DNA of 53,451 nucleotides from contig JADZEY010000093.1 in assembly GCA_020850315.1 (NCBI GenBank), forward strand, positions 1 through 53,451, written 5' to 3'. A model generated the notes under the pieces. It was not told the DNA's origin. It worked only from the letters and a program-made list of their open reading frames with translations, and made no database searches. Below, one piece after another: positions 1-53,451 of the stretch. The DNA is from Armatimonadota bacterium. Lineage in GTDB: Bacteria; Bacteroidota; Ignavibacteria; OLB7. Positions within the stretch are counted from its first letter, which is position 1, and each line of letters opens with the position of its first letter. A program made the position numbers and the translations under genes.

Positions 1-1
1 A

Positions 2-118
2 TTTCGGGAGGCGATACTGAAATTTTTCAAGAACATCAAGAACTACAAAGCAGAGTTAGAGAGTCTTCTAACCCTGAATTTCCATATTCCCCGAATTTCG
101 CAAACTCAAAGCACGTGA
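2..118 (+). pseudogene. IS630-type transposase, C-terminal end (cut by window edge)
   Basis: Reading frame 2 is open from the window edge to a TGA at 116-118. It encodes about 38 residues beginning FREAILKFFKNIKNYKAELE and continuing with SLLTLNFHI. This pattern (F-x-E-A-x-x-x-FF-x-N-I-x-x-Y, then LLT-x-NF) is how many IS630/Tc1-mariner DDE transposases end, so I read it as the last part of such a transposase. Only the C-terminus is visible, so I cannot tell whether the element is intact. The DNA is clearly richer in A+T than the genes that follow. Identification rests on memory of the family, not on a search. Confidence 0.55.
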
Positions 119-401
119 GTATAAAGATGCCGAAGAAAAAGTGATTGTCTCGTTATTAAATCAGATTGGTTGGAAATCAAAAATTCAAAGTGTAGTGGTG
201 GAGTCTGATCTGATAGACTGGTATGAAAAAGCTCTACGGGGAAAATTCGCAAAAGCTATTGGTGATAAGGTACTGTATTCGTTAGCTGAAGAAATAAAAA
301 TCGAGTTTCCAGTAACTGATAGTGCTGAGTTTGATAAATTTTACAATCAAAGGGGGTATAGTCAAATCTTTGATAATTTTTGGAATACTGATATTTTATA
401 A
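119..401 (+). pseudogene. Unrecognised gene fragment next to the IS end
   Basis: An open frame without an ATG runs from 78 to a TAA at 399-401. A GTG at 141 could start an 86-residue product, but residues before it (YKDAEEK, from about 120) already look like normal protein, so this is better read as the 3' part of a gene whose front was lost when the neighbouring insertion sequence arrived. The product is charged and soluble, with no signal peptide or membrane segment, and ends NFWNTDIL. I do not recognise the family. Its A+T content is far above that of panC downstream, so it may be foreign DNA. Confidence 0.4.
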
Positions 402-436
402 AAAACTACAAAAAAATATCTACCAAACTCTACTTC

Positions 437-1282
437 ATGCAGGTTATCACATCTGTCGCCGAAATGCAGCACTACGCCCGCACCTTGCAGCGGCAGAGAT
501 TGCGCATTGGGTTTGTCCCAACCATGGGCTTTTTGCACGATGGACACCTCTCGTTAATTCGCCTTGCCAGAACCGAGGCGGATATTGTTGGCGCATCCAT
601 CTTTGTGAACCCAACCCAGTTTGCCCCAACCGAAGACCTTGCGCAATATCCCCGCGACTTTGAAGGCGACAAAGCCAAAGTAGCCTCGGTTGGCTGCGAT
701 TTTATTTTTTATCCCACAACCCAAGAAATGTACCCCGCCGGGGCCAGCACCATTGTGAACGTGGAAGGAATCACCAGCCGCTACGAAGGTGCGTTCCGGC
801 CAACGCATTTCCGTGGGGTGACAACGATTGTGGCAAAATTGTTCAACAGCGTGATGCCCGATGTTGCTGTGTTTGGCCAAAAAGATGCCCAACAGGTTGC
901 CGTAGTGCAGAAAATGATGAAGGACCTACAGTTCCCGATTCGCTTGCTGGTGGGCCAAACCCTGCGCGAACCTGATGGCTTGGCCATGAGTTCCCGCAAC
1001 GTCTATCTTTCGCCGGAAGACCGCACGCATGGGCTGTCAATTTCGGCGGCATTGCGTGCGGCGCAACAGGTTGCCGCGCATGGCGGAACGCTTGGCCAGG
1101 TGGAACAAGCAATGCACAGCCAGCTTTCCCCTGCAATCGCCCTTGATTACGCCGATGTTGTGGACCCCGAAACCTTCGATCATCCAACCGAAGAAAGCAC
1201 CCAATGGCTGGGAATTATTGCCGGCACAATCGGGCGAACCCGGCTGATTGATAATATGCTTTTGCGCAGCATGGGTCACTGA
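437..1282 (+). CDS. panC: Pantothenate synthetase
   Basis: Joins pantoate and beta-alanine with ATP to make pantothenate (vitamin B5), the precursor of coenzyme A, in the cytoplasm. The 281-residue length is normal for the family. The N-terminal ATP-binding signature VPTMGFLHDGHLSLIR (residues 27-42) carries the HxGH motif as H34-x-x-H37. FGQKDAQQ in the middle and MSSRN further on are conserved in PanC; the latter is the KMSKS-like segment. The start at ATG 437 gives a typical N-terminus (MQVITSVAEMQ). panD follows 144 bp downstream, so beta-alanine supply and its use are encoded together. Confidence 0.96.
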   Translation: MQVITSVAEMQHYARTLQRQRLRIGFVPTMGFLHDGHLSLIRLARTEADIVGASIFVNPTQFAPTEDLAQYPRDFEGDKAKVASVGCDFIFYPTTQEMYPAGASTIVNVEGITSRYEGAFRPTHFRGVTTIVAKLFNSVMPDVAVFGQKDAQQVAVVQKMMKDLQFPIRLLVGQTLREPDGLAMSSRNVYLSPEDRTHGLSISAALRAAQQVAAHGGTLGQVEQAMHSQLSPAIALDYADVVDPETFDHPTEESTQWLGIIAGTIGRTRLIDNMLLRSMGH

Positions 1283-1426
1283 TCGCTCTACGCGCTTCGA
1301 TACAGGTCGAAAACGGTTGCTGGAGATCATACCAATATGTTTGCCCTGCAATTGTCCCGCGAGCTTCCGCGTCCTTAGTGCCGGTTTCGCGTTCCATTCA
1401 CTTACCGAAAGGATGAGCAAGCGACA

Positions 1427-1819
1427 ATGACCCGTTTCATGTTCAAATCAAAAATCCACCGCGCCGTCATCACGCAGGCCGAACTGTACTACCAGGGAAG
1501 CCTGACGATTGATGAAGAGCTGATGGAAGCAGCCGATCTGCTTCCGTACGAGAAGGTCTCGGTGGTCAACGTCAATAATGGCGAGCGATTCGAGACCTAC
1601 GTTATCACCGGCGAGCGTGGTAGCGGGGTGATCTGCCTAAACGGGGCTGCGGCACGGAAGGGATCGGTGGGGGATGAGGTCATCATCATCAGCTATGCTT
1701 CGATGACCAGCGAGGAAGCCCGAACCTACAAGCCAGCTATCGTCATGGTGGATAAACGCAACCGCATCCTTTCCCTCACCGACGAACAGCGCGCTGGGCA
1801 GAAGTACGTGTCGGTGTAG
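1427..1819 (+). CDS. panD: Aspartate 1-decarboxylase proenzyme
   Basis: Makes beta-alanine from L-aspartate for pantothenate synthesis. PanD is made as an inactive chain that cuts itself at a Gly-Ser bond, creating a pyruvoyl group on the new N-terminus. Here that bond is G24-S25 in YYQGSLTID, exactly the position seen in E. coli, which supports ATG 1427 over the internal ATG five codons in. [10 protein letters not shown] at the N-terminus and the [20 protein letters not shown] segment are family hallmarks. 130 residues is a normal length. A hairpin terminator candidate follows the stop. Confidence 0.96.
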
Positions 1820-1848
1820 TCGCGCGCACGTACCGCCATCGTTCATCC

Positions 1849-1892
1849 AAAGCCACACATGACTTCAGGAAGCCCCTGTTCTGTGTGGCTTT
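1849..1892 (+). terminator. Hairpin terminator candidate after panD
   Basis: AAAGCCACACA (1849-1859) and TGTGTGGCTTT (1882-1892) form an 11-bp perfect stem around a 22-nt loop, 30 nt beyond the panD stop. Only a short broken T run follows, so termination may be partial. Confidence 0.5.
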
Positions 1893-1955
1893 GCTGTTTG
1901 TGTGCCTGCCTTCTCACAACAGATTCCCTGATTCCTTCAACGCACTTCAACACAC

Positions 1956-2720
1956 ATGAGCCAACGCCCATTTGCAGTAGTAATTCTTGCCGCCGGAAAA
2001 GGAACCCGCATGAACGATCCTTCTCGCGCAAAAGTGATGTTCCCCATCGGCGGTGTGCCGATGATCCACCACGTGGTTGCGCGTGCGTTGCAGTGCGAAC
2101 CCGACCGAGTGGTTGCCATTATTGGCTTCAACCGTGAGGCCGTTCGCAGCTATCTGGACGATGCCTTTGGCGGGCGTGTGGAGTTTGCCGAGCAGCTTGA
2201 GCAGTTGGGGACCGGCCATGCAGTGATGCAGGCAATGCCACAGCTGCACGATTTCTCCGGCGATATTTTGGTGCTTTCCGGTGATGTCCCGCTTCTCAGT
2301 TACCAAACCATCGGCAGCTTGTGGGACTGCCACACCGTGCGCGGGGCAACCGGAACAGTGCTGACGGTGATTGCCGACGATCCCACAGGCTACGGCCGGG
2401 TGATCCGCAACGCCGACGGCAGCGTCCTGCATATCGTCGAGCATCGGGACGCTACCGAGCAGGAGCGTGAGGTGAAGGAGATTAATTCGGGAATTTATCT
2501 GTTCGATGCCGATGGCCTGCGCCAGGCATTGGCAAACCTGAAAAACAACAACGCCCAAAACGAATATTATCTCACTGACGTGTTCGCCCACTTCCGCCAA
2601 CAAGGGCTGCCAATCGCTGCGTATTGCTCTGCCGACTTCAAAGAAATTCAGGGAATAAATACGGTTGAGCAACTGAGCAACGCCGATGAAGAATTTAGAA
2701 GGAGAAATGGAGATAATTAG
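1956..2720 (+). CDS. GlmU-type sugar-1-phosphate nucleotidyltransferase (single domain)
   Basis: Probably transfers a nucleotide onto a sugar 1-phosphate, most likely UDP-GlcNAc synthesis for peptidoglycan and lipid A. The N-terminal VVILAAGKGTRMND loop followed by AKVMFPIGGVPMI is the nucleotide-binding signature of this class. QLGTGHAVMQA, VLSGDVPLL (metal-binding Asp) and GYGRVIR...EINSGIYLFD match the uridylyltransferase half of GlmU. The protein stops at 254 residues, so the left-handed beta-helix acetyltransferase domain of bifunctional GlmU is absent. That activity must come from another gene, or the substrate differs. The substrate is inferred. A small inverted-repeat element starts 4 nt after its stop. 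Confidence 0.82.
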   Translation: MSQRPFAVVILAAGKGTRMNDPSRAKVMFPIGGVPMIHHVVARALQCEPDRVVAIIGFNREAVRSYLDDAFGGRVEFAEQLEQLGTGHAVMQAMPQLHDFSGDILVLSGDVPLLSYQTIGSLWDCHTVRGATGTVLTVIADDPTGYGRVIRNADGSVLHIVEHRDATEQEREVKEINSGIYLFDADGLRQALANLKNNNAQNEYYLTDVFAHFRQQGLPIAAYCSADFKEIQGINTVEQLSNADEEFRRRNGDN

Positions 2721-2723
2721 CGT

Positions 2724-2837
2724 CTCACCTTACGCACACTCCTGTTCTCCCGTCATTGCGAGGAGTCTTCGACGAAGCAATCTCGCGGTTTTTTGGAGAG
2801 CATCGGACACGCTGCCAATGGAGTTGCGTAAGGTCAG
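2724..2837. repeat. MITE/REP-like element with terminal inverted repeats
   Basis: CTCACCTTACGCACACTCC (2724-2742) is mirrored by GGAGTTGCGTAAGGTCAG (2820-2837), giving imperfect terminal inverted repeats of about 18 nt around a 114-nt element with no ORF. Inside it, ATTGCGAGG (from 2755) and the complementary end GAAGCAAT (to 2781) form a smaller hairpin of a type often scattered in bacterial genomes. It sits between the nucleotidyltransferase and the epimerase genes, where it could also act as a transcription boundary. Confidence 0.6.
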
Positions 2838-2886
2838 TTAGAGTGCCTTCTACCAACAACCAAAACCCAACAACCGAATTATCATC

Positions 2887-3285
2887 ATGAAAATCTCTCA
2901 TCTTGGCATTGCTGTTCAATCCCTTGAAGAAGCTGGCATCCGTTACGGCGAATTATTTGATATTGATGAACCGCATCGCGAGACCGTCGAGGAGCAGAAA
3001 GTCTCGATTTTATCCTTTCCGGTTGGCGATGCGGTGATTGAGCTGACGGCTGCCATCGCCGACGATTCGCCGATCGCGAAATTCATTGCGAAGCGGGGGG
3101 AGGGGATTCACCATATCGCGTTTGAGGTGGATGATCTGCAATCCGAGCTTGACCGATTGAAAGCCGCAGGCGTTCGCCTTATCAACGAAACCCCTCGCGA
3201 AGGCGCGCACGATATGCTGATAGCGTTCGTGCATCCCTCAAGTTTTAATGGTGTGTTGGTGGAGTTGTGCCAGCGGAAGGGATAA
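2887..3285 (+). CDS. mce: Methylmalonyl-CoA epimerase
   Basis: Interconverts (R)- and (S)-methylmalonyl-CoA in the route between propionyl-CoA and succinyl-CoA. At 132 residues it is a single vicinal-oxygen-chelate unit of two beta-alpha-beta-beta-beta modules. Likely metal ligands are H5 (SHLGIAV), E52 (AVIELTA, at the place where the Propionibacterium enzyme has Gln), H76 (GIHHIAFEVDD) and E126 (GVLVELCQ). GEGIHHIAFEVDD and HPSSFNGVLVEL are diagnostic of the epimerase rather than other glyoxalase-like proteins. MeaB, which serves methylmalonyl-CoA mutase, lies about 42 kb away in this window; the mutase itself is not here. Confidence 0.9.
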   Translation: MKISHLGIAVQSLEEAGIRYGELFDIDEPHRETVEEQKVSILSFPVGDAVIELTAAIADDSPIAKFIAKRGEGIHHIAFEVDDLQSELDRLKAAGVRLINETPREGAHDMLIAFVHPSSFNGVLVELCQRKG

Positions 3286-3421
3286 AAAAAGATGATGAGG
3301 GGGAGAGCTTTCCCCCTTGACATTGCTTGCGGCATCCTCTGTTTGCCCCGATTCTGCCGGAGCCACCTCAGGTATCCATGCCCGCACCTCTACGGCTGGG
3401 TTCTTCTTCTGTGAAATGGCA

Positions 3422-3452
3422 TTTTTCTCACACCATTGTTTGCCTATCTTCG
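3422..3452 (+). promoter_or_regulatory. Weak Bacteroidota-type promoter candidate
   Basis: TATCTTCG (3445-3452) resembles the TAnnTTTG -7 element with one mismatch. TTTT (3422-3425) lies 19 nt upstream in the -33 position. Transcription would start near 3458, 30 nt before ATG 3488. Motif match only. Confidence 0.25.
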
Positions 3453-3487
3453 TGCCTCTCCGTTCATCATTCAATCAATCATTGAAC

Positions 3488-6328
3488 ATGATGCCTGCTA
3501 CCGCTTTGCTTCGCACTGCTTTCCCGATTCTTCTTCTTGCTGCGCTTGGGGTTGCAGCGTTCCGGTTCCACTCCATCACTGCTGTTCCTGCCGGGCCACG
3601 CGATTGGCTTAGTGCGATGAACGCCGCCGGAATCGGAAAAGAGAACCCCGAAGCCCGCCACCGCTGGGAACTGATGCGGCTGCGCGACCCCGCCACCGGC
3701 CAACTTCCGCCAACCATTGCCGAGCGCGAACATCAGTTTGCACGAACACTTCCAACCCGCGAAGGTGCGGTGGCCGCTGGCTTGGCCAGGGCGCAAGTGA
3801 TGTTCAATTGGGTGCCGCGTGGTCCGTACAACCTGGGCGGGCGCACCCGCGCTTTTGCCATTGACCGGGCCAACGAAAACTACTTGCTTGCTGGTGGGGT
3901 TTCGGGAGGGATGTGGCGATCAACTAATGGGGGGGCTTCCTGGACCCGGCGAACAACATCGGCGCAGCATCCAAGCGTAAGCTGCATTGCCCAGTCGCGG
4001 GCTGCTGGCAGGGAAAACGTCTGGTACTACGGCACGGGTGAGTTCACCGGAAATAGTGCCGCGAACGATGGAGATGGCATCTACAAAGGAACCGGAATCT
4101 ACCGCTCGACCGATGGAGGAATCACGTGGGAGCAACTTCCTGCCACCGCCACAACACGCCCACACCAGCTTGGCGAAACGTTCGAGACGGTGCTGAATAT
4201 TGCCACTGCCCCGACCACACAAGGGGAGGATGTGATCTACGCAGCGGTGCGTGGCGGGGTGATGCGCTCCTCCGACGGCGGGGATTCGTGGGCGCGGGTG
4301 CTTGGGTCGGAGGGGAGTTCGCAACTGACGGATGTGCTGGTGACCCCAAGCGGAGTGTGCTACGCAACAATTACCGGAGGTGGAGGGAACATGCGGGGAG
4401 TGTGGCGTTCGGTGGACGGGATAGACTGGAACCAAATATCCCCGGCAGACTGGCCCTCGCTAACAATTCGCGCGGTGATTGCCGTTGCGCCATCCAGCCA
4501 AAACATCCTGTACCTTCTTGCCGAAACCCCCGGCAAAGGGTTTGCCACCACCGATAGCGACGGCGAAACGGAGTACCACAGTTTCTGGAAATACACCTAC
4601 GTTTCGGGGGACGGGTCGGGAACCGGGGGGACGTGGGAAAATCGCTCGACAAGCCTGCCAGCGTTTGGCGGCAATTTTGGCGACTACATCTCGCAAAGCT
4701 CCTACGATATGCTGCTGAAGGTCAAGCCGGACAACCCCGATGTTGTGCTGCTTGGCGGAACAAATCTCTACCGCTCCACCAACGGCTTTGCCAACTCGCA
4801 GGGGACAGCATGGATTGGGGGATACACCTCGGCCAATACCTCCCAGTTTGCTTTAAGCTACGATTATCCCAACCACCACCCCGACCAACACGCCGCCGAG
4901 TTCCTTCCATCCAACCCCTCGGTGCTGTTTAGCGCCAACGATGGCGGGGTGTTCAAAACCAACGATTGCTTGGCCCCAACGGTGTCATGGATCCCGCTGA
5001 ACAACGGCTACACCACTTCCCAATTCTACACCGCTGCGGTGGATATGGCCGGGGATCGTGATGAAATGGTGATGGGGGGAACCCAGGATAACGGAACGTG
5101 GCTTGGATTGGACGATAACCTAAGCTCACCCTGGAAATTGCTGGGCGGGGGGGATGGTTCCTTCTGTGCCATTGCCGATGGGAAGACCCGGTTCTATGGC
5201 TCGGCGCAGGAAGGGTTCATTTTGGCGGGAACCGTGAACTCGGCTGGTTCGGTGACATCGTTCACACGGGTGGACCCCGACGGAGCCGGGCCGTATCTGT
5301 TCATCAACCCGTTTATCCTTGATCCTGACGACAGCAAGGTGATGTATCTGGCAGGGGGGAGCGCGCTGTGGGTGAATACCAATCTGACCGAAATCCCCAT
5401 GTTTAGCACCGACCCAGCAACCCAAAATTGGAACACGCTGACGGCCACCGAACTGACCGGCGACATGATCTCGGCAGTGGCCTCCAACACCCTGAAATCG
5501 GCATCGCTAAAACAAGTGTGGTATGGAACGGCCCGCGGAAAACTCTATCGGGTGGATAATCCTGCCTCCGGCTCGCCGAACGTTTTCGAGGCGACCGGAA
5601 CGAACTTTCCGCAAGATGGCTACATCAACTGCGTGGCGGTGAACCCGCTGGACCCGAACAACGTGATGGTGGTGTTCAGCAACTACAACATCCTCAGCCT
5701 GTTTGTCACGACCGATGGCGGGATTAGCTGGACCTCCGTTGGGGGAAATCTTGAGGAGAACGCCGATGGATCGGGGGCCGGGCCATCGGTCCGATGGGCG
5801 GCACTGTCGCAAGGGGCGGGTGGGGGCTCATATTGGTTTGTGGGAACAAGCAGCGGATTGTACAGCACCAGCCAGCTTCAGGGGATGAACACCATCTGGT
5901 ATCAGCAAGAAGAGCTTGGTAATGTGGTGGTGAACATGGTGGTGGCGCGGCCCAAAGATAACTGGGTAGTGGCCGCAACGCATGGTGGCGGGGTTTTCAG
6001 CGCGTATCCTTACCCGTTAGATGCGCCAAACCAGTCAGGATCGGCAACCGCATTTTCCATCACCTCAATCTTCCCAAACCCCGTTCGGCGCACTGCAACG
6101 GCCAGCATCACTGTGCCGGAGCGGTTGGTTGGGAAGGAGTTTCTGGTGCGATTGTACGATCCGCTTGGGCGGGAAGTCGGGCAAGCTCCGGCGACCATTG
6201 CCGTGGCAGGGGAGAACCGTGTGGCGATTGACGAGGGGATAATCGCCCAGCTGCCAGCGGGGACGTACTTCCTTGCTGTTCAGATTGCAGGGATGATGCA
6301 ATCGCGAGAAATGGTGGTGGTTCGGTAG
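3488..6328 (+). CDS. Secreted beta-propeller (BNR/sortilin-like) protein with T9SS sorting domain
   Basis: A 946-residue exported protein of unknown biochemical role. ATG 3488 is chosen because it begins a signal-peptide-like stretch (TAFPILLLAALGVAAF); the open frame extends further upstream without protein-like features. Next comes WELMRLRDPATGQLPP, shared with the paralogue at 7997. The body holds propeller-blade repeats of the BNR/VPS10 type, for example SGGMWRSTNGGASWTR, GIYRSTDGGITWEQL, GGVMRSSDGGDSW and FVTTDGGISWTSV. The last 85 residues form a T9SS type A sorting domain: SIFPNPVRRTATAS, LYDPLGREVG, LPAGTYFLAV and a final MVVVR. The protein should cross the inner membrane by Sec and the outer membrane by T9SS. 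No catalytic motif was recognised. Confidence 0.85.
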   Translation: MMPATALLRTAFPILLLAALGVAAFRFHSITAVPAGPRDWLSAMNAAGIGKENPEARHRWELMRLRDPATGQLPPTIAEREHQFARTLPTREGAVAAGLARAQVMFNWVPRGPYNLGGRTRAFAIDRANENYLLAGGVSGGMWRSTNGGASWTRRTTSAQHPSVSCIAQSRAAGRENVWYYGTGEFTGNSAANDGDGIYKGTGIYRSTDGGITWEQLPATATTRPHQLGETFETVLNIATAPTTQGEDVIYAAVRGGVMRSSDGGDSWARVLGSEGSSQLTDVLVTPSGVCYATITGGGGNMRGVWRSVDGIDWNQISPADWPSLTIRAVIAVAPSSQNILYLLAETPGKGFATTDSDGETEYHSFWKYTYVSGDGSGTGGTWENRSTSLPAFGGNFGDYISQSSYDMLLKVKPDNPDVVLLGGTNLYRSTNGFANSQGTAWIGGYTSANTSQFALSYDYPNHHPDQHAAEFLPSNPSVLFSANDGGVFKTNDCLAPTVSWIPLNNGYTTSQFYTAAVDMAGDRDEMVMGGTQDNGTWLGLDDNLSSPWKLLGGGDGSFCAIADGKTRFYGSAQEGFILAGTVNSAGSVTSFTRVDPDGAGPYLFINPFILDPDDSKVMYLAGGSALWVNTNLTEIPMFSTDPATQNWNTLTATELTGDMISAVASNTLKSASLKQVWYGTARGKLYRVDNPASGSPNVFEATGTNFPQDGYINCVAVNPLDPNNVMVVFSNYNILSLFVTTDGGISWTSVGGNLEENADGSGAGPSVRWAALSQGAGGGSYWFVGTSSGLYSTSQLQGMNTIWYQQEELGNVVVNMVVARPKDNWVVAATHGGGVFSAYPYPLDAPNQSGSATAFSITSIFPNPVRRTATASITVPERLVGKEFLVRLYDPLGREVGQAPATIAVAGENRVAIDEGIIAQLPAGTYFLAVQIAGMMQSREMVVVR

Positions 6329-6351
6329 CCCGAAGATGCTCTTATGGCTGT

Positions 6352-6445
6352 GAGGTTCTCCTTCTGAGAAGGATAACATCGGATGAATTTGTCCTTTTCA
6401 GAAGGAGAAATTCGGGCTAAGTTGTCCTTCTCAAAAGGAGAACTT
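6352..6445 (+). repeat. Three consecutive hairpins with conserved core and compensatory arms
   Basis: Three imperfect palindromes follow one another at 6352-6380, 6385-6413 and 6419-6445. Each has the core TCCTT, a 5-nt loop, then AAGGA. The flanking arms differ between copies yet stay complementary: GTT with AAC, GAATTT with AAATTC, and AAGTT with AACTT, each separated from the core by one mismatched pair. That pattern points to selection for, or descent of, a structure. They lie 24 nt after the stop of the first propeller gene. A 62-codon frame through them is treated as chance. Confidence 0.65.
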
Positions 6446-6706
6446 ATGCGTGAGCTGCTTGCACAACAATTGACTGATGCGGCAACCGCCAACTCAACAC
6501 CAATCCGGGCAGAGCTTCCTACTCCATTACGCTGGATGTCGGCAGCAGAGTGGTTGTTGACGGGAGCATAGCAATCAGCACAGCAATCAGCACACTTTTG
6601 TGGTTGCCTTTGCCGTCTTGGGGTGTGCAATCACCCTCGGTTGCAATCGGTTGGTGTTCGGTGGTGATTGCTTCACGAAGCTATTCACCACTCAAGATCC
6701 AACACC
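6446..6706. other. Intergenic stretch with no convincing gene
   Basis: Between the hairpin trio and the DUF1992 gene I see no credible coding sequence. The only local feature is a tandem repeat of AGCAATCAGCAC (about 6568-6592). One frame reads ITLDVGSRVVVDGSIAIS, which looks protein-like and could be a decayed remnant, but it has no start codon or family match. Confidence 0.4.
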
Positions 6707-7024
6707 ATGGAACGCCCAATTGACAAAATGATCCGCGAGGCAATGGAGCGTGGCGAGTTTGATAACCTTCCCGGAAAAGGGAAACCGCTTACGCATCTGG
6801 ATGATTATTTCAGTCTGCCAGAAGAGCTTCGCTTGGGGTTCACCGTGCTTGGCAATGCCAACACACCGCCCTACGAAGTCAGCTTGATGAACGAAATCAA
6901 TGCCTTAAAAACGGAACTGCGCGCAGCAACCACTATCCAACAGCAGCACGAGCTTCGCCGAAGAATAGCCAACAAAACTGCCGAACTGCAGATCCGGCTA
7001 GAGCACCTGCCGAAATCATCCTGA
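6707..7024 (+). CDS. DUF1992 (DnaJ-homologue C28-like) small protein
   Basis: A 105-residue cytoplasmic protein of the DUF1992 family, the conserved domain also found in eukaryotic DNAJC28. The family signature is at the N-terminus: IDKMIREAMERGEFDNLPGK, then GKPLTHLDDYF. No J domain is present, so the chaperone link in the name should not be taken as a function. ATG 6707 is preferred over the upstream in-frame ATG at 6668 because homologues begin close to the IxxxIxxAxxxGxFdnLpGkGkPL signature. The C-terminal half (from about residue 60) is helical and charged. The M15-like gene starts 17 nt downstream, suggesting co-transcription. Confidence 0.82.
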   Translation: MERPIDKMIREAMERGEFDNLPGKGKPLTHLDDYFSLPEELRLGFTVLGNANTPPYEVSLMNEINALKTELRAATTIQQQHELRRRIANKTAELQIRLEHLPKSS

Positions 7025-7041
7025 AGTACACTAACAACGCA

Positions 7042-7872
7042 ATGGATCTGATCTCACTTCACATGATGATATTGATGCTTCTTGCCATGCCGTCGGATGA
7101 ATTTCCGCAGGGGATGACGATGCACAATTTCTCGTTGCTTGATACTGCTCAGTTCACCCCCATTGTTGTTGCCGATCTGAAAATTCAATTGCAGCTATCG
7201 GCTCTTGCCGAGCAGTTGCCGGAACGCCCGAAGCAGGCACTGTTGGAAATTGAAGGAACGGGCCGGAGGCTGCTGGCACTTCGGTATTACTTGGGGCGCG
7301 AAGGGGATCTGAAGAGTGAATGGACGTGGACCCGCGCACAATTTGAGCAATTCAAACGGACTACATCATACCGCCATGCCATTGCGGAAGTGGAGCTTGT
7401 GAAGGCCAAATTTGCCGAGTTGAACCCTGGCTACACGCTTGGAACCACCTTGCAAGCACGCCCGATTGAGGAGCAGCTGGACAGCTGGAACAGCGTGCCA
7501 TCGGTGGCGGTTGCTGCCAACGCATTGCGCCAGCAGTTGCGGCAATCGCTGTTGGATAGCAACATCACCTTTCCCGCAGATTCTCTAGATTTAGAACCGT
7601 TCTGCCAAACATTGCGCACGGCACAGTTGCCAGTTGTTCCCACCGTTGCTGTGCCGGGCCTTTCGCAGCATGGGCAGTTGCGTGCCTTCGATTTTGTTGT
7701 GAAGCAAGAGGGAAGGGTGATTGCGGGAACCAACGCTGGTTCGGCGCGAAGCCAGTGGGATAAGCCAGGATGGACAAAGAAACTGCAAGAAGCGATCAAT
7801 GCAGCCAGCCGCAGCTTCAGCGGCCCGCTCCGCTCCCCGTACGAACCCTGGCATTATACCTACCGGCGGTAG
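7042..7872 (+). CDS. M15-like (VanY/DD-carboxypeptidase type) putative peptidase
   Basis: A 276-residue protein whose last 70 residues carry the zinc-peptidase signature of family M15. S208-x-H210 in SQHGQLRAFDF, with D217, matches SxHxxGxAxD. E268-x-W-H271 in YEPWHYTY matches ExWH. By family knowledge, H210, D217 and H271 bind zinc and E268 is catalytic, so the protein may cut D-Ala-D-Ala-type peptides in the wall. The glycine normally inside the first motif is replaced (QLRAFD), so activity is not certain. The N-terminus (LISLHMMILMLLAMP) is hydrophobic but lacks a basic region, so export is doubtful. The middle is unassigned. Confidence 0.55.
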   Translation: MDLISLHMMILMLLAMPSDEFPQGMTMHNFSLLDTAQFTPIVVADLKIQLQLSALAEQLPERPKQALLEIEGTGRRLLALRYYLGREGDLKSEWTWTRAQFEQFKRTTSYRHAIAEVELVKAKFAELNPGYTLGTTLQARPIEEQLDSWNSVPSVAVAANALRQQLRQSLLDSNITFPADSLDLEPFCQTLRTAQLPVVPTVAVPGLSQHGQLRAFDFVVKQEGRVIAGTNAGSARSQWDKPGWTKKLQEAINAASRSFSGPLRSPYEPWHYTYRR

Positions 7873-7996
7873 GTTGTGGCAGGCTGCTCCACCAGACCTT
7901 GCCCCCCGCATCCAATTCGCTCGTTCTTCTCACTCCATCTCCCTTCCTCTGCGTAAGTTCCTGCCGAAAACAATTTCACAACCGATTGCTGCCGAT

Positions 7997-10741
7997 ATGC
8001 TTACAACGCTACGATTCCTTCTATCCCTTGCCTTCCTGTTGCTGATCGCTTCCTGCGCTTCCACCGACAAACCAATACCAACCGATGCTGGCCCGGAAAC
8101 CCCACGCGACCGCGCAGCGTGGGAGCTGATGCGGCTTCGCGACCCAGCAACCGGGCGCATCCCAGAAGGGATTTCTGCGCGTGAGTTGGCATTTGCCAAA
8201 ACGTTGCCACAACGCCACGGAAACGCATTCCTGAAAACGCTTGGCGTGCAGCAGTACGGCTGGCAACAACGCGGGCCGTTCAATGTTGGCGGGCGCACCC
8301 GTGCGCTGGCCCTGGACCGGACGGGGGAGGACACCATGTTGGCTGGCGGGGTTTCGGGGGGGATGTGGCGTTCAATCAACGGTGGGGGAAGCTGGACCCG
8401 CGTCACCCGGTTGGATATGCATCCCAGCGTCACCTGCATCCAACAAGACCCACGCCCCGGAAAGGAGCGAACTTGGTACTACGGCACAGGTGAGCTGTAC
8501 GGCAACAGCGCAAGCGATGGCGGCGCCTACTACTACGGCGATGGTGTCTTCAAATCCAACGATAATGGGGTGACGTGGGAGCGGCTGCCGGGGACCGGTT
8601 CCGGCACTCCATCATCATTCGACAACGCCTCCGATTTGGTCTGGAATCTGGCGGTGGATCCCAGCAACCTTGACCAAGATGAAATCTACCTTGCCGTCTA
8701 TGGCGAAATCCGCCGCACGACCAACGGCGGCACCAATTGGCAGCGGGTGCGCGGCGGGATAAATTCTGCGTATGCCACCGATGTTGCTGTTACCGATAGC
8801 GGCATTGTGTATGCCACACTCAGCAGCGATGGTTCGCAGCGGGGAATCTTCCGGTTATCGGGGCAGAAGTGGACGGGAATCACCCCGCCAGGGTGGCCTT
8901 CTACGTACAACCGCATCCGTATTGGAATTGCTCCATCGAACCAAAACATCGTCTATTTCTTGGCGGAAACGCCCGGCGCGGGGGCGTTGGGAAAAAACTT
9001 CCGGGGGGATTCCTCGTGGCAAAGTTTGTGGCGGTACACCTACCTAAGCGATGATGGAACCGGGGCCGGGGGGACGTGGGAAAATTTATCGGCGAACATC
9101 CCGATTTACGGAACCTCCACCGGGGATTTCTTCTCGCAAGGGGGGTACGATCTTCACGTCACGGTGGACCCGCACAACCCCAACCACGTGGTGATTGGCG
9201 GAACCAACCTTTACCGCTCCACCGATGGCTTCACCAGCACAAGCAACTACAAATGGATTGGCGGCTACAAACTCTGGAAGCGCGACAGCACCATTCTGGA
9301 AGATTACCAATATCCCGAACATCACCCCGATCAGCACGCCGCTGTGTTTTCGGCAACGCGCCCCAATGTGCTCTTCACTGCAAGCGATGGCGGCGTGCAC
9401 CGCAGCGATAATTATCTGGCAGATTCGGTGACGTGGACCTCGCTGAACAATGGCTATTTCACCACTCAATTCTACACCGTTGCCATTGACCACGCAACTG
9501 CGGGGAGCAATCTGATGATTGGTGGGTTGCAGGATAACGGATCGTGGGGAACAGCATCGCTTAACTCATCGGCCCCGTGGGTTGAGCGGGGAACCAGCGA
9601 CGGAGCCTACTGCGCAGTGGTGGATGGCGGGCGGGAACTCTATCTAAGCAAGCAGCAAGGGCGGGTCTATCGGGTGCTGTTGGATCAGGATGGAAACGTC
9701 ACCGGTTCCACCCGCGTCGAGCCCGACTCCGCCACCGATTACATGTTCATCAACCCGTTTGTGCTGAATCCTTCCGACCAAAAAATGATGTTCATGGCGG
9801 CTGGCCGCTACCTGTGGCGGAACACGGATCTGACGGCGATTCCGCTCTCCTCAACCCAACGAACAACCATCAACTGGGCAAAGTTGGAGCAGAGCAAAAC
9901 CGACTCAGCATCGGTGGTTTCGGCAATCGGGGTCAGCACCACCGCGCCAGCAAACCGTGTGTGGTATGGGACCAGCCGGGGGAAGCTGTACCGGATAGAT
10001 AACGCCACATCTGGCGACCCACAGCCGGTGAACGTCACCGGGGGTGAGTTCCCCGTCAACGGCTACATCACCGCAATCAACGTGGATCCGATGGATGGGA
10101 ACCGTGCGGTTGCGGTCTTCAGCAACTACAATGTGATGAGCCTGTTCCTAACCACTGATGCGGGCCAGACTTGGACGGCAATCAGCGGTAACTTGGAAGA
10201 ACAATCTGATGGGAAAGGGGCGGGGCCATCGTGCCGTTGGTTTGCGTTCCTTCACCGCCCGAACGGAGTGCTCTGCCTTGTTGCCACAAGCACCGGACTG
10301 TACTCCACCAACAAGCTGGATGGAATGAACACCGTCTGGCACCAGGAAGGGGCCGACGTGATTGGAAACGTAGTGGTGGCAATGATTGACGTTCGCCAAA
10401 GCGACGGCTACGTTGCGGTGGCAACCCACGGCAACGGAATGTTCAGCACCGTGGTGCAAGCCCTGGGCGTTGATGAACCAGCGCAGCCAACCGCGGTGTT
10501 CAGCATCTACCCAAACCCAGCCACCGATCACCTTGTGGTAATGCTTCCGCCAGAACAGCTAACCGAGCAATCGGAGATTACTGTGTACGACCTAACGGGC
10601 CGCGCCGTCACCGAACCAGCCTATCCACCAATCGGCATTGCAACCCACGAAATAGATCTAACAACACTGCCATCCGGAAACTACCTCTGCAGTGTGAAGA
10701 TGGGGGAGAGGAAGATGGTTAGGAGGGTGGTGGTGAGGTGA
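7997..10741 (+). CDS. Secreted beta-propeller protein with T9SS sorting domain, paralogue of 3488-6328
   Basis: A 914-residue paralogue of the protein at 3488. ATG 7997 begins a signal peptide ending in LLLIASCAS, which looks like a lipobox with Cys at residue 17. WELMRLRDPATGRIPEGIS follows. The blades align throughout with the first copy: FNVGGRTRALALDR, SGGMWRSINGGGSWTR, GVFKSNDNGVTWERL, GGTNLYRSTDGF, NNGYFTTQFYTVAIDH, GGLQDNGSWG. The C-terminal T9SS domain has FSIYPNPATDHL, VYDLTGRAVTE, LPSGNYLCSV and ends KMVRRVVVR. A lipobox plus a T9SS domain on one protein is unusual; either the Cys is not lipidated or the two signals act in sequence. The longer open frame from 7721 overlaps the M15-like gene and is rejected as start. 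Confidence 0.85.
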   Translation: MLTTLRFLLSLAFLLLIASCASTDKPIPTDAGPETPRDRAAWELMRLRDPATGRIPEGISARELAFAKTLPQRHGNAFLKTLGVQQYGWQQRGPFNVGGRTRALALDRTGEDTMLAGGVSGGMWRSINGGGSWTRVTRLDMHPSVTCIQQDPRPGKERTWYYGTGELYGNSASDGGAYYYGDGVFKSNDNGVTWERLPGTGSGTPSSFDNASDLVWNLAVDPSNLDQDEIYLAVYGEIRRTTNGGTNWQRVRGGINSAYATDVAVTDSGIVYATLSSDGSQRGIFRLSGQKWTGITPPGWPSTYNRIRIGIAPSNQNIVYFLAETPGAGALGKNFRGDSSWQSLWRYTYLSDDGTGAGGTWENLSANIPIYGTSTGDFFSQGGYDLHVTVDPHNPNHVVIGGTNLYRSTDGFTSTSNYKWIGGYKLWKRDSTILEDYQYPEHHPDQHAAVFSATRPNVLFTASDGGVHRSDNYLADSVTWTSLNNGYFTTQFYTVAIDHATAGSNLMIGGLQDNGSWGTASLNSSAPWVERGTSDGAYCAVVDGGRELYLSKQQGRVYRVLLDQDGNVTGSTRVEPDSATDYMFINPFVLNPSDQKMMFMAAGRYLWRNTDLTAIPLSSTQRTTINWAKLEQSKTDSASVVSAIGVSTTAPANRVWYGTSRGKLYRIDNATSGDPQPVNVTGGEFPVNGYITAINVDPMDGNRAVAVFSNYNVMSLFLTTDAGQTWTAISGNLEEQSDGKGAGPSCRWFAFLHRPNGVLCLVATSTGLYSTNKLDGMNTVWHQEGADVIGNVVVAMIDVRQSDGYVAVATHGNGMFSTVVQALGVDEPAQPTAVFSIYPNPATDHLVVMLPPEQLTEQSEITVYDLTGRAVTEPAYPPIGIATHEIDLTTLPSGNYLCSVKMGERKMVRRVVVR

Positions 10742-10796
10742 ATAGGGGGTAGAATGAGTTCTGTGGGGAGCAACAAGCGTGCAGTGGTCAGTATAA

Positions 10797-11090
10797 ATCG
10801 AACATGTTTTTGCGCGCCGCTTTGCTGGTAAGCAGATTGAGTCGCAGAACCGTTTTATCCAGTATGACCCGCAGGCGTTCTTTGTTGAGTTCGAGATACC
10901 AAACGGGCAAATTACTGGGGTTGCTTCCTACCGCGTTGTGCCAACTGATGCCGCCTCATGCCGGCTAATCAGCAAGATGAATTTTTCGGTGAAAGGGATT
11001 GCTCGGCTTTTTACACCGCTTCTGACCCGCATTATGAAGCGGGATTCAGCAAGGGATGAGCAAACGTTGAAACGGCTTTTGGAGGCGTAA
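10797..11090 (+). pseudogene. SRPBCC/polyketide-cyclase-like gene remnant (5' end missing)
   Basis: A frame without a start codon is open from 10797 (after TAA 10794-10796) to TAA 11088-11090, giving about 97 residues: ARRFAGKQIESQNRFIQY, then FFVEFEIPNGQITGVASYRV, then LFTPLLTRIMKRDSARDEQT and LLEA. Alternating strands ending in a long helix with L-x-x-x-LL at the C-terminus resemble the second half of START/SRPBCC proteins. The front half is missing and the preceding sequence shows nothing coding, so I treat it as a decayed gene. The first CRISPR-like repeat begins 4 nt after its stop. Confidence 0.5.
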
Positions 11091-11093
11091 GGA

Positions 11094-11309
11094 GCCACCC
11101 CCATTCCCGCGTGGACAGAAAGCGATGCGATGAAAGCGATTGAGCGTGACGCGGGCCACCCCCATTCCCGCGTGGACAGAAATCTCGCCGAAGCACATTT
11201 GACCTCTGTCACTACCCCACTCCCATCCCCGCGTAGGCCGAAAATCTTTCACAATAGTTTGGAGTTCAGCCAGAGTGGCCAGCCACCCCATCCCCATGTA
11301 AGCCGAAAA
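11094..11309. CRISPR. Short, decaying orphan CRISPR-like array
   Basis: Two identical 28-nt units lie at 11094-11121 and 11155-11182, each starting GCCACCCCCATTCCC and ending GTGGACAGAAA. A third unit (11216-11243, 6 mismatches) sits at the same 61-nt period. A fourth, more diverged unit (11282-11308, one base deleted) follows after 38 nt. The two regular spacers are 33 nt (11122-11154, 11183-11215) and unrelated in sequence. A 28+33 period is typical of type I-E arrays. Degeneration towards one end is typical of the leader-distal end, which would put the leader at the low-coordinate side. No cas genes are in the window. The period is not a multiple of three, which argues against a protein repeat. 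Confidence 0.6.
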
Positions 11310-11404
11310 CCAGCGATGCCTACGCATTTTCCGCCAAGCCGACCATGCCGAATCCGTGCGAATCGGGTGGTAATACAACAAAATGTTCCCGGCACGGCCA
11401 AATG

Positions 11405-11436
11405 TTTGGCGGCACTACGTTCGGTAGCTAACTTTG
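11405..11436 (+). promoter_or_regulatory. Bacteroidota-type promoter candidate for the ATP synthase operon
   Basis: TTTG (11405-11408), a 20-nt spacer, then TAACTTTG (11429-11436) match exactly the TTTG/TAnnTTTG promoter described in Bacteroidota. Transcription would start near 11442, leaving a leader of about 76 nt before the first small gene at 11518. There is no closer gene on this strand, so it probably drives the atp operon. Confidence 0.5.
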
Positions 11437-11517
11437 CGCCCTTTCTTGTGCGGTGCTTCCGGTTTGCGCTGCGAGCCGGGTAGGAAAGGATCACAGCCGA
11501 AGCCTTGTGAGAGTGCC

Positions 11518-11742
11518 ATGCAGCAACGCCAATCGAACCGCTCAACAATGCAGCAACTTTCCCCATACCTTGGTATGGGGTTTCAGCTTGCGGCGGCAAT
11601 GGCTGCCTTTGGGGCAGCTGGGTGGTGGGCCGATTCAGAATACGGAACCACGCCGTGGTTATTGGTGGTGGGTGTCGTCTTGGGGGCGACGGGCGGGTTA
11701 ATCAGTATGATCCGTACGTCGCTTCGTTCACAAAAGCCGTAA
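11518..11742 (+). CDS. AtpZ/AtpI-family small membrane protein
   Basis: A 74-residue protein at the head of the ATP synthase genes. It has two membrane helices (GMGFQLAAAMAAFGAAGWWA and LLVVGVVLGATGGLISMI) joined by a short polar turn (DSEYGTTPW), the layout of the AtpZ/AtpI family (F0F1-ATPase subunit, putative). Such proteins assist c-ring assembly or carry Mg/Ca in other bacteria. ATG 11518 is chosen because the earlier in-frame start at 11434 would begin inside the predicted promoter. The next gene starts 9 nt after the stop. Confidence 0.75.
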   Translation: MQQRQSNRSTMQQLSPYLGMGFQLAAAMAAFGAAGWWADSEYGTTPWLLVVGVVLGATGGLISMIRTSLRSQKP

Positions 11743-11751
11743 TAACAACGC

Positions 11752-12243
11752 ATGATCCTGCCGCCGGACGTAACGTTCAACAGAATGAAATTCCTGTTTC
11801 TTCGCAACATCCTTCTTATCACACTGCTGTTTGGCATTGTGTTGGCCTATCCAATCTACGGTTGGGTAACGCCAGAAGCATTTAAGGGGATTATTGCCGC
11901 CGGAATCGTGGCATTGGCCAACGTCCTAATCGGCTATCTGATGATGGAGACTGCGCTGGACAAACCAAACCAGCAGTTCCTTTCACTGGTGTTTGGTGGG
12001 ATGGCTATCCGGTTGCTGGCCACGATGGTGGTGCTGTTTATTCTGTTCACTGCCAAGTACCACCAGCTGGCGCTTTCCCTTTCGCTGATGGTGTTCTATG
12101 TGGTGTACATGGTTGCCGAAATTATCTACATCGCACGGGTGATGAGCCGCCGGAAAGTCTCTGTCCCGAATCGTCGCAAGCAACGTTCCAACAATACATC
12201 CTCGCTTCCCCGTTCCATTGCCATTGAATCCGCCAAGAAGTAA
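11752..12243 (+). CDS. ATP synthase-associated membrane protein (AtpI-like)
   Basis: A 163-residue membrane protein with four likely helices: ILLITLLFGIVLAYPIYGWV, GIIAAGIVALANVLIGYL, LVFGGMAIRLLATMVVLFIL and LSLSLMVFYVVYMVAEIIYI. A basic, Ser/Asn-rich tail follows (RRKVSVPNRRKQRSNN). Its place between the AtpZ-like gene and atpB matches the position of AtpI/AtpR-type proteins in other atp operons; sequence alone does not settle which family it is. ATG 11752 or ATG 11785 (MKFLFLRN) could be the start; the second gives a tidier membrane N-terminus. Its stop overlaps the atpB start by one base (TAATG), implying coupled translation. Confidence 0.65.
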   Translation: MILPPDVTFNRMKFLFLRNILLITLLFGIVLAYPIYGWVTPEAFKGIIAAGIVALANVLIGYLMMETALDKPNQQFLSLVFGGMAIRLLATMVVLFILFTAKYHQLALSLSLMVFYVVYMVAEIIYIARVMSRRKVSVPNRRKQRSNNTSSLPRSIAIESAKK

Positions 12244-13370
12244 TGCCTGATACGAACAACCCACACAGCCAGGAAGCTCCACACCAGGAGCAACACAGCG
12301 GAACCACCGATCACGGCACCAGCCACGGCAGCGATCATGCCGCCGGAGCCGAGAACCCGTTCACGGCGGTGCTATCCCATCTTGGTGACCACCGTGAGAT
12401 CACGTTTGGGCATATCCACCTGTTCGATTTGCCGATTATTCTGATTGATGACGGGCTGCATATCTACCCCAGCGTTCATGCAATGGAAGCCAAAGGGGTT
12501 CATGCTCTTGAACATCACCACGTGGTGAATGTGGCAACAAAAAAAGCCCCGGCATTGGATTTCTCTGTCACCAGTTTGGTGTTCTACCAATGGGTGGCGA
12601 TGGCCCTTCTGCTGGCGGTGTTTATCCCCATGGGGCGGAAATACAAGAAGGTTGGGGTGAAACCGCTTGGCGGAATTTTTGCGGCAATGGAGATGCTGAT
12701 TGAATATGTGCGTGATGAGATTGTGACCCCGAACATCGGGAAGGATGGAGCAAAGATGCTTCCGATCTTCCTCACGTTCTTCTTCTTCATCCTGTTTATG
12801 AACTACTTGGGGTTGATACCCGGGGCGCATACCGCAACCGGAAGCATCAACGTCACGGCAGGGTTGTCCATCATCGCCTTCTTCTTGGTGCAGATTGCCT
12901 CCATCAGCAAAATTGGAATCGGCGGCTATCTGAAGCACCTCACTGGCGGAACCCCGGTCTTCTTGTGGCCGATTATGATCCCAGTGGAAATTTTGGGCCT
13001 GTTCACCAAGCCGTTCGCATTGGCTATCCGCTTGTACGCCAACATGGTGGCCGGCCACGTGATTTTGCTTTCGTTGATCGCACTCACCTTCCTTAGCGTC
13101 GCATTTATCCCTGTCTCAGTTGGGTTCTCGCTCTTCATTTACATGCTAGAGTTGTTGGTGGCGTTCTTGCAAGCGTACATCTTCACAACGCTGACCGCAG
13201 TGTTCACCGGCATGGCAATGGCAAGCCACGATCATCACGAGGAGCATGAAGTCCACAGCGACCGCCATGCGACGGTGTCGGATGTGGTGACCGAAATGGC
13301 GACGGGGGATTACGATGACCTTAGCGAAGAACTTCGCAAGCATCAGCCAGCCGGCGCGGCTGCCCACTGA
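12243..13370 (+). CDS. atpB: ATP synthase F0 subunit a
   Basis: Forms the proton half-channels next to the rotating c-ring in the inner membrane. The essential stator arginine lies in LAIRLYANMVAGHVILL, the hallmark of the family. It has five or six hydrophobic helices, for example VFYQWVAMALLLAVFIPM and IFLTFFFFILFMNYLGLIPG. At 375 residues it is longer than the E. coli protein (271). The extra length is a His-rich, polar N-terminus (residues 1-90, including HSQEAPHQEQHSG) and a His/Glu-rich tail after the last helix (SHDHHEEHEVHSDRH). Long, His-rich a subunits also occur in Bacteroidota and Chlorobiota. Start by one-base overlap with the previous stop. Confidence 0.95.
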   Translation: MPDTNNPHSQEAPHQEQHSGTTDHGTSHGSDHAAGAENPFTAVLSHLGDHREITFGHIHLFDLPIILIDDGLHIYPSVHAMEAKGVHALEHHHVVNVATKKAPALDFSVTSLVFYQWVAMALLLAVFIPMGRKYKKVGVKPLGGIFAAMEMLIEYVRDEIVTPNIGKDGAKMLPIFLTFFFFILFMNYLGLIPGAHTATGSINVTAGLSIIAFFLVQIASISKIGIGGYLKHLTGGTPVFLWPIMIPVEILGLFTKPFALAIRLYANMVAGHVILLSLIALTFLSVAFIPVSVGFSLFIYMLELLVAFLQAYIFTTLTAVFTGMAMASHDHHEEHEVHSDRHATVSDVVTEMATGDYDDLSEELRKHQPAGAAAH

Positions 13371-13515
13371 TATTTAACTCTTGGAAACCTTTTTCGTGGG
13401 AAAAGGGCGGTGGTGGGGGGCTGGCATTTGCGTAGTTTCGCACGTCTTTTTCCGAACGGCAGAACATATCTGAACTCATAAACAACTCTCATCAAAACCA
13501 AACGGAGCTTTTCTC
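13371..13515 (+). promoter_or_regulatory. atpB-atpE intergenic region with small hairpin and possible internal promoter
   Basis: This 145-nt gap contains a short hairpin (CCTTTT ... AAAAGG, about 13388-13407) and, downstream, TAGTTTCG (13433-13440). The latter resembles the -7 element in front of uppS (same eight bases at 34885), though no good -33 TTTG is found 19-21 nt upstream. It may hold a secondary promoter that boosts subunit c, or simply processing structures. Confidence 0.3.
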
Positions 13516-13743
13516 ATGGAACCACAGGTAATGGCGTATCTCGGTGCAGGTCTTGGCGCCGGAATGGTTGTCTTTGGTGTCGGAACAGGCATTGGCCGCC
13601 TTGCAGCAGCCGCGCTTGACGCACAGGGCCGCCAGCCGGAAGCCATCGGCGATGTCCGCACAACGATGATTATCGCTGCTGCACTTATCGAAGGTGTGGC
13701 ACTGTTCGCAATGGTTATTTGTATCCTGCTTGCAACCAAGTAA
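13516..13743 (+). CDS. atpE: ATP synthase F0 subunit c
   Basis: The 75-residue proteolipid that forms the rotor ring. Two helices are joined by a polar loop (DAQGRQPEA). Helix 1 carries the glycine ladder G10-x-G12-x-G14-x-G16 needed for tight packing. Helix 2 carries the ion-binding carboxylate E59 in ALIEGVALFAMV. The residues around E59 (Gly-Val rather than Ser-Thr) and lack of the polar partner set of sodium rings suggest proton coupling; this is inference. A strong palindrome follows the gene before atpF. Confidence 0.95.
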   Translation: MEPQVMAYLGAGLGAGMVVFGVGTGIGRLAAAALDAQGRQPEAIGDVRTTMIIAAALIEGVALFAMVICILLATK

Positions 13744-13755
13744 TGCAGGGCCAAT

Positions 13756-13779
13756 CGGGCGGCCAAGCTTGGCCGCCCG
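13756..13779 (+). terminator. GC-rich 12-bp palindrome between atpE and atpF
   Basis: A perfect 24-base palindrome (half-site CGGGCGGCCAAG) begins 13 nt after the atpE stop. T-rich sequence (GATTTTTC, about 13786-13793) follows 6 nt later. In an operon this is likely a partial terminator or a 3' stabiliser that lets the c subunit be made in excess. Confidence 0.55.
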
Positions 13780-13831
13780 TTGGGTGATTTTTCGGCATCT
13801 TCAGTCTGGCTTCCCATCCTAACGCTAAGCA

Positions 13832-14329
13832 ATGAATCCACTTGCAGATATCAATGTAGGTCCTATTCTCTGGACCATCATCAACTTCTTTCTGCTTCTT
13901 GTTCTTCTTCGCATCGTTGCGTGGAAGCCAATCCTGAACGCGCTGCAAACGCGCCAGGACACCATCAACGACGCGCTAAACCGCGCCGAATCTGCCAAGC
14001 AGGAAGCCGACCGCGTGCTTGCTGAAAACCAAAAAGCACTGCGCCAAGCCGAAGCCGAATCGCAGAAAGTGCTGAAGGAAACCCGTGAATACGCCCAGCG
14101 GATTCAATCCGACGCAATGGCCAAAGCACAGGATGACACCAAGAAGCTGATGGAACAAGCGCATCAGGAGATCAACCTCAGCAAGCAGCAGGCGATGAAC
14201 GAACTTCGTACCGAAGTCGCTTCGCTTGCGGTGGGTGCTGCCGAGAGAATCTTGAACGAATCTCTCGATGCCGACCGCCACACACGCCTTGTGAACGACT
14301 ACCTGAAGCAGACAGCCAACCAGAACTAA
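13832..14329 (+). CDS. atpF: ATP synthase F0 subunit b
   Basis: The peripheral-stalk subunit that links F0 to F1. It has 165 residues. A single N-terminal membrane helix (ILWTIINFFLLLVLLRIVAW) is followed by a long charged coiled coil rich in Ala, Glu, Lys and Gln (ALQTRQDTINDALNRAESAK onward). Conserved features are the KPI after the helix and the AERIL near the end. Only one b-type gene is present, implying a homodimer. The next gene, atpH, starts 30 nt downstream. Confidence 0.93.
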   Translation: MNPLADINVGPILWTIINFFLLLVLLRIVAWKPILNALQTRQDTINDALNRAESAKQEADRVLAENQKALRQAEAESQKVLKETREYAQRIQSDAMAKAQDDTKKLMEQAHQEINLSKQQAMNELRTEVASLAVGAAERILNESLDADRHTRLVNDYLKQTANQN

Positions 14330-14359
14330 GTCCGACTTTTTTCTCACCAACGCATCACG

Positions 14360-14908
14360 ATGACGCAGACACGAGCAGCGCAACGATACGCCAAAGCGAT
14401 TCTGGAAATCGCCAAGGAGGAGAAGGCGCAGGAGGCGGTCACCGAAGATTTCAAGACTATCCACGGGGCACTACAGAACTCCCCAGAGCTTCGCCGATTG
14501 CTGGAAACTCCAGTGATTGACGAACGGGTGAAGGAGAGCCTTCTGCTTGAAATTTTTGCGGGGAAAATTGGCGAAATACTGGCACGGTTTATCGGATTGC
14601 TTACCCGCAAGGGGCGTTCGGCGGATCTTGCTTCCATCATCCAAGCATACTTCCATCTGCTTGATGCCGAGCAGAACACTATCAGCGCGATGGTGACCAC
14701 TGCGGCCCCATTAAGCGAGCCACAACAGCGGGAGCTTGAGCAACGGTTATCGGCAATCAGCGGAAAAGCAATCCGCGCCGAATATCAGCTTGATCCGGGG
14801 CTGGTCGGTGGTTTCCGGGCAACCTTTGGCGACACAATGATTGATGCCTCGCTACGGCATCAGCTAAACCGAATGCACGATACCTTGCTGCAAGGCTCGG
14901 TGAACTGA
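14360..14908 (+). CDS. atpH: ATP synthase F1 subunit delta
   Basis: Caps the F1 head and ties it to the b stalk. The 182-residue length is normal. The N-terminus [19 protein letters not shown] and the C-terminal segment [20 protein letters not shown] are family signatures (usual form: P-x-L-x-G-G-x-x-x-x-x-G-D-x-x-x-D-x-S). Followed 50 nt later by atpA. Confidence 0.94.
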
Positions 14909-14958
14909 GTGCGGCAACTGAATCCAGCAACAACTTTCATTTAGTACAGATAACCAGT

Positions 14959-16506
14959 ATGGTTGAAGTTCGTCCCGATGAAGTAACCGCCATCCTGCGC
15001 AAGCAGTTGACTGGCTTCTCAAGTGAGGTGGATGTTTATGACATCGGCACCGTTTTGGAAGTGGGCGACGGTGTGGCGCGTGTCTATGGCCTAACCAACG
15101 TGCTTGCTTCGGAACTTGTCGAGTTCCCGAATGGTGTCACCGGAATGGCGCTGAACCTTGAAGAAGACAACGTTGGTGTGGTGTTGTTCGGCGATGACAA
15201 GCTGATTAAAGAAGGGGACACCGTCAAGCGTACCGGCAAGGTTGCCTCCGTTCCGGTGGGGGAAGCACTGTTGGGGCGTGTGGTCAATCCGTTGGGTGTG
15301 CCACTTGATGGCCGCGGCCCAATCAACGCTGCCAAAACGCTTCCGATTGAACAGAAAGCCCCCGGCGTTATCGCCCGCTATCCCGTCCACGAGCCGTTGC
15401 AGACCGGCATCAAAGCCCTTGATGCAATGGTTCCGATTGGACGTGGCCAGCGTGAGCTTATCATCGGCGACCGCCAAACCGGAAAAACGACTGTGGCGAT
15501 TGATACGATCATCAATCAAAAATATACCCACACCCCAGAAGCAAAAGCACAAGGGATTGACCCGGTGTTCTGCATCTACGTCTGCATTGGTCAGAAAGCA
15601 TCTACCGTTGCAAACGTTGTGCAAATCCTGAAAGACAACGGCGCGATGGAGTACACCACGGTTGTTGTGGCCAGCGCAGCCGATCCCGCACCGCTTCAGT
15701 TTATCGCGCCATACTCCGGTGCGGCAATGGGTGAGTACTTCCGCGACAGCGGCCGCCACGCTTTGGCGGTGTACGACGACTTATCAAAGCAGGCTGCTGC
15801 CTATCGCCAGTTATCGCTGCTGTTGCGCCGCCCACCAGGGCGCGAAGCCTACCCGGGCGACGTGTTCTACCTGCACTCACGTTTGTTGGAACGCGCTGCA
15901 AAACTTGATAAGGAGAACGGCGGGGGATCGCTGACAGCGTTGCCAGTGATTGAAACGCAGGAAAGCGACCCATCGGCCTACATCCCAACCAACGTGATCT
16001 CCATCACTGACGGCCAGATCTATCTGATGCCCAATCTGTTCAATGCAGGCGTGCGTCCGGCAATCAACGTCGGCATCTCGGTCTCGCGTGTGGGGGGAAG
16101 TGCCCAGATTAAGGCGATGAGAAAAGTTTCCGGCACGCTGAAGCTTGACCTTGCGCAGTACCGCGAACTTGAGGCGTTTGCAAAATTTGGTTCCGACCTT
16201 GATAAATCCACCCAGCAGCTCTTGAATCGTGGATCCCGTTTGGTGGAGCTGCTGAAGCAAGGGCAGTTCCAGCCAATTCCGGTGGAAGAGCAGGTTGCTG
16301 CAATTTTTATTGGAACCAGTGGATTCTTGGACAGCATTGCAATTGCTGATGTTCGGCGGTTCGAGCAGGAGTTTATCGCCTACTTGAAGTTGAAAAATCC
16401 TGAATTGCTACCAAGCATTGCACAGAAAAAGGAGTTGACTGCCGAGATCAGCGACGGGCTGAAGGGTGCAGCAACCGAATTCTCCAAGACGTTCGCACGA
16501 AGCTAA
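14959..16506 (+). CDS. atpA: ATP synthase F1 subunit alpha
   Basis: The non-catalytic nucleotide-binding subunit of F1. The 515 residues show the full layout: N-terminal beta-barrel, the P-loop [33 protein letters not shown] (which contributes the arginine finger region further on), the [20 protein letters not shown] signature, and a helical C-terminal domain. [14 protein letters not shown] near the end is typical. The subunit beta gene is not next to it; after atpG the cluster ends. Confidence 0.97.
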
Positions 16507-16562
16507 ATCCACACGTAACCTGAGCTACGTGCTTCTAACCGGAAGCACGCCTAACAGAACCC

Positions 16563-17441
16563 ATGCCAAAGTTTCGCGAGATACGTGGCCGCATCCAAGG
16601 TGTAGAAAACACCGCAAAGATCACTTCAGCAATGAAGATGGTTGCTGCTGCCAAGCTGCGCCGTGCGCAGGATGCGATTATTGCCGCGCGTCCATACGGA
16701 AAAAAACTCCGTGAACTGCTGCAATTCCTTGCTTCCCAAACCGAAGCATCGGTAAGCCCATTGCTGGAAACACGGGAAGTTTCCCGTGCTTGCCTGGTTG
16801 TGGTTGCTGCCGATCGTGGGCTGTGTGGTGCGTTCAACAGCAACGTCTTCCGCACTACGGTGAACCATATCAACACCAATTATGCCGACCTTGCCGCCCG
16901 TGGCGACTTGGATCTGATTGTGGTTGGCAAGCGGGCTGTTGACTTCTTTGCAAAGCGGGGATACAACGTGATTGCTTCCTATCCCGGCATTTTCCACAGC
17001 TTGGATTTCAGCTACGCCCGCCAGATTGTGAACGATGCGGTGGATGGCTTTATCGGAAAGGATTTCGATAGAGTTGAGGTGATCTACAACGAATTCCGCT
17101 CAATTGTAAAGCAGACGGTGCTGGTTCAGCAGATGCTTCCAATCCCAAAAATGGAAGCCAACAAGGACTACGCGGTGATGGCTGATTATATCTTTGAGCC
17201 GAACCAAGCAAGCCTGTTGGACGCGCTCCTTCCCAAGCATCTGAACACACAGATGTGGAACGTCCTGCTAGACTCCAACGCCGCCGAACAGGGGGCGCGG
17301 ATGACCGCTATGGAGAACGCAACACGCAACGCCAAAGACCTTGTGCGGACGCTTCGCATCAACTACAACAAGGCGCGCCAGGCGGCAATTACAACGGAGA
17401 TTCTGGAGATTGTATCGGGCGCAGAAGCCTTAAAAGGATAG
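16563..17441 (+). CDS. atpG: ATP synthase F1 subunit gamma
   Basis: The central rotor shaft. The 292-residue protein has the paired N- and C-terminal helices of the coiled coil (FREIRGRIQGVENTAKITSA and AMENATRNAKDLVRTLRINY) and the signature ITTEILEIVSGAEAL at the C-terminus. ADRGLCGAFNSNVFR in the Rossmann-like body is also conserved. It is the last gene of the cluster: atpD and atpC, which usually follow, are absent and must be elsewhere. A clear hairpin terminator follows. Confidence 0.96.
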   Translation: MPKFREIRGRIQGVENTAKITSAMKMVAAAKLRRAQDAIIAARPYGKKLRELLQFLASQTEASVSPLLETREVSRACLVVVAADRGLCGAFNSNVFRTTVNHINTNYADLAARGDLDLIVVGKRAVDFFAKRGYNVIASYPGIFHSLDFSYARQIVNDAVDGFIGKDFDRVEVIYNEFRSIVKQTVLVQQMLPIPKMEANKDYAVMADYIFEPNQASLLDALLPKHLNTQMWNVLLDSNAAEQGARMTAMENATRNAKDLVRTLRINYNKARQAAITTEILEIVSGAEALKG

Positions 17442-17468
17442 CGCAACGCCGATCAGCAATTCTTCTTG

Positions 17469-17509
17469 GCGGGGAATCTCCAACAGTGTGAGATTCCCCG
17501 CACTGTTTT
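17469..17509 (+). terminator. Intrinsic terminator of the ATP synthase operon
   Basis: GCGGGGAATCTC (17469-17480) pairs perfectly with GAGATTCCCCGC (17490-17501) around a 9-nt loop, and a TTTT run follows at 17506-17509. It begins 28 nt after the atpG stop and so marks the end of the operon. Confidence 0.75.
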
Positions 17510-17540
17510 CCCCCCCCACTCACGTATTGCTCAACCAATA

Positions 17541-18728
17541 ATGACTTCAAACAAAGCACTTATCTCAATTTTTTTGGTGGTAGCGGTTGATGTTCTTGGA
17601 TTGACCATCGTTATCCCGTTGCTTCCATTTTACGCCGAGGAGTTTGGCGGAAGCCCAATCGTTGTGGGGATGCTGTTTGCCAGCTTTGCAATCTGCCAGT
17701 TTCTGGCCGGGCCGGTGTTGGGTCGCATCAGCGACCGGATCGGCCGGCGGCCAACACTGATTTTCAGCCAGATCGGAACCTTTATCGGGTTCCTTGTTCT
17801 GGGGTTTGCCAATACTCTGTTTCTGCTCTTTCTGGCGCGCATCATTGATGGGATCACCGCCGGAAATCTGAGCATTGCACAGGCGTACATCAGTGATGTC
17901 ACCAAGCCAGAAGAGCGGACAAAAGCCTTTGCATTTATCGGCATTGCGTTTGGGTTAGGATTCTTGATCGGCCCAGCCATGAGCGGTTTTCTTTCCGATT
18001 TTGGGCATTCTGTTCCGGCGTTTGCGGCGGCGGGGTTATCGCTCACCTCCATCATCTGCACCATCACCTTGCTGCCCAGCACCGAGATAGCGCAATCGCC
18101 AGCTCCGCGAAAAGGGAGATTTAGCGGCTTTGCCGAATATCTAGGCCGTCCAGAATCGCGGCGCAGTTTGCTGGAATTTTTTGCCTTCACCCTTGCGTTC
18201 GCGCTGCTGATTGGAGGATTCGCGCTCTTCTTGGAGCGGCAATTTGGATTTAAGGCAAGGGAGACAGGGTATCTGTTTGCCTTTTCGGGATTGATTGGAG
18301 CAATCGTGCAAGGGGGGCTGGTGGGGCGGCTGGCAACGGCTTGGGGGGAAGTGAAGCTCTCCACGGTTGGCTTCTTTGCAATGGCCATCAGCTACATTCC
18401 AATGGGGTTCATCCACGACTGGCGGATATTTCTGATTGGGGTTGTGGTGGGGGGCTTTGGTTCGTCGGTAACACGGCCAGCATTAACCACGCTTCTGACA
18501 AAATCGGTTGGCCCGCACGAGCAGGGGGAAGCCTTGGGGGTCAGCCAGTCAATGAACAGCATTGCGCAGATCATCGGCCCACTGATTGCCGGGTTTTTGA
18601 TTGAGCAACAGCAGCTTGTGCTCTACGGAATTACAGCCGCCGTTATTGCATTATGCGGAATGTTCCTCACACTCCAATCCAAGCCTCCATCGCCAGCTCA
18701 TCAGCCAGCCAATGCTTTAGAAGTGTGA
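17541..18728 (+). CDS. Major facilitator superfamily transporter (DHA1/TetA-like)
   Basis: A 395-residue inner-membrane transporter with about 12 helices. The loop 2-3 motif A is GRISDRIGRRPTL, and GIAFGLGFLIGPAMSGFLSD in helix 5 matches the antiporter motif C (GxxxGPxxGG-like). Helix 1 has DVLGLTIVIPLLPFYA, close to TetA-class drug:proton antiporters and general DHA1 members. The substrate cannot be deduced; drug or metabolite export is likely. ATG 17541 is preferred over the upstream frame start, which would lie in the terminator of the atp operon. Confidence 0.85.
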   Translation: MTSNKALISIFLVVAVDVLGLTIVIPLLPFYAEEFGGSPIVVGMLFASFAICQFLAGPVLGRISDRIGRRPTLIFSQIGTFIGFLVLGFANTLFLLFLARIIDGITAGNLSIAQAYISDVTKPEERTKAFAFIGIAFGLGFLIGPAMSGFLSDFGHSVPAFAAAGLSLTSIICTITLLPSTEIAQSPAPRKGRFSGFAEYLGRPESRRSLLEFFAFTLAFALLIGGFALFLERQFGFKARETGYLFAFSGLIGAIVQGGLVGRLATAWGEVKLSTVGFFAMAISYIPMGFIHDWRIFLIGVVVGGFGSSVTRPALTTLLTKSVGPHEQGEALGVSQSMNSIAQIIGPLIAGFLIEQQQLVLYGITAAVIALCGMFLTLQSKPPSPAHQPANALEV

Positions 18729-18756
18729 GTTCGGTGCAGAACTTGAAATGTGAGTA

Positions 18757-18943
18757 ACTCACCTTTCACAGAGTTTGGATAGTGAAGACTTGCCGGTCGG
18801 TAGCTTGCTTCGATGCTCTTCTTCTCTTCGGCTTTGGCTCCCTCTCCCACCCGACCAATGGAGTGGAAGCAGTAGCATCACCTGCTTGGGAGAGGGCTGG
18901 GGTGAGGGCTGGCAGCGAACGAGAGCAGGTGCGTAAGGTGAGT
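18757..18943. repeat. Non-coding element with short inverted ends and inner palindrome
   Basis: ACTCACCTT (18757-18765) is mirrored by AAGGTGAGT (18935-18943). The right end, GTGCGTAAGGTGAGT, matches the inverted-repeat ends of the element at 2724-2837. Inside, CCCTCTCCC (from about 18840) and GGGAGAGGG (about 18888-18896) form a second palindrome, followed by the often repeated GGCTGGGGTGAGGG. It lies in the gap between the convergent MFS and BtuF-like genes. Confidence 0.5.
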
Positions 18944-18976
18944 GAGTAAGCCGTTCTGAACTCAACATTCAACATT

Positions 18977-19879
18977 TCACAGGGTTGCGTATGGGGTTGG
19001 GATCGAGGCCCCGGCTTCTTCCGGCGGCAAGCCCCGCAGCGCGGCGTTCAGCATCTGCGCGCTTTCCACAAGGCGTGGGCCCGGGCGGCTGAAGTAGTGG
19101 TTGCCATCCATGATGATGACCTGAAGCAAAGGGCGTTCCGCGTAAAGCTCCTGCAACTCCGCCGATGCTGCAATATCTTCCATGGATCGCTGCACGCCGA
19201 AGCCACAGCAGGAGATCACCAGCACCTCGAACTCCGTTGTGCGAATATCTTCCCAACTTGCTTGGGTCGAGTGGTTCCCTTCGTTGCACAGCACCGGGAT
19301 TCCGCCTGCCCAACGGACAAGCTCCGGCATCCAATGCCCAGCACGAAAAGGGGGGATAAGCCACTCAAGAAAAACAGTGCGGGGCGATTCGGGAAGCTGG
19401 GGGATTACTGCCAGTTTCTGCTTCAGATTCCCAACAAGTTCGTGGGCCGCCTCTGTGCGCTGAAGCAACGTCCCAACGTCAATCATCGTCCCGAACACTT
19501 CCTCCAGCGTCCGCGGCTCAAGATTGATAACTTCGGGGGGATCGGGCAACACGCGCATGGCCGCATGAACCGTTGCGTAGCCAACCGCGCACACCGTACA
19601 AAGCTGCTGGGTTAGCACGTGCGTCGGCTGAAGCTGGCGCACAAGCTCCAGATCAAGCGTGTAGAGCGTGCCGGAATCCTCAAGTTGCGAGCGCACCAAC
19701 TGGTCAATTTCGTTGCTTGGCATTTCTGGGCTGATCCGTGCCGAAGTCACTTTCGGTTTGCTTGTCACGATTGCCGCCGGATAGTCGCACTCGTGGGTGA
19801 TCCCAACAAGATTCCCCTCGGCACCAATCGCAGCAACAATTTCTGTGGCACTGGGAAGCAGTGAAAGTATTCTGTTCAT
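18977..19879 (-). CDS. BtuF/TroA-like helical-backbone metal- or cobalamin-binding protein, no signal peptide
   Basis: A 300-residue protein of the periplasmic-binding superfamily often annotated as cobalamin-binding protein. N-terminal signature: ILSLLPSATEIVAAIGA, then GITHECDYP. The TQQLCTVCAVGY segment (Cys-x-x-Cys) and ISCCGFGVQRSMED are typical of a subgroup of this family. The start ATG at 19879 gives an N-terminus with no export signal, so unlike true BtuF the protein appears cytoplasmic. The longer open frame up to 20368 runs antisense through yqeY and is rejected. No ABC transporter partner lies nearby. Role unknown; corrinoid binding is inference. Confidence 0.75.
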   Translation of the reverse strand: MNRILSLLPSATEIVAAIGAEGNLVGITHECDYPAAIVTSKPKVTSARISPEMPSNEIDQLVRSQLEDSGTLYTLDLELVRQLQPTHVLTQQLCTVCAVGYATVHAAMRVLPDPPEVINLEPRTLEEVFGTMIDVGTLLQRTEAAHELVGNLKQKLAVIPQLPESPRTVFLEWLIPPFRAGHWMPELVRWAGGIPVLCNEGNHSTQASWEDIRTTEFEVLVISCCGFGVQRSMEDIAASAELQELYAERPLLQVIIMDGNHYFSRPGPRLVESAQMLNAALRGLPPEEAGASIPTPYATL

Positions 19880-19890
19880 TGCAGATGCTG

Positions 19891-19898
19891 TAAGTTTG
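19891..19898 (+). promoter_or_regulatory. -7 promoter element candidate for yqeY
   Basis: TAAGTTTG matches TAnnTTTG exactly and would start transcription about 27 nt before the yqeY ATG, between two divergent genes. No clear -33 TTTG is seen at the expected distance. Confidence 0.35.
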
Positions 19899-19930
19899 AA
19901 CCATTCATCAATCATCAGGAACAACACACC

Positions 19931-20374
19931 ATGACACTGACCGAGAAAATAGCAAACGACATGAAAGAAGCGATGAAATCGGGGGATAAAATCCGGCTGG
20001 GGACGCTCCGAATGGTCCGCGCCGCGCTTCTTGAATTGCAGAAAAGCGGATCCGAAGTAACCCCCGACTTGGAGCTGCGTGCCGTGCAGAAACAAGCAAA
20101 TTCGCGCAAGGACGCTATGGCACAATTCGTCAACGCCGGGCGGAACGACCTTGCCGAAGTGGAGCGGGTGGAGCTTGAGATTATCGAGGCATACCTTCCG
20201 CAGCAGCTTTCCGATGACGAAATCCGTGCAAAGGTTCGCGAGTTTATCGCAGAAACCGGAGCATCGAGCCCAAATGACTTCAAACTGGTGATGCCCAAAG
20301 CCATGTCCGCCATGCGCGGCCTTGCCGATGGCAACCGCGTGCAAGCCATTGTGCGCGAAGAACTTCAATCTTGA
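19931..20374 (+). CDS. yqeY: YqeY/GatB-domain protein
   Basis: A 147-residue cytoplasmic protein of the YqeY family, related to the tail domain of the amidotransferase subunit GatB. N-terminal signature: IANDMKEAMKSGDKIRLGTL, then RMVRAALLE. The C-terminal QAIVREEL and PNDFKLVMPKAMSAMRG, then LADGNRVQAIV, are also characteristic. The family is thought to act on tRNA-dependent processes, but its precise role is not established. mutS2 starts 22 nt after the stop, so the two genes are probably co-transcribed. Confidence 0.9.
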   Translation: MTLTEKIANDMKEAMKSGDKIRLGTLRMVRAALLELQKSGSEVTPDLELRAVQKQANSRKDAMAQFVNAGRNDLAEVERVELEIIEAYLPQQLSDDEIRAKVREFIAETGASSPNDFKLVMPKAMSAMRGLADGNRVQAIVREELQS

Positions 20375-20396
20375 ACCCCTTTTTCAAACAATAGAG

Positions 20397-22739
20397 ATGA
20401 CACGTGATGAACTGATCCACTCAAGCCTTGAGCAACTTGAATTTCACCGGGTGCTGGAGCACGTGGCGGGATATGCAGCTTCCTCGATGGGGGTGGAACA
20501 TATCCTTGAACTGACCCCGCTTTCCGATGAAGACGCAATCCGCCGCGAAAACAGAATGGTGGCCGAGGCACGAATTTGCATCCAACATGAGGAAGCCATT
20601 CCGCTGGATGGTATTTACGACATCCGCAACGCCCTGGGCCATGCGAAAATCCAGGGGAACTATTTAAGCGGCGAAAATTTCCTGCATATCGGCACAACCA
20701 TTCTTGCCTTGCGCCGCGTGCGTGAGTTCTTCATGGGGAAATCGGGGCATGCTCCGTTGCTGGCGGAACTTTGCTCGGGGCTGCATATCAACCGCTTGCT
20801 GGAACGCCACATCCAGGATGCGATTGATGACTTGGGGAATGTCCGCGACAGCGCAAGCCCCGAGCTTCGCCGCATCCGCCGCGACATCATTGACCGCTCG
20901 GCCGCACTACGCCAACGCCTGCAACGGATTCTGCGGAAGGTCTCCGAAGATGAGCTTGTCACCGAGGAATACGTCACCCTTCGCGAAGGGCGGCTGGTGC
21001 TTCCGGTGAAGACGGAGTTCAAACGGAAAATCCCCGGCATCATCCACGGCGAATCGCACAGCGGCGGAACCGTCTTCTTGGAGCCAGCGGAAATCTTCGA
21101 TATGAATAACGAGATTGCCGAGCTCACCTTTGCCGAACGCCGCGAAGTTGAACGCATTTTGCGTGTGCTTACCGAAGAGCTTGGCCAGGAAGCCGATCTG
21201 TTCCAAACCTCACTGTTCCGATTGCAGCTGCTGGATTCGGTGGTGGCGCGCGCACGCTACGCCGAAAAATACAACTGCGTGGAGCCAACCGTCACCGACG
21301 ACGACGTGATCCTTCTGCGGAACGCCAGCCACCCGTTGCTGCAAATCCGGCTTCCCAACGTTGTTCCGCTGACGGTGGAGATGAGCCGCGAATCACGCGC
21401 AATCGTCATCTCCGGCCCGAACGCCGGCGGCAAAACCGTGGCAATGAAAACCCTGGGGCTTATCACCATGATGGCCTTGTGCGGGATTCATCCGCCAGCA
21501 ACCGAATGTGTGGTGCATCCCTGCAACGTTTTCAGCGACATTGGCGATCAGCAATCCATCGAGAACGACCTTTCCACGTTCAGTGCCCACATGTCCCGGA
21601 TCAGCCTGATTCTTGAGCATGTGATGATGGGGGATATCGTTCTGCTGGATGAAATCGGAACCGGAACCGACCCCGATGAAGGTGGAGGAATCGCTGCCGC
21701 TATTTTGGAGTTCCTGCTGCAACGCCGGACCTTCATTCTTGCAACCACACACCACAGCTATCTGAAGGTATTTGCCTACGATACCGAAGGCGTTGTGAAT
21801 GCCGGAATGGAGTTCGACACACGCACAATCACCCCAACCTACCGCTGCATGATTGGAATGCCCGGCAACAGCTACGCCTTTGAATTACTGGAGCGGTTGG
21901 GATTGAACCCAAAAGTTCTGCAGAACGCCCGCAGCAAAATGGGGGAGGAGCGGAACCGCATGACCGAGATCATCCACCAGTTGGAGGAGGACCTTGCGCA
22001 AAGCCGTCGCCACCGGGAAGAGTATCGGAAGCAAACCGCCGAAGCCGAGGCACTGCGGGCGCGGTTGCAGGGGGAGATGAAGGAGTTCAGCGATCGGAAA
22101 AACAGCATCATTGCCGATGCCCGCGAAGAAGCTCGCCGGGTGCTGAACAACGCCAACACCTTGATCGAAAACACCATTCGCGAAATTCGTTCCGGGGCAG
22201 GCAACGACCAAATAAAGCAGATGCGGCAAGCGATAGAGGAAACCCGCAGGGGTGTTTCCGCAAAGCCAGCGGCTGCCATGCAAGAAGAAAAACGGTTCAA
22301 AGTTGGGGACACCGTGAAGCTGCGCGATGGAGTTCAGATTGGAGAGCTTGCCGTGGAGCCTGATGAAAAAGGGAACGCCGTGGTGCAGTTCGGTGCCTTG
22401 CGGATGCGGGCGCACGCTGATGATCTGATTCCCGTCTCCAAAAAGGAGCTTCGCCGCGAAGGGGCTGGCCGCCAAGCCGTCACCAATGCCGACCTTGCCG
22501 AAACCCGCATTGACCTTCGCGGAATGTTCGCCGATGAAGCTGCCGTGAAAGTTGAACAAGCAATCACCGCGCTGCTGAACGCCCACATCAACCGCCTTGA
22601 AATCATCCACGGAAAAGGGACAGGAGCACTTCGCCGCCGCATCCACGACCACCTAAGCCACCACCCCAACGTTGCCGAGTATCGGCTTGGTGCGCTAACC
22701 GAAGGAGGGGCCGGGGTGACAATCGTGGAACTGAAGTAA
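20397..22739 (+). CDS. mutS2: MutS2-family ATPase with Smr domain
   Basis: MutS2 suppresses homologous recombination in some bacteria and splits collided ribosomes in others; which role applies here is open. The 780-residue protein has the N-terminal core and clamp helices (LEFHRVLEHVAGYAASSMG), the ABC-type ATPase domain with Walker A GPNAGGKT at about residue 340, the Q-loop region and Walker B IVLLDEIGTGTDPDEG. A long coiled coil follows, then a C-terminal Smr domain from about residue 700 (DLRGMFADEA, HGKGTGALR). ATG 20397 fits the family start (TRDELIHSSLEQLEF); the upstream ATG lies inside yqeY. Confidence 0.94.
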   Translation: MTRDELIHSSLEQLEFHRVLEHVAGYAASSMGVEHILELTPLSDEDAIRRENRMVAEARICIQHEEAIPLDGIYDIRNALGHAKIQGNYLSGENFLHIGTTILALRRVREFFMGKSGHAPLLAELCSGLHINRLLERHIQDAIDDLGNVRDSASPELRRIRRDIIDRSAALRQRLQRILRKVSEDELVTEEYVTLREGRLVLPVKTEFKRKIPGIIHGESHSGGTVFLEPAEIFDMNNEIAELTFAERREVERILRVLTEELGQEADLFQTSLFRLQLLDSVVARARYAEKYNCVEPTVTDDDVILLRNASHPLLQIRLPNVVPLTVEMSRESRAIVISGPNAGGKTVAMKTLGLITMMALCGIHPPATECVVHPCNVFSDIGDQQSIENDLSTFSAHMSRISLILEHVMMGDIVLLDEIGTGTDPDEGGGIAAAILEFLLQRRTFILATTHHSYLKVFAYDTEGVVNAGMEFDTRTITPTYRCMIGMPGNSYAFELLERLGLNPKVLQNARSKMGEERNRMTEIIHQLEEDLAQSRRHREEYRKQTAEAEALRARLQGEMKEFSDRKNSIIADAREEARRVLNNANTLIENTIREIRSGAGNDQIKQMRQAIEETRRGVSAKPAAAMQEEKRFKVGDTVKLRDGVQIGELAVEPDEKGNAVVQFGALRMRAHADDLIPVSKKELRREGAGRQAVTNADLAETRIDLRGMFADEAAVKVEQAITALLNAHINRLEIIHGKGTGALRRRIHDHLSHHPNVAEYRLGALTEGGAGVTIVELK

Positions 22740-22810
22740 CTTCCACCGGGCGCAGAACCGTGATAGAGCTTGGTGATGACCGTGATAAGGTGAGGGAAGT
22801 AACTTCCACC
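22733..22810 (+). repeat. 15-nt direct repeat at the end of mutS2
   Basis: GAAGTAACTTCCACC occurs at 22733-22747, spanning the mutS2 stop codon, and again at 22796-22810 in the leader of the biotin carboxylase gene. Within the second copy GGAAGTAACTTCC (22795-22807) is a 13-base palindrome, a possible operator-like site. Meaning unknown. Confidence 0.4.
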
Positions 22811-22857
22811 AGAATGAACGGAATTGCATTCCAGACCAGAGACTGACCCAACATCCA

Positions 22858-24291
22858 ATGAAACGACTGCTGATAGCCAACCGTGGCGAGATTGCCCGCC
22901 GGATTATCCGAACAGCGCGGCAAATGGGGATCGAAACAATCGCCATCTACTCCGATGCCGACACCTCGTCGCTGCACGTCCAGGAGGCCGACACTGCAAT
23001 CCGGCTTCCTGGTGTCACCCCGCGCGAGACCTATCTGGACATCTCACGGGTGCTTTCGGCAGCGCGCCGTGCCGGTGCCGATGCGGTGCATCCCGGGTAC
23101 GGATTCCTGAGTGAAAATGCCACTTTTGCCGAAGCCTGTGCCGCAGCAGGAATGAAGTTTATCGGGCCATCACCCGATGCCATTGATCATCTTGGCAGCA
23201 AAACCAACGCACGCCGCTTGGCCACAGAAACCGGTGTGCCGATCATGCCAGGAACCAAAGAAGGCCTCCGTTCGGTGGAAGAAGCACGGGAAGTAGCCGA
23301 ACGAATCGGCTACCCTGTGTTGCTGAAAGCCGCTGCGGGCGGTGGTGGGAAGGGGATGCGTGTGGTGTGGGAGCCGTCGCAACTGGAAGAAGGCTTGCGT
23401 GCCGCACGTGGCGAAGCGATCACAGCCTTCAACAGCGATGAAGTCTTTGTGGAAAAATATGTGCTGGGGCCACGCCATATCGAACTCCAAATTGTGGCCG
23501 ACGAGCATGGCAATGTTGCGGTGTTGGGCGAACGCGAATGCTCGATCCAGCGCCGCCACCAAAAAGTGGTAGAAGAATCACCATCGGTTGCGGTGGATAC
23601 TGCGTTGCGGCAAAAGATGTTTGAAGCTGCCGAGCGGTTAGTGCGCGGGGCCAACTACACCAACGCAGGAACTCTAGAATTCCTGCTGGATGAAAAAGGG
23701 GATTTCTACTTCCTTGAGGTCAACACACGATTGCAGGTTGAACACCCCGTGACCGAGATGGTGACAGGGGTTGATCTTGTGGAAATGCAGCTGCTGGTGG
23801 CTTCCGGCCAGCCACTGCCAATTTCTACCGACTCCATCCAACGCCGTGGCCATGCAATCGAGTGCCGTGTCTGTGCCGAAGATGTTTTCAACGATTTTCT
23901 TCCAAGCATCGGCTCCATCCGTGAAGTAATCGAGCCAAGCGGGGCAGGTATCCGTGTTGACTCCGCGCTGTACTCCGGAATGCCTGTCACGTTGTACTAC
24001 GACCCCATGGTCGCAAAAATCATCACGTGGGGGGAAAATCGCACCGAAGCGATTGCAAGAATGCTGCAAGCGTTGGATTCCACTCACATTGCTGGCATTG
24101 CAACTACAATCCCATTCTGCCGGTTTGTGATAGAGCATCCAGCGTTCGTTTCGGGAAATTTCAGCACAAATTTCGTGAAAGAACATTGGAATCCCGACCT
24201 GCTTCAGATGGATAAGCAGATGATGGAAATAGCCACAGCATCGGCAAGCACGGTGCGGTGTTTGCTGGAAGAACGATTCATGCACGAATAA
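22858..24291 (+). CDS. accC: Biotin carboxylase subunit of an acyl-CoA carboxylase
   Basis: Carboxylates biotin on its carrier protein with ATP and bicarbonate. The 477 residues cover the three ATP-grasp parts. The N-terminal signature is LLIANRGEIARRIIRTAR. KAAAGGGGKGMRVV is the glycine-rich ATP loop. GERECSIQRRHQKVVEESPS and FLEVNTRLQVEHPVTEM hold the catalytic Glu/Arg set. The acceptor cannot be told from this subunit: it may belong to acetyl-CoA carboxylase (fatty acid synthesis) or to propionyl-CoA carboxylase, which would fit the epimerase and MeaB genes in this window. No carboxyltransferase or carrier gene is adjacent. The symbol is used in the broad sense. Confidence 0.9.
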   Translation: MKRLLIANRGEIARRIIRTARQMGIETIAIYSDADTSSLHVQEADTAIRLPGVTPRETYLDISRVLSAARRAGADAVHPGYGFLSENATFAEACAAAGMKFIGPSPDAIDHLGSKTNARRLATETGVPIMPGTKEGLRSVEEAREVAERIGYPVLLKAAAGGGGKGMRVVWEPSQLEEGLRAARGEAITAFNSDEVFVEKYVLGPRHIELQIVADEHGNVAVLGERECSIQRRHQKVVEESPSVAVDTALRQKMFEAAERLVRGANYTNAGTLEFLLDEKGDFYFLEVNTRLQVEHPVTEMVTGVDLVEMQLLVASGQPLPISTDSIQRRGHAIECRVCAEDVFNDFLPSIGSIREVIEPSGAGIRVDSALYSGMPVTLYYDPMVAKIITWGENRTEAIARMLQALDSTHIAGIATTIPFCRFVIEHPAFVSGNFSTNFVKEHWNPDLLQMDKQMMEIATASASTVRCLLEERFMHE

Positions 24292-24307
24292 TTTGGGAGT
24301 CCATTCC

Positions 24308-24592
24308 ATGTCACGAACGCTTCATCGCTGCCCAAACTGCCAAACCGTTGGCCGTGTTCATCGCTCAAAACTGAGAAACTTGAAGGAGCGAATAATTAAG
24401 ATATTTGTTCCTGTGTATGGTGTCTATCGTTGTCATCATTGCAACTGGCGTGGGTGGCTAACACGAAGCTCGACATCGCCAGCAGTAGCTAAAGCTGTTG
24501 TGATTGGCTACTTCATTATTGCCATTAGCCTTCTTGCCGGGGTTGTGTTTTTTATCATTAAAAACTGGCCCAATGCAAAATTCCGATACTGA
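24308..24592 (+). CDS. Small zinc-ribbon membrane protein
   Basis: A 94-residue protein with a four-cysteine zinc ribbon (CPNC near residue 7 and CHHC near residue 41) followed by a single membrane helix (VVIGYFIIAISLLAGVVFFI) and a short tail. Arg/Lys-rich segments (SKLRNLKERIIK) lie between the cysteine pairs. ATG 24308 is preferred over the in-frame TTG at 24293. I do not recognise a named family. It lies 16 nt after the carboxylase stop and 37 nt before the histidine kinase, so it may be part of either transcript. Confidence 0.6.
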   Translation: MSRTLHRCPNCQTVGRVHRSKLRNLKERIIKIFVPVYGVYRCHHCNWRGWLTRSSTSPAVAKAVVIGYFIIAISLLAGVVFFIIKNWPNAKFRY

Positions 24593-24629
24593 TTATTAGT
24601 GATGTTGGAAAACCTTTCGTGAACCCTTC

Positions 24630-26492
24630 ATGTTCACAACCCTTCGTGCAAAAATAAATGCTGGATTTGCCGCAATCATTACGCTGAACGTGGTGTTCGG
24701 CCTGTGGTCTGTTTCCCGCTTTGCACACATTGGTGAATCCACCGACCGCCTGTTAGTCCCAAATTATGAAGCTGCGGCAACCGCCATCGAACTGATGCGA
24801 ATGGTTGATGAACAGCAGCGACTTCTCCGCTCAATTCCCTGGGCAAGCAACCAACAACAATCATCATCACCGCAGCTTTTGCAGGGTGAGTTTCGCAAGC
24901 GAAATGCGGAGCTTATTGCATTGGTATATGATTCCAGAATTGATTCTTTGCTGATTTATGAATCAGCCTTGCAACGCATCCGCTCCGCTACGCAAGAATT
25001 TAACCGCTCAACCCAGCCAATTTTTTCTGGGCAATGGCGCGACACCGTGTCCAGGGATGCTATGTTCCATGCGGTTGATCGGCTGCGTCGGGAATGCCAA
25101 GCCATGCTCTTGGTTGCTCGGCAACAAGTGGCTGAGTCGCGAGGGAAAATTCAGGAAGAAACAAAGAACACACTGATCGCTGTGATGTTCTCTGCAATGG
25201 CATCGGTGATTTTGGCGATGCTGGCTGGCGTATTCTACTCACGGTGGGCAACGCGGCCCATTCAGCGATTAAATCAAGCCGTGAAAAATTTATCGGGTGG
25301 GAAATTAGGGGATCGTGTTCTAATTACAACAGCAGATGAATTCGGCGATTTAACGTTCGAATTCAACCGGATGGTTGAGCGATTACGCAAATATGAAGAG
25401 CTAAACTACGACCAGCTGCTTGTTGAGAAGCAGAAGGTTGAGGCCGTGGTTAGTAGCATTGCAACCCCCGTTGTTGTGGTTGATGCGTTATTTAGCATCA
25501 TAATGCTGAATAATGCTGCGGTTGATTTGTTCAGAATTAACAACTCAGTACAGAAACTGGAGACACCGTTGGAGCAAATAATTTCTGATCCTCAGCTCCA
25601 GCAGTATATTCGGGCAAAGCTGCGTAACTCAGCAGTAGAAGCCAGTGGCAATTTTCCTCTGTACATCCGTGAGGTTGAAGGGAGTGAACGGTTTTATGCT
25701 GTGCAGGTGCTTCCATTGATAGCAACAGCATCAGTGCAAGGAGTGGTTGTGGTGTTCAGCGACATCACTCATTTCAAAGAATTGGATAGAATTAAATCGG
25801 ATTTTTTGGCCAGAGTAACGCACGAGCTACGAACCCCGCTCTCATCAATTTTAATGAGCTCTGATATTCTCCAAGAAAAAATTTTAGGGGAGTTGAGCGA
25901 ACAGCAACTTGATTTATTGAAGGGCATAAAGGAGGATTGCGTCCGATTGACAAAACTGGTTAGTGACATTTTGGAGATGTCACGCTTGGAGAACCGAAGC
26001 ACGCCAGCGCCTTGCACTTGGGTTCAGGTCTCGGAGGTTCTGGCGGTAGTTCAGCAGAATCATCGAGTGCAATTACAAGAAAAAGAGATAAAAATTAGCG
26101 TTGCTAATCAAAATGATTGTGGTGAAATCTGGATTAATCAAAGCGATTTGATAGTGATGTTAAATAATCTTGTAAGCAACGCAATTCGGCACACATCAAT
26201 CGGCGGAAAAATTTCAATAGAGGTACTCACGAATAAAGAAGATACGTTGATTGAGATAAGCGATACGGGTGACGGCATCCCTCGTGAAAGCATTGATAAA
26301 ATCTTCCTAAAATTTTACCAAGTAGAGTCTTCTGGTCAAAGCAAACCAGGAAGTGTTGGACTTGGGCTTGCTATCGTTCGCGAAATAATTAGCACATATA
26401 ATGGGGCGATTTCAGTAACAAGCGAGCTTGGCAAAGGAAGCACGTTTACCCTGCGAATCCCAAATCAACTTCATGAATTACAGCAACAATAA
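24630..26492 (+). CDS. Membrane sensor histidine kinase (HAMP-PAS-HisKA-HATPase)
   Basis: A 620-residue sensor kinase. The first helix (AAIITLNVVFGLWSVS) and the second (about residues 183-207) enclose an extracytoplasmic four-helix-type sensor of about 150 residues. A HAMP linker (RWATRPIQRLNQAVKNLSGG) and a PAS-like region (VVSSIATPVVVVDALFS) follow. The phosphorylated histidine is H398 in THELRTPLSSILM, and the ATPase domain has NLVSNAIRHTS, ISDTGDGIP and VGLGLAIVREI. The layout resembles KinB/NtrY-type kinases that work with NtrC-class regulators, and such a regulator follows with its reading frame touching this stop. The DNA is noticeably richer in A+T than flanking genes. Signal unknown. 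Confidence 0.9.
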   Translation: MFTTLRAKINAGFAAIITLNVVFGLWSVSRFAHIGESTDRLLVPNYEAAATAIELMRMVDEQQRLLRSIPWASNQQQSSSPQLLQGEFRKRNAELIALVYDSRIDSLLIYESALQRIRSATQEFNRSTQPIFSGQWRDTVSRDAMFHAVDRLRRECQAMLLVARQQVAESRGKIQEETKNTLIAVMFSAMASVILAMLAGVFYSRWATRPIQRLNQAVKNLSGGKLGDRVLITTADEFGDLTFEFNRMVERLRKYEELNYDQLLVEKQKVEAVVSSIATPVVVVDALFSIIMLNNAAVDLFRINNSVQKLETPLEQIISDPQLQQYIRAKLRNSAVEASGNFPLYIREVEGSERFYAVQVLPLIATASVQGVVVVFSDITHFKELDRIKSDFLARVTHELRTPLSSILMSSDILQEKILGELSEQQLDLLKGIKEDCVRLTKLVSDILEMSRLENRSTPAPCTWVQVSEVLAVVQQNHRVQLQEKEIKISVANQNDCGEIWINQSDLIVMLNNLVSNAIRHTSIGGKISIEVLTNKEDTLIEISDTGDGIPRESIDKIFLKFYQVESSGQSKPGSVGLGLAIVREIISTYNGAISVTSELGKGSTFTLRIPNQLHELQQQ

Positions 26493-26503
26493 TGGAGGCC
26501 ATG

Positions 26504-27829
26504 ATGAATGTACTGGTAGTTGATGATGAACCGAATATCCTAAAAACGATCACCATTAGCCTTTCAGCAATGGGGCTGTCGGTTGAGTCGTATGCTGACC
26601 CGCGCAAAGCGTTGGAGCGTGTGCGAAGTCACCCAGAATTCGACATTGCATTTCTCGATTTGAAAATGTTCCCGATAGATGGCATTGAGTTGATGGGTGA
26701 GTTGCTGAAAGTTATTCCTAAACTAACAGTTGTGATAATCACAGCACATGGAACGGTAGATACTGCCGTGAAAGCAATTAAGCGTGGAGCCTTCGATTAT
26801 CTACAAAAGCCTTTTGATCTTGAGCAGTTACGCTCCTTTATCAATGCTGTCACCCATTACCACCGATTAAAAACCTCAGTAAACAATACTGAAAGAACCG
26901 CCATCTACTCTAAGGATATTATCACACAAAACGCAGGCATGGCTGAGTTGCTAACACTGGCAACACGCGCCGCTGCAACTCCATTAACAGTATTGATTGA
27001 AGGAGAAAGCGGGACTGGGAAAGAATTATTTGCAAAGTTAATCCATCAACGGAGTACCCGTTCTGGAGAGCCATACATTAAAGTCAACTGTGCGGCTCTT
27101 CCGGAAAACTTGCTTGAGTCAGAATTGTTTGGCCATGTTCAGGGGGCGTTTACTGGGGCTTTGAAAGACCGTATTGGACGATTCGAAGCAGCTAATGGAG
27201 GTACGATTTTTTTGGATGAGATTGGAGAGCTTCCCTTAACACTACAACCGAAGCTGCTACGAATCCTGCAAAGCCGTGAATATGAGCGGCTTGGCGAAAG
27301 CAACACGCGTACAGCTGATGTTCGGGTAATTGCCGCAACCAACCGTGATTTAGTTCAGGAGGTAAAAGCAGGAAAATTTCGGGAGGACTTGTTCTATCGC
27401 TTGAATATGGTGCGATTAAGAATACCGGCATTGCGTGAGCGCAAGAATGATATTCCGCTGCTTATCGCACATTTTTTACAGAAGTATTTCGACAAAAACA
27501 GAGTAGAGTTGACGGTAAGCAATGACGCTATGAAGGCGTTGATGCAGTATGACTGGAAGGGGAATATCCGTGAGCTTGAGAATGTTATTAGCCGCACCGT
27601 GTTTTTATCTGTGGGGTCTGAAATTCGAGTGAGCGATTTGCCAGCAGAGCTACGTAGCGAAGTCGCTGCTGGAACCGAAACACAGGAGCATGGGCAAACG
27701 CTGGAAGATATTGAGCGAGAGTACATAGCCCGTGTTTTGGCCGAAGCAAAAAATTATGATGAGGCTGCCAAGATTTTAGATATAGATGTTGCCACCCTTT
27801 GGAGAAAACGAAAAAAGTATAACCTGTAA
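26504..27829 (+). CDS. Sigma-54-dependent response regulator (NtrC/AlgB class)
   Basis: The partner of the kinase just upstream. The receiver domain has the acidic pocket VVDDE and phospho-acceptor D52 (FLDLKMF), counted from ATG 26504. The AAA+ domain has Walker A GESGTGKELFAK and the GAFTGA loop that contacts sigma-54, so activation of sigma-54 promoters is expected. The C-terminal Fis-type helix-turn-helix is EAAKILDIDVATLWRKRKKY. Three in-frame ATGs (26492, 26501, 26504) are possible; GGAGG at 26494-26498 is best spaced for the last. The product is 441 residues. The kinase stop TAA shares its last base with ATG 26492, so translation is coupled. Target genes are not evident. Confidence 0.92.
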   Translation: MNVLVVDDEPNILKTITISLSAMGLSVESYADPRKALERVRSHPEFDIAFLDLKMFPIDGIELMGELLKVIPKLTVVIITAHGTVDTAVKAIKRGAFDYLQKPFDLEQLRSFINAVTHYHRLKTSVNNTERTAIYSKDIITQNAGMAELLTLATRAAATPLTVLIEGESGTGKELFAKLIHQRSTRSGEPYIKVNCAALPENLLESELFGHVQGAFTGALKDRIGRFEAANGGTIFLDEIGELPLTLQPKLLRILQSREYERLGESNTRTADVRVIAATNRDLVQEVKAGKFREDLFYRLNMVRLRIPALRERKNDIPLLIAHFLQKYFDKNRVELTVSNDAMKALMQYDWKGNIRELENVISRTVFLSVGSEIRVSDLPAELRSEVAAGTETQEHGQTLEDIEREYIARVLAEAKNYDEAAKILDIDVATLWRKRKKYNL

Positions 27830-27846
27830 GCTGAGAAGAGAATCTA

Positions 27847-28671
27847 TCAGATGATGGCAGGTAAATCATCCAGTTGCACACGATGAACGTGATCAAGTTT
27901 GCGCCCCAAGAATCGCTCACCAACTTCAATAAACTTCAAAGGGAGATCAGTTAGATAGTACTCGTAGCGGGGGAGTGACGTTGATGAATTTCGCATTTCG
28001 GAATTATCCAACAGGTGCAATGCTTCTTGGGCTGTTGCAATTCCAGGGTCAATTAATGTGACTGCTGGACCACAGACTTCGCTGATACTGGGTTGTAAAA
28101 GGGGGTAGTGTGTACATCCAAGAATCAGAGTATCAATAGACTGGCGCAACAGTGGGTGTAGGTATTCGCGTGCAAAGATGAGAGTCCCGGGGTGGTAGGT
28201 GTGCCCTTCTTCGGCAAGAGTAACGAACAGAGGGCAGGGTTGGGATAGAACAGAAGTAGAGTAAGATAAATCCGTTATTGCATTTTGGTAAGCCAAAGAC
28301 TGAACAGTCCCCTGAGTACCAATAACTCCAACCCGACCATTTCGTGTGGCTGCAACTGCTGCCGCTGCACCTGGCCGGATTACTCCAATCACTGGAACTT
28401 CCGATGCCAGCTGTACTGCCTGCAACGCAACCGCCGAAGCTGTATTACAAGCAATAATAATCAGCTTTACTCCCTGCGAACGTAAAAAGGCTGCGGCTTG
28501 TAACGAGTATCCGATAACTGTTTCCGGTGATTTTGTTCCGTAGGGTACGCGGGCAGTATCGCCGAAATAGACGATGTTTTCGTTCGGCAGCATCTGCATT
28601 ACCTGCCGAGCTACCGATAATCCGCCGATGCCGGAATCAAACAATCCAATAGGGGAGAAGCGGGTTCGCAT
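27847..28671 (-). CDS. murI: Glutamate racemase
   Basis: Makes D-glutamate for peptidoglycan. The 274-residue protein starts with IGLFDSGIGGLSV (substrate loop with the conserved Asp-Ser). It has both catalytic cysteines: in IIACNTASAVAL and in LGCTHYPLL. PVIGVIRPG and FGDTARVPYGTKS are also conserved. The ATG overlaps the stop of the cytochrome gene by one base (TAATG), so the two are one transcript. It converges on the response regulator with a gap of only 17 nt. Confidence 0.94.
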   Translation of the reverse strand: MRTRFSPIGLFDSGIGGLSVARQVMQMLPNENIVYFGDTARVPYGTKSPETVIGYSLQAAAFLRSQGVKLIIIACNTASAVALQAVQLASEVPVIGVIRPGAAAAVAATRNGRVGVIGTQGTVQSLAYQNAITDLSYSTSVLSQPCPLFVTLAEEGHTYHPGTLIFAREYLHPLLRQSIDTLILGCTHYPLLQPSISEVCGPAVTLIDPGIATAQEALHLLDNSEMRNSSTSLPRYEYYLTDLPLKFIEVGERFLGRKLDHVHRVQLDDLPAII

Positions 28672-29294
28672 TAGTTGCGGTTGGTGATGGTTGAGCTGGC
28701 TGTTGCTGTCGTATCAGATCCATGATGGCGGATTTGGCTCCATAAGGCATTAACATCCGTAGTAGCTCCGCCGGAGGAAGAGCATTGCGGGCGTTGCGAC
28801 GAGGGAGTATGGCACTGCCTGCAATCAGATAATGACCCTTGCACGCCACCATGTTCCAGAAAACGCGCATTATCAGTCATAATTCCATAACTGCTGTACT
28901 CACTTCCCGGCCCATGACAACGTTCGCATCCAACACCCTCGGTCACAATACGCGCCTCGGCCACAGTTGATGGTGGATGCCCCAACGTGGTATGGCAATG
29001 ATAACATGATGCAGAATCGCTTGCAGCCGAGCGCGTTGCCGGACGTGTTGACAGCTCCTTCCGCATAGACTGATACGCCAAGGCGTGCCGGCTACGAATC
29101 CAGACATCAACCGCATTCCCCGAACGCTCCGATGAATGACAACTTTGGCAAGAAGCCACTCCCATATAAGAAAGAGAGGAAGTGGGGGTATCACGCAGCA
29201 GTTTGTGGGCAACATACACGCCAATAGCCAGCGAAGAAAACCAAAGAATGTAGCTTACGCGCAGCAGCATGAAGCGAAGATACGAAATCATCAA
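28671..29294 (-). CDS. Membrane-anchored tetraheme c-type cytochrome (c554-like)
   Basis: A 207-residue protein with an uncleaved N-terminal anchor (LRVSYILWFSSLAIGVYVAH) and four CxxCH haem sites: CQSCH, CYHCH, CERCH and CRQCH. The spacing and the ASCQSCH...GVGCERCHGPG pattern resemble the cytochrome c554/multihaem family, so a periplasmic electron-transfer role is likely. A Ser/Thr-rich tail of about 50 residues follows the last haem site and carries no haem motif. MMISYLRF or the ATG eight codons in (MLLRVSY) could be the start. It lies upstream of murI in a two-gene unit. The redox partner is not in the window. Confidence 0.82.
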   Translation of the reverse strand: MMISYLRFMLLRVSYILWFSSLAIGVYVAHKLLRDTPTSSLSYMGVASCQSCHSSERSGNAVDVWIRSRHALAYQSMRKELSTRPATRSAASDSASCYHCHTTLGHPPSTVAEARIVTEGVGCERCHGPGSEYSSYGIMTDNARFLEHGGVQGSLSDCRQCHTPSSQRPQCSSSGGATTDVNALWSQIRHHGSDTTATASSTITNRN

Positions 29295-29335
29295 CCCGAA
29301 CCGATTGCACCACCGAACTTCGTTGTCCGCCAGTG

Positions 29336-29366
29336 CTTGCTTTTTCTTTAGACAGTGCTATATTGC
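29336..29366 (+). promoter_or_regulatory. Promoter candidate for the S1 protein gene
   Basis: CTTG (29336-29339), 19 nt, then TATATTGC (29359-29366) resembles the Bacteroidota arrangement with mismatches. It also reads as TTGCTT-16-TATATT in the classical sigma-70 form. It lies in the divergent gap between the cytochrome and S1 genes, about 85 nt before ATG 29456. Confidence 0.35.
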
Positions 29367-29455
29367 GCCCCCTTTTGCAGGATTGGAGTGTTTTAACACC
29401 CAAGGAGCCTAAGCAAAGCAGCAGAATTTCGGACCATTACTTTTTTCTATCAGCC

Positions 29456-31375
29456 ATGACGGACAACGGAACAACCACAGTAACCGCGGCACAAAATATG
29501 CCAGAAGTTGCTACAAACGATGCGGCCTCAGCACCAGAATCTACTCCAGTAGCGGAAGCAACTGCAGAAACAACTTCTGCACCTTCGGAACAATCACAAC
29601 CAACAGCAACCGAAGCCGAGGCAGCCATCCCCGCCGACGCACCACCAGTTCCTGCTCCGGTACAAAGCGAAACCACTTCTGAAGCTGCTTCCCAAACTCC
29701 GGTAGTTTCTACCGATATAGCCGAAGTTCCTGCTGCACCGCCAGCCCAAGAAGCTGCTGCGGCATCCACTCCTGTGGCTGAAGGTTCGACGGACAATGCT
29801 GCCGCATCATCGGAAGAACCCGAACACCGTGGGCGGCGTGGTAGCAAGTTGCCCGAAGAAGAACAACGTGTGCTGTGGGCTGAGCTTACCGAGAAAAAAA
29901 ATAAGCACGAAGAGGTTGAACTCACTGTTATTTCGCACAACCGTGGTGGGGTGGTTGCTGGCTACAAAGGGCTGGAAGTCTTCCTTCCGATGTCGCATTG
30001 GAGCCTTGACCGTGCCGTCCCTAACCCAACAATTGATGCGATTGTCGGCGAGCCATTTAAAGCAAACATCCTAGAGATAACTGACTTTGAAACTGACGCA
30101 CGCCGCATTACTGCTACCCGCCGCTCAATCCTTCGCCGCGGAATGATGGACTCGCTGGAAGCTGGCCAACGTCGTGTTGGAACCGTGACATCCATCTTAG
30201 ACTTTGGAATTTTCGTGGATATTGGTGGTGTTGATGGCTTGGTTCACGCCTCGGAAATCAGCTACGACCGAACCAAACAACCATCGGAATTGGTACGCAA
30301 AGGGCAACGGGTGGAAGTCATCATTAAAGATATTGATCGCCAAAAGAAGCGTATCTACTTGGGAATGAAGGAATTGCTGCCTTCGCCATGGAGCCAAGCC
30401 GATGAACTCTTTCAAGCTAGCTCCATCTATCCCGGGAAAGTAGTCGGGCTCAGCAAAGCCGGTGCGTTTGTCGAGATTGCACCAGGCATTGAAGGCTTTG
30501 TCCGTTTGCGCGAACTTTCTTGGACTAAGCGTGTTCAGCACCCCGATGAAATCCTGAAGAAAGGAACCGAAATCAATGTGAAGGTTCTTGAAATCAATGC
30601 TAAACGGGAACGGCTATCGTTAAGCTACCGCCAAGCCACCGATAACCCGTGGGAAGAGCTATCCCAAAAATTTGCGCTGGGAACCCGTTGGGAAGCACAG
30701 ATCAAAGAAATCTCCAACAAAGGTGTAGTGGTGACTGTTGAAGACGTGGAAGGATTCCTTCCACGCGGGCGAATGGGACGCGAAGCACGCCGTCTGCCTG
30801 ATATGAAAGCAGGCGAACAGCTCCCCGTTCATGTTGTTGATATTGATCCGGCAAATCAATCGCTCATCTTTGGGCTTGTTACTCAGCACAGTGATGATGA
30901 CCAAGAAGAAGCAGGGCGGCGCGAAGGTGGTGGCTTCCGTGAAAATCGTGAGCCACGTAGTGAGGGTGGTTCCCGCAATCGTGAAGGAGGAAATCGGGGA
31001 GAAGGGAATCGGCGTGGTGGCGGAGAAGGGGGAGGAGGAAGGCGTGAAGGGGGACGACGTGAACGTGGTGGAGACCGTGAACGTGGTGGAGACCGCGACC
31101 GCCCAGTTGCACCGCCACAGCCACCGCAGAATGAGCTAAAGAATTCCAAACTGATTGGCAATTTCTCCATTGGTGATCTTCTTGGCGAGGCTGTCAAAAA
31201 ACGGCTGAACTACGACGATCCAACGCCACCAGAAGTCGCACCAGTTGCAGCCGTCCCTGAAACAGCGCCAGCCGCACCAGTTGCAGAAACCCAACCCGCA
31301 GTTGCCGCCGCTGAACCTACGCCACCAGTAGAGGCTGCACCAACAACCGCAAGCGAAGAGTCTGCGCAGTCATAA
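29456..31375 (+). CDS. rpsA: Ribosomal protein S1-like, four S1 domains with disordered ends
   Basis: A 639-residue RNA-binding protein. Residues 1-130 are low-complexity, rich in Ala, Pro, Glu, Thr and Ser. Four S1 domains follow, recognisable at VELTVISHNRGGVVAGYKG, VGTVTSILDFGIFVDIGGVD, GKVVGLSKAGAFVEIAPGIE and AQIKEISNKGVVVTVEDVEG. A Gly/Arg-rich tract (NREGGNRGEGNRRGGGEGG, then GRRERGGDRERGGDRDRP) resembles RGG boxes. An Ala/Pro/Val-rich tail ends the protein. It probably acts as 30S protein S1 in mRNA binding, though S1 proteins with RGG tails could have wider RNA roles. ATG 29456 is chosen since the upstream frame overlaps the predicted promoter. tRNA-Leu follows 20 nt after the stop. 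Confidence 0.85.
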   Translation: MTDNGTTTVTAAQNMPEVATNDAASAPESTPVAEATAETTSAPSEQSQPTATEAEAAIPADAPPVPAPVQSETTSEAASQTPVVSTDIAEVPAAPPAQEAAAASTPVAEGSTDNAAASSEEPEHRGRRGSKLPEEEQRVLWAELTEKKNKHEEVELTVISHNRGGVVAGYKGLEVFLPMSHWSLDRAVPNPTIDAIVGEPFKANILEITDFETDARRITATRRSILRRGMMDSLEAGQRRVGTVTSILDFGIFVDIGGVDGLVHASEISYDRTKQPSELVRKGQRVEVIIKDIDRQKKRIYLGMKELLPSPWSQADELFQASSIYPGKVVGLSKAGAFVEIAPGIEGFVRLRELSWTKRVQHPDEILKKGTEINVKVLEINAKRERLSLSYRQATDNPWEELSQKFALGTRWEAQIKEISNKGVVVTVEDVEGFLPRGRMGREARRLPDMKAGEQLPVHVVDIDPANQSLIFGLVTQHSDDDQEEAGRREGGGFRENREPRSEGGSRNREGGNRGEGNRRGGGEGGGGRREGGRRERGGDRERGGDRDRPVAPPQPPQNELKNSKLIGNFSIGDLLGEAVKKRLNYDDPTPPEVAPVAAVPETAPAAPVAETQPAVAAAEPTPPVEAAPTTASEESAQS

Positions 31376-31395
31376 TTGGCCGCACATGCGTGCCT

Positions 31396-31481
31396 GCCCA
31401 GATGGCGAAATCGGCAGACGCATCAGACTTAAAATCTGATGGTGCGTAAGCACCGTGCGGGTTCAAGTCCCGCTCTGGGCA
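31396..31481 (+). tRNA. tRNA-Leu (anticodon UAA)
   Basis: The acceptor stem GCCCAGA (31396-31402) pairs with TCTGGGC (31474-31480), with discriminator A at 31481. The anticodon stem TCAGA/TCTGA encloses the loop CTTAAAA, with anticodon TAA at 31430-31432. A long variable arm (GGTGCGTAAGCACC) marks a class II tRNA, and the T arm contains GGTTCAAGTCC. The CCA end is not encoded. UAA reads leucine codons UUA and UUG. Confidence 0.95.
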
Positions 31482-31495
31482 CATTTTTTCTTGAT

Positions 31496-31541
31496 AAAAC
31501 AGAGAAGGCTTCCGGTAATTACCGGAAGCCTTCTCTGTTTT
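31496..31541. terminator. Perfect 23-bp palindromic bidirectional terminator
   Basis: A perfect palindrome centred between 31518 and 31519. The half-site runs AAAACAGAGAAGGCTTCC then GGTAA. It starts with AAAA and ends in a run of seven T (31538-31544), so it can stop transcription both from S1/tRNA-Leu on the plus strand and from the DUF1501 gene on the minus strand. Confidence 0.88.
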
Positions 31542-31561
31542 TTTACTCACCGCTCATTTAC

Positions 31562-33094
31562 TCACCGCACAACGCTCATCCATTTCTCCATGTGGAATTG
31601 CCCAATCTGTAGCCGGTATAGATAGCGTCCAGAAGGAATATCGCTTACGTTCACCGGGATGCGATGGCTGCCAGGCTGCACTGTTTGGCTTAGATACTCA
31701 CCCGCAAATCGTCCATCAGTTGAGTACAACCGCAAGGTTGCATAACCTTGGATAGGAGTAGTGAAGGTAACGGTTGTTCCGCTGACGGCTGGGTTCGGGG
31801 TGTTCTGTTCCAGTGCCATTCCTGCCATTACTGCATCATCGGCATAGTAGGAGGCAGTGGTTTTGAAGAGGGGGAGTTTTGCATAATCCCCAAGCAGCGC
31901 ATTCTTTGCATCGGCATTGGTCAGCCCCATCCAATCTTCCAGCACTGCCGCATAGACTTGGCGGAAATCCACCGTGAACTTGATATCACCACGGTCATCA
32001 AGATCCGTAAGGTTTGGATTCCCACCGTAAACAGTCCCACCATTGACCGAGTTACCGAACACAAACAACGGAGCCGCCGCGCCGTGGTCGGTCCCTGCCG
32101 AACCATTTTCGTTCACGCGTCGCCCAAACTCCGAGTAGGTGATGCAGGTAACACGGTTGGCATTCCCGCTTGCGGTGATGTCGTCAAAAAAGCTCTTGAT
32201 TCCGCGCGACAACCTATTCAGCAACGTTGCTTGCTGTGCCACTTGCGCCGAGTGAGTATCGAATCCGCCTAACGTCACCACAAACACGGTTGTCCCCAAA
32301 CCTCCATTGATTAGCCTTGCCACCACTTTCAGTTGCGACGCAAAATTATCGGTGTCGTACTGGGCATTTGTTGTGCTTCCCAGCATCGCTTGGTTAATGG
32401 CAGTCGAGAAGGTATTGGATTGCTCAAGGATTTCCCGCACATACTTCAACTCCGGCCCGGCAAGCGTTGCCGGAACAGGGGAGTCGCTGCTTCCAAGCCC
32501 TTTTGCCAAGTTGTAGAATCGGTCGGGGTTATCAATCGCGATGCCGGTGTTCCCAACCTCACCTTGCAGTAGCAAGGAAGTGCTGGAAGAGACTTGGATT
32601 GCAAACGGAGCCGTCGGCAACTGTGCTGGGTATTCCGGATGAGATCTTTCGATATATCGGCCAATCCATCCGGTGAAGAGAACCGTCTCGGCATCGGAAG
32701 CTGAGTTCCAGATGTCGGTAGAGCGGAAGTGGGAGCGGTCTTGGTACGGATACCCCACATTGGAAACCACCGCAGCGGTTCCCGATTTGAACATATCATG
32801 CACAGCACTCATGGAAGGGTGCAATGCAAGATCATTGTTCAGTTTCAGCACTTGGTCGGTTGGCAGCTTGATGTTGGGCCGTGCCTTGAAATAGAGTGGA
32901 TCGGCGTAGGGAACCACCGTGTTCAATCCGTCATTTCCACCACTCAGATTTATCAGCACCAAGATTCGATCCGATGCAGCCGAAGGGCGGGCAAAAAAGT
33001 GGCGTGCCAGTGGGCGTGCAAACAACCCCGTGGAGGCCAGCGGTATCAGCGTTCCGGCTTGAAGAGCGCGTACAAGAAATTGTCGGCGTTTCAT
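31562..33094 (-). CDS. DUF1501 protein with T9SS sorting domain
   Basis: A 510-residue exported protein. The N-terminus MKRRQFLVRALQAGTLIPLA has a twin-arginine-like signal. The DUF1501 domain, part of the alkaline phosphatase/sulfatase-like superfamily, is shown by LVLINLSGGNDGLNTVVPY near residue 45, YQDRSHFRSTDIW and GGFDTHSAQ. The last 80 residues are a T9SS type A sorting domain (VTFTTPIQGYATLRLYSTDG, then IPSGRYLYRLQIG and MSVVR). A Tat-type start with a T9SS end implies export in folded form before outer-membrane passage, or that the RR is not used as Tat. It follows the DUF1800 gene by 36 nt; such pairs are widespread, with unknown substrate. Confidence 0.88.
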   Translation of the reverse strand: MKRRQFLVRALQAGTLIPLASTGLFARPLARHFFARPSAASDRILVLINLSGGNDGLNTVVPYADPLYFKARPNIKLPTDQVLKLNNDLALHPSMSAVHDMFKSGTAAVVSNVGYPYQDRSHFRSTDIWNSASDAETVLFTGWIGRYIERSHPEYPAQLPTAPFAIQVSSSTSLLLQGEVGNTGIAIDNPDRFYNLAKGLGSSDSPVPATLAGPELKYVREILEQSNTFSTAINQAMLGSTTNAQYDTDNFASQLKVVARLINGGLGTTVFVVTLGGFDTHSAQVAQQATLLNRLSRGIKSFFDDITASGNANRVTCITYSEFGRRVNENGSAGTDHGAAAPLFVFGNSVNGGTVYGGNPNLTDLDDRGDIKFTVDFRQVYAAVLEDWMGLTNADAKNALLGDYAKLPLFKTTASYYADDAVMAGMALEQNTPNPAVSGTTVTFTTPIQGYATLRLYSTDGRFAGEYLSQTVQPGSHRIPVNVSDIPSGRYLYRLQIGQFHMEKWMSVVR

Positions 33095-33130
33095 AGGTTG
33101 GTCAGTGTTGGCTTTGTGGTTTGTTTGCGG

Positions 33131-34705
33131 TTACATCAACTGGAATTCGGCAAAGCTGGTTAGCCGGACTAAGCAGGAGCGGATTTTCTGAGCCGATTGC
33201 GCTGGCTTCCACTCGTAGTCGAAACCACCACCAAGCAGTTCTGCAAGCAGAGCATTCTTCATCTCGGCATCCAACGGAACCGGAATCAGCAAGGTGATAA
33301 GATTCTCCAGCACTTTGTGGACATCATCGGCATCGGGCAAGGAGGTGATAAACGCAACCGGATCGAACTGATACGCCAACGAACTGGGGATCGGTTCCAC
33401 CCACATTTTTGCATACCTCACACGAAGCGGAGCCGTCACGCTGCTAATCCATGTTCGCCCGCCTGGCCACCCTTTCACATTGGGCGGGTAGAACAGCCAT
33501 TGCGACAGATACCACATTGCTGTCACAGGGTCGTGGGTTTCGGGGCGGTCGGCGGCAAGGTTGCTGCCAGCCATCATGGGTTTCAGGTTGAAGCTGCGCA
33601 GCGCGCCAACCACATAATCAGCAGGGCTTTTTATCTGCGCCCCGATCACGTTATCATCAAAGAAATGCTCGCTGTTCAAAAGCTGCTTCAGCACCGCTTT
33701 TACCGACCAGTTGCTCTCCGCTAGAGTCTGCGCCATTGCGGCCACAATCTCCATATCGGGTTCGTGGTGAACAAACGTTTGGTAGAGTTTCGTGCAAAGA
33801 AAGACCGCCGAGCGTGGCTTCTGCAGGTCTTTATCCATTTGCTCGAAGATATGGTCAATCACATCTGTTTCGGCTTTGCCTTGGATACCAAAGCCAGCGG
33901 TTTTCCCAAAGATGGTTTTTACCGACTTATCAAAGCTGGCCGGATTGAACCGTACTGATAAACGGTCTGGAGTCCACCCGGTCAGCGCACGCGCAAGCTC
34001 GATGATATCATGCTCCAAATAATGCGGGGTTCCATCATTGTAGAACCCTGTCCCGATTGCGAACAGCTCCAACAATTCCCGTGCGTAGTTCTCGTTCGGG
34101 TTTCCCGCCTTGCTGACATATCCATCCAAGTAGATCAGCATTGCAGGGTCAATCGTCACCCGCTTTGTTAGCTCCCTGAAGTCCCCAAACGCGAACTCCC
34201 GAAACAACTGGTTCTGGATGTACAAGTATTGGGTGTAATAGACCACCGGATACTCGCTCACGAAGTGGTTATGCCAGAAAAGCACCATTTTTTCGCGAAG
34301 CATATTCTTCGGATCGGCCATAAGGCCAAACCACCACTCCTGAAGTTGCCGCAGCCATGTTGCATATTGGGCACTTGCTGCATTGCTGTTCTGGAAATAA
34401 TCTTGGCTTACCCAACTGCCTGGGGGGGAAGGGAGCGGCCCAGGTTCCAGCAATCCATCAATGATTGCTCCTGGTGTCAGGCTTAGCGAATTTTGGATGT
34501 CAGACCAATTACAACCGAATCCCGCACGGCGCAGTAGGTGCGCGGCCCGTTGGGCATTCCACGGCTTTTCGGCACGTGGCACGTAGGGTTCTAATCCACC
34601 AGAAGAAAGGAGCGAAGCCCCCTTCTTGGAAGATAGTTTGTTGTTGGTTGGCGATGATGCATGGGGTAATCGGTGCTGTGCAGAAAGGAAATCGCGGCGA
34701 TCCAT
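33131..34705 (-). CDS. DUF1800 family protein
   Basis: A 524-residue protein of the DUF1800 family, usually found next to DUF1501 as here. Signatures: AAHLLRRAGFGCNWSDI, MVLFWHNHFVSE, PAMLIYLDGYVSKAGNPNEN, YARELLELFAIG (family core), ALTGWTPDR and PPNVKGWPGGRTWISS. The N-terminus MDRRDFLS carries an RR pair but no hydrophobic stretch follows within 40 residues, so the route of export, if any, is unclear. Catalytic function is unknown for the family; the two proteins are thought to work together. A promoter candidate lies 37 nt upstream of the start. Confidence 0.87.
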   Translation of the reverse strand: MDRRDFLSAQHRLPHASSPTNNKLSSKKGASLLSSGGLEPYVPRAEKPWNAQRAAHLLRRAGFGCNWSDIQNSLSLTPGAIIDGLLEPGPLPSPPGSWVSQDYFQNSNAASAQYATWLRQLQEWWFGLMADPKNMLREKMVLFWHNHFVSEYPVVYYTQYLYIQNQLFREFAFGDFRELTKRVTIDPAMLIYLDGYVSKAGNPNENYARELLELFAIGTGFYNDGTPHYLEHDIIELARALTGWTPDRLSVRFNPASFDKSVKTIFGKTAGFGIQGKAETDVIDHIFEQMDKDLQKPRSAVFLCTKLYQTFVHHEPDMEIVAAMAQTLAESNWSVKAVLKQLLNSEHFFDDNVIGAQIKSPADYVVGALRSFNLKPMMAGSNLAADRPETHDPVTAMWYLSQWLFYPPNVKGWPGGRTWISSVTAPLRVRYAKMWVEPIPSSLAYQFDPVAFITSLPDADDVHKVLENLITLLIPVPLDAEMKNALLAELLGGGFDYEWKPAQSAQKIRSCLVRLTSFAEFQLM

Positions 34706-34741
34706 AGCAGTGTTTCGTTGAGTTCAGAAGAGGAGGACGTG

Positions 34742-34773
34742 GGAACTTACGCCACATAATGATTGCAAACAAC
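34742..34773 (-). promoter_or_regulatory. Promoter candidate for the DUF1800-DUF1501 unit
   Basis: On the minus strand GTTG, a 20-nt spacer and TAAGTTCC resemble the TTTG/TAnnTTTG arrangement with mismatches. Transcription would start near 34735, about 30 nt before the DUF1800 start. The spacer equals those at the atp and uppS promoters. Confidence 0.35.
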
Positions 34774-34860
34774 CGTTTTCACCGATGTCCCAAAAAAGAG
34801 ATGCAGAATTGCCTTGTCTGGCTGCAAGAATGTTCGGCATTGTTGCGGATGTTCAACGGG

Positions 34861-34892
34861 TTTGGATATGCCGTGGGGATAAAGTAGTTTCG
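34861..34892 (+). promoter_or_regulatory. Promoter candidate for the envelope operon
   Basis: TTTG (34861-34864), a 20-nt spacer and TAGTTTCG (34885-34892) match TTTG/TAnnTTTG with one mismatch. Transcription would start near 34898, about 40 nt before the uppS GTG. Confidence 0.45.
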
Positions 34893-34938
34893 CCCGTTTG
34901 AAAGTCACGCATCAGTATCCAGTAGCATACTAACGATT

Positions 34939-35778
34939 GTGAGCAGTTGGTCAACACCGCAAACCGAGAGCGACCTGCGAATACAGCAGGAGTTCAAAGC
35001 ATCAGGAATGTTGCCGAAGCACGTTGCCATTATCATGGATGGCAATGGCCGATGGGCAAAGGAGCAACGGCTGCCACGGGTGTCGGGGCATCGTGCCGGG
35101 GTGGATTCCGTCCGCGATATCGTGCAAGTCTGTGGGCAGCTTGGAATCCCGCATCTGACGCTCTACGCATTCTCAACCGAAAATTGGAAACGCCCCAAAA
35201 GCGAAGTTTCTGTTCTGATGGAACTGCTGATGGTCTATCTTCGCAGCGAAATTGAGGACTTGAACCGCAACAACGTTCGGCTAAGTGCCATTGGCCAACT
35301 GAACGCGCTTCCGAAGCCTGTCCAGAAGGAACTCCATTTGAGCATGGAGAAACTTGGGGAGAATACAGGGCTGAACCTTACGTTGGCCCTGAGCTACAGC
35401 GGGCGATGGGATATCGTCCGCGCCGTGCAGACGTTGGCATTGGATGTCCGCCGCGGGAAACTCTCCCCCGAGGACATCACCGAAAATTTATTCCAGACCT
35501 ACTTAACCACAGCCGATCTTCCAGACCCCGATCTGCTGATCCGTACCAGTGGCGAGATGCGGCTGAGCAATTTTCTGCTGTGGGAAATGGCGTATGCCGA
35601 ACTTCACATCGCCAGCGTTTTCTGGCCCGAGTTCCGCCGTGCACATCTGTACCAAGCCCTTAGCGATTACTTGCAGCGGGAACGCCGATTCGGAAAAACA
35701 AGTGAGCAACTGACGGAATCGGAATCACAATCGCGCTCCTACGTCCAAAAGATCATTGATCTGATAACACGGCAATAG
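34939..35778 (+). CDS. uppS: Isoprenyl transferase (undecaprenyl diphosphate synthase)
   Basis: Builds the C55 lipid carrier for wall and polysaccharide precursors by cis-adding isopentenyl diphosphate to farnesyl diphosphate. The catalytic Asp is D34 in HVAIIMDGNGRWA. FSTENWKRP and DLLIRTSGEMRLSNFLLWEM, then AYAELHI, complete the family core. The length of 279 residues is slightly above average because of an N-terminal leader of about 20 residues and a C-terminal Ser/Glu-rich tail. GTG 34939 is taken as start; no ATG lies near. First gene of the operon leading into bamA, 14 nt downstream. Confidence 0.94.
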   Translation: MSSWSTPQTESDLRIQQEFKASGMLPKHVAIIMDGNGRWAKEQRLPRVSGHRAGVDSVRDIVQVCGQLGIPHLTLYAFSTENWKRPKSEVSVLMELLMVYLRSEIEDLNRNNVRLSAIGQLNALPKPVQKELHLSMEKLGENTGLNLTLALSYSGRWDIVRAVQTLALDVRRGKLSPEDITENLFQTYLTTADLPDPDLLIRTSGEMRLSNFLLWEMAYAELHIASVFWPEFRRAHLYQALSDYLQRERRFGKTSEQLTESESQSRSYVQKIIDLITRQ

Positions 35779-35792
35779 CACAATAACTCTCT

Positions 35793-38174
35793 ATGACCCC
35801 CACCAGATCATTGATCGTAAGCTGGCTGGCAATTCTGTTTGTCCATCACCTTGCCCATGCCCAAACACCCGATGCAAAACCGCAGTCCTTGCGAATCCGC
35901 GACATCCGTGTGGAGGGGAACGAGACGGCAAGCGCGTCGGCAATCATTGCCTACTCCAACCTTCACAGCGGCGATGTGGTCGGCGCAGGGAGTGAAGCAT
36001 TCCCCAAAGCCATCAAAAATTTGATGGATCGGCGGCTGTTCAGCGATGTCAAAATCTACGTTGAGGATATGCGTGGCGACGAAGGGGTGATTGTCATCAG
36101 CGTGAAAGAATATGGGCGTGTTGGTGCAATCACCTTCTACGGGAACGATGAGTTCAGCGAAAAAGATTTGGAATCGGTGGTCACGATCCGCACCGGCGAC
36201 ATCGCCTCACCCTACGAAGTTGACCGGTCGCGCTCCAAAATCCGTGCGAAATATGGCGAAGAAGGCTATCTGTTCACCAAAGTGAAAGTAGAGACAACTC
36301 CATCCGACGAGGGGGATGGCCGCAGCAACCTTGCATTCAATATCGAAGAAGGCCCAGAAGTAAGCATCGGCGCAATCACCATTGAAGGAAACTCCAAGAT
36401 CTCCGATGATGCCCTGAAAGGGACAATGAGCGAGGTGAAAGAGAAATCGTGGTGGCAGTTCTGGCGTTCCTCAGGATTCGACCGGAAGAAGCTCAAAAAA
36501 GATGAGACGCTGATTGTGGATTACTACCGCGAGCGCGGATTCATCAACGCTTCTGTCCTCTCCGACTCCATCTCCATTGACCCAACCACAGGGAAAGCAG
36601 ACGTTCAGATATCTCTATCGGAAGGAAGACAGATGTTTTTGCGAAACGTGGCTCTTGCAGGGAACAACGTCTATCCTTCGGCGGTGCTTCTCCATCGCCT
36701 GGATGTTGATACCAACGCCCCATACAACCAAGTCCGATTGGAGAAAAACCTGAACGGCAACGAAGATCAAACCGATGTCCGTTCGCTCTACCTTGATAAC
36801 GGCTATCTGACCTTCAATGCCCAATTAAGCGAGCAGCCGGTAAGTGGCGATACCGTTGATGTGCTAATTAAAATGGTGGAGGGGAACCCCGCCAGTGTCC
36901 GGTACGTCACAATTTCGGGGAACACCCGCACCAAGGATAAAGTGATCCGCCGTGAGCTGTTCACCCATCCGGGGGATGTGTTCAGCAAAGCATCAGTAAT
37001 CCGGTCGTTGCGGAACCTTGCCAACCTAAACTACTTCAACCCAGAACGGCTTGAACCAGCCGTCCAGCCGGTGGATGCTACCACGGTTGACATCACCTAC
37101 AAAGTTGAGGAACGCCCCAGCGACACGTTCAACGCCTCAATCGGCCTTAGCTCGCAGGGGCTAACCGGGATGTTGGGCGTGTCCTTCAATAATTTTTCGC
37201 TAACCGAGCCGTTGCAGGGGGGAGGGGGGCAAATCCTGAATTTTAACTGGGAGTTCGGTTCGTACGTTACCACCTTCTCACTGGGATTAACCGAGCCATA
37301 TCTGTTCGATTGGCCGGTGACGCTGGGGGCAAGCGTCTTCTACCAAACCCAAGATTTAAGCACGGTCAGCACCAGCGAGAACAAGCTCCGTCGGGCAGGC
37401 TTATCGGTGACAGCGGGTTGGAAGCCAGGTTGGCCCGATGACTTCTTCCGCACCGATATGGTTGTGCGCTTCCTTCAGAACGACATCACCGGAAGCAGCA
37501 CCTACTACCGCAATGGAACGGAGCTTAGCTCCACATTCAGCGTCTCCCGTTCCAGCATTGATAACCCTGTCTTCCCCAAGTATGGCTCGCGATTCAGCCT
37601 AAGCTCAACATTTGCTGGGCTTGGCAATGCCGAGTACGTCAAGCCGGAGCTAAAATTAGAGTTCTACTCACCCATTGTTGACGTGACAGAATCCAACAGC
37701 CTTGTCTTCTATCTCGGAAGTGAGTTTGGCTACTTATTTAACTATGGCGACTTTGCCAACATCCCGCCGCTATCTTTGTATGCAATGGGGGGAACCGGCC
37801 TGACAGCACTGAACTCCGTTCCCTTGCGTGGCTATGAAGATCGTTCCATTGGCCCGGTGGGCGGCGATGGAATTCCCGTTGGGCTGGTCTATAACAAAAT
37901 CTCAACCGAGCTTCGGTTCTCGATAGCAATCAATCCAATTCCAATTTTCGTGCTGGCATTTGCCGAAGCCGGGAACGTGTGGTCAAACCTTAGCGAGGTT
38001 GACCCGTTCAACCTGAAACGCTCGGCTGGCGTTGGAATTCGGGTGATGGTTCCCCCAGTAGGAATTTTAGGATTTGACTATGGATATGGGTTCGATCCCA
38101 GCAGTTCCATCCAACGCCCCGGCGGGGTTCCGGAACGTTCCGGCTGGCAATTCCACTTCCAGTTTGGCAAATAA
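35793..38174 (+). CDS. bamA: Outer membrane protein assembly factor BamA
   Basis: The core of the BAM machine that folds beta-barrels into the outer membrane. A 793-residue precursor with a signal peptide (SWLAILFVHHLAHAQ). Five POTRA units follow (about residues 30-430), for example IRDIRVEGNETASA, GAITFYGNDEFSE, GAITIEGNSKISDD and VRYVTISGNTRTKD. The C-terminal half is a 16-strand barrel, with the conserved loop 6 segment LRGYEDRSIGPVGG (variant of the VRGF/Y motif) and a final aromatic/hydrophobic strand GWQFHFQFGK. Two OmpH/Skp-like chaperone genes follow, as is common in Bacteroidota. Confidence 0.95.
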   Translation: MTPTRSLIVSWLAILFVHHLAHAQTPDAKPQSLRIRDIRVEGNETASASAIIAYSNLHSGDVVGAGSEAFPKAIKNLMDRRLFSDVKIYVEDMRGDEGVIVISVKEYGRVGAITFYGNDEFSEKDLESVVTIRTGDIASPYEVDRSRSKIRAKYGEEGYLFTKVKVETTPSDEGDGRSNLAFNIEEGPEVSIGAITIEGNSKISDDALKGTMSEVKEKSWWQFWRSSGFDRKKLKKDETLIVDYYRERGFINASVLSDSISIDPTTGKADVQISLSEGRQMFLRNVALAGNNVYPSAVLLHRLDVDTNAPYNQVRLEKNLNGNEDQTDVRSLYLDNGYLTFNAQLSEQPVSGDTVDVLIKMVEGNPASVRYVTISGNTRTKDKVIRRELFTHPGDVFSKASVIRSLRNLANLNYFNPERLEPAVQPVDATTVDITYKVEERPSDTFNASIGLSSQGLTGMLGVSFNNFSLTEPLQGGGGQILNFNWEFGSYVTTFSLGLTEPYLFDWPVTLGASVFYQTQDLSTVSTSENKLRRAGLSVTAGWKPGWPDDFFRTDMVVRFLQNDITGSSTYYRNGTELSSTFSVSRSSIDNPVFPKYGSRFSLSSTFAGLGNAEYVKPELKLEFYSPIVDVTESNSLVFYLGSEFGYLFNYGDFANIPPLSLYAMGGTGLTALNSVPLRGYEDRSIGPVGGDGIPVGLVYNKISTELRFSIAINPIPIFVLAFAEAGNVWSNLSEVDPFNLKRSAGVGIRVMVPPVGILGFDYGYGFDPSSSIQRPGGVPERSGWQFHFQFGK

Positions 38175-38222
38175 CACAATCAACAAAACCGTTCTAACCG
38201 ACCTCTCACAGCAACTAACCGT

Positions 38223-38765
38223 ATGATGAAAATCGCATTACGCACACTGGGTTGTGTGCTTTTCTCGCTGCTTGTTCTGCATCCTTCCTCGGCCAATGCT
38301 CAACTACGCATTGGATATGTGGAGACCGAAACAATTATCAGCACCCATAAAGAGTTCAAGGCCGTTGAAGCCCAACTGCAAGTCTATCGGAAACAATTCG
38401 AGGACACGTTGGGGATGTTTAAGGCTAAGTATGACCAAGAGCTGGAAGACTACCAGAAAAAGCAAGCCACAATGACCCCGGAAGCAAAGCAGCAAAAAGA
38501 GAGCGAGATTCTGCAAATGCGTGACTACATTTTGCAGTATCAGCAAGCAAAGTTTGGGGCACAGGGGGATATCCTTGCGAAACAAAACGAGCTACTGATG
38601 CCGCTTCGCGAGAAAATCAAAAAAATTATCGCTAAAGTTGCCAAAGAGGAGAAAGTGGCTGTGGTGTTTGAAAACAGCAACCTGGTGTACATTGACCAAG
38701 ACCCAAAAACAACGGTGAATATCACTTTCAAAGTACTTGATTATTTAAGCCGTGACTCGCAATAA
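38223..38765 (+). CDS. OmpH/Skp-family periplasmic chaperone 1
   Basis: A 180-residue precursor with signal peptide (LGCVLFSLLVLHPSSANAQ). The mature chain begins LRIGYVETETI and continues as a long amphipathic helix pair (EAQLQVYRKQFEDTLGMF, YDQELEDYQKKQATMTPEAK), then IIAKVAKEEKVAVVFENS and VNITFKVLDYL. This is the Skp/OmpH pattern: a trimeric holdase that carries unfolded outer-membrane proteins to BamA. Its end overlaps the next gene by 14 nt. ATG 38223 and the next ATG are both possible starts. Confidence 0.9.
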   Translation: MMKIALRTLGCVLFSLLVLHPSSANAQLRIGYVETETIISTHKEFKAVEAQLQVYRKQFEDTLGMFKAKYDQELEDYQKKQATMTPEAKQQKESEILQMRDYILQYQQAKFGAQGDILAKQNELLMPLREKIKKIIAKVAKEEKVAVVFENSNLVYIDQDPKTTVNITFKVLDYLSRDSQ

Positions 38766-39453
38766 CAATACCCGCACGATGCTTGCAGTTGTGGCCATCA
38801 CCATGGTGATGGCCACCAACGCATTCGCCCAAAAAATAGGCTACGTTGCAAGCGACCTTATCCTGATGAATTTGCCCGAGGCCAGCGCGGCCCAAACCCG
38901 CTTGGGGGAAATTCAAGCCGGCTGGCTTCGCGAGATTGAGCAGATGGAAAACGAGCAGAAAAAACTGCGAAACGAAATTGAGACAAACCGGCTAATCTGG
39001 AGCCAACAGGAGCGGAAAGATGCCGAGGCTAAACTTGCAAATGTTCAAGCGCGGCTCACCGAATTTCGCAAGGCAAAGTATGCTCCAAAAGGGGAATATG
39101 AGAAGCTGCAAGGGGAAATAATGAAGCCGGTGTTCGACAATATCACTCGTGCGATCGAAGAAGAAGCAAAGTCGCAGAAGATGGATATTGTGTTCGACAA
39201 AAGCTCCACTTCAGCAGCAATTTTTTATGTGAATCCCCAGGTTGATTTAACGATAGCTGTACTGAAGCGCTTAGGCGTAAGCGCAGATGCCATTAAACTG
39301 CCAGAAGGTGTGCAGATAAATAGCAGCACCGATAAAAGCCCTTCGCTGGATCCTAACGAACTGCTGAAAGATTTGCAGAAAGGGGTCAATAAAACCATCA
39401 ACGTTGATCCGAATAAGGTATTGGGCGGTGACGATGGAAGCACCAACCCATAG
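38752..39453 (+). CDS. OmpH/Skp-family periplasmic chaperone 2, with C-terminal extension
   Basis: A 233-residue paralogue of the preceding chaperone. GTG 38752 is favoured because it supplies the basic start of the signal peptide (MTRNNNTRTMLAVVAITMVM, cut after NAFA); ATG 38779 would leave no positive charge. The mature N-terminus QKIGYVASDLILMNLPE and the helices rich in Glu, Lys and Gln match OmpH. The last 65 residues (SVSADAIKLPEGV-like stretch to GGDDGSTNP) are an extra Pro/Asn/Asp-rich tail absent from chaperone 1. The 14-nt overlap with the first ompH implies coupled translation. Likely works with BamA. Confidence 0.87.
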   Translation: MTRNNNTRTMLAVVAITMVMATNAFAQKIGYVASDLILMNLPEASAAQTRLGEIQAGWLREIEQMENEQKKLRNEIETNRLIWSQQERKDAEAKLANVQARLTEFRKAKYAPKGEYEKLQGEIMKPVFDNITRAIEEEAKSQKMDIVFDKSSTSAAIFYVNPQVDLTIAVLKRLGVSADAIKLPEGVQINSSTDKSPSLDPNELLKDLQKGVNKTINVDPNKVLGGDDGSTNP

Positions 39454-39468
39454 TACATTACAGGAATT

Positions 39469-40512
39469 ATGACAATCCAAGAACTTGCTGGGCTTCTGGG
39501 CGGAGAGATCATTGGCGACCCGTATATCGAGATTCATGGGATCGAAAAAATTGAATATGCCGAGAAAGGGCAAATTTCATTTATCGCCAATCAGAAATAT
39601 CTTCGATACGAAACACAAACCCTTGCTTCAGCTTTAATTATCTCCAGATCCCACACCCCGCAACGCACCGATATAGCATATATCCAAATTGAAGACCCCT
39701 ACGCCGGGTTTGTCCAGCTTTTACGGGTATTTTTCCCCAACCAAGCAACCTACCCACCGGGGATTCATCCCCAAGCCGCAGTTGAAGGCGCGATAATTGA
39801 CCCAGAATCATACATAGGGCCCACTGCTGTTGTTGGTGAAGGCGCGACCGTTGGGAAAAATTGCCAGATTCATGCAGGTGCAGTTGTTGGCCGCAATGTT
39901 CGTATTGGGCAGAACACCATACTCTATCCCAATGTTGTGATCTACGATGGCTGCATCCTTGGCGATAATGTTATTGTGCAGGCGGGTGCCATCATCGGCT
40001 CCGACGGGTTCGGATATTTACAACGCCAAACCCACTGGGAAAAAATCCCTCAACTTGGAATTGTTGTTGTTGAAAATGATGTGGAAATTGGTGCAAACTG
40101 CACAATTGACCGCGCAACAATAGGGGAGACGCGCATCTGCCAGGGAACAAAAGTGGATAATCTTGTACACATTGCTCACAATGTTATTGTGGGCGAACAC
40201 ACAGTGATTGCAGCACAAAGCGGCATTTCCGGAAGCACGCGACTGGGAAGATTTAATATGTTAGGTGGGCAAGTTGGATTGGTTGGGCATATTACAACCA
40301 CAGATAATGTTATTGTGGAAGCTCAGTCAGGGGTTAGCAAGAATATCCCAAAATCTGGCAGATACTTCGGGCATCCAGCAAAGGAACATGGCTTGGCATT
40401 ACGCCAAGAAGCAGCAATTCGCCAGCTGCCAGATGCACTAAAAGAATTACAAGAATTGAAAACCAAATTACGCGAGCTTGAGGAAAAATTATTGATAAAG
40501 CAAACAAGCTAA
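39469..40512 (+). CDS. lpxD: UDP-3-O-acylglucosamine N-acyltransferase
   Basis: Third step of lipid A synthesis: adds the N-linked acyl chain to UDP-3-O-acyl-glucosamine. A 347-residue protein with the N-terminal uridine-binding domain (IQELAGLLGGEIIGDP), a left-handed beta-helix of hexapeptide repeats (IGPTAVVGEGATVG and onward) and a C-terminal helix pair. GSDGFGY and HIAHNVIVGEHT hold the conserved active-site His. It starts 15 nt after the ompH stop and is followed by lpxC-fabZ. Confidence 0.95.
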   Translation: MTIQELAGLLGGEIIGDPYIEIHGIEKIEYAEKGQISFIANQKYLRYETQTLASALIISRSHTPQRTDIAYIQIEDPYAGFVQLLRVFFPNQATYPPGIHPQAAVEGAIIDPESYIGPTAVVGEGATVGKNCQIHAGAVVGRNVRIGQNTILYPNVVIYDGCILGDNVIVQAGAIIGSDGFGYLQRQTHWEKIPQLGIVVVENDVEIGANCTIDRATIGETRICQGTKVDNLVHIAHNVIVGEHTVIAAQSGISGSTRLGRFNMLGGQVGLVGHITTTDNVIVEAQSGVSKNIPKSGRYFGHPAKEHGLALRQEAAIRQLPDALKELQELKTKLRELEEKLLIKQTS

Positions 40513-40538
40513 CGTAATTTTAGGCTCTGCAAAAAACT

Positions 40539-41936
40539 ATGAGAACAACACAACACACCATTGCTTCTCCGGTTAGCTTCAGTGGCGTTGGGCTGCATAC
40601 GGGCAACCCTTCCACCATTACCTTCCGTCCAGCACCAGAGAATTACGGGTTCCGCTTCCTTCGTACCGACTTACCAGATGCCCCAGAGGTCCCTGCTGAT
40701 GTGGATCTAGTGACCGATGTCTCGCGGGGGACAACTCTTTCGCGTGATGGTGTGAGTATCCATACTGTCGAACACGTCCTTGCAGCATTAACAGGGCTGG
40801 AAATTGATAACTGTTCAATTGAGCTTTCTAATAATGAACCCCCGGTTGGAGACGGTAGTGCAATGCCGTTTACGGAAGTCTTAATGAATGCTGGTATCGT
40901 TGATCAAAAAAAAACCCGAAATTTCATTGTTGTTGATTCTATAGTTAAGTACGCTAACGAGGCAAAAGGGGTGGAAATCACCGCGCTCCCCAATCAAAAT
41001 TTCCAAATGACGGTAATGATAGATTACCGTAATCCTGCACTGGGTCGCCAACATTCCGGGATACTTAATTTAGGACCGGAGTTTGTGAAAGAGGTTGCTC
41101 CTGCACGTACCTTCTGTTTTTTAACGGAGGTAGAGTGGTTGCGAAGCGAAGGATTAATTAAAGGTGGAAGGCTTGACAATGCGATTGTGATTGTTGACAA
41201 AGAGGTTGACCAAAGCGAAATCAATGAAATGTCACACCGATTGGGGATTGATGGATCGGTAGTGTTGGGATCCACAGGGGTGCTGAACAACGGCTCGATG
41301 CGTTTTATGAATGAGCCAGCACGGCATAAACTGCTTGATCTTTTAGGCGATCTTGCCCTTGCCGGTGCTCCGGTGAAAGCACATATCCTTGCTGCCCGCC
41401 CCGGTCATGCCAGCAATATCGAGTTTGCACGAAAAATTAAACGTGCCGCAGAAAAAAATAGAGTTTCCGCTCAAAAAAAATCCCCAATGGTGGATATTCG
41501 CTCAATTATGAATATCCTCCCACATCGTTATCCATTCCTCCTGGTTGATAGAATTTTAGATATTGATCTTGATGCCAAAAAAATCATTGGGCTGAAAAAC
41601 GTTACGATTAACGAGCCGTTTTTTATCGGGCATTTTCCTGAACAGCCAATTATGCCCGGGGTGTTGATTGTTGAGGCAATGGCGCAAACAGGTGGGATAT
41701 TGCTTATGCAAGATATGGGGGGGAATGCACAACAAAAACTGGCATTGTTTATGGGAATCAATAATTGCAAATTTCGCAAGCCAGTGCTGCCAGGTGACCA
41801 ACTTCAGTTTGAAGTTTCCCTGAAATCGAAAAAATTCAACACCTACCTTTTCGCCGGACGAGCAACAGTAAACGGTACGCTGGTTGCTGAAGCAGAATTA
41901 ACAGTGGCCGTTGGCGACAGAACTAATCCCAGTTGA
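40539..41936 (+). CDS. lpxC-fabZ: Bifunctional LpxC-FabZ (UDP-3-O-acyl-GlcNAc deacetylase / hydroxyacyl-ACP dehydratase)
   Basis: One 465-residue chain carries two enzymes. Residues 1-310 are LpxC, the committed zinc deacetylase of lipid A: SFSGVGLHTG, zinc ligand in HTVEHVLAALTG, and HKLLDLLGDLAL with the second and third ligands (His, Asp). Residues from about 320 are FabZ: ILPHRYPFLLVDRI with catalytic His and PGVLIVEAMAQTGG with catalytic Glu. The fusion is a known feature of Bacteroidota and Chlorobiota. It couples the lipid A and fatty acid pathways, which compete for hydroxyacyl-ACP. Its TGA overlaps the lpxA ATG. Confidence 0.96.
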   Translation: MRTTQHTIASPVSFSGVGLHTGNPSTITFRPAPENYGFRFLRTDLPDAPEVPADVDLVTDVSRGTTLSRDGVSIHTVEHVLAALTGLEIDNCSIELSNNEPPVGDGSAMPFTEVLMNAGIVDQKKTRNFIVVDSIVKYANEAKGVEITALPNQNFQMTVMIDYRNPALGRQHSGILNLGPEFVKEVAPARTFCFLTEVEWLRSEGLIKGGRLDNAIVIVDKEVDQSEINEMSHRLGIDGSVVLGSTGVLNNGSMRFMNEPARHKLLDLLGDLALAGAPVKAHILAARPGHASNIEFARKIKRAAEKNRVSAQKKSPMVDIRSIMNILPHRYPFLLVDRILDIDLDAKKIIGLKNVTINEPFFIGHFPEQPIMPGVLIVEAMAQTGGILLMQDMGGNAQQKLALFMGINNCKFRKPVLPGDQLQFEVSLKSKKFNTYLFAGRATVNGTLVAEAELTVAVGDRTNPS

Positions 41937-42736
41937 TGAATATGCACAATCCAACCATCAACAATTTTGCGGTTGTTCATCCCGATGCATCAATCGGCGA
42001 TGACGTTATTATTGAACCATTCGTGGTTATCGAAGAAAACGTTGTCGTTGGGAATGGAACACATATTCAGGCTCATGCTCATATTAAATCTGGAACCAGA
42101 ATTGGTGAGCAGTGCAAAATTTTCACGGGCGCAGCTATCGGCGCAACGCCGCAAGACTTAAAATTCTCCGGCGAAAATTCCGTGGCTATTATTGGCGATA
42201 GAACGGTGATACGTGAATACGTCACTGTTCACCGCGGCACTTCCGCAACTGGCCAAACGGTGATTGGAAGCGATTGTTTAATTATGGCTTACTGCCACGT
42301 TGCACACGATTGCGTTGTGGGAAATAACGTCATTCTTGCCAACGCTGTCCAGCTTGGCGGCCATGCAGAGGTTGGTGATTGGGCGATTGTTGGTGGGCTA
42401 ACTGGTGTTCATCAGTTTGAGAAAATTGGCAAGCACGCGATGATTGGAGCCGGATTCCGCGTGATGAAAGATGTTCCGCCGTTTGTTCGCGCTGGCCATC
42501 ATCCACTATCATTTTCTGGAATTAATACCATCGGCTTGCGGCGGCGCGGATTTACTGAAGAATCCATTGAGGTTATCACCGAAACGTATCGGATACTCTA
42601 TCACTCTGGTTTGAATATCACCGATGCGATTGCACAGCTTGAAGGTGATCCCAATATATGCCCAGAAATTCAGGATATCGTCACTTTTATTAAACGAAGC
42701 ACACGTGGCATTATTCCCGCACGGCGCGGAGAATAA
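41936..42736 (+). CDS. lpxA: UDP-N-acetylglucosamine acyltransferase
   Basis: First step of lipid A synthesis. The 266-residue protein is a left-handed beta-helix with repeats such as IGDDVIIEPFVVIEENVVVG. Catalytic His lies in AYCHVAHDCVVGN. GATPQDLKF and GINTIGLRRRGF are family signatures. ATG 41936 shares one base with the upstream TGA (TGATG), so translation is coupled; ATG 41942 is the alternative. It ends the envelope operon and converges on the HD-domain gene with a gap of 5 nt. Confidence 0.95.
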   Translation: MNMHNPTINNFAVVHPDASIGDDVIIEPFVVIEENVVVGNGTHIQAHAHIKSGTRIGEQCKIFTGAAIGATPQDLKFSGENSVAIIGDRTVIREYVTVHRGTSATGQTVIGSDCLIMAYCHVAHDCVVGNNVILANAVQLGGHAEVGDWAIVGGLTGVHQFEKIGKHAMIGAGFRVMKDVPPFVRAGHHPLSFSGINTIGLRRRGFTEESIEVITETYRILYHSGLNITDAIAQLEGDPNICPEIQDIVTFIKRSTRGIIPARRGE

Positions 42737-42741
42737 TTATC

Positions 42742-43368
42742 TCACCCTAAATAGCGATTCATTTCAGCAACGATCTTCTCTGCCAATTTATGCAGATCAG
42801 GATTTGTTGACTTTGAGGCCATCGGCAGATAATGCTCGTGCGTTTCTTGGATGTAGCTGAACGGATTGCGTTTTAGGTTGAATTGGATGCAACGGGTGTT
42901 ATCCAAACGGTCGGCCAATTTGATAATTTTACACGCCACCGGACCGTCCTGAATCCGTTGCTGATACTCTTCATTGATCGCTGCTTTTTCTGCTTCGTCG
43001 CGCACCCGCACCTGCTTCGTTAAAATCTCCACCCAAGAACTAACATCACTTCCAAAATTGTACTCCAATATCTCGTGATTTAGAATATCCGAATCTTCAA
43101 GGGAGTCATGCAAAATGGCTGCAATGATAAGGCTCGGATGCGTAAGCTCTAGTTCATGGGTGATGATTTTTACCACCCGAGTGCAATGCCAGAAGTAGGG
43201 CGTTCCATCGTTGCGCTTTTGGTATATGTGGACGTTTTCGGCCACTTCGTATGCGGAACTGACCCGCAACCAATCGGACGGAGCAATATGCGGAGTTAGC
43301 TTTGCCGCCAACTCTTGCAGCGGCAACCACGTTTGATTGTAGCTGGTGTCGAATTTTGGCTGAATCAT
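42742..43368 (-). CDS. HD-domain protein, SpoT-hydrolase/small alarmone hydrolase-like
   Basis: A 208-residue protein matching only the hydrolase half of RelA/SpoT enzymes. Likely metal ligands are H61 (YFWHCTRV), H87-D88 (AILHDSLEDS) and D153 (IIKLADRLDN). The sequence KLADRLDNTR corresponds to KLADRLHNM of SpoT. No synthetase, TGS or ACT domain is present, so hydrolysis of (p)ppGpp or a related nucleotide is the best guess. Its start overlaps the acyl-CoA ligase stop by 4 nt (ATGA), a sign of a tight functional or regulatory pairing. Confidence 0.75.
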   Translation of the reverse strand: MIQPKFDTSYNQTWLPLQELAAKLTPHIAPSDWLRVSSAYEVAENVHIYQKRNDGTPYFWHCTRVVKIITHELELTHPSLIIAAILHDSLEDSDILNHEILEYNFGSDVSSWVEILTKQVRVRDEAEKAAINEEYQQRIQDGPVACKIIKLADRLDNTRCIQFNLKRNPFSYIQETHEHYLPMASKSTNPDLHKLAEKIVAEMNRYLG

Positions 43369-45044
43369 CCGTTCGCTGCCAATTTACGTTCGTTGAACTG
43401 GTGATCTTTGTAGTCACCGAACAGGTGCTTCACCTTATTCCGTTGATATTTCCCGGTTGATGTCACAGGAATGTGTTCCCCAAAAACCACCACTTTAGGA
43501 GTTTTAAATGCTGGCAGCCGTTGCCGACAATATTCAAGCAATTCCGCCTCCGTCAGCGTTTCATCGCTTGGCCGAACGTACGCGCCAACTTCTTCGCCGT
43601 ACATGTTATTTTCAAAACCAACGGCAATCCCCGCCGCTACTTTTGGGTGTGAGTTTATCACTTCATCAATTTCCAATGGAGAGATGTTCACACCACCACG
43701 AATAATCAATTCTTTCAGCCTTCCGGTGATGAAAAAATAGGGACGTTGGTTGCTATCCATTACCATAAATCCCTCATCCCCGCTGCGGAACCACCCGAAG
43801 GTAAATGCCTTCTGGTTCGCTTCCTCATTCTGGAAATACCCCAACATCACATTGTGTCCCCTGATGACAATTTCACCACGCTCACCAGGCTCAACCGCCT
43901 CACCCTGTTCATTATGAATCGCCATTTCATTTTGGGGAATCGGAATACCGATGCTTGGATAGCCATACTGCTGCATCCACTGCTGATGTTCTTCGGGCCG
44001 CAATGAAATCGGGAGAAAACAGGAATAGCACGTTGTTTCCGACAGCCCATATCCATGAATAACCGGAAAGCCAAAATGAGATTCGAATCGTTCGGCAAGC
44101 TGGCACGTTAATGGCCCAGCACCGCAGATGATATGCCGAAAATATCGAAGGTCATACTCAGCAAGATTAATCTCTGTCTCCAGCAAAAACGCCAGCAAGG
44201 TGGGGACAACCGAAACAATAGCAACCTTTTCTTGGGCAATAATTGGGAAGAAGTGCTGTGATTGAAATTTCCGGCAAAGCACCACCGAAGCCCCAGCATA
44301 CATTGGCGTTACCAGTGTCACAATGGTTCCGTTCACGTGATGAATCGGAAGCACGCACATCATCACCGTTTCGGAAGTAATGCTATGCCACTTGGAGATT
44401 CCTTCAGCATCGGCAAAAAGATTTCCCTGGCACAGCAGCACACCTTTGGGGGCACCGGTTGTGCCGCTGGTGTAAACAATTAAACAGGGGGATTCAAGAC
44501 AGTTCTCGGCAAATGGAGTGCTGGAAAATTCCGAGCGTAGCATTCCCCGAAATTGATCTTGATCCCCACCGCACAGCACAACTTCCGTGGTTCGTTCTTC
44601 ATTCTGAAGAATTATTGCAAGGCGTTCGGTGTACTCATCCCGCACAAAAATCAATCGGGTTTGGGAATTGCCCAAAATGAACGCAATCCGTGCATCATCC
44701 TCCCCCGGATTGATTGGAACCACCACCGCGCCAATCCACCATGCCGCAAAATACTGGATAACCGTTTCGGGGTGGTTGTACCCAAACGTGGCAACCGCAT
44801 CACCCCTGCGGATTCCTTTGCTGGAAAGTGCGGCGGCAACGCTGGCAACAGCATCCCGAAACTGGGCAAAGGTGTAGCGTTGCCGAATGTTGCCATCTTC
44901 AGCAAACGAGAGATAAATCTGCTCTGGTTGGTTGCTTGCCTGTTGCGCCAGCATTTGGCCAACAGAGGTGAAGCGAACATCTGCCGCCGACAAGGGATCA
45001 CCTTGCAGTTGGCGTGCTTGTTGGATCAGTGTATTGATTTCCAT
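43365..45044 (-). CDS. AMP-forming acyl-CoA synthetase/ligase
   Basis: A 559-residue member of the ANL superfamily that activates a carboxylic acid as acyl-AMP and passes it to CoA. Signature: IVYTSGTTGAPKGVLLC (P-loop), YGLSETTCY, the Asp of WFRSGDEGF, and ITGRLKELIIRGGVNISPLE; the C-terminal lysine is in TSTGKYQRNK. The substrate acid cannot be read from the sequence. The open frame extends to 45215, but that would overlap meaB on the other strand. ATG 45044 (MEINTLIQQ) is taken as start, and ATG 45080 is possible. It is translated together with the HD-domain gene. Confidence 0.85.
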   Translation of the reverse strand: MEINTLIQQARQLQGDPLSAADVRFTSVGQMLAQQASNQPEQIYLSFAEDGNIRQRYTFAQFRDAVASVAAALSSKGIRRGDAVATFGYNHPETVIQYFAAWWIGAVVVPINPGEDDARIAFILGNSQTRLIFVRDEYTERLAIILQNEERTTEVVLCGGDQDQFRGMLRSEFSSTPFAENCLESPCLIVYTSGTTGAPKGVLLCQGNLFADAEGISKWHSITSETVMMCVLPIHHVNGTIVTLVTPMYAGASVVLCRKFQSQHFFPIIAQEKVAIVSVVPTLLAFLLETEINLAEYDLRYFRHIICGAGPLTCQLAERFESHFGFPVIHGYGLSETTCYSCFLPISLRPEEHQQWMQQYGYPSIGIPIPQNEMAIHNEQGEAVEPGERGEIVIRGHNVMLGYFQNEEANQKAFTFGWFRSGDEGFMVMDSNQRPYFFITGRLKELIIRGGVNISPLEIDEVINSHPKVAAGIAVGFENNMYGEEVGAYVRPSDETLTEAELLEYCRQRLPAFKTPKVVVFGEHIPVTSTGKYQRNKVKHLFGDYKDHQFNERKLAANG

Positions 45045-45056
45045 CTGTTCAGTATC

Positions 45057-45087
45057 GTTGCGCAGTTGCCGCTTCTTCATAACTTTG
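45057..45087 (+). promoter_or_regulatory. Promoter candidate for meaB (possibly leaderless)
   Basis: GTTG (45057-45060), 19 nt, then TAACTTTG (45080-45087), an exact TAnnTTTG match in the 49-nt divergent gap. The expected start of transcription (45092-45094) coincides with the meaB ATG, so the mRNA would have almost no leader. Confidence 0.45.
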
Positions 45088-45093
45088 GCGGCC

Positions 45094-46059
45094 ATGACTG
45101 AAACCAATATACAAGAAAAGGCGCAGGCCATTCTTGCCGGAAATAAACGGCAGATCACCCGTGCGTTGTCCATTGTTGAGAACGAAGGGGAGGGATGGGT
45201 GGAGCTGCTTTCCACGCTCTATCCACAGTCGGGAACCAGCTACCGGATTGGCATTACTGGCCCGCCGGGGGCAGGCAAATCCACGATCACCCAGCAGATG
45301 ATCCGCCACTACCGCGCTGCCGGAAAACGGGTGGCAGTGATTGCCATTGATCCAACCTCACCATTTACCGGCGGGGCAATTCTTGGCGACCGCATTCGGA
45401 TGCAGTCGGAGACGCTCGATCCCGGTGTTTTTATCCGCTCCATGGCTTCACGCGGTAGCTTGGGGGGGCTTAGCGCGAAGGCGCAAGAGCTTGCCGACCT
45501 GCTGGCCGCAAGCGGCTACGACATCATTATCTTTGAAACCGTTGGCGTTGGGCAGTCGGAGCTTGACATTGCCAAGGCGGCCGATACCACAATCGTGGTG
45601 TTGGTTCCAGAATCTGGGGACTCCATCCAAGCTATGAAATCAGGGTTGATGGAGATTGCCGACATTTTCCTGATGAACAAATCCGACCGTGACGGTGCCG
45701 ACCAAGCCGTGGCGGCATTGAAAACGATACTCACGTTCAAGATCACTCACGATGCCGCGCAGTGGAATCCGCCAGTGATTAAAACTGTTGGGATGTCGGG
45801 GGAAGGAATTGCAAAAATAGGGGAGGCGATTCGGGAGCATCGTGAGCATTCCGAGCAGCATGGAATGTTCTTGGCACGGCGGAAAAAGCGGGAAGAAGAG
45901 CGGATTATTGAGGAAGTGGAGCACCGGCTGCGCCAGCGATTCTGGACAACGGAGCGGAAGGATGATCTTCGCGCCCAAATTGAGCTTGTCACAGCATACT
46001 CCCAGTCGCCAACTGGCGCAGCAATGGCCATTATCGAAGGGGTTAGCATCACGGAATAG
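45094..46059 (+). CDS. meaB: Methylmalonyl-CoA mutase-associated GTPase MeaB (ArgK)
   Basis: A G3E GTPase that protects and reloads the B12 cofactor of methylmalonyl-CoA mutase. The 321-residue protein has P-loop GITGPPGAGKSTITQQM, then the switch motifs VIAIDPTSPF, GDRIRM and FETVGVGQSELDI, all diagnostic for MeaB/ArgK, and base-specificity segment NKSDRDGA. ATG 45094 is chosen because the longer frame would overlap the acyl-CoA ligase. Mutase genes are not in the window. It overlaps the possible start of the VOC gene. Confidence 0.93.
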   Translation: MTETNIQEKAQAILAGNKRQITRALSIVENEGEGWVELLSTLYPQSGTSYRIGITGPPGAGKSTITQQMIRHYRAAGKRVAVIAIDPTSPFTGGAILGDRIRMQSETLDPGVFIRSMASRGSLGGLSAKAQELADLLAASGYDIIIFETVGVGQSELDIAKAADTTIVVLVPESGDSIQAMKSGLMEIADIFLMNKSDRDGADQAVAALKTILTFKITHDAAQWNPPVIKTVGMSGEGIAKIGEAIREHREHSEQHGMFLARRKKREEERIIEEVEHRLRQRFWTTERKDDLRAQIELVTAYSQSPTGAAMAIIEGVSITE

Positions 46060-46145
46060 TGCCGAACTCGCAGAAGCGGCTCGAGAGGGAAAGGGGGGGG
46101 AACACCATACCGAATACACACACTCAAAGTCTCACTTCCTACGCC

Positions 46146-46733
46146 ATGGAAATTGCCAACCAGCATATCGAGAAAGTAATCCAGCAGTACATCCGCCAGC
46201 TTGTTGAATCCAACAAAGCAGCGCAAACTGTCCATACATTATTGAGCCAGGTTGGGGTTGGCCTGCGTCCTTCGCTCGACCATCTCTCCATCCGCACGCT
46301 GGATGTGCAGGAGCGGGCATTGGAGTTCGAGGCACTGGGCTTTCGGTTCGATGCGAACTTGGGGGTGATTGAGCGGGATTCGTGGTGGGGAAAAGTCTAT
46401 CGAAAGCCAGGGTTCCCGCCAATCTACATTGACCAAGCCTTTGCTGGTGCGCGTGGCGAAGGCTCGCCAATCCCCGGTTGGGTGAAACAGTTCACCGATG
46501 CAGGGCTGCATCACATGGCGGTTGCAGTGGAAGACATTGAGGTGGCGGCGGAGCGGTTCGCATCGCACGGTATTTCTTTTGAGGATTCGATCTTGGGGAT
46601 GCCTGGTGATCCTTTCCGGCAACTCTATTCCATCCCCGAAATGATCGCTGGAACTCCACACACGGTGATTGAACTTGTGGAGCGGAGATGGGGATACACA
46701 GGATTTATTTCCCCCCTTGCCGGGACGTTATAA
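46146..46733 (+). CDS. Vicinal oxygen chelate (glyoxalase-fold) protein
   Basis: A 195-residue protein with likely metal ligands in LDHLSIRT (His), LHHMAVAVEDIE (His) and TVIELVERR (Glu). This is the VOC dioxygenase/epimerase layout. The N-terminal helices (EKVIQQYIRQLVESN, then AAQTVHTLL) preceding SLDHLSIRT resemble DUF1338-type 2-oxoacid dioxygenases, but the match is partial and the function is left open. ATG 46146 gives a clean start. An earlier GTG at 46059 overlaps the meaB stop and would add 29 residues encoded across a run of eight G (46093-46100). Probably co-transcribed with meaB. Confidence 0.7.
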   Translation: MEIANQHIEKVIQQYIRQLVESNKAAQTVHTLLSQVGVGLRPSLDHLSIRTLDVQERALEFEALGFRFDANLGVIERDSWWGKVYRKPGFPPIYIDQAFAGARGEGSPIPGWVKQFTDAGLHHMAVAVEDIEVAAERFASHGISFEDSILGMPGDPFRQLYSIPEMIAGTPHTVIELVERRWGYTGFISPLAGTL

Positions 46734-46760
46734 GCTCCATTTCCCAATCATCGCTGCCGT

Positions 46761-48233
46761 ATGACCGTTAGCCGTGATCCTGATGCAATTCATCCATTTT
46801 TGCGGGATGCTTCCAACCTTGCTGGTGGAGCGGCGGAAGCAGTGTGGTTGCCACAGACTGAGCAAGAGGTCATTCAAGTAATCGAAACAGCACGGCAGCA
46901 GGGGAAACAGCTGACGATTTCTGGCGGAAAAACCGGGCTTGTCGGGGGGGCGGTTCCAACCGAGGGGGAAGGTGGATGGATACTTTCCACCGAACGTATC
47001 CGCCCTGCGCTACTGGTAGATGAAGCAAGCACTACCATCACAGCTGGAGCCGGTTGGCGATTGTTCGAGCTGCGCGAAGCCGCTGCCAGTCACCAGTTAT
47101 TCCTACCACCTGACCCAACCGAACCAACCTGTACCGTTGGCGGAATGGTGGCCACAAACGCTTCCGGCGCGCACACGTTTCGGTATGGCGCAACCCGCCA
47201 ATGGGTTCAGCAACTTTGCGTGGTGCTTGCTTCCGGCCAGCGGCTGCGGCTGAACAGGGGAGAGGTGATTGCCAACGGCACAACCGCCCAACTACGCACG
47301 CTGGAAGGATCCACCATCAAACTCACCTTTTCCGAACTTCCTATCCCGTCAATCAAAAATGCAAGCGGCTATTTTCTGAAATCTGGGATGGATCTTGTTG
47401 ATCTGTTCATCGGCATGGAGGGGACGTTGGGGGTGGTGACCGAAGTCACATTCCGGCTGATTCCAACCCCGAACGCTTTGCTTGGCGGAGTGATTTTTTT
47501 TCGGTCGTTGGAGCAGTTGCTTCGGTGTGCTTCCGATATTCGCTCCCGCTCGCGTAATCCCAACGACTGGCTGAACGCCAACATCCTTGAGTTTGCCGAT
47601 TGGAACGCTTTGCAGTTGGTTCGGGAAAAATTTCCAGCAATTCCGGGCGATGCGTTCGGCGGGGCAATCTGGATTGAGCAAGATTTGGGGAGCAACGCCG
47701 ATGCGCAGATATTGGAAGAATGGATGGAGTTATTCCAGCGGCATGAAGCGATGATAGAGGAAAGTTGGTTTGGGGAACGGGAGCAAGAATTGGTGCGGAT
47801 GCGGGGGCTACGCCATGCAATTCCATCATCGGTGTATGAATTCCTGACCGCCCACGGCCAAACAAAAATTGGAACTGATATGGCTGTTCCCGAAGACAAT
47901 TTCGAGGAACTGTACAACTACTACCGCCAGCAATTTGCAGATAGCGAGTTGGCAACCGTCACCTACGGCCATGTAGGGGATTGCCACCTTCATGCAAATA
48001 TGTTGCTTGGCGGAAACCACCAACTGGCGCACGCCAAATTGGTGTATGACAGGCTGGTGGCAAAAGCAATCACCTTGGGGGGAACGGTTTCGGCTGAACA
48101 CGGAATTGGCAAACTGAAACGTGGGTATCTGCGGCAGATGCTTGGCACTCAAGCAATTGAATCAATGCGGCAAGTGAAACAAGCACTGGATCCAGATGGA
48201 CTGTTTGGGGCTGGAACGTTGTTTGAAGAATAG
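46761..48233 (+). CDS. FAD-linked oxidase, glycolate oxidase GlcD / D-lactate dehydrogenase type
   Basis: Oxidises a 2-hydroxy acid, most likely glycolate or D-lactate. The 490-residue protein has the PCMH-type FAD-binding domain (ISGGKTGLVGGAVP, PPDPTEPTCTVGGMVATNAS, then SGAHTFRYG) and the C-terminal cap with metal/substrate motifs YGHVGDCHLHANML and VSAEHGIGKLKR. It lacks a fused iron-sulfur domain, and no GlcE/GlcF partner is adjacent, so it may be a single-subunit dehydrogenase. Substrate is inferred from the family. It lies 27 nt after the VOC gene. Confidence 0.87.
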   Translation: MTVSRDPDAIHPFLRDASNLAGGAAEAVWLPQTEQEVIQVIETARQQGKQLTISGGKTGLVGGAVPTEGEGGWILSTERIRPALLVDEASTTITAGAGWRLFELREAAASHQLFLPPDPTEPTCTVGGMVATNASGAHTFRYGATRQWVQQLCVVLASGQRLRLNRGEVIANGTTAQLRTLEGSTIKLTFSELPIPSIKNASGYFLKSGMDLVDLFIGMEGTLGVVTEVTFRLIPTPNALLGGVIFFRSLEQLLRCASDIRSRSRNPNDWLNANILEFADWNALQLVREKFPAIPGDAFGGAIWIEQDLGSNADAQILEEWMELFQRHEAMIEESWFGEREQELVRMRGLRHAIPSSVYEFLTAHGQTKIGTDMAVPEDNFEELYNYYRQQFADSELATVTYGHVGDCHLHANMLLGGNHQLAHAKLVYDRLVAKAITLGGTVSAEHGIGKLKRGYLRQMLGTQAIESMRQVKQALDPDGLFGAGTLFEE

Positions 48234-48296
48234 CCAGCTGCTGTTACGAAATAGCCCTGTGAACATTAAGATTGTAGAACCTGAGTACGCACAACG

Positions 48297-48764
48297 ATGA
48301 ACAACGGCAAAATCTACCAGATCAACATCTCCAACGGCGGCGTGCCAAAACAGCCGATTGCTGAAGGCAACGTGGCCGAGCTTGGTATCCGTGGCGATGC
48401 CCACAATGATATGGTGCATCACGGCGGGCCAACTCGCGCAATTTGCTTGTACTCGCTGGAGCAGATCCAGGCGTTGCAGTCGGAAGGCCACCCGATACAG
48501 CCCGGGGACATTGGCGAGAACCTAACGACAATCGGAATTGACCTTTCGGGATTAGAGCCTGGTGACCGGTTGCAGGTTGGCAAGGATGTGATGATTGAGG
48601 TGACTGGTTTCGCAACGCCATGCAAGTACATCCAGTTTGCATTTGCTGAGGGGACAATCCAGCGGGTATCGCAGAAAACAAATCCGGGGTGGAGCCGGCT
48701 GTACGCCAGCGTTCTTCAGGAAGGAGTGATTCGGGTGGGCGATACCGTTACGGTGGTCACATAG
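48297..48764 (+). CDS. MOSC-domain protein
   Basis: A 155-residue stand-alone MOSC domain (the molybdenum-cofactor sulfurase C-terminal fold). Signature: GIRGDAHNDMVHHGGPTRA, LYSLEQIQAL, PGDIGENLTTIGIDLSGLEP, then GDRLQVG. The conserved cysteine thought to carry sulfur is in FATPCKYIQ. Such single-domain proteins (YiiM-like) may act in sulfur or hydroxylamine-type reductions; a role is not proven. It converges on the sigma factor gene. Confidence 0.88.
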   Translation: MNNGKIYQINISNGGVPKQPIAEGNVAELGIRGDAHNDMVHHGGPTRAICLYSLEQIQALQSEGHPIQPGDIGENLTTIGIDLSGLEPGDRLQVGKDVMIEVTGFATPCKYIQFAFAEGTIQRVSQKTNPGWSRLYASVLQEGVIRVGDTVTVVT

Positions 48765-48849
48765 GTGTGAGGTCAACAACAGGGAGCAGATCAGCAGATA
48801 GGGAAGAGTTAGTAGGAAGTTGAATAAGCATTAGGTGACATAATATCCA

Positions 48850-49455
48850 TTATAGTGCATAATCTTCTTCCATGAAGGATAGCTCTTTTCGCAGTGTCAT
48901 CATCCCTGTCCGGATTCTGGTTTTGATTGTGCCCAGCGGAATTGCCATCGTTTCGGCTAACTCCTGATGCGTGTATCCTTCCAGAAATGCCTTCTCAATC
49001 AAACTCCGTTGCTCAATCGGCAGCTTCTTCAATGCCTGAAACAGATATGCGCTGTGATCCTGCTGCAACACTGCTCCCCAAGTGCTATTCTCGCTGTGGC
49101 CAACTGCCGCGCCCGGTTCATCCTGGTCATCCAGCGAAAACGCCTCCTGCTTCTTCTGCTGATATCGTTTGGAGCGGATCAGGTCAATTGCCTTGTTCTG
49201 CGTCATCCGTAGCAACCACGTTTTGGGCGAGCCAAGTTCGGCGTTGTAGGTCGGGGCTTTCCTCCAAATCTGCATGAATACCTCTTGCAAGATGTCCTCG
49301 GCCTCCTGATCGTCTTTCACAATGCTCAGAGCCAGCGTGTACAGCTGCCGGTTGTAGCGGTCGTACAGCTCGGCAATCGCTTTCATGTTCTTCAGGACAA
49401 TCTGCTGAAGCAACTCAGCATCGCTGAAAGGTTTCCAGGTATTAGCACTGTTCAT
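48850..49455 (-). CDS. ECF-type sigma-70 family sigma factor
   Basis: A 201-residue sigma factor with regions 2 and 4 only. Region 2: ELYDRYNRQLYTLALSIV, then DDQEAEDILQEVFMQIWRK, and WLLRMTQNKAIDLIRSKR. Region 4: LPIEQRSLIEKAFLEGYTHQ, then ELAETMAIPLGTIKTRI and RTGMMTLRKEL. Members that recognise a host-specific promoter usually have an anti-sigma partner next door, and none is seen within the window on either side (downstream is MOSC on the opposite strand). ATG 49455 is chosen over the upstream in-frame start at 49563, which overlaps the SnoaL gene and adds an atypical leader. Confidence 0.88.
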   Translation of the reverse strand: MNSANTWKPFSDAELLQQIVLKNMKAIAELYDRYNRQLYTLALSIVKDDQEAEDILQEVFMQIWRKAPTYNAELGSPKTWLLRMTQNKAIDLIRSKRYQQKKQEAFSLDDQDEPGAAVGHSENSTWGAVLQQDHSAYLFQALKKLPIEQRSLIEKAFLEGYTHQELAETMAIPLGTIKTRIRTGMMTLRKELSFMEEDYAL

Positions 49456-49510
49456 AATCGGGAAAATTTGCTCGGTGAATTTGGTCGAAGTCCTTTCCGT
49501 GCTATTGTTG

Positions 49511-49924
49511 TCAGTCTTGCAAATCAGGCAGCAATCCAATCTCTCGAAGAAATCCTGCCACATCCCAAACCCTTGTTCCTTTCAAAATTTTGCCGTTTTT
49601 CAGCGTCAACAGCGATACACCGTGAACGTTGATCGTTTTGTTGGAAGCCGGAATCCGCATAAAACTGCCACGATGGATTCCGGTTGCCACCCAATGAATC
49701 ACCACACGGTCATCGCACACAACGCTATCTTCTACGGTGATGATAAGGTCGGGAAATGCACGGAAAAATCGCAGATAGGCTTTCCGTATTCCCTGCAATC
49801 CCAGCACTTTCTCGGCCAGCCCAACATCTCCTCCTTCGTAGTCGCAATCGTGAAGCTCCATGATCTGGTCTATGTTGTGGCTGTTCCAAGCATCTATAAT
49901 CTGTTGAACAATTCCTGCTGCCAT
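49511..49924 (-). CDS. SnoaL-like (ester cyclase/polyketide cyclase) protein
   Basis: A 137-residue protein of the cystatin-like alpha+beta fold. IVQQIIDAWNSHNIDQIMEL, then the loop HDCDYEG, LQGIRKAYLRFFRAFPDLII, VVCDDRVVIHWVATGIHRG and GKILKGTRVWD are typical of the SnoaL-like ester cyclase family. Substrates vary widely, so its chemistry is unknown. Upstream of the ECF sigma factor by 55 nt on the same strand, so the two may form a unit. Confidence 0.75.
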   Translation of the reverse strand: MAAGIVQQIIDAWNSHNIDQIMELHDCDYEGGDVGLAEKVLGLQGIRKAYLRFFRAFPDLIITVEDSVVCDDRVVIHWVATGIHRGSFMRIPASNKTINVHGVSLLTLKNGKILKGTRVWDVAGFLREIGLLPDLQD

Positions 49925-49940
49925 TGGCGTCGGCGATTTT

Positions 49941-49984
49941 GGTGAAAAAACAAAGCGGTTGCCAGAGTACTTTCTGACAACCGC
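49941..49984 (-). terminator. Intrinsic terminator downstream of the STAND gene
   Basis: GCGGTTG (49955-49961) and CAACCGC (49978-49984) form the outer stem, with CAGA/TCTG inside. On the minus strand it is followed by TTTGTTTTTTC. It lies 164 nt past the end of the STAND gene and ends close to the SnoaL start, separating the two transcripts. Confidence 0.65.
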
Positions 49985-50061
49985 AACTTACTTCAAGCAA
50001 TTACTCACTGTCCAGACCATTCATTGCTCATTTTCTGCTCATTTCTTGGAATTTCTCCGTT

Positions 50062-50077
50062 CGGTGGCTTGCTTCGA
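50062..50077. repeat. Short repeat shared with the element at 18757-18943
   Basis: CGGTGGCTTGCTTCGA here matches CGGTAGCTTGCTTCGA at 18798-18813 in 15 of 16 positions, both followed within a few bases by GCTC. It sits in the 223-nt non-coding gap between the SnoaL and STAND genes. It may be the remnant of a dispersed element. Confidence 0.35.
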
Positions 50078-50147
50078 CAAGCTCAACATAAGCAGATGGC
50101 TGGATTCGCTGAAAACCCGATGCTGTATTTCTCATTCGGCACTCACC

Positions 50148-52247
50148 TCACTTTCCTCCAGCAAGCTCACGCTGCCACAGCAGTTCCCGAATCCTATCCA
50201 ACCCTGATTTCAGATGCCGACGGTAGGTGCTGAACGGAATATCTAACAACTCTGCAGCCCGCTCCTGCGAGCTTGCCGGATTCAGATAGGTTCGGTACAC
50301 CGCTCGGTAAAATTTTTCCTCCTTTGGATTCGCTTTAAGCTGTTCGGCAGTCGCTTGAATTATCTGTTGTAATACTTCAACTGTTGGCGTTGCGCTCGTT
50401 AAACATTCGTTTTCCAGCACTATTCGTGAACGGAGTAGTGGGTTGTCGGCTACCCGGTCGGGCGAGGTGAAGTGCTTGATGGCCAGCAGTAGGGCATCGT
50501 CGAAGGCATCTTTGCTGAGCACAATTATTTGCGGCATCGTCGGCATCGGTTCGCCGCGGCCTGCAACATTGGCTCCGGCGGTTTCCCGTTCGGCCAGTAT
50601 CGCCAGCCATTGGATTGGCGGAACGCTCCTCCAGTCGTGGCCATACACCCCAAAGCTGCGCCCATCAACAGCGAAATCTGCTTCCGGCAAACGATGCAGA
50701 TCAATGTAGGCAAATCCTTGCGTCCAGAATTCTGGGTTGGCACAGGGGAAAAAGGTGAACGCCAAGTTTGCCGTGATGAGGTAGTAGCGCCCAACATTGA
50801 TGAACACCGAGCTTTGTACTGGGGAGATATCCTGGTAGCTATCGGCTGACATCCAGTAGCGGAACAGCGTTGCTCGTTCGCCAGGCCGCAGCGGTGCGTG
50901 CTGCTGAAGGTAGTTCCAGCATGCAATTGCTGCGGGGTCTCGGTGGCGATCTTCTTCGGTGGTCTGTTCCAACGCCAGCATCATCAAAAAACCAACGGGA
51001 GTCCCCTGTGGGGTTCGCAGCACCAACACGTTTTCCGGTTGACGCTGGAACCAGAATGTAGCAAGCTCTGCCGACCGATCTCCTTCATGGCGTTGCACCA
51101 TCTGGCGTAGCATTGGGAAATCGGTATCGCGTGGGGAGTCGGCCAAAGCATTCCCCACCCCCTGCCACATGAACATCTGGCGCATGACTGGATTGTCACG
51201 GTGCAGATAGGTGTAGTCAAACATCAGCCGTTGCTGGTCGTGGCTTTGGGCGCGTTGCAATCGGGTGGCGTAGTAGTTGCGGGCGCGGCGGTGAAGTTCG
51301 ATATACCAATCGGGATTGCGCCAACGGACATCGGCCACCAACGCCTCACGCGTGAGGTCGTGTGGGAACAACCCATCCACTGCCGATTCCATAAATGAAA
51401 GAGACCGCAGCCAGTGGAACAGCTCGGGCGTTCCGGGAAGCCCGACCATTTCCTCCAGTAATGCTTCGGTGGTGACCCGCACCAGTGCGCAGGCCTCCAA
51501 CGCAACCCGGTGCGCCGGCCCAGGAACACGTTGCAGAAATCGCTCCAGCAACATCTTCACAATGTCTGGTTGCAGTTCTGGGGTGAAGCGGATGTCGCCA
51601 TGGTACGCAAACAGATCGGCCACCAACGACAACGCAAGCGGGTGGCCGTGGGTGAACTCTAACACCGCCTGCTGCTGGTCGCTGGGGATATTTCGTCCGG
51701 TGAGATACTCACGGCTTTCTTCGGTCTGCAAATTCCGCAGCGGGATAATCCGAACAAGCTCCTGCCACCCCGGGTCGGTTTTCCACTCGTTTGGTGGGTG
51801 GTTCCTTCCGGCCAGCACCACCAGCACGTTAGCCGGAAGCTGCGGGATGAATTCCTCACGGATCCATTCCTCCAGCGTTTCCAGTGATTCGTAGGTGTCA
51901 ATGCAGAGGACAAAGCGGGTGTGAAGTTCGGCAAGATATTCTACTGGCGAAGCATCAAGCGGAAGATGGAGCAACGCACGCAAGGCGTTATTGAACGCAG
52001 CCGGCGTTGGCTCAACGTGGCGTGCATCAATGCTTCCGGCTTGGATACCAATTTCAGTGGTGGCGATAGCAATACAGCGATCAACCAGTGATGACTTCCC
52101 CACCCCCCCTGGCCCCATAATGTACAGGACATGAAACGGGAGTCGTTCGGCAGCGATTGCCGAACGGAACAAGGAAACCTCACGTTGCCGGCCAACAAAA
52201 TGCTTACGTCGTCCGGCGGCAAGGCGGTCTGCGATTCGGGAATTCAT
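50148..52247 (-). CDS. STAND-type ATPase regulator with C-terminal helix-turn-helix
   Basis: A 699-residue signalling ATPase. The nucleotide-binding domain has Walker A GPGGVGKSS (residues 45-53), Walker B FVLCIDTYE (about 112-120), sensor VLVVLAGRNH and the STAND hallmark GHPLALSL (G201-x-P203). Residues about 400-560 (from VLRTPQGTPVGFLMMLAL through VYGHDWRSVPPIQWLAILAE) form a separate domain that I cannot name; its order of strands suggests a GNAT-like fold, which is inference. The C-terminal 60 residues (ERAAELLDIPFSTYRRHL) look like a sigma-region-4/LuxR-type helix-turn-helix. STAND proteins usually oligomerise on a ligand. It may regulate genes nearby, but the target is not known. Confidence 0.65.
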   Translation of the reverse strand: MNSRIADRLAAGRRKHFVGRQREVSLFRSAIAAERLPFHVLYIMGPGGVGKSSLVDRCIAIATTEIGIQAGSIDARHVEPTPAAFNNALRALLHLPLDASPVEYLAELHTRFVLCIDTYESLETLEEWIREEFIPQLPANVLVVLAGRNHPPNEWKTDPGWQELVRIIPLRNLQTEESREYLTGRNIPSDQQQAVLEFTHGHPLALSLVADLFAYHGDIRFTPELQPDIVKMLLERFLQRVPGPAHRVALEACALVRVTTEALLEEMVGLPGTPELFHWLRSLSFMESAVDGLFPHDLTREALVADVRWRNPDWYIELHRRARNYYATRLQRAQSHDQQRLMFDYTYLHRDNPVMRQMFMWQGVGNALADSPRDTDFPMLRQMVQRHEGDRSAELATFWFQRQPENVLVLRTPQGTPVGFLMMLALEQTTEEDRHRDPAAIACWNYLQQHAPLRPGERATLFRYWMSADSYQDISPVQSSVFINVGRYYLITANLAFTFFPCANPEFWTQGFAYIDLHRLPEADFAVDGRSFGVYGHDWRSVPPIQWLAILAERETAGANVAGRGEPMPTMPQIIVLSKDAFDDALLLAIKHFTSPDRVADNPLLRSRIVLENECLTSATPTVEVLQQIIQATAEQLKANPKEEKFYRAVYRTYLNPASSQERAAELLDIPFSTYRRHLKSGLDRIRELLWQRELAGGK

Positions 52248-52278
52248 GGGCGCTGTTGCAGGAAGAACGGAACAGTGC

Positions 52279-52286
52279 CAAAGATA
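52279..52286 (-). promoter_or_regulatory. -7 promoter element candidate for the STAND gene
   Basis: On the minus strand TATCTTTG matches TAnnTTTG exactly, 31 nt before the ATG at 52247. The -33 box is poor (ACAC at the 20-nt distance). Confidence 0.3.
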
Positions 52287-52454
52287 TGGGGTGCAGCTGG
52301 AATTTGGTGTTGAATGCTGAAAGATTACTCAAAAAGGGGGTGGGCGCGATCAATCCAGTCCCACATAGGGCTTGCGCCGCTGGGTTGAGAGAGTGCCGCC
52401 CCCCTGGGATCGCTGAGCGTCCGCTCGGCTACCGAAACCGCGTGGGGCTGGGAA

Positions 52455-52478
52455 GGTGGGGAGCTTCCCCCCCCCACC
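52455..52478 (-). terminator. Weak hairpin after the right-edge T9SS gene
   Basis: GGTGGGG (52455-52461) and CCCCACC (52472-52478) pair around a loop. It lies 29 nt past the end of the minus-strand gene at 52508. There is no T run, so function as terminator is uncertain. The rest of the 260-nt gap 52248-52507 shows nothing else recognisable. Confidence 0.3.
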
Positions 52479-52507
52479 ATGTCCCAACAATTCCTACCGC
52501 GCTCTGC

Positions 52508-53451
52508 TTACTCCCCTGCCACCGTCACCTTCACCGAAGCCTTGTGCTTGCCTTGCTCGGCTACCAGGAGGTAGATGCCTGGTTGCAGCCCACGAAGGTC
52601 TATCAGCTGGGTATAATCCCCTGCCTCGCTGATCTCCGCTGACGGGAACTCTCTGGCTTGCTCACCCAACATCGTAAACAATCTCACTTCCACGCTCCCT
52701 TCATCGCGTACTCCAAGCAGTAGCTCCGCACGCTCCCCGGCTGGGTTGGGGCGCACTCCAACGTGCAGTCTTGATTGCTCGGTACCCGGCGTGACTTTCC
52801 CTTGTTCCGCTCGGCGTATCCGCACCGTCTTCCCAAGTCCACCCGTTGTGTCGTATTGCTCGGCGGTGTGGAATCCTGCATCGAAGCTGTAACCAGTGAT
52901 TGTGGAGCTGACCTCCATCCGCATCCGCACAAACACCGCAGTCCCGGGCGATACAACACTCCCCACCGGTATCTCCACTTCTTCATCCAACGTTGGGTCA
53001 CCAATCTGCCGAGCCGTTACTGTGTCGCCATGCCAGACTACCGACGAATCGCTGACCCGCACAAGCTCTGTTATCATCCACACATCCGCTGGGCTGTTGC
53101 GTGCCGTGTCGAAGGCGAAGCTGTTGAGCCAACTTACACCGTCGCTGCTCCCAACAATGGTTCGTCCAATGGTCACGCTTCCTGTGTCGGCGGCGAAGAC
53201 TCCGCTTCGGGTCACGCTGGCGCTATGCTCAACGGTCGTATCCAACTTCGCCTCAACTCCAAAAAATGTTGGCGGCAACCCTGGTTTCTTCGGGGCTTGC
53301 GGATTGTTCGGCGGCGTTGGCGGTGTTGGTGTGAAATCATGGTGAAACCCGCCACCAATCTTGATCCCGCACTCGTTGCTTCCTATCAGATCAGGATTCC
53401 GCATCAATATCCCGTAGCTGTAGATCCGGTTGCGCGTTGCGGAGTTCTGGA
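52508..53451 (-). CDS. T9SS cargo protein, C-terminal part (runs off the window)
   Basis: An open frame enters from the right edge without a start and ends at TAA 52508-52510, at least 314 residues. After a short region (IYSYGILMRNPDLIGSNECG) comes a proline-rich linker (FTPTPPTPPNNPQAPKKP, then GLPPTF) and a beta-rich domain of about 150 residues. The T9SS type A sorting domain ends the chain: LHVGVRPNPAGERAELLLGV, VRLFTMLGEQARE, LRGLQPGIYLLVAEQG and VTVAGE. Only the C-terminus is visible, so the enzyme or adhesin it carries is not known. The reading from 53407 is not a true start, since the frame continues to the edge. Confidence 0.75.
   Translation of the reverse strand, partial: QNSATRNRIYSYGILMRNPDLIGSNECGIKIGGGFHHDFTPTPPTPPNNPQAPKKPGLPPTFFGVEAKLDTTVEHSASVTRSGVFAADTGSVTIGRTIVGSSDGVSWLNSFAFDTARNSPADVWMITELVRVSDSSVVWHGDTVTARQIGDPTLDEEVEIPVGSVVSPGTAVFVRMRMEVSSTITGYSFDAGFHTAEQYDTTGGLGKTVRIRRAEQGKVTPGTEQSRLHVGVRPNPAGERAELLLGVRDEGSVEVRLFTMLGEQAREFPSAEISEAGDYTQLIDLRGLQPGIYLLVAEQGKHKASVKVTVAGE

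Follow-up and report, generated by a model that had tools for sequence, protein, structure and literature searches.

The window, i.e., the whole 53,451-nt stretch of DNA considered here, is contig C93 of a genome of 4.24 Mb assembled in 138 contigs (99.84% complete). It includes a gap of 776 nt, the same as was delimited in the initial annotation, which runs from the stop codon of a large secreted-protein gene at 10741 to the ATG at 11518, where the ATP synthase genes start. A short series of repeats and spacers is placed here, upstream of the ATP synthase operon (Table 1). As had been described, a broken SRPBCC gene stands directly before it: copy 1 of the repeat starts 3 nt past the SRPBCC stop codon, so that no AT-rich leader is visible beside the first repeat, and no AT-rich stretch was seen directly after copy 4.

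Table 1. Features found between the secreted-protein gene and the ATP synthase genes (positions in the window)
Feature	Position	Strand	Remarks
Segment missing from the same-genus relative	10742..11346		605 nt; the relative has about 46 unrelated nt
SRPBCC (Polyketide_cyc2-like) gene, 3' half	10824..11090	+	natural stop kept; 5' half missing
Repeat copy 1	11094..11121	+	28 nt, GCCACCCCCATTCCCGCGTGGACAGAAA
Spacer 1	11122..11154	+	33 nt
Repeat copy 2	11155..11182	+	28 nt, GCCACCCCCATTCCCGCGTGGACAGAAA, identical to copy 1
Spacer 2	11183..11215	+	33 nt
Repeat copy 3, worn	11216..11243	+	6/28 positions differ from copy 1
Spacer 3	11244..11281	+	38-39 nt
Repeat copy 4, most worn	about 11282..11309	+	8 differences from copy 1, including one 1-nt deletion

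The coordinates of the two identical and two worn copies were confirmed, together with the distances of 61, 61 and 65 nt between the repeat cores. The copies belong to two classes, (1,2) and (3,4), which form a gradient. Near-identical repeats of a length within 21–48 nt, regular spacing and unique spacers of similar length (33, 33 and 39 nt) correspond to the general definition of CRISPR, and the first two units (28/33) also have the 28–29 nt repeat and 32–33 nt spacer of type I-E. The spacers are indeed unrelated, as was claimed initially, but the length of 33 nt ascribed to them holds for the first two and not for the third.

Such an arrangement is beyond chance. The 28-nt pair is the sole exact direct repeat of at least 16 nt at a distance of 40–100 nt in the 53-kb window, and the 22-nt repeat core was contained in none of 100 shuffles. 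Every pair of repeats is alike above the level of shuffles, and the likeness of spacer to spacer is at that level. A coding repeat is disfavoured by the period of 61 nt, which is not a multiple of three. Elsewhere in the genome the repeat does not occur; thus, the possibility of a unit scattered singly through the genome, named at the outset as a ground for refutation, was not borne out, and a dispersed repeat was rejected. Scanning with up to 3 mismatches gave just two single weak matches among 391 genomes of the class, and the repeat was not found in viral contigs. With a repeat unique in the genome and a geometry equal to that of the host's own 28/33 I-E array, the description of this array as orphan, CRISPR-like, of I-E size and decaying was upheld. 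The Rfam search of the window detected tRNA only.

Comparison of the spacers with phage and plasmid collections, recommended in the initial annotation, gave no credible match for any of the three spacers, the best E values being 3 for phages and 0.2 for plasmids, the latter in a match spanning a repeat–spacer boundary. Viral contigs were covered with exact core and with back-translated patterns, again without a credible match, and spacers 1 and 2 had none elsewhere in the same genome. Most spacers of uncultured hosts are without a match. As the search revealed no protospacer, the acquisition of spacers by this array is putative.

The same-genus comparison was made with one genome, G001 (L011, a Chlorobiota MAG). 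The flanks at 7929–10741 and 11347–16000 are collinear with this relative at 86–87% identity, and the 605-nt segment between them, occupied by the array together with the truncated SRPBCC gene, is missing there. A search of 40 relatives did not recover it either. Its G+C content, 0.53 in the segment as well as in the window, does not single it out. The segment is probably foreign, with loss in the relative as the alternative, one same-genus genome having been compared. The SRPBCC fragment was recognized by the PF10604 profile (positions 63–142 of 142) with an E value of 1.5e-5, slightly under the curated cut-off. No homologue of it was found in the same genome, in 60 relatives, in a 297-genome sample of the phylum or in viral contigs; the best match found, with 52% identity, was to plasmid SRPBCC proteins of Arthrobacter and Paenarthrobacter. 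It may be that this fragment and the array do not come from one source.

No type I-E cas genes or their remnants were matched in the window, and to this extent the first description of the locus as lacking cas genes was right, but it does not apply to the genome. The search for cas3 and cse genes suggested earlier led to the end of contig C1 (L060:1-6072), which carries cas3, cas8e, cas11 and the first part of cas7e. The first three were confirmed by PADLOC models, the proteins encoded on C1 are 76–91% identical to those of the same-genus locus, and the contig breaks off within cas7e. Contig C31 (L071:6758-8547) ends within a 29-copy array of the repeat GGATCATCCCCGCGTGTGCGGGGAACAG, identical among the 27 units listed in full, with 28/33 geometry and one 62-nt step. 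Since the ends of these contigs face each other as expected for an intervening block, C1 and C31 apparently represent one I-E locus interrupted by a gap in the assembly, in which cas7e-cas5-cas6-cas1-cas2 would lie. The host locus is collinear with that of G001. The Pfam Cas1 search of the host genome was negative, and cas1-cas2 were not found in the assembly; the first reading of this result as a cas-less genome was overturned by the Cas7e search. An annotation pipeline could wrongly call the genome, with its locus split in this way, cas1-negative.

Several other features of these loci were observed. In the type I-E operon of G001 (L046:8154-11143), cas7e is tandemly duplicated, and such a duplication could be the cause of the assembly break on C1. 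The second copy is extended at its C terminus by a long series of AT-hook-like RGRPPKDPNAPPKP repeats, a tail that is, to our knowledge, unusual for a Cascade backbone protein. Intergenic ATTTGGCATTCGGCATT-like repeats occur at about 45 places in the host genome, and a stretch of this kind lies between cas1 and cas2 in G001 (L046:13961-14365). Two adjacent identical spacers, CTTGAAGCCAAGCTCGAGCAGTTCCGCCAGCC, in the host I-E array (L071:7092-7184) represent a spacer duplication.

The initial annotation suggested that the locus may be a scar left by the deletion of an earlier CRISPR-Cas region. A truncated gene beside a decayed array and 776 nt without intact genes agree with this idea, but the host I-E locus is situated elsewhere and is collinear with that of the relative, no I-E cas remnant is present in the window, and the relative has nothing at the site, its flanks being joined by about 46 nt. 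Comparison of related genomes, recommended in the initial annotation, showed that the array segment is absent from G001 and was not found in 40 relatives. We regard the scar as very improbable.

The window array resembles the host array on C31 in its 28-nt repeat, 33-nt spacers and 61-nt period, and the core CATCCCCGCGT(G) is common to both. It differs from the latter, which has a hairpin, uniform repeats and paired cas genes, in having four diverging copies and no such hairpin. Its repeat is not that of the cas-linked host array, with which it has only a core of 11–12 nt in common, and the I-E cas operon is not linked to it, being located on other contigs. The host repeat GGATCATCCCCGCGTGTGCGGGGAACAG folds into a hairpin of 7 bp (-14.3 kcal/mol), and the repeat of the same-genus relative, with the same stem, has a fold z of about -3.3 to -4.5 against its own shuffles. 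RNA folding of both strands showed that none of the four window copies forms the I-E palindromic hairpin. Their folding energies range from 0 to -7.2 kcal/mol (-4.0 or weaker on the + strand, -7.2 or weaker on the - strand), the z value for copy 1 is about -0.7, and copies 1 and 3 fold no better than shuffles.

In type I-E systems, Cas6e requires a hairpin in the repeat for crRNA processing. The array is therefore presumably inert in the host cell, where its repeats are without this hairpin and no leader is visible. Since all copies are without the hairpin, the separate decay of each from a normal I-E repeat is not in itself a sufficient explanation. The likeness to type I-E noted earlier is true of the 28/33 geometry, equal to that of the host array, but for a repeat without the hairpin, length alone is insufficient for this label. 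Since both the hairpin and linkage to cas genes were looked for and neither was found, the array should not be classed as type I-E.

The same absences of hairpin, leader, protospacer and adjacent cas genes, along with the 39-nt third spacer and the presence of four copies only, would also suit a non-CRISPR local spaced repeat, for example, a C-rich motif with a role in binding or structure, of which slippage or recombination made further copies and for which the 61-nt period would be coincidental. Tandem duplication would, however, leave similar spacers, and here the spacers are unrelated and the repeats conserved; moreover, the 28/33 geometry is exactly that of the host I-E array, and the genome contains no dispersed copies. 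We consider such an origin rather unlikely.

The identical geometry admits another explanation, namely a neo-CRISPR, in which the host I-E Cas1-Cas2 would have integrated spacers off-target, at a site resembling a repeat, and thereby produced a second array with the host 28/33 ruler and a different repeat. Copies 1 and 2 have 11 of 12 nt, and copy 3 has 11 of 11, in common with the host repeat (CATYCCCGCGTG); the core CATYCCCGCGT is found in these copies and in the host repeat alike. Of 1000 dinucleotide shuffles, 13, 8 and 2 matched the host repeat no less well than did copies 1, 2 and 3, respectively; copy 4 was not above shuffles. Owing to the common core and the identical ruler, off-target formation retains some probability, though a low one. 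Against it, the match in the core is short and C-rich and its occurrences in the several copies are not independent, the unit that was duplicated lies 4 nt out of register with the host repeat, the newest pair, when oriented by the common core, is opposite to the host leader side, cas1-cas2 were not found in the assembly, and the foreign neighbour of the array suggests import. The version in which the insertion site lay behind the foreign gene and the resulting repeat could not be processed is assigned a probability at the lower end of the same small range.

In our opinion, the locus is, somewhat more probably than not, a short orphan CRISPR-like relic, now inert, which shares a probably foreign 605-nt segment with the remaining half of the SRPBCC gene. 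Such an array would have grown by copying of its left-most repeat, the identical copies 1 and 2 being the younger and copies 3 and 4 the older, and would have arrived on a piece of foreign DNA that also carried the broken SRPBCC gene; at this site it would have neither a leader nor cognate cas genes at present.

Orphan and isolated CRISPR arrays, including degenerate ones, are well known (PMC8616872). The window array is similar to them in the absence of adjacent cas genes, the small number of repeats and the signs of degeneration, but differs in that neither a protospacer nor a leader was found for it, nor any cas-linked array homologous to it, so that its derivation from one of the known array types is putative at most. 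An anti-cas role has been described for the orphan I-F CRISPR4 arrays of E. coli (cited in PMC8616872), which are likewise small and belong to a lineage that has a CRISPR type other than theirs. In contrast to them, the window spacers match neither the I-E cas loci of relatives above shuffles nor, convincingly, the host array; an anti-cas role is thus unsupported for lack of matches to those cas loci.

As an orphan relic, the locus would be one more degenerate array without cas genes, an ordinary finding. It would also serve as a caution that a single window or a fragmented assembly can mislead into calling a genome cas-less. If off-target insertion by the host system were true, the array would preserve a record of such integration of spacers from nature and not from the laboratory.
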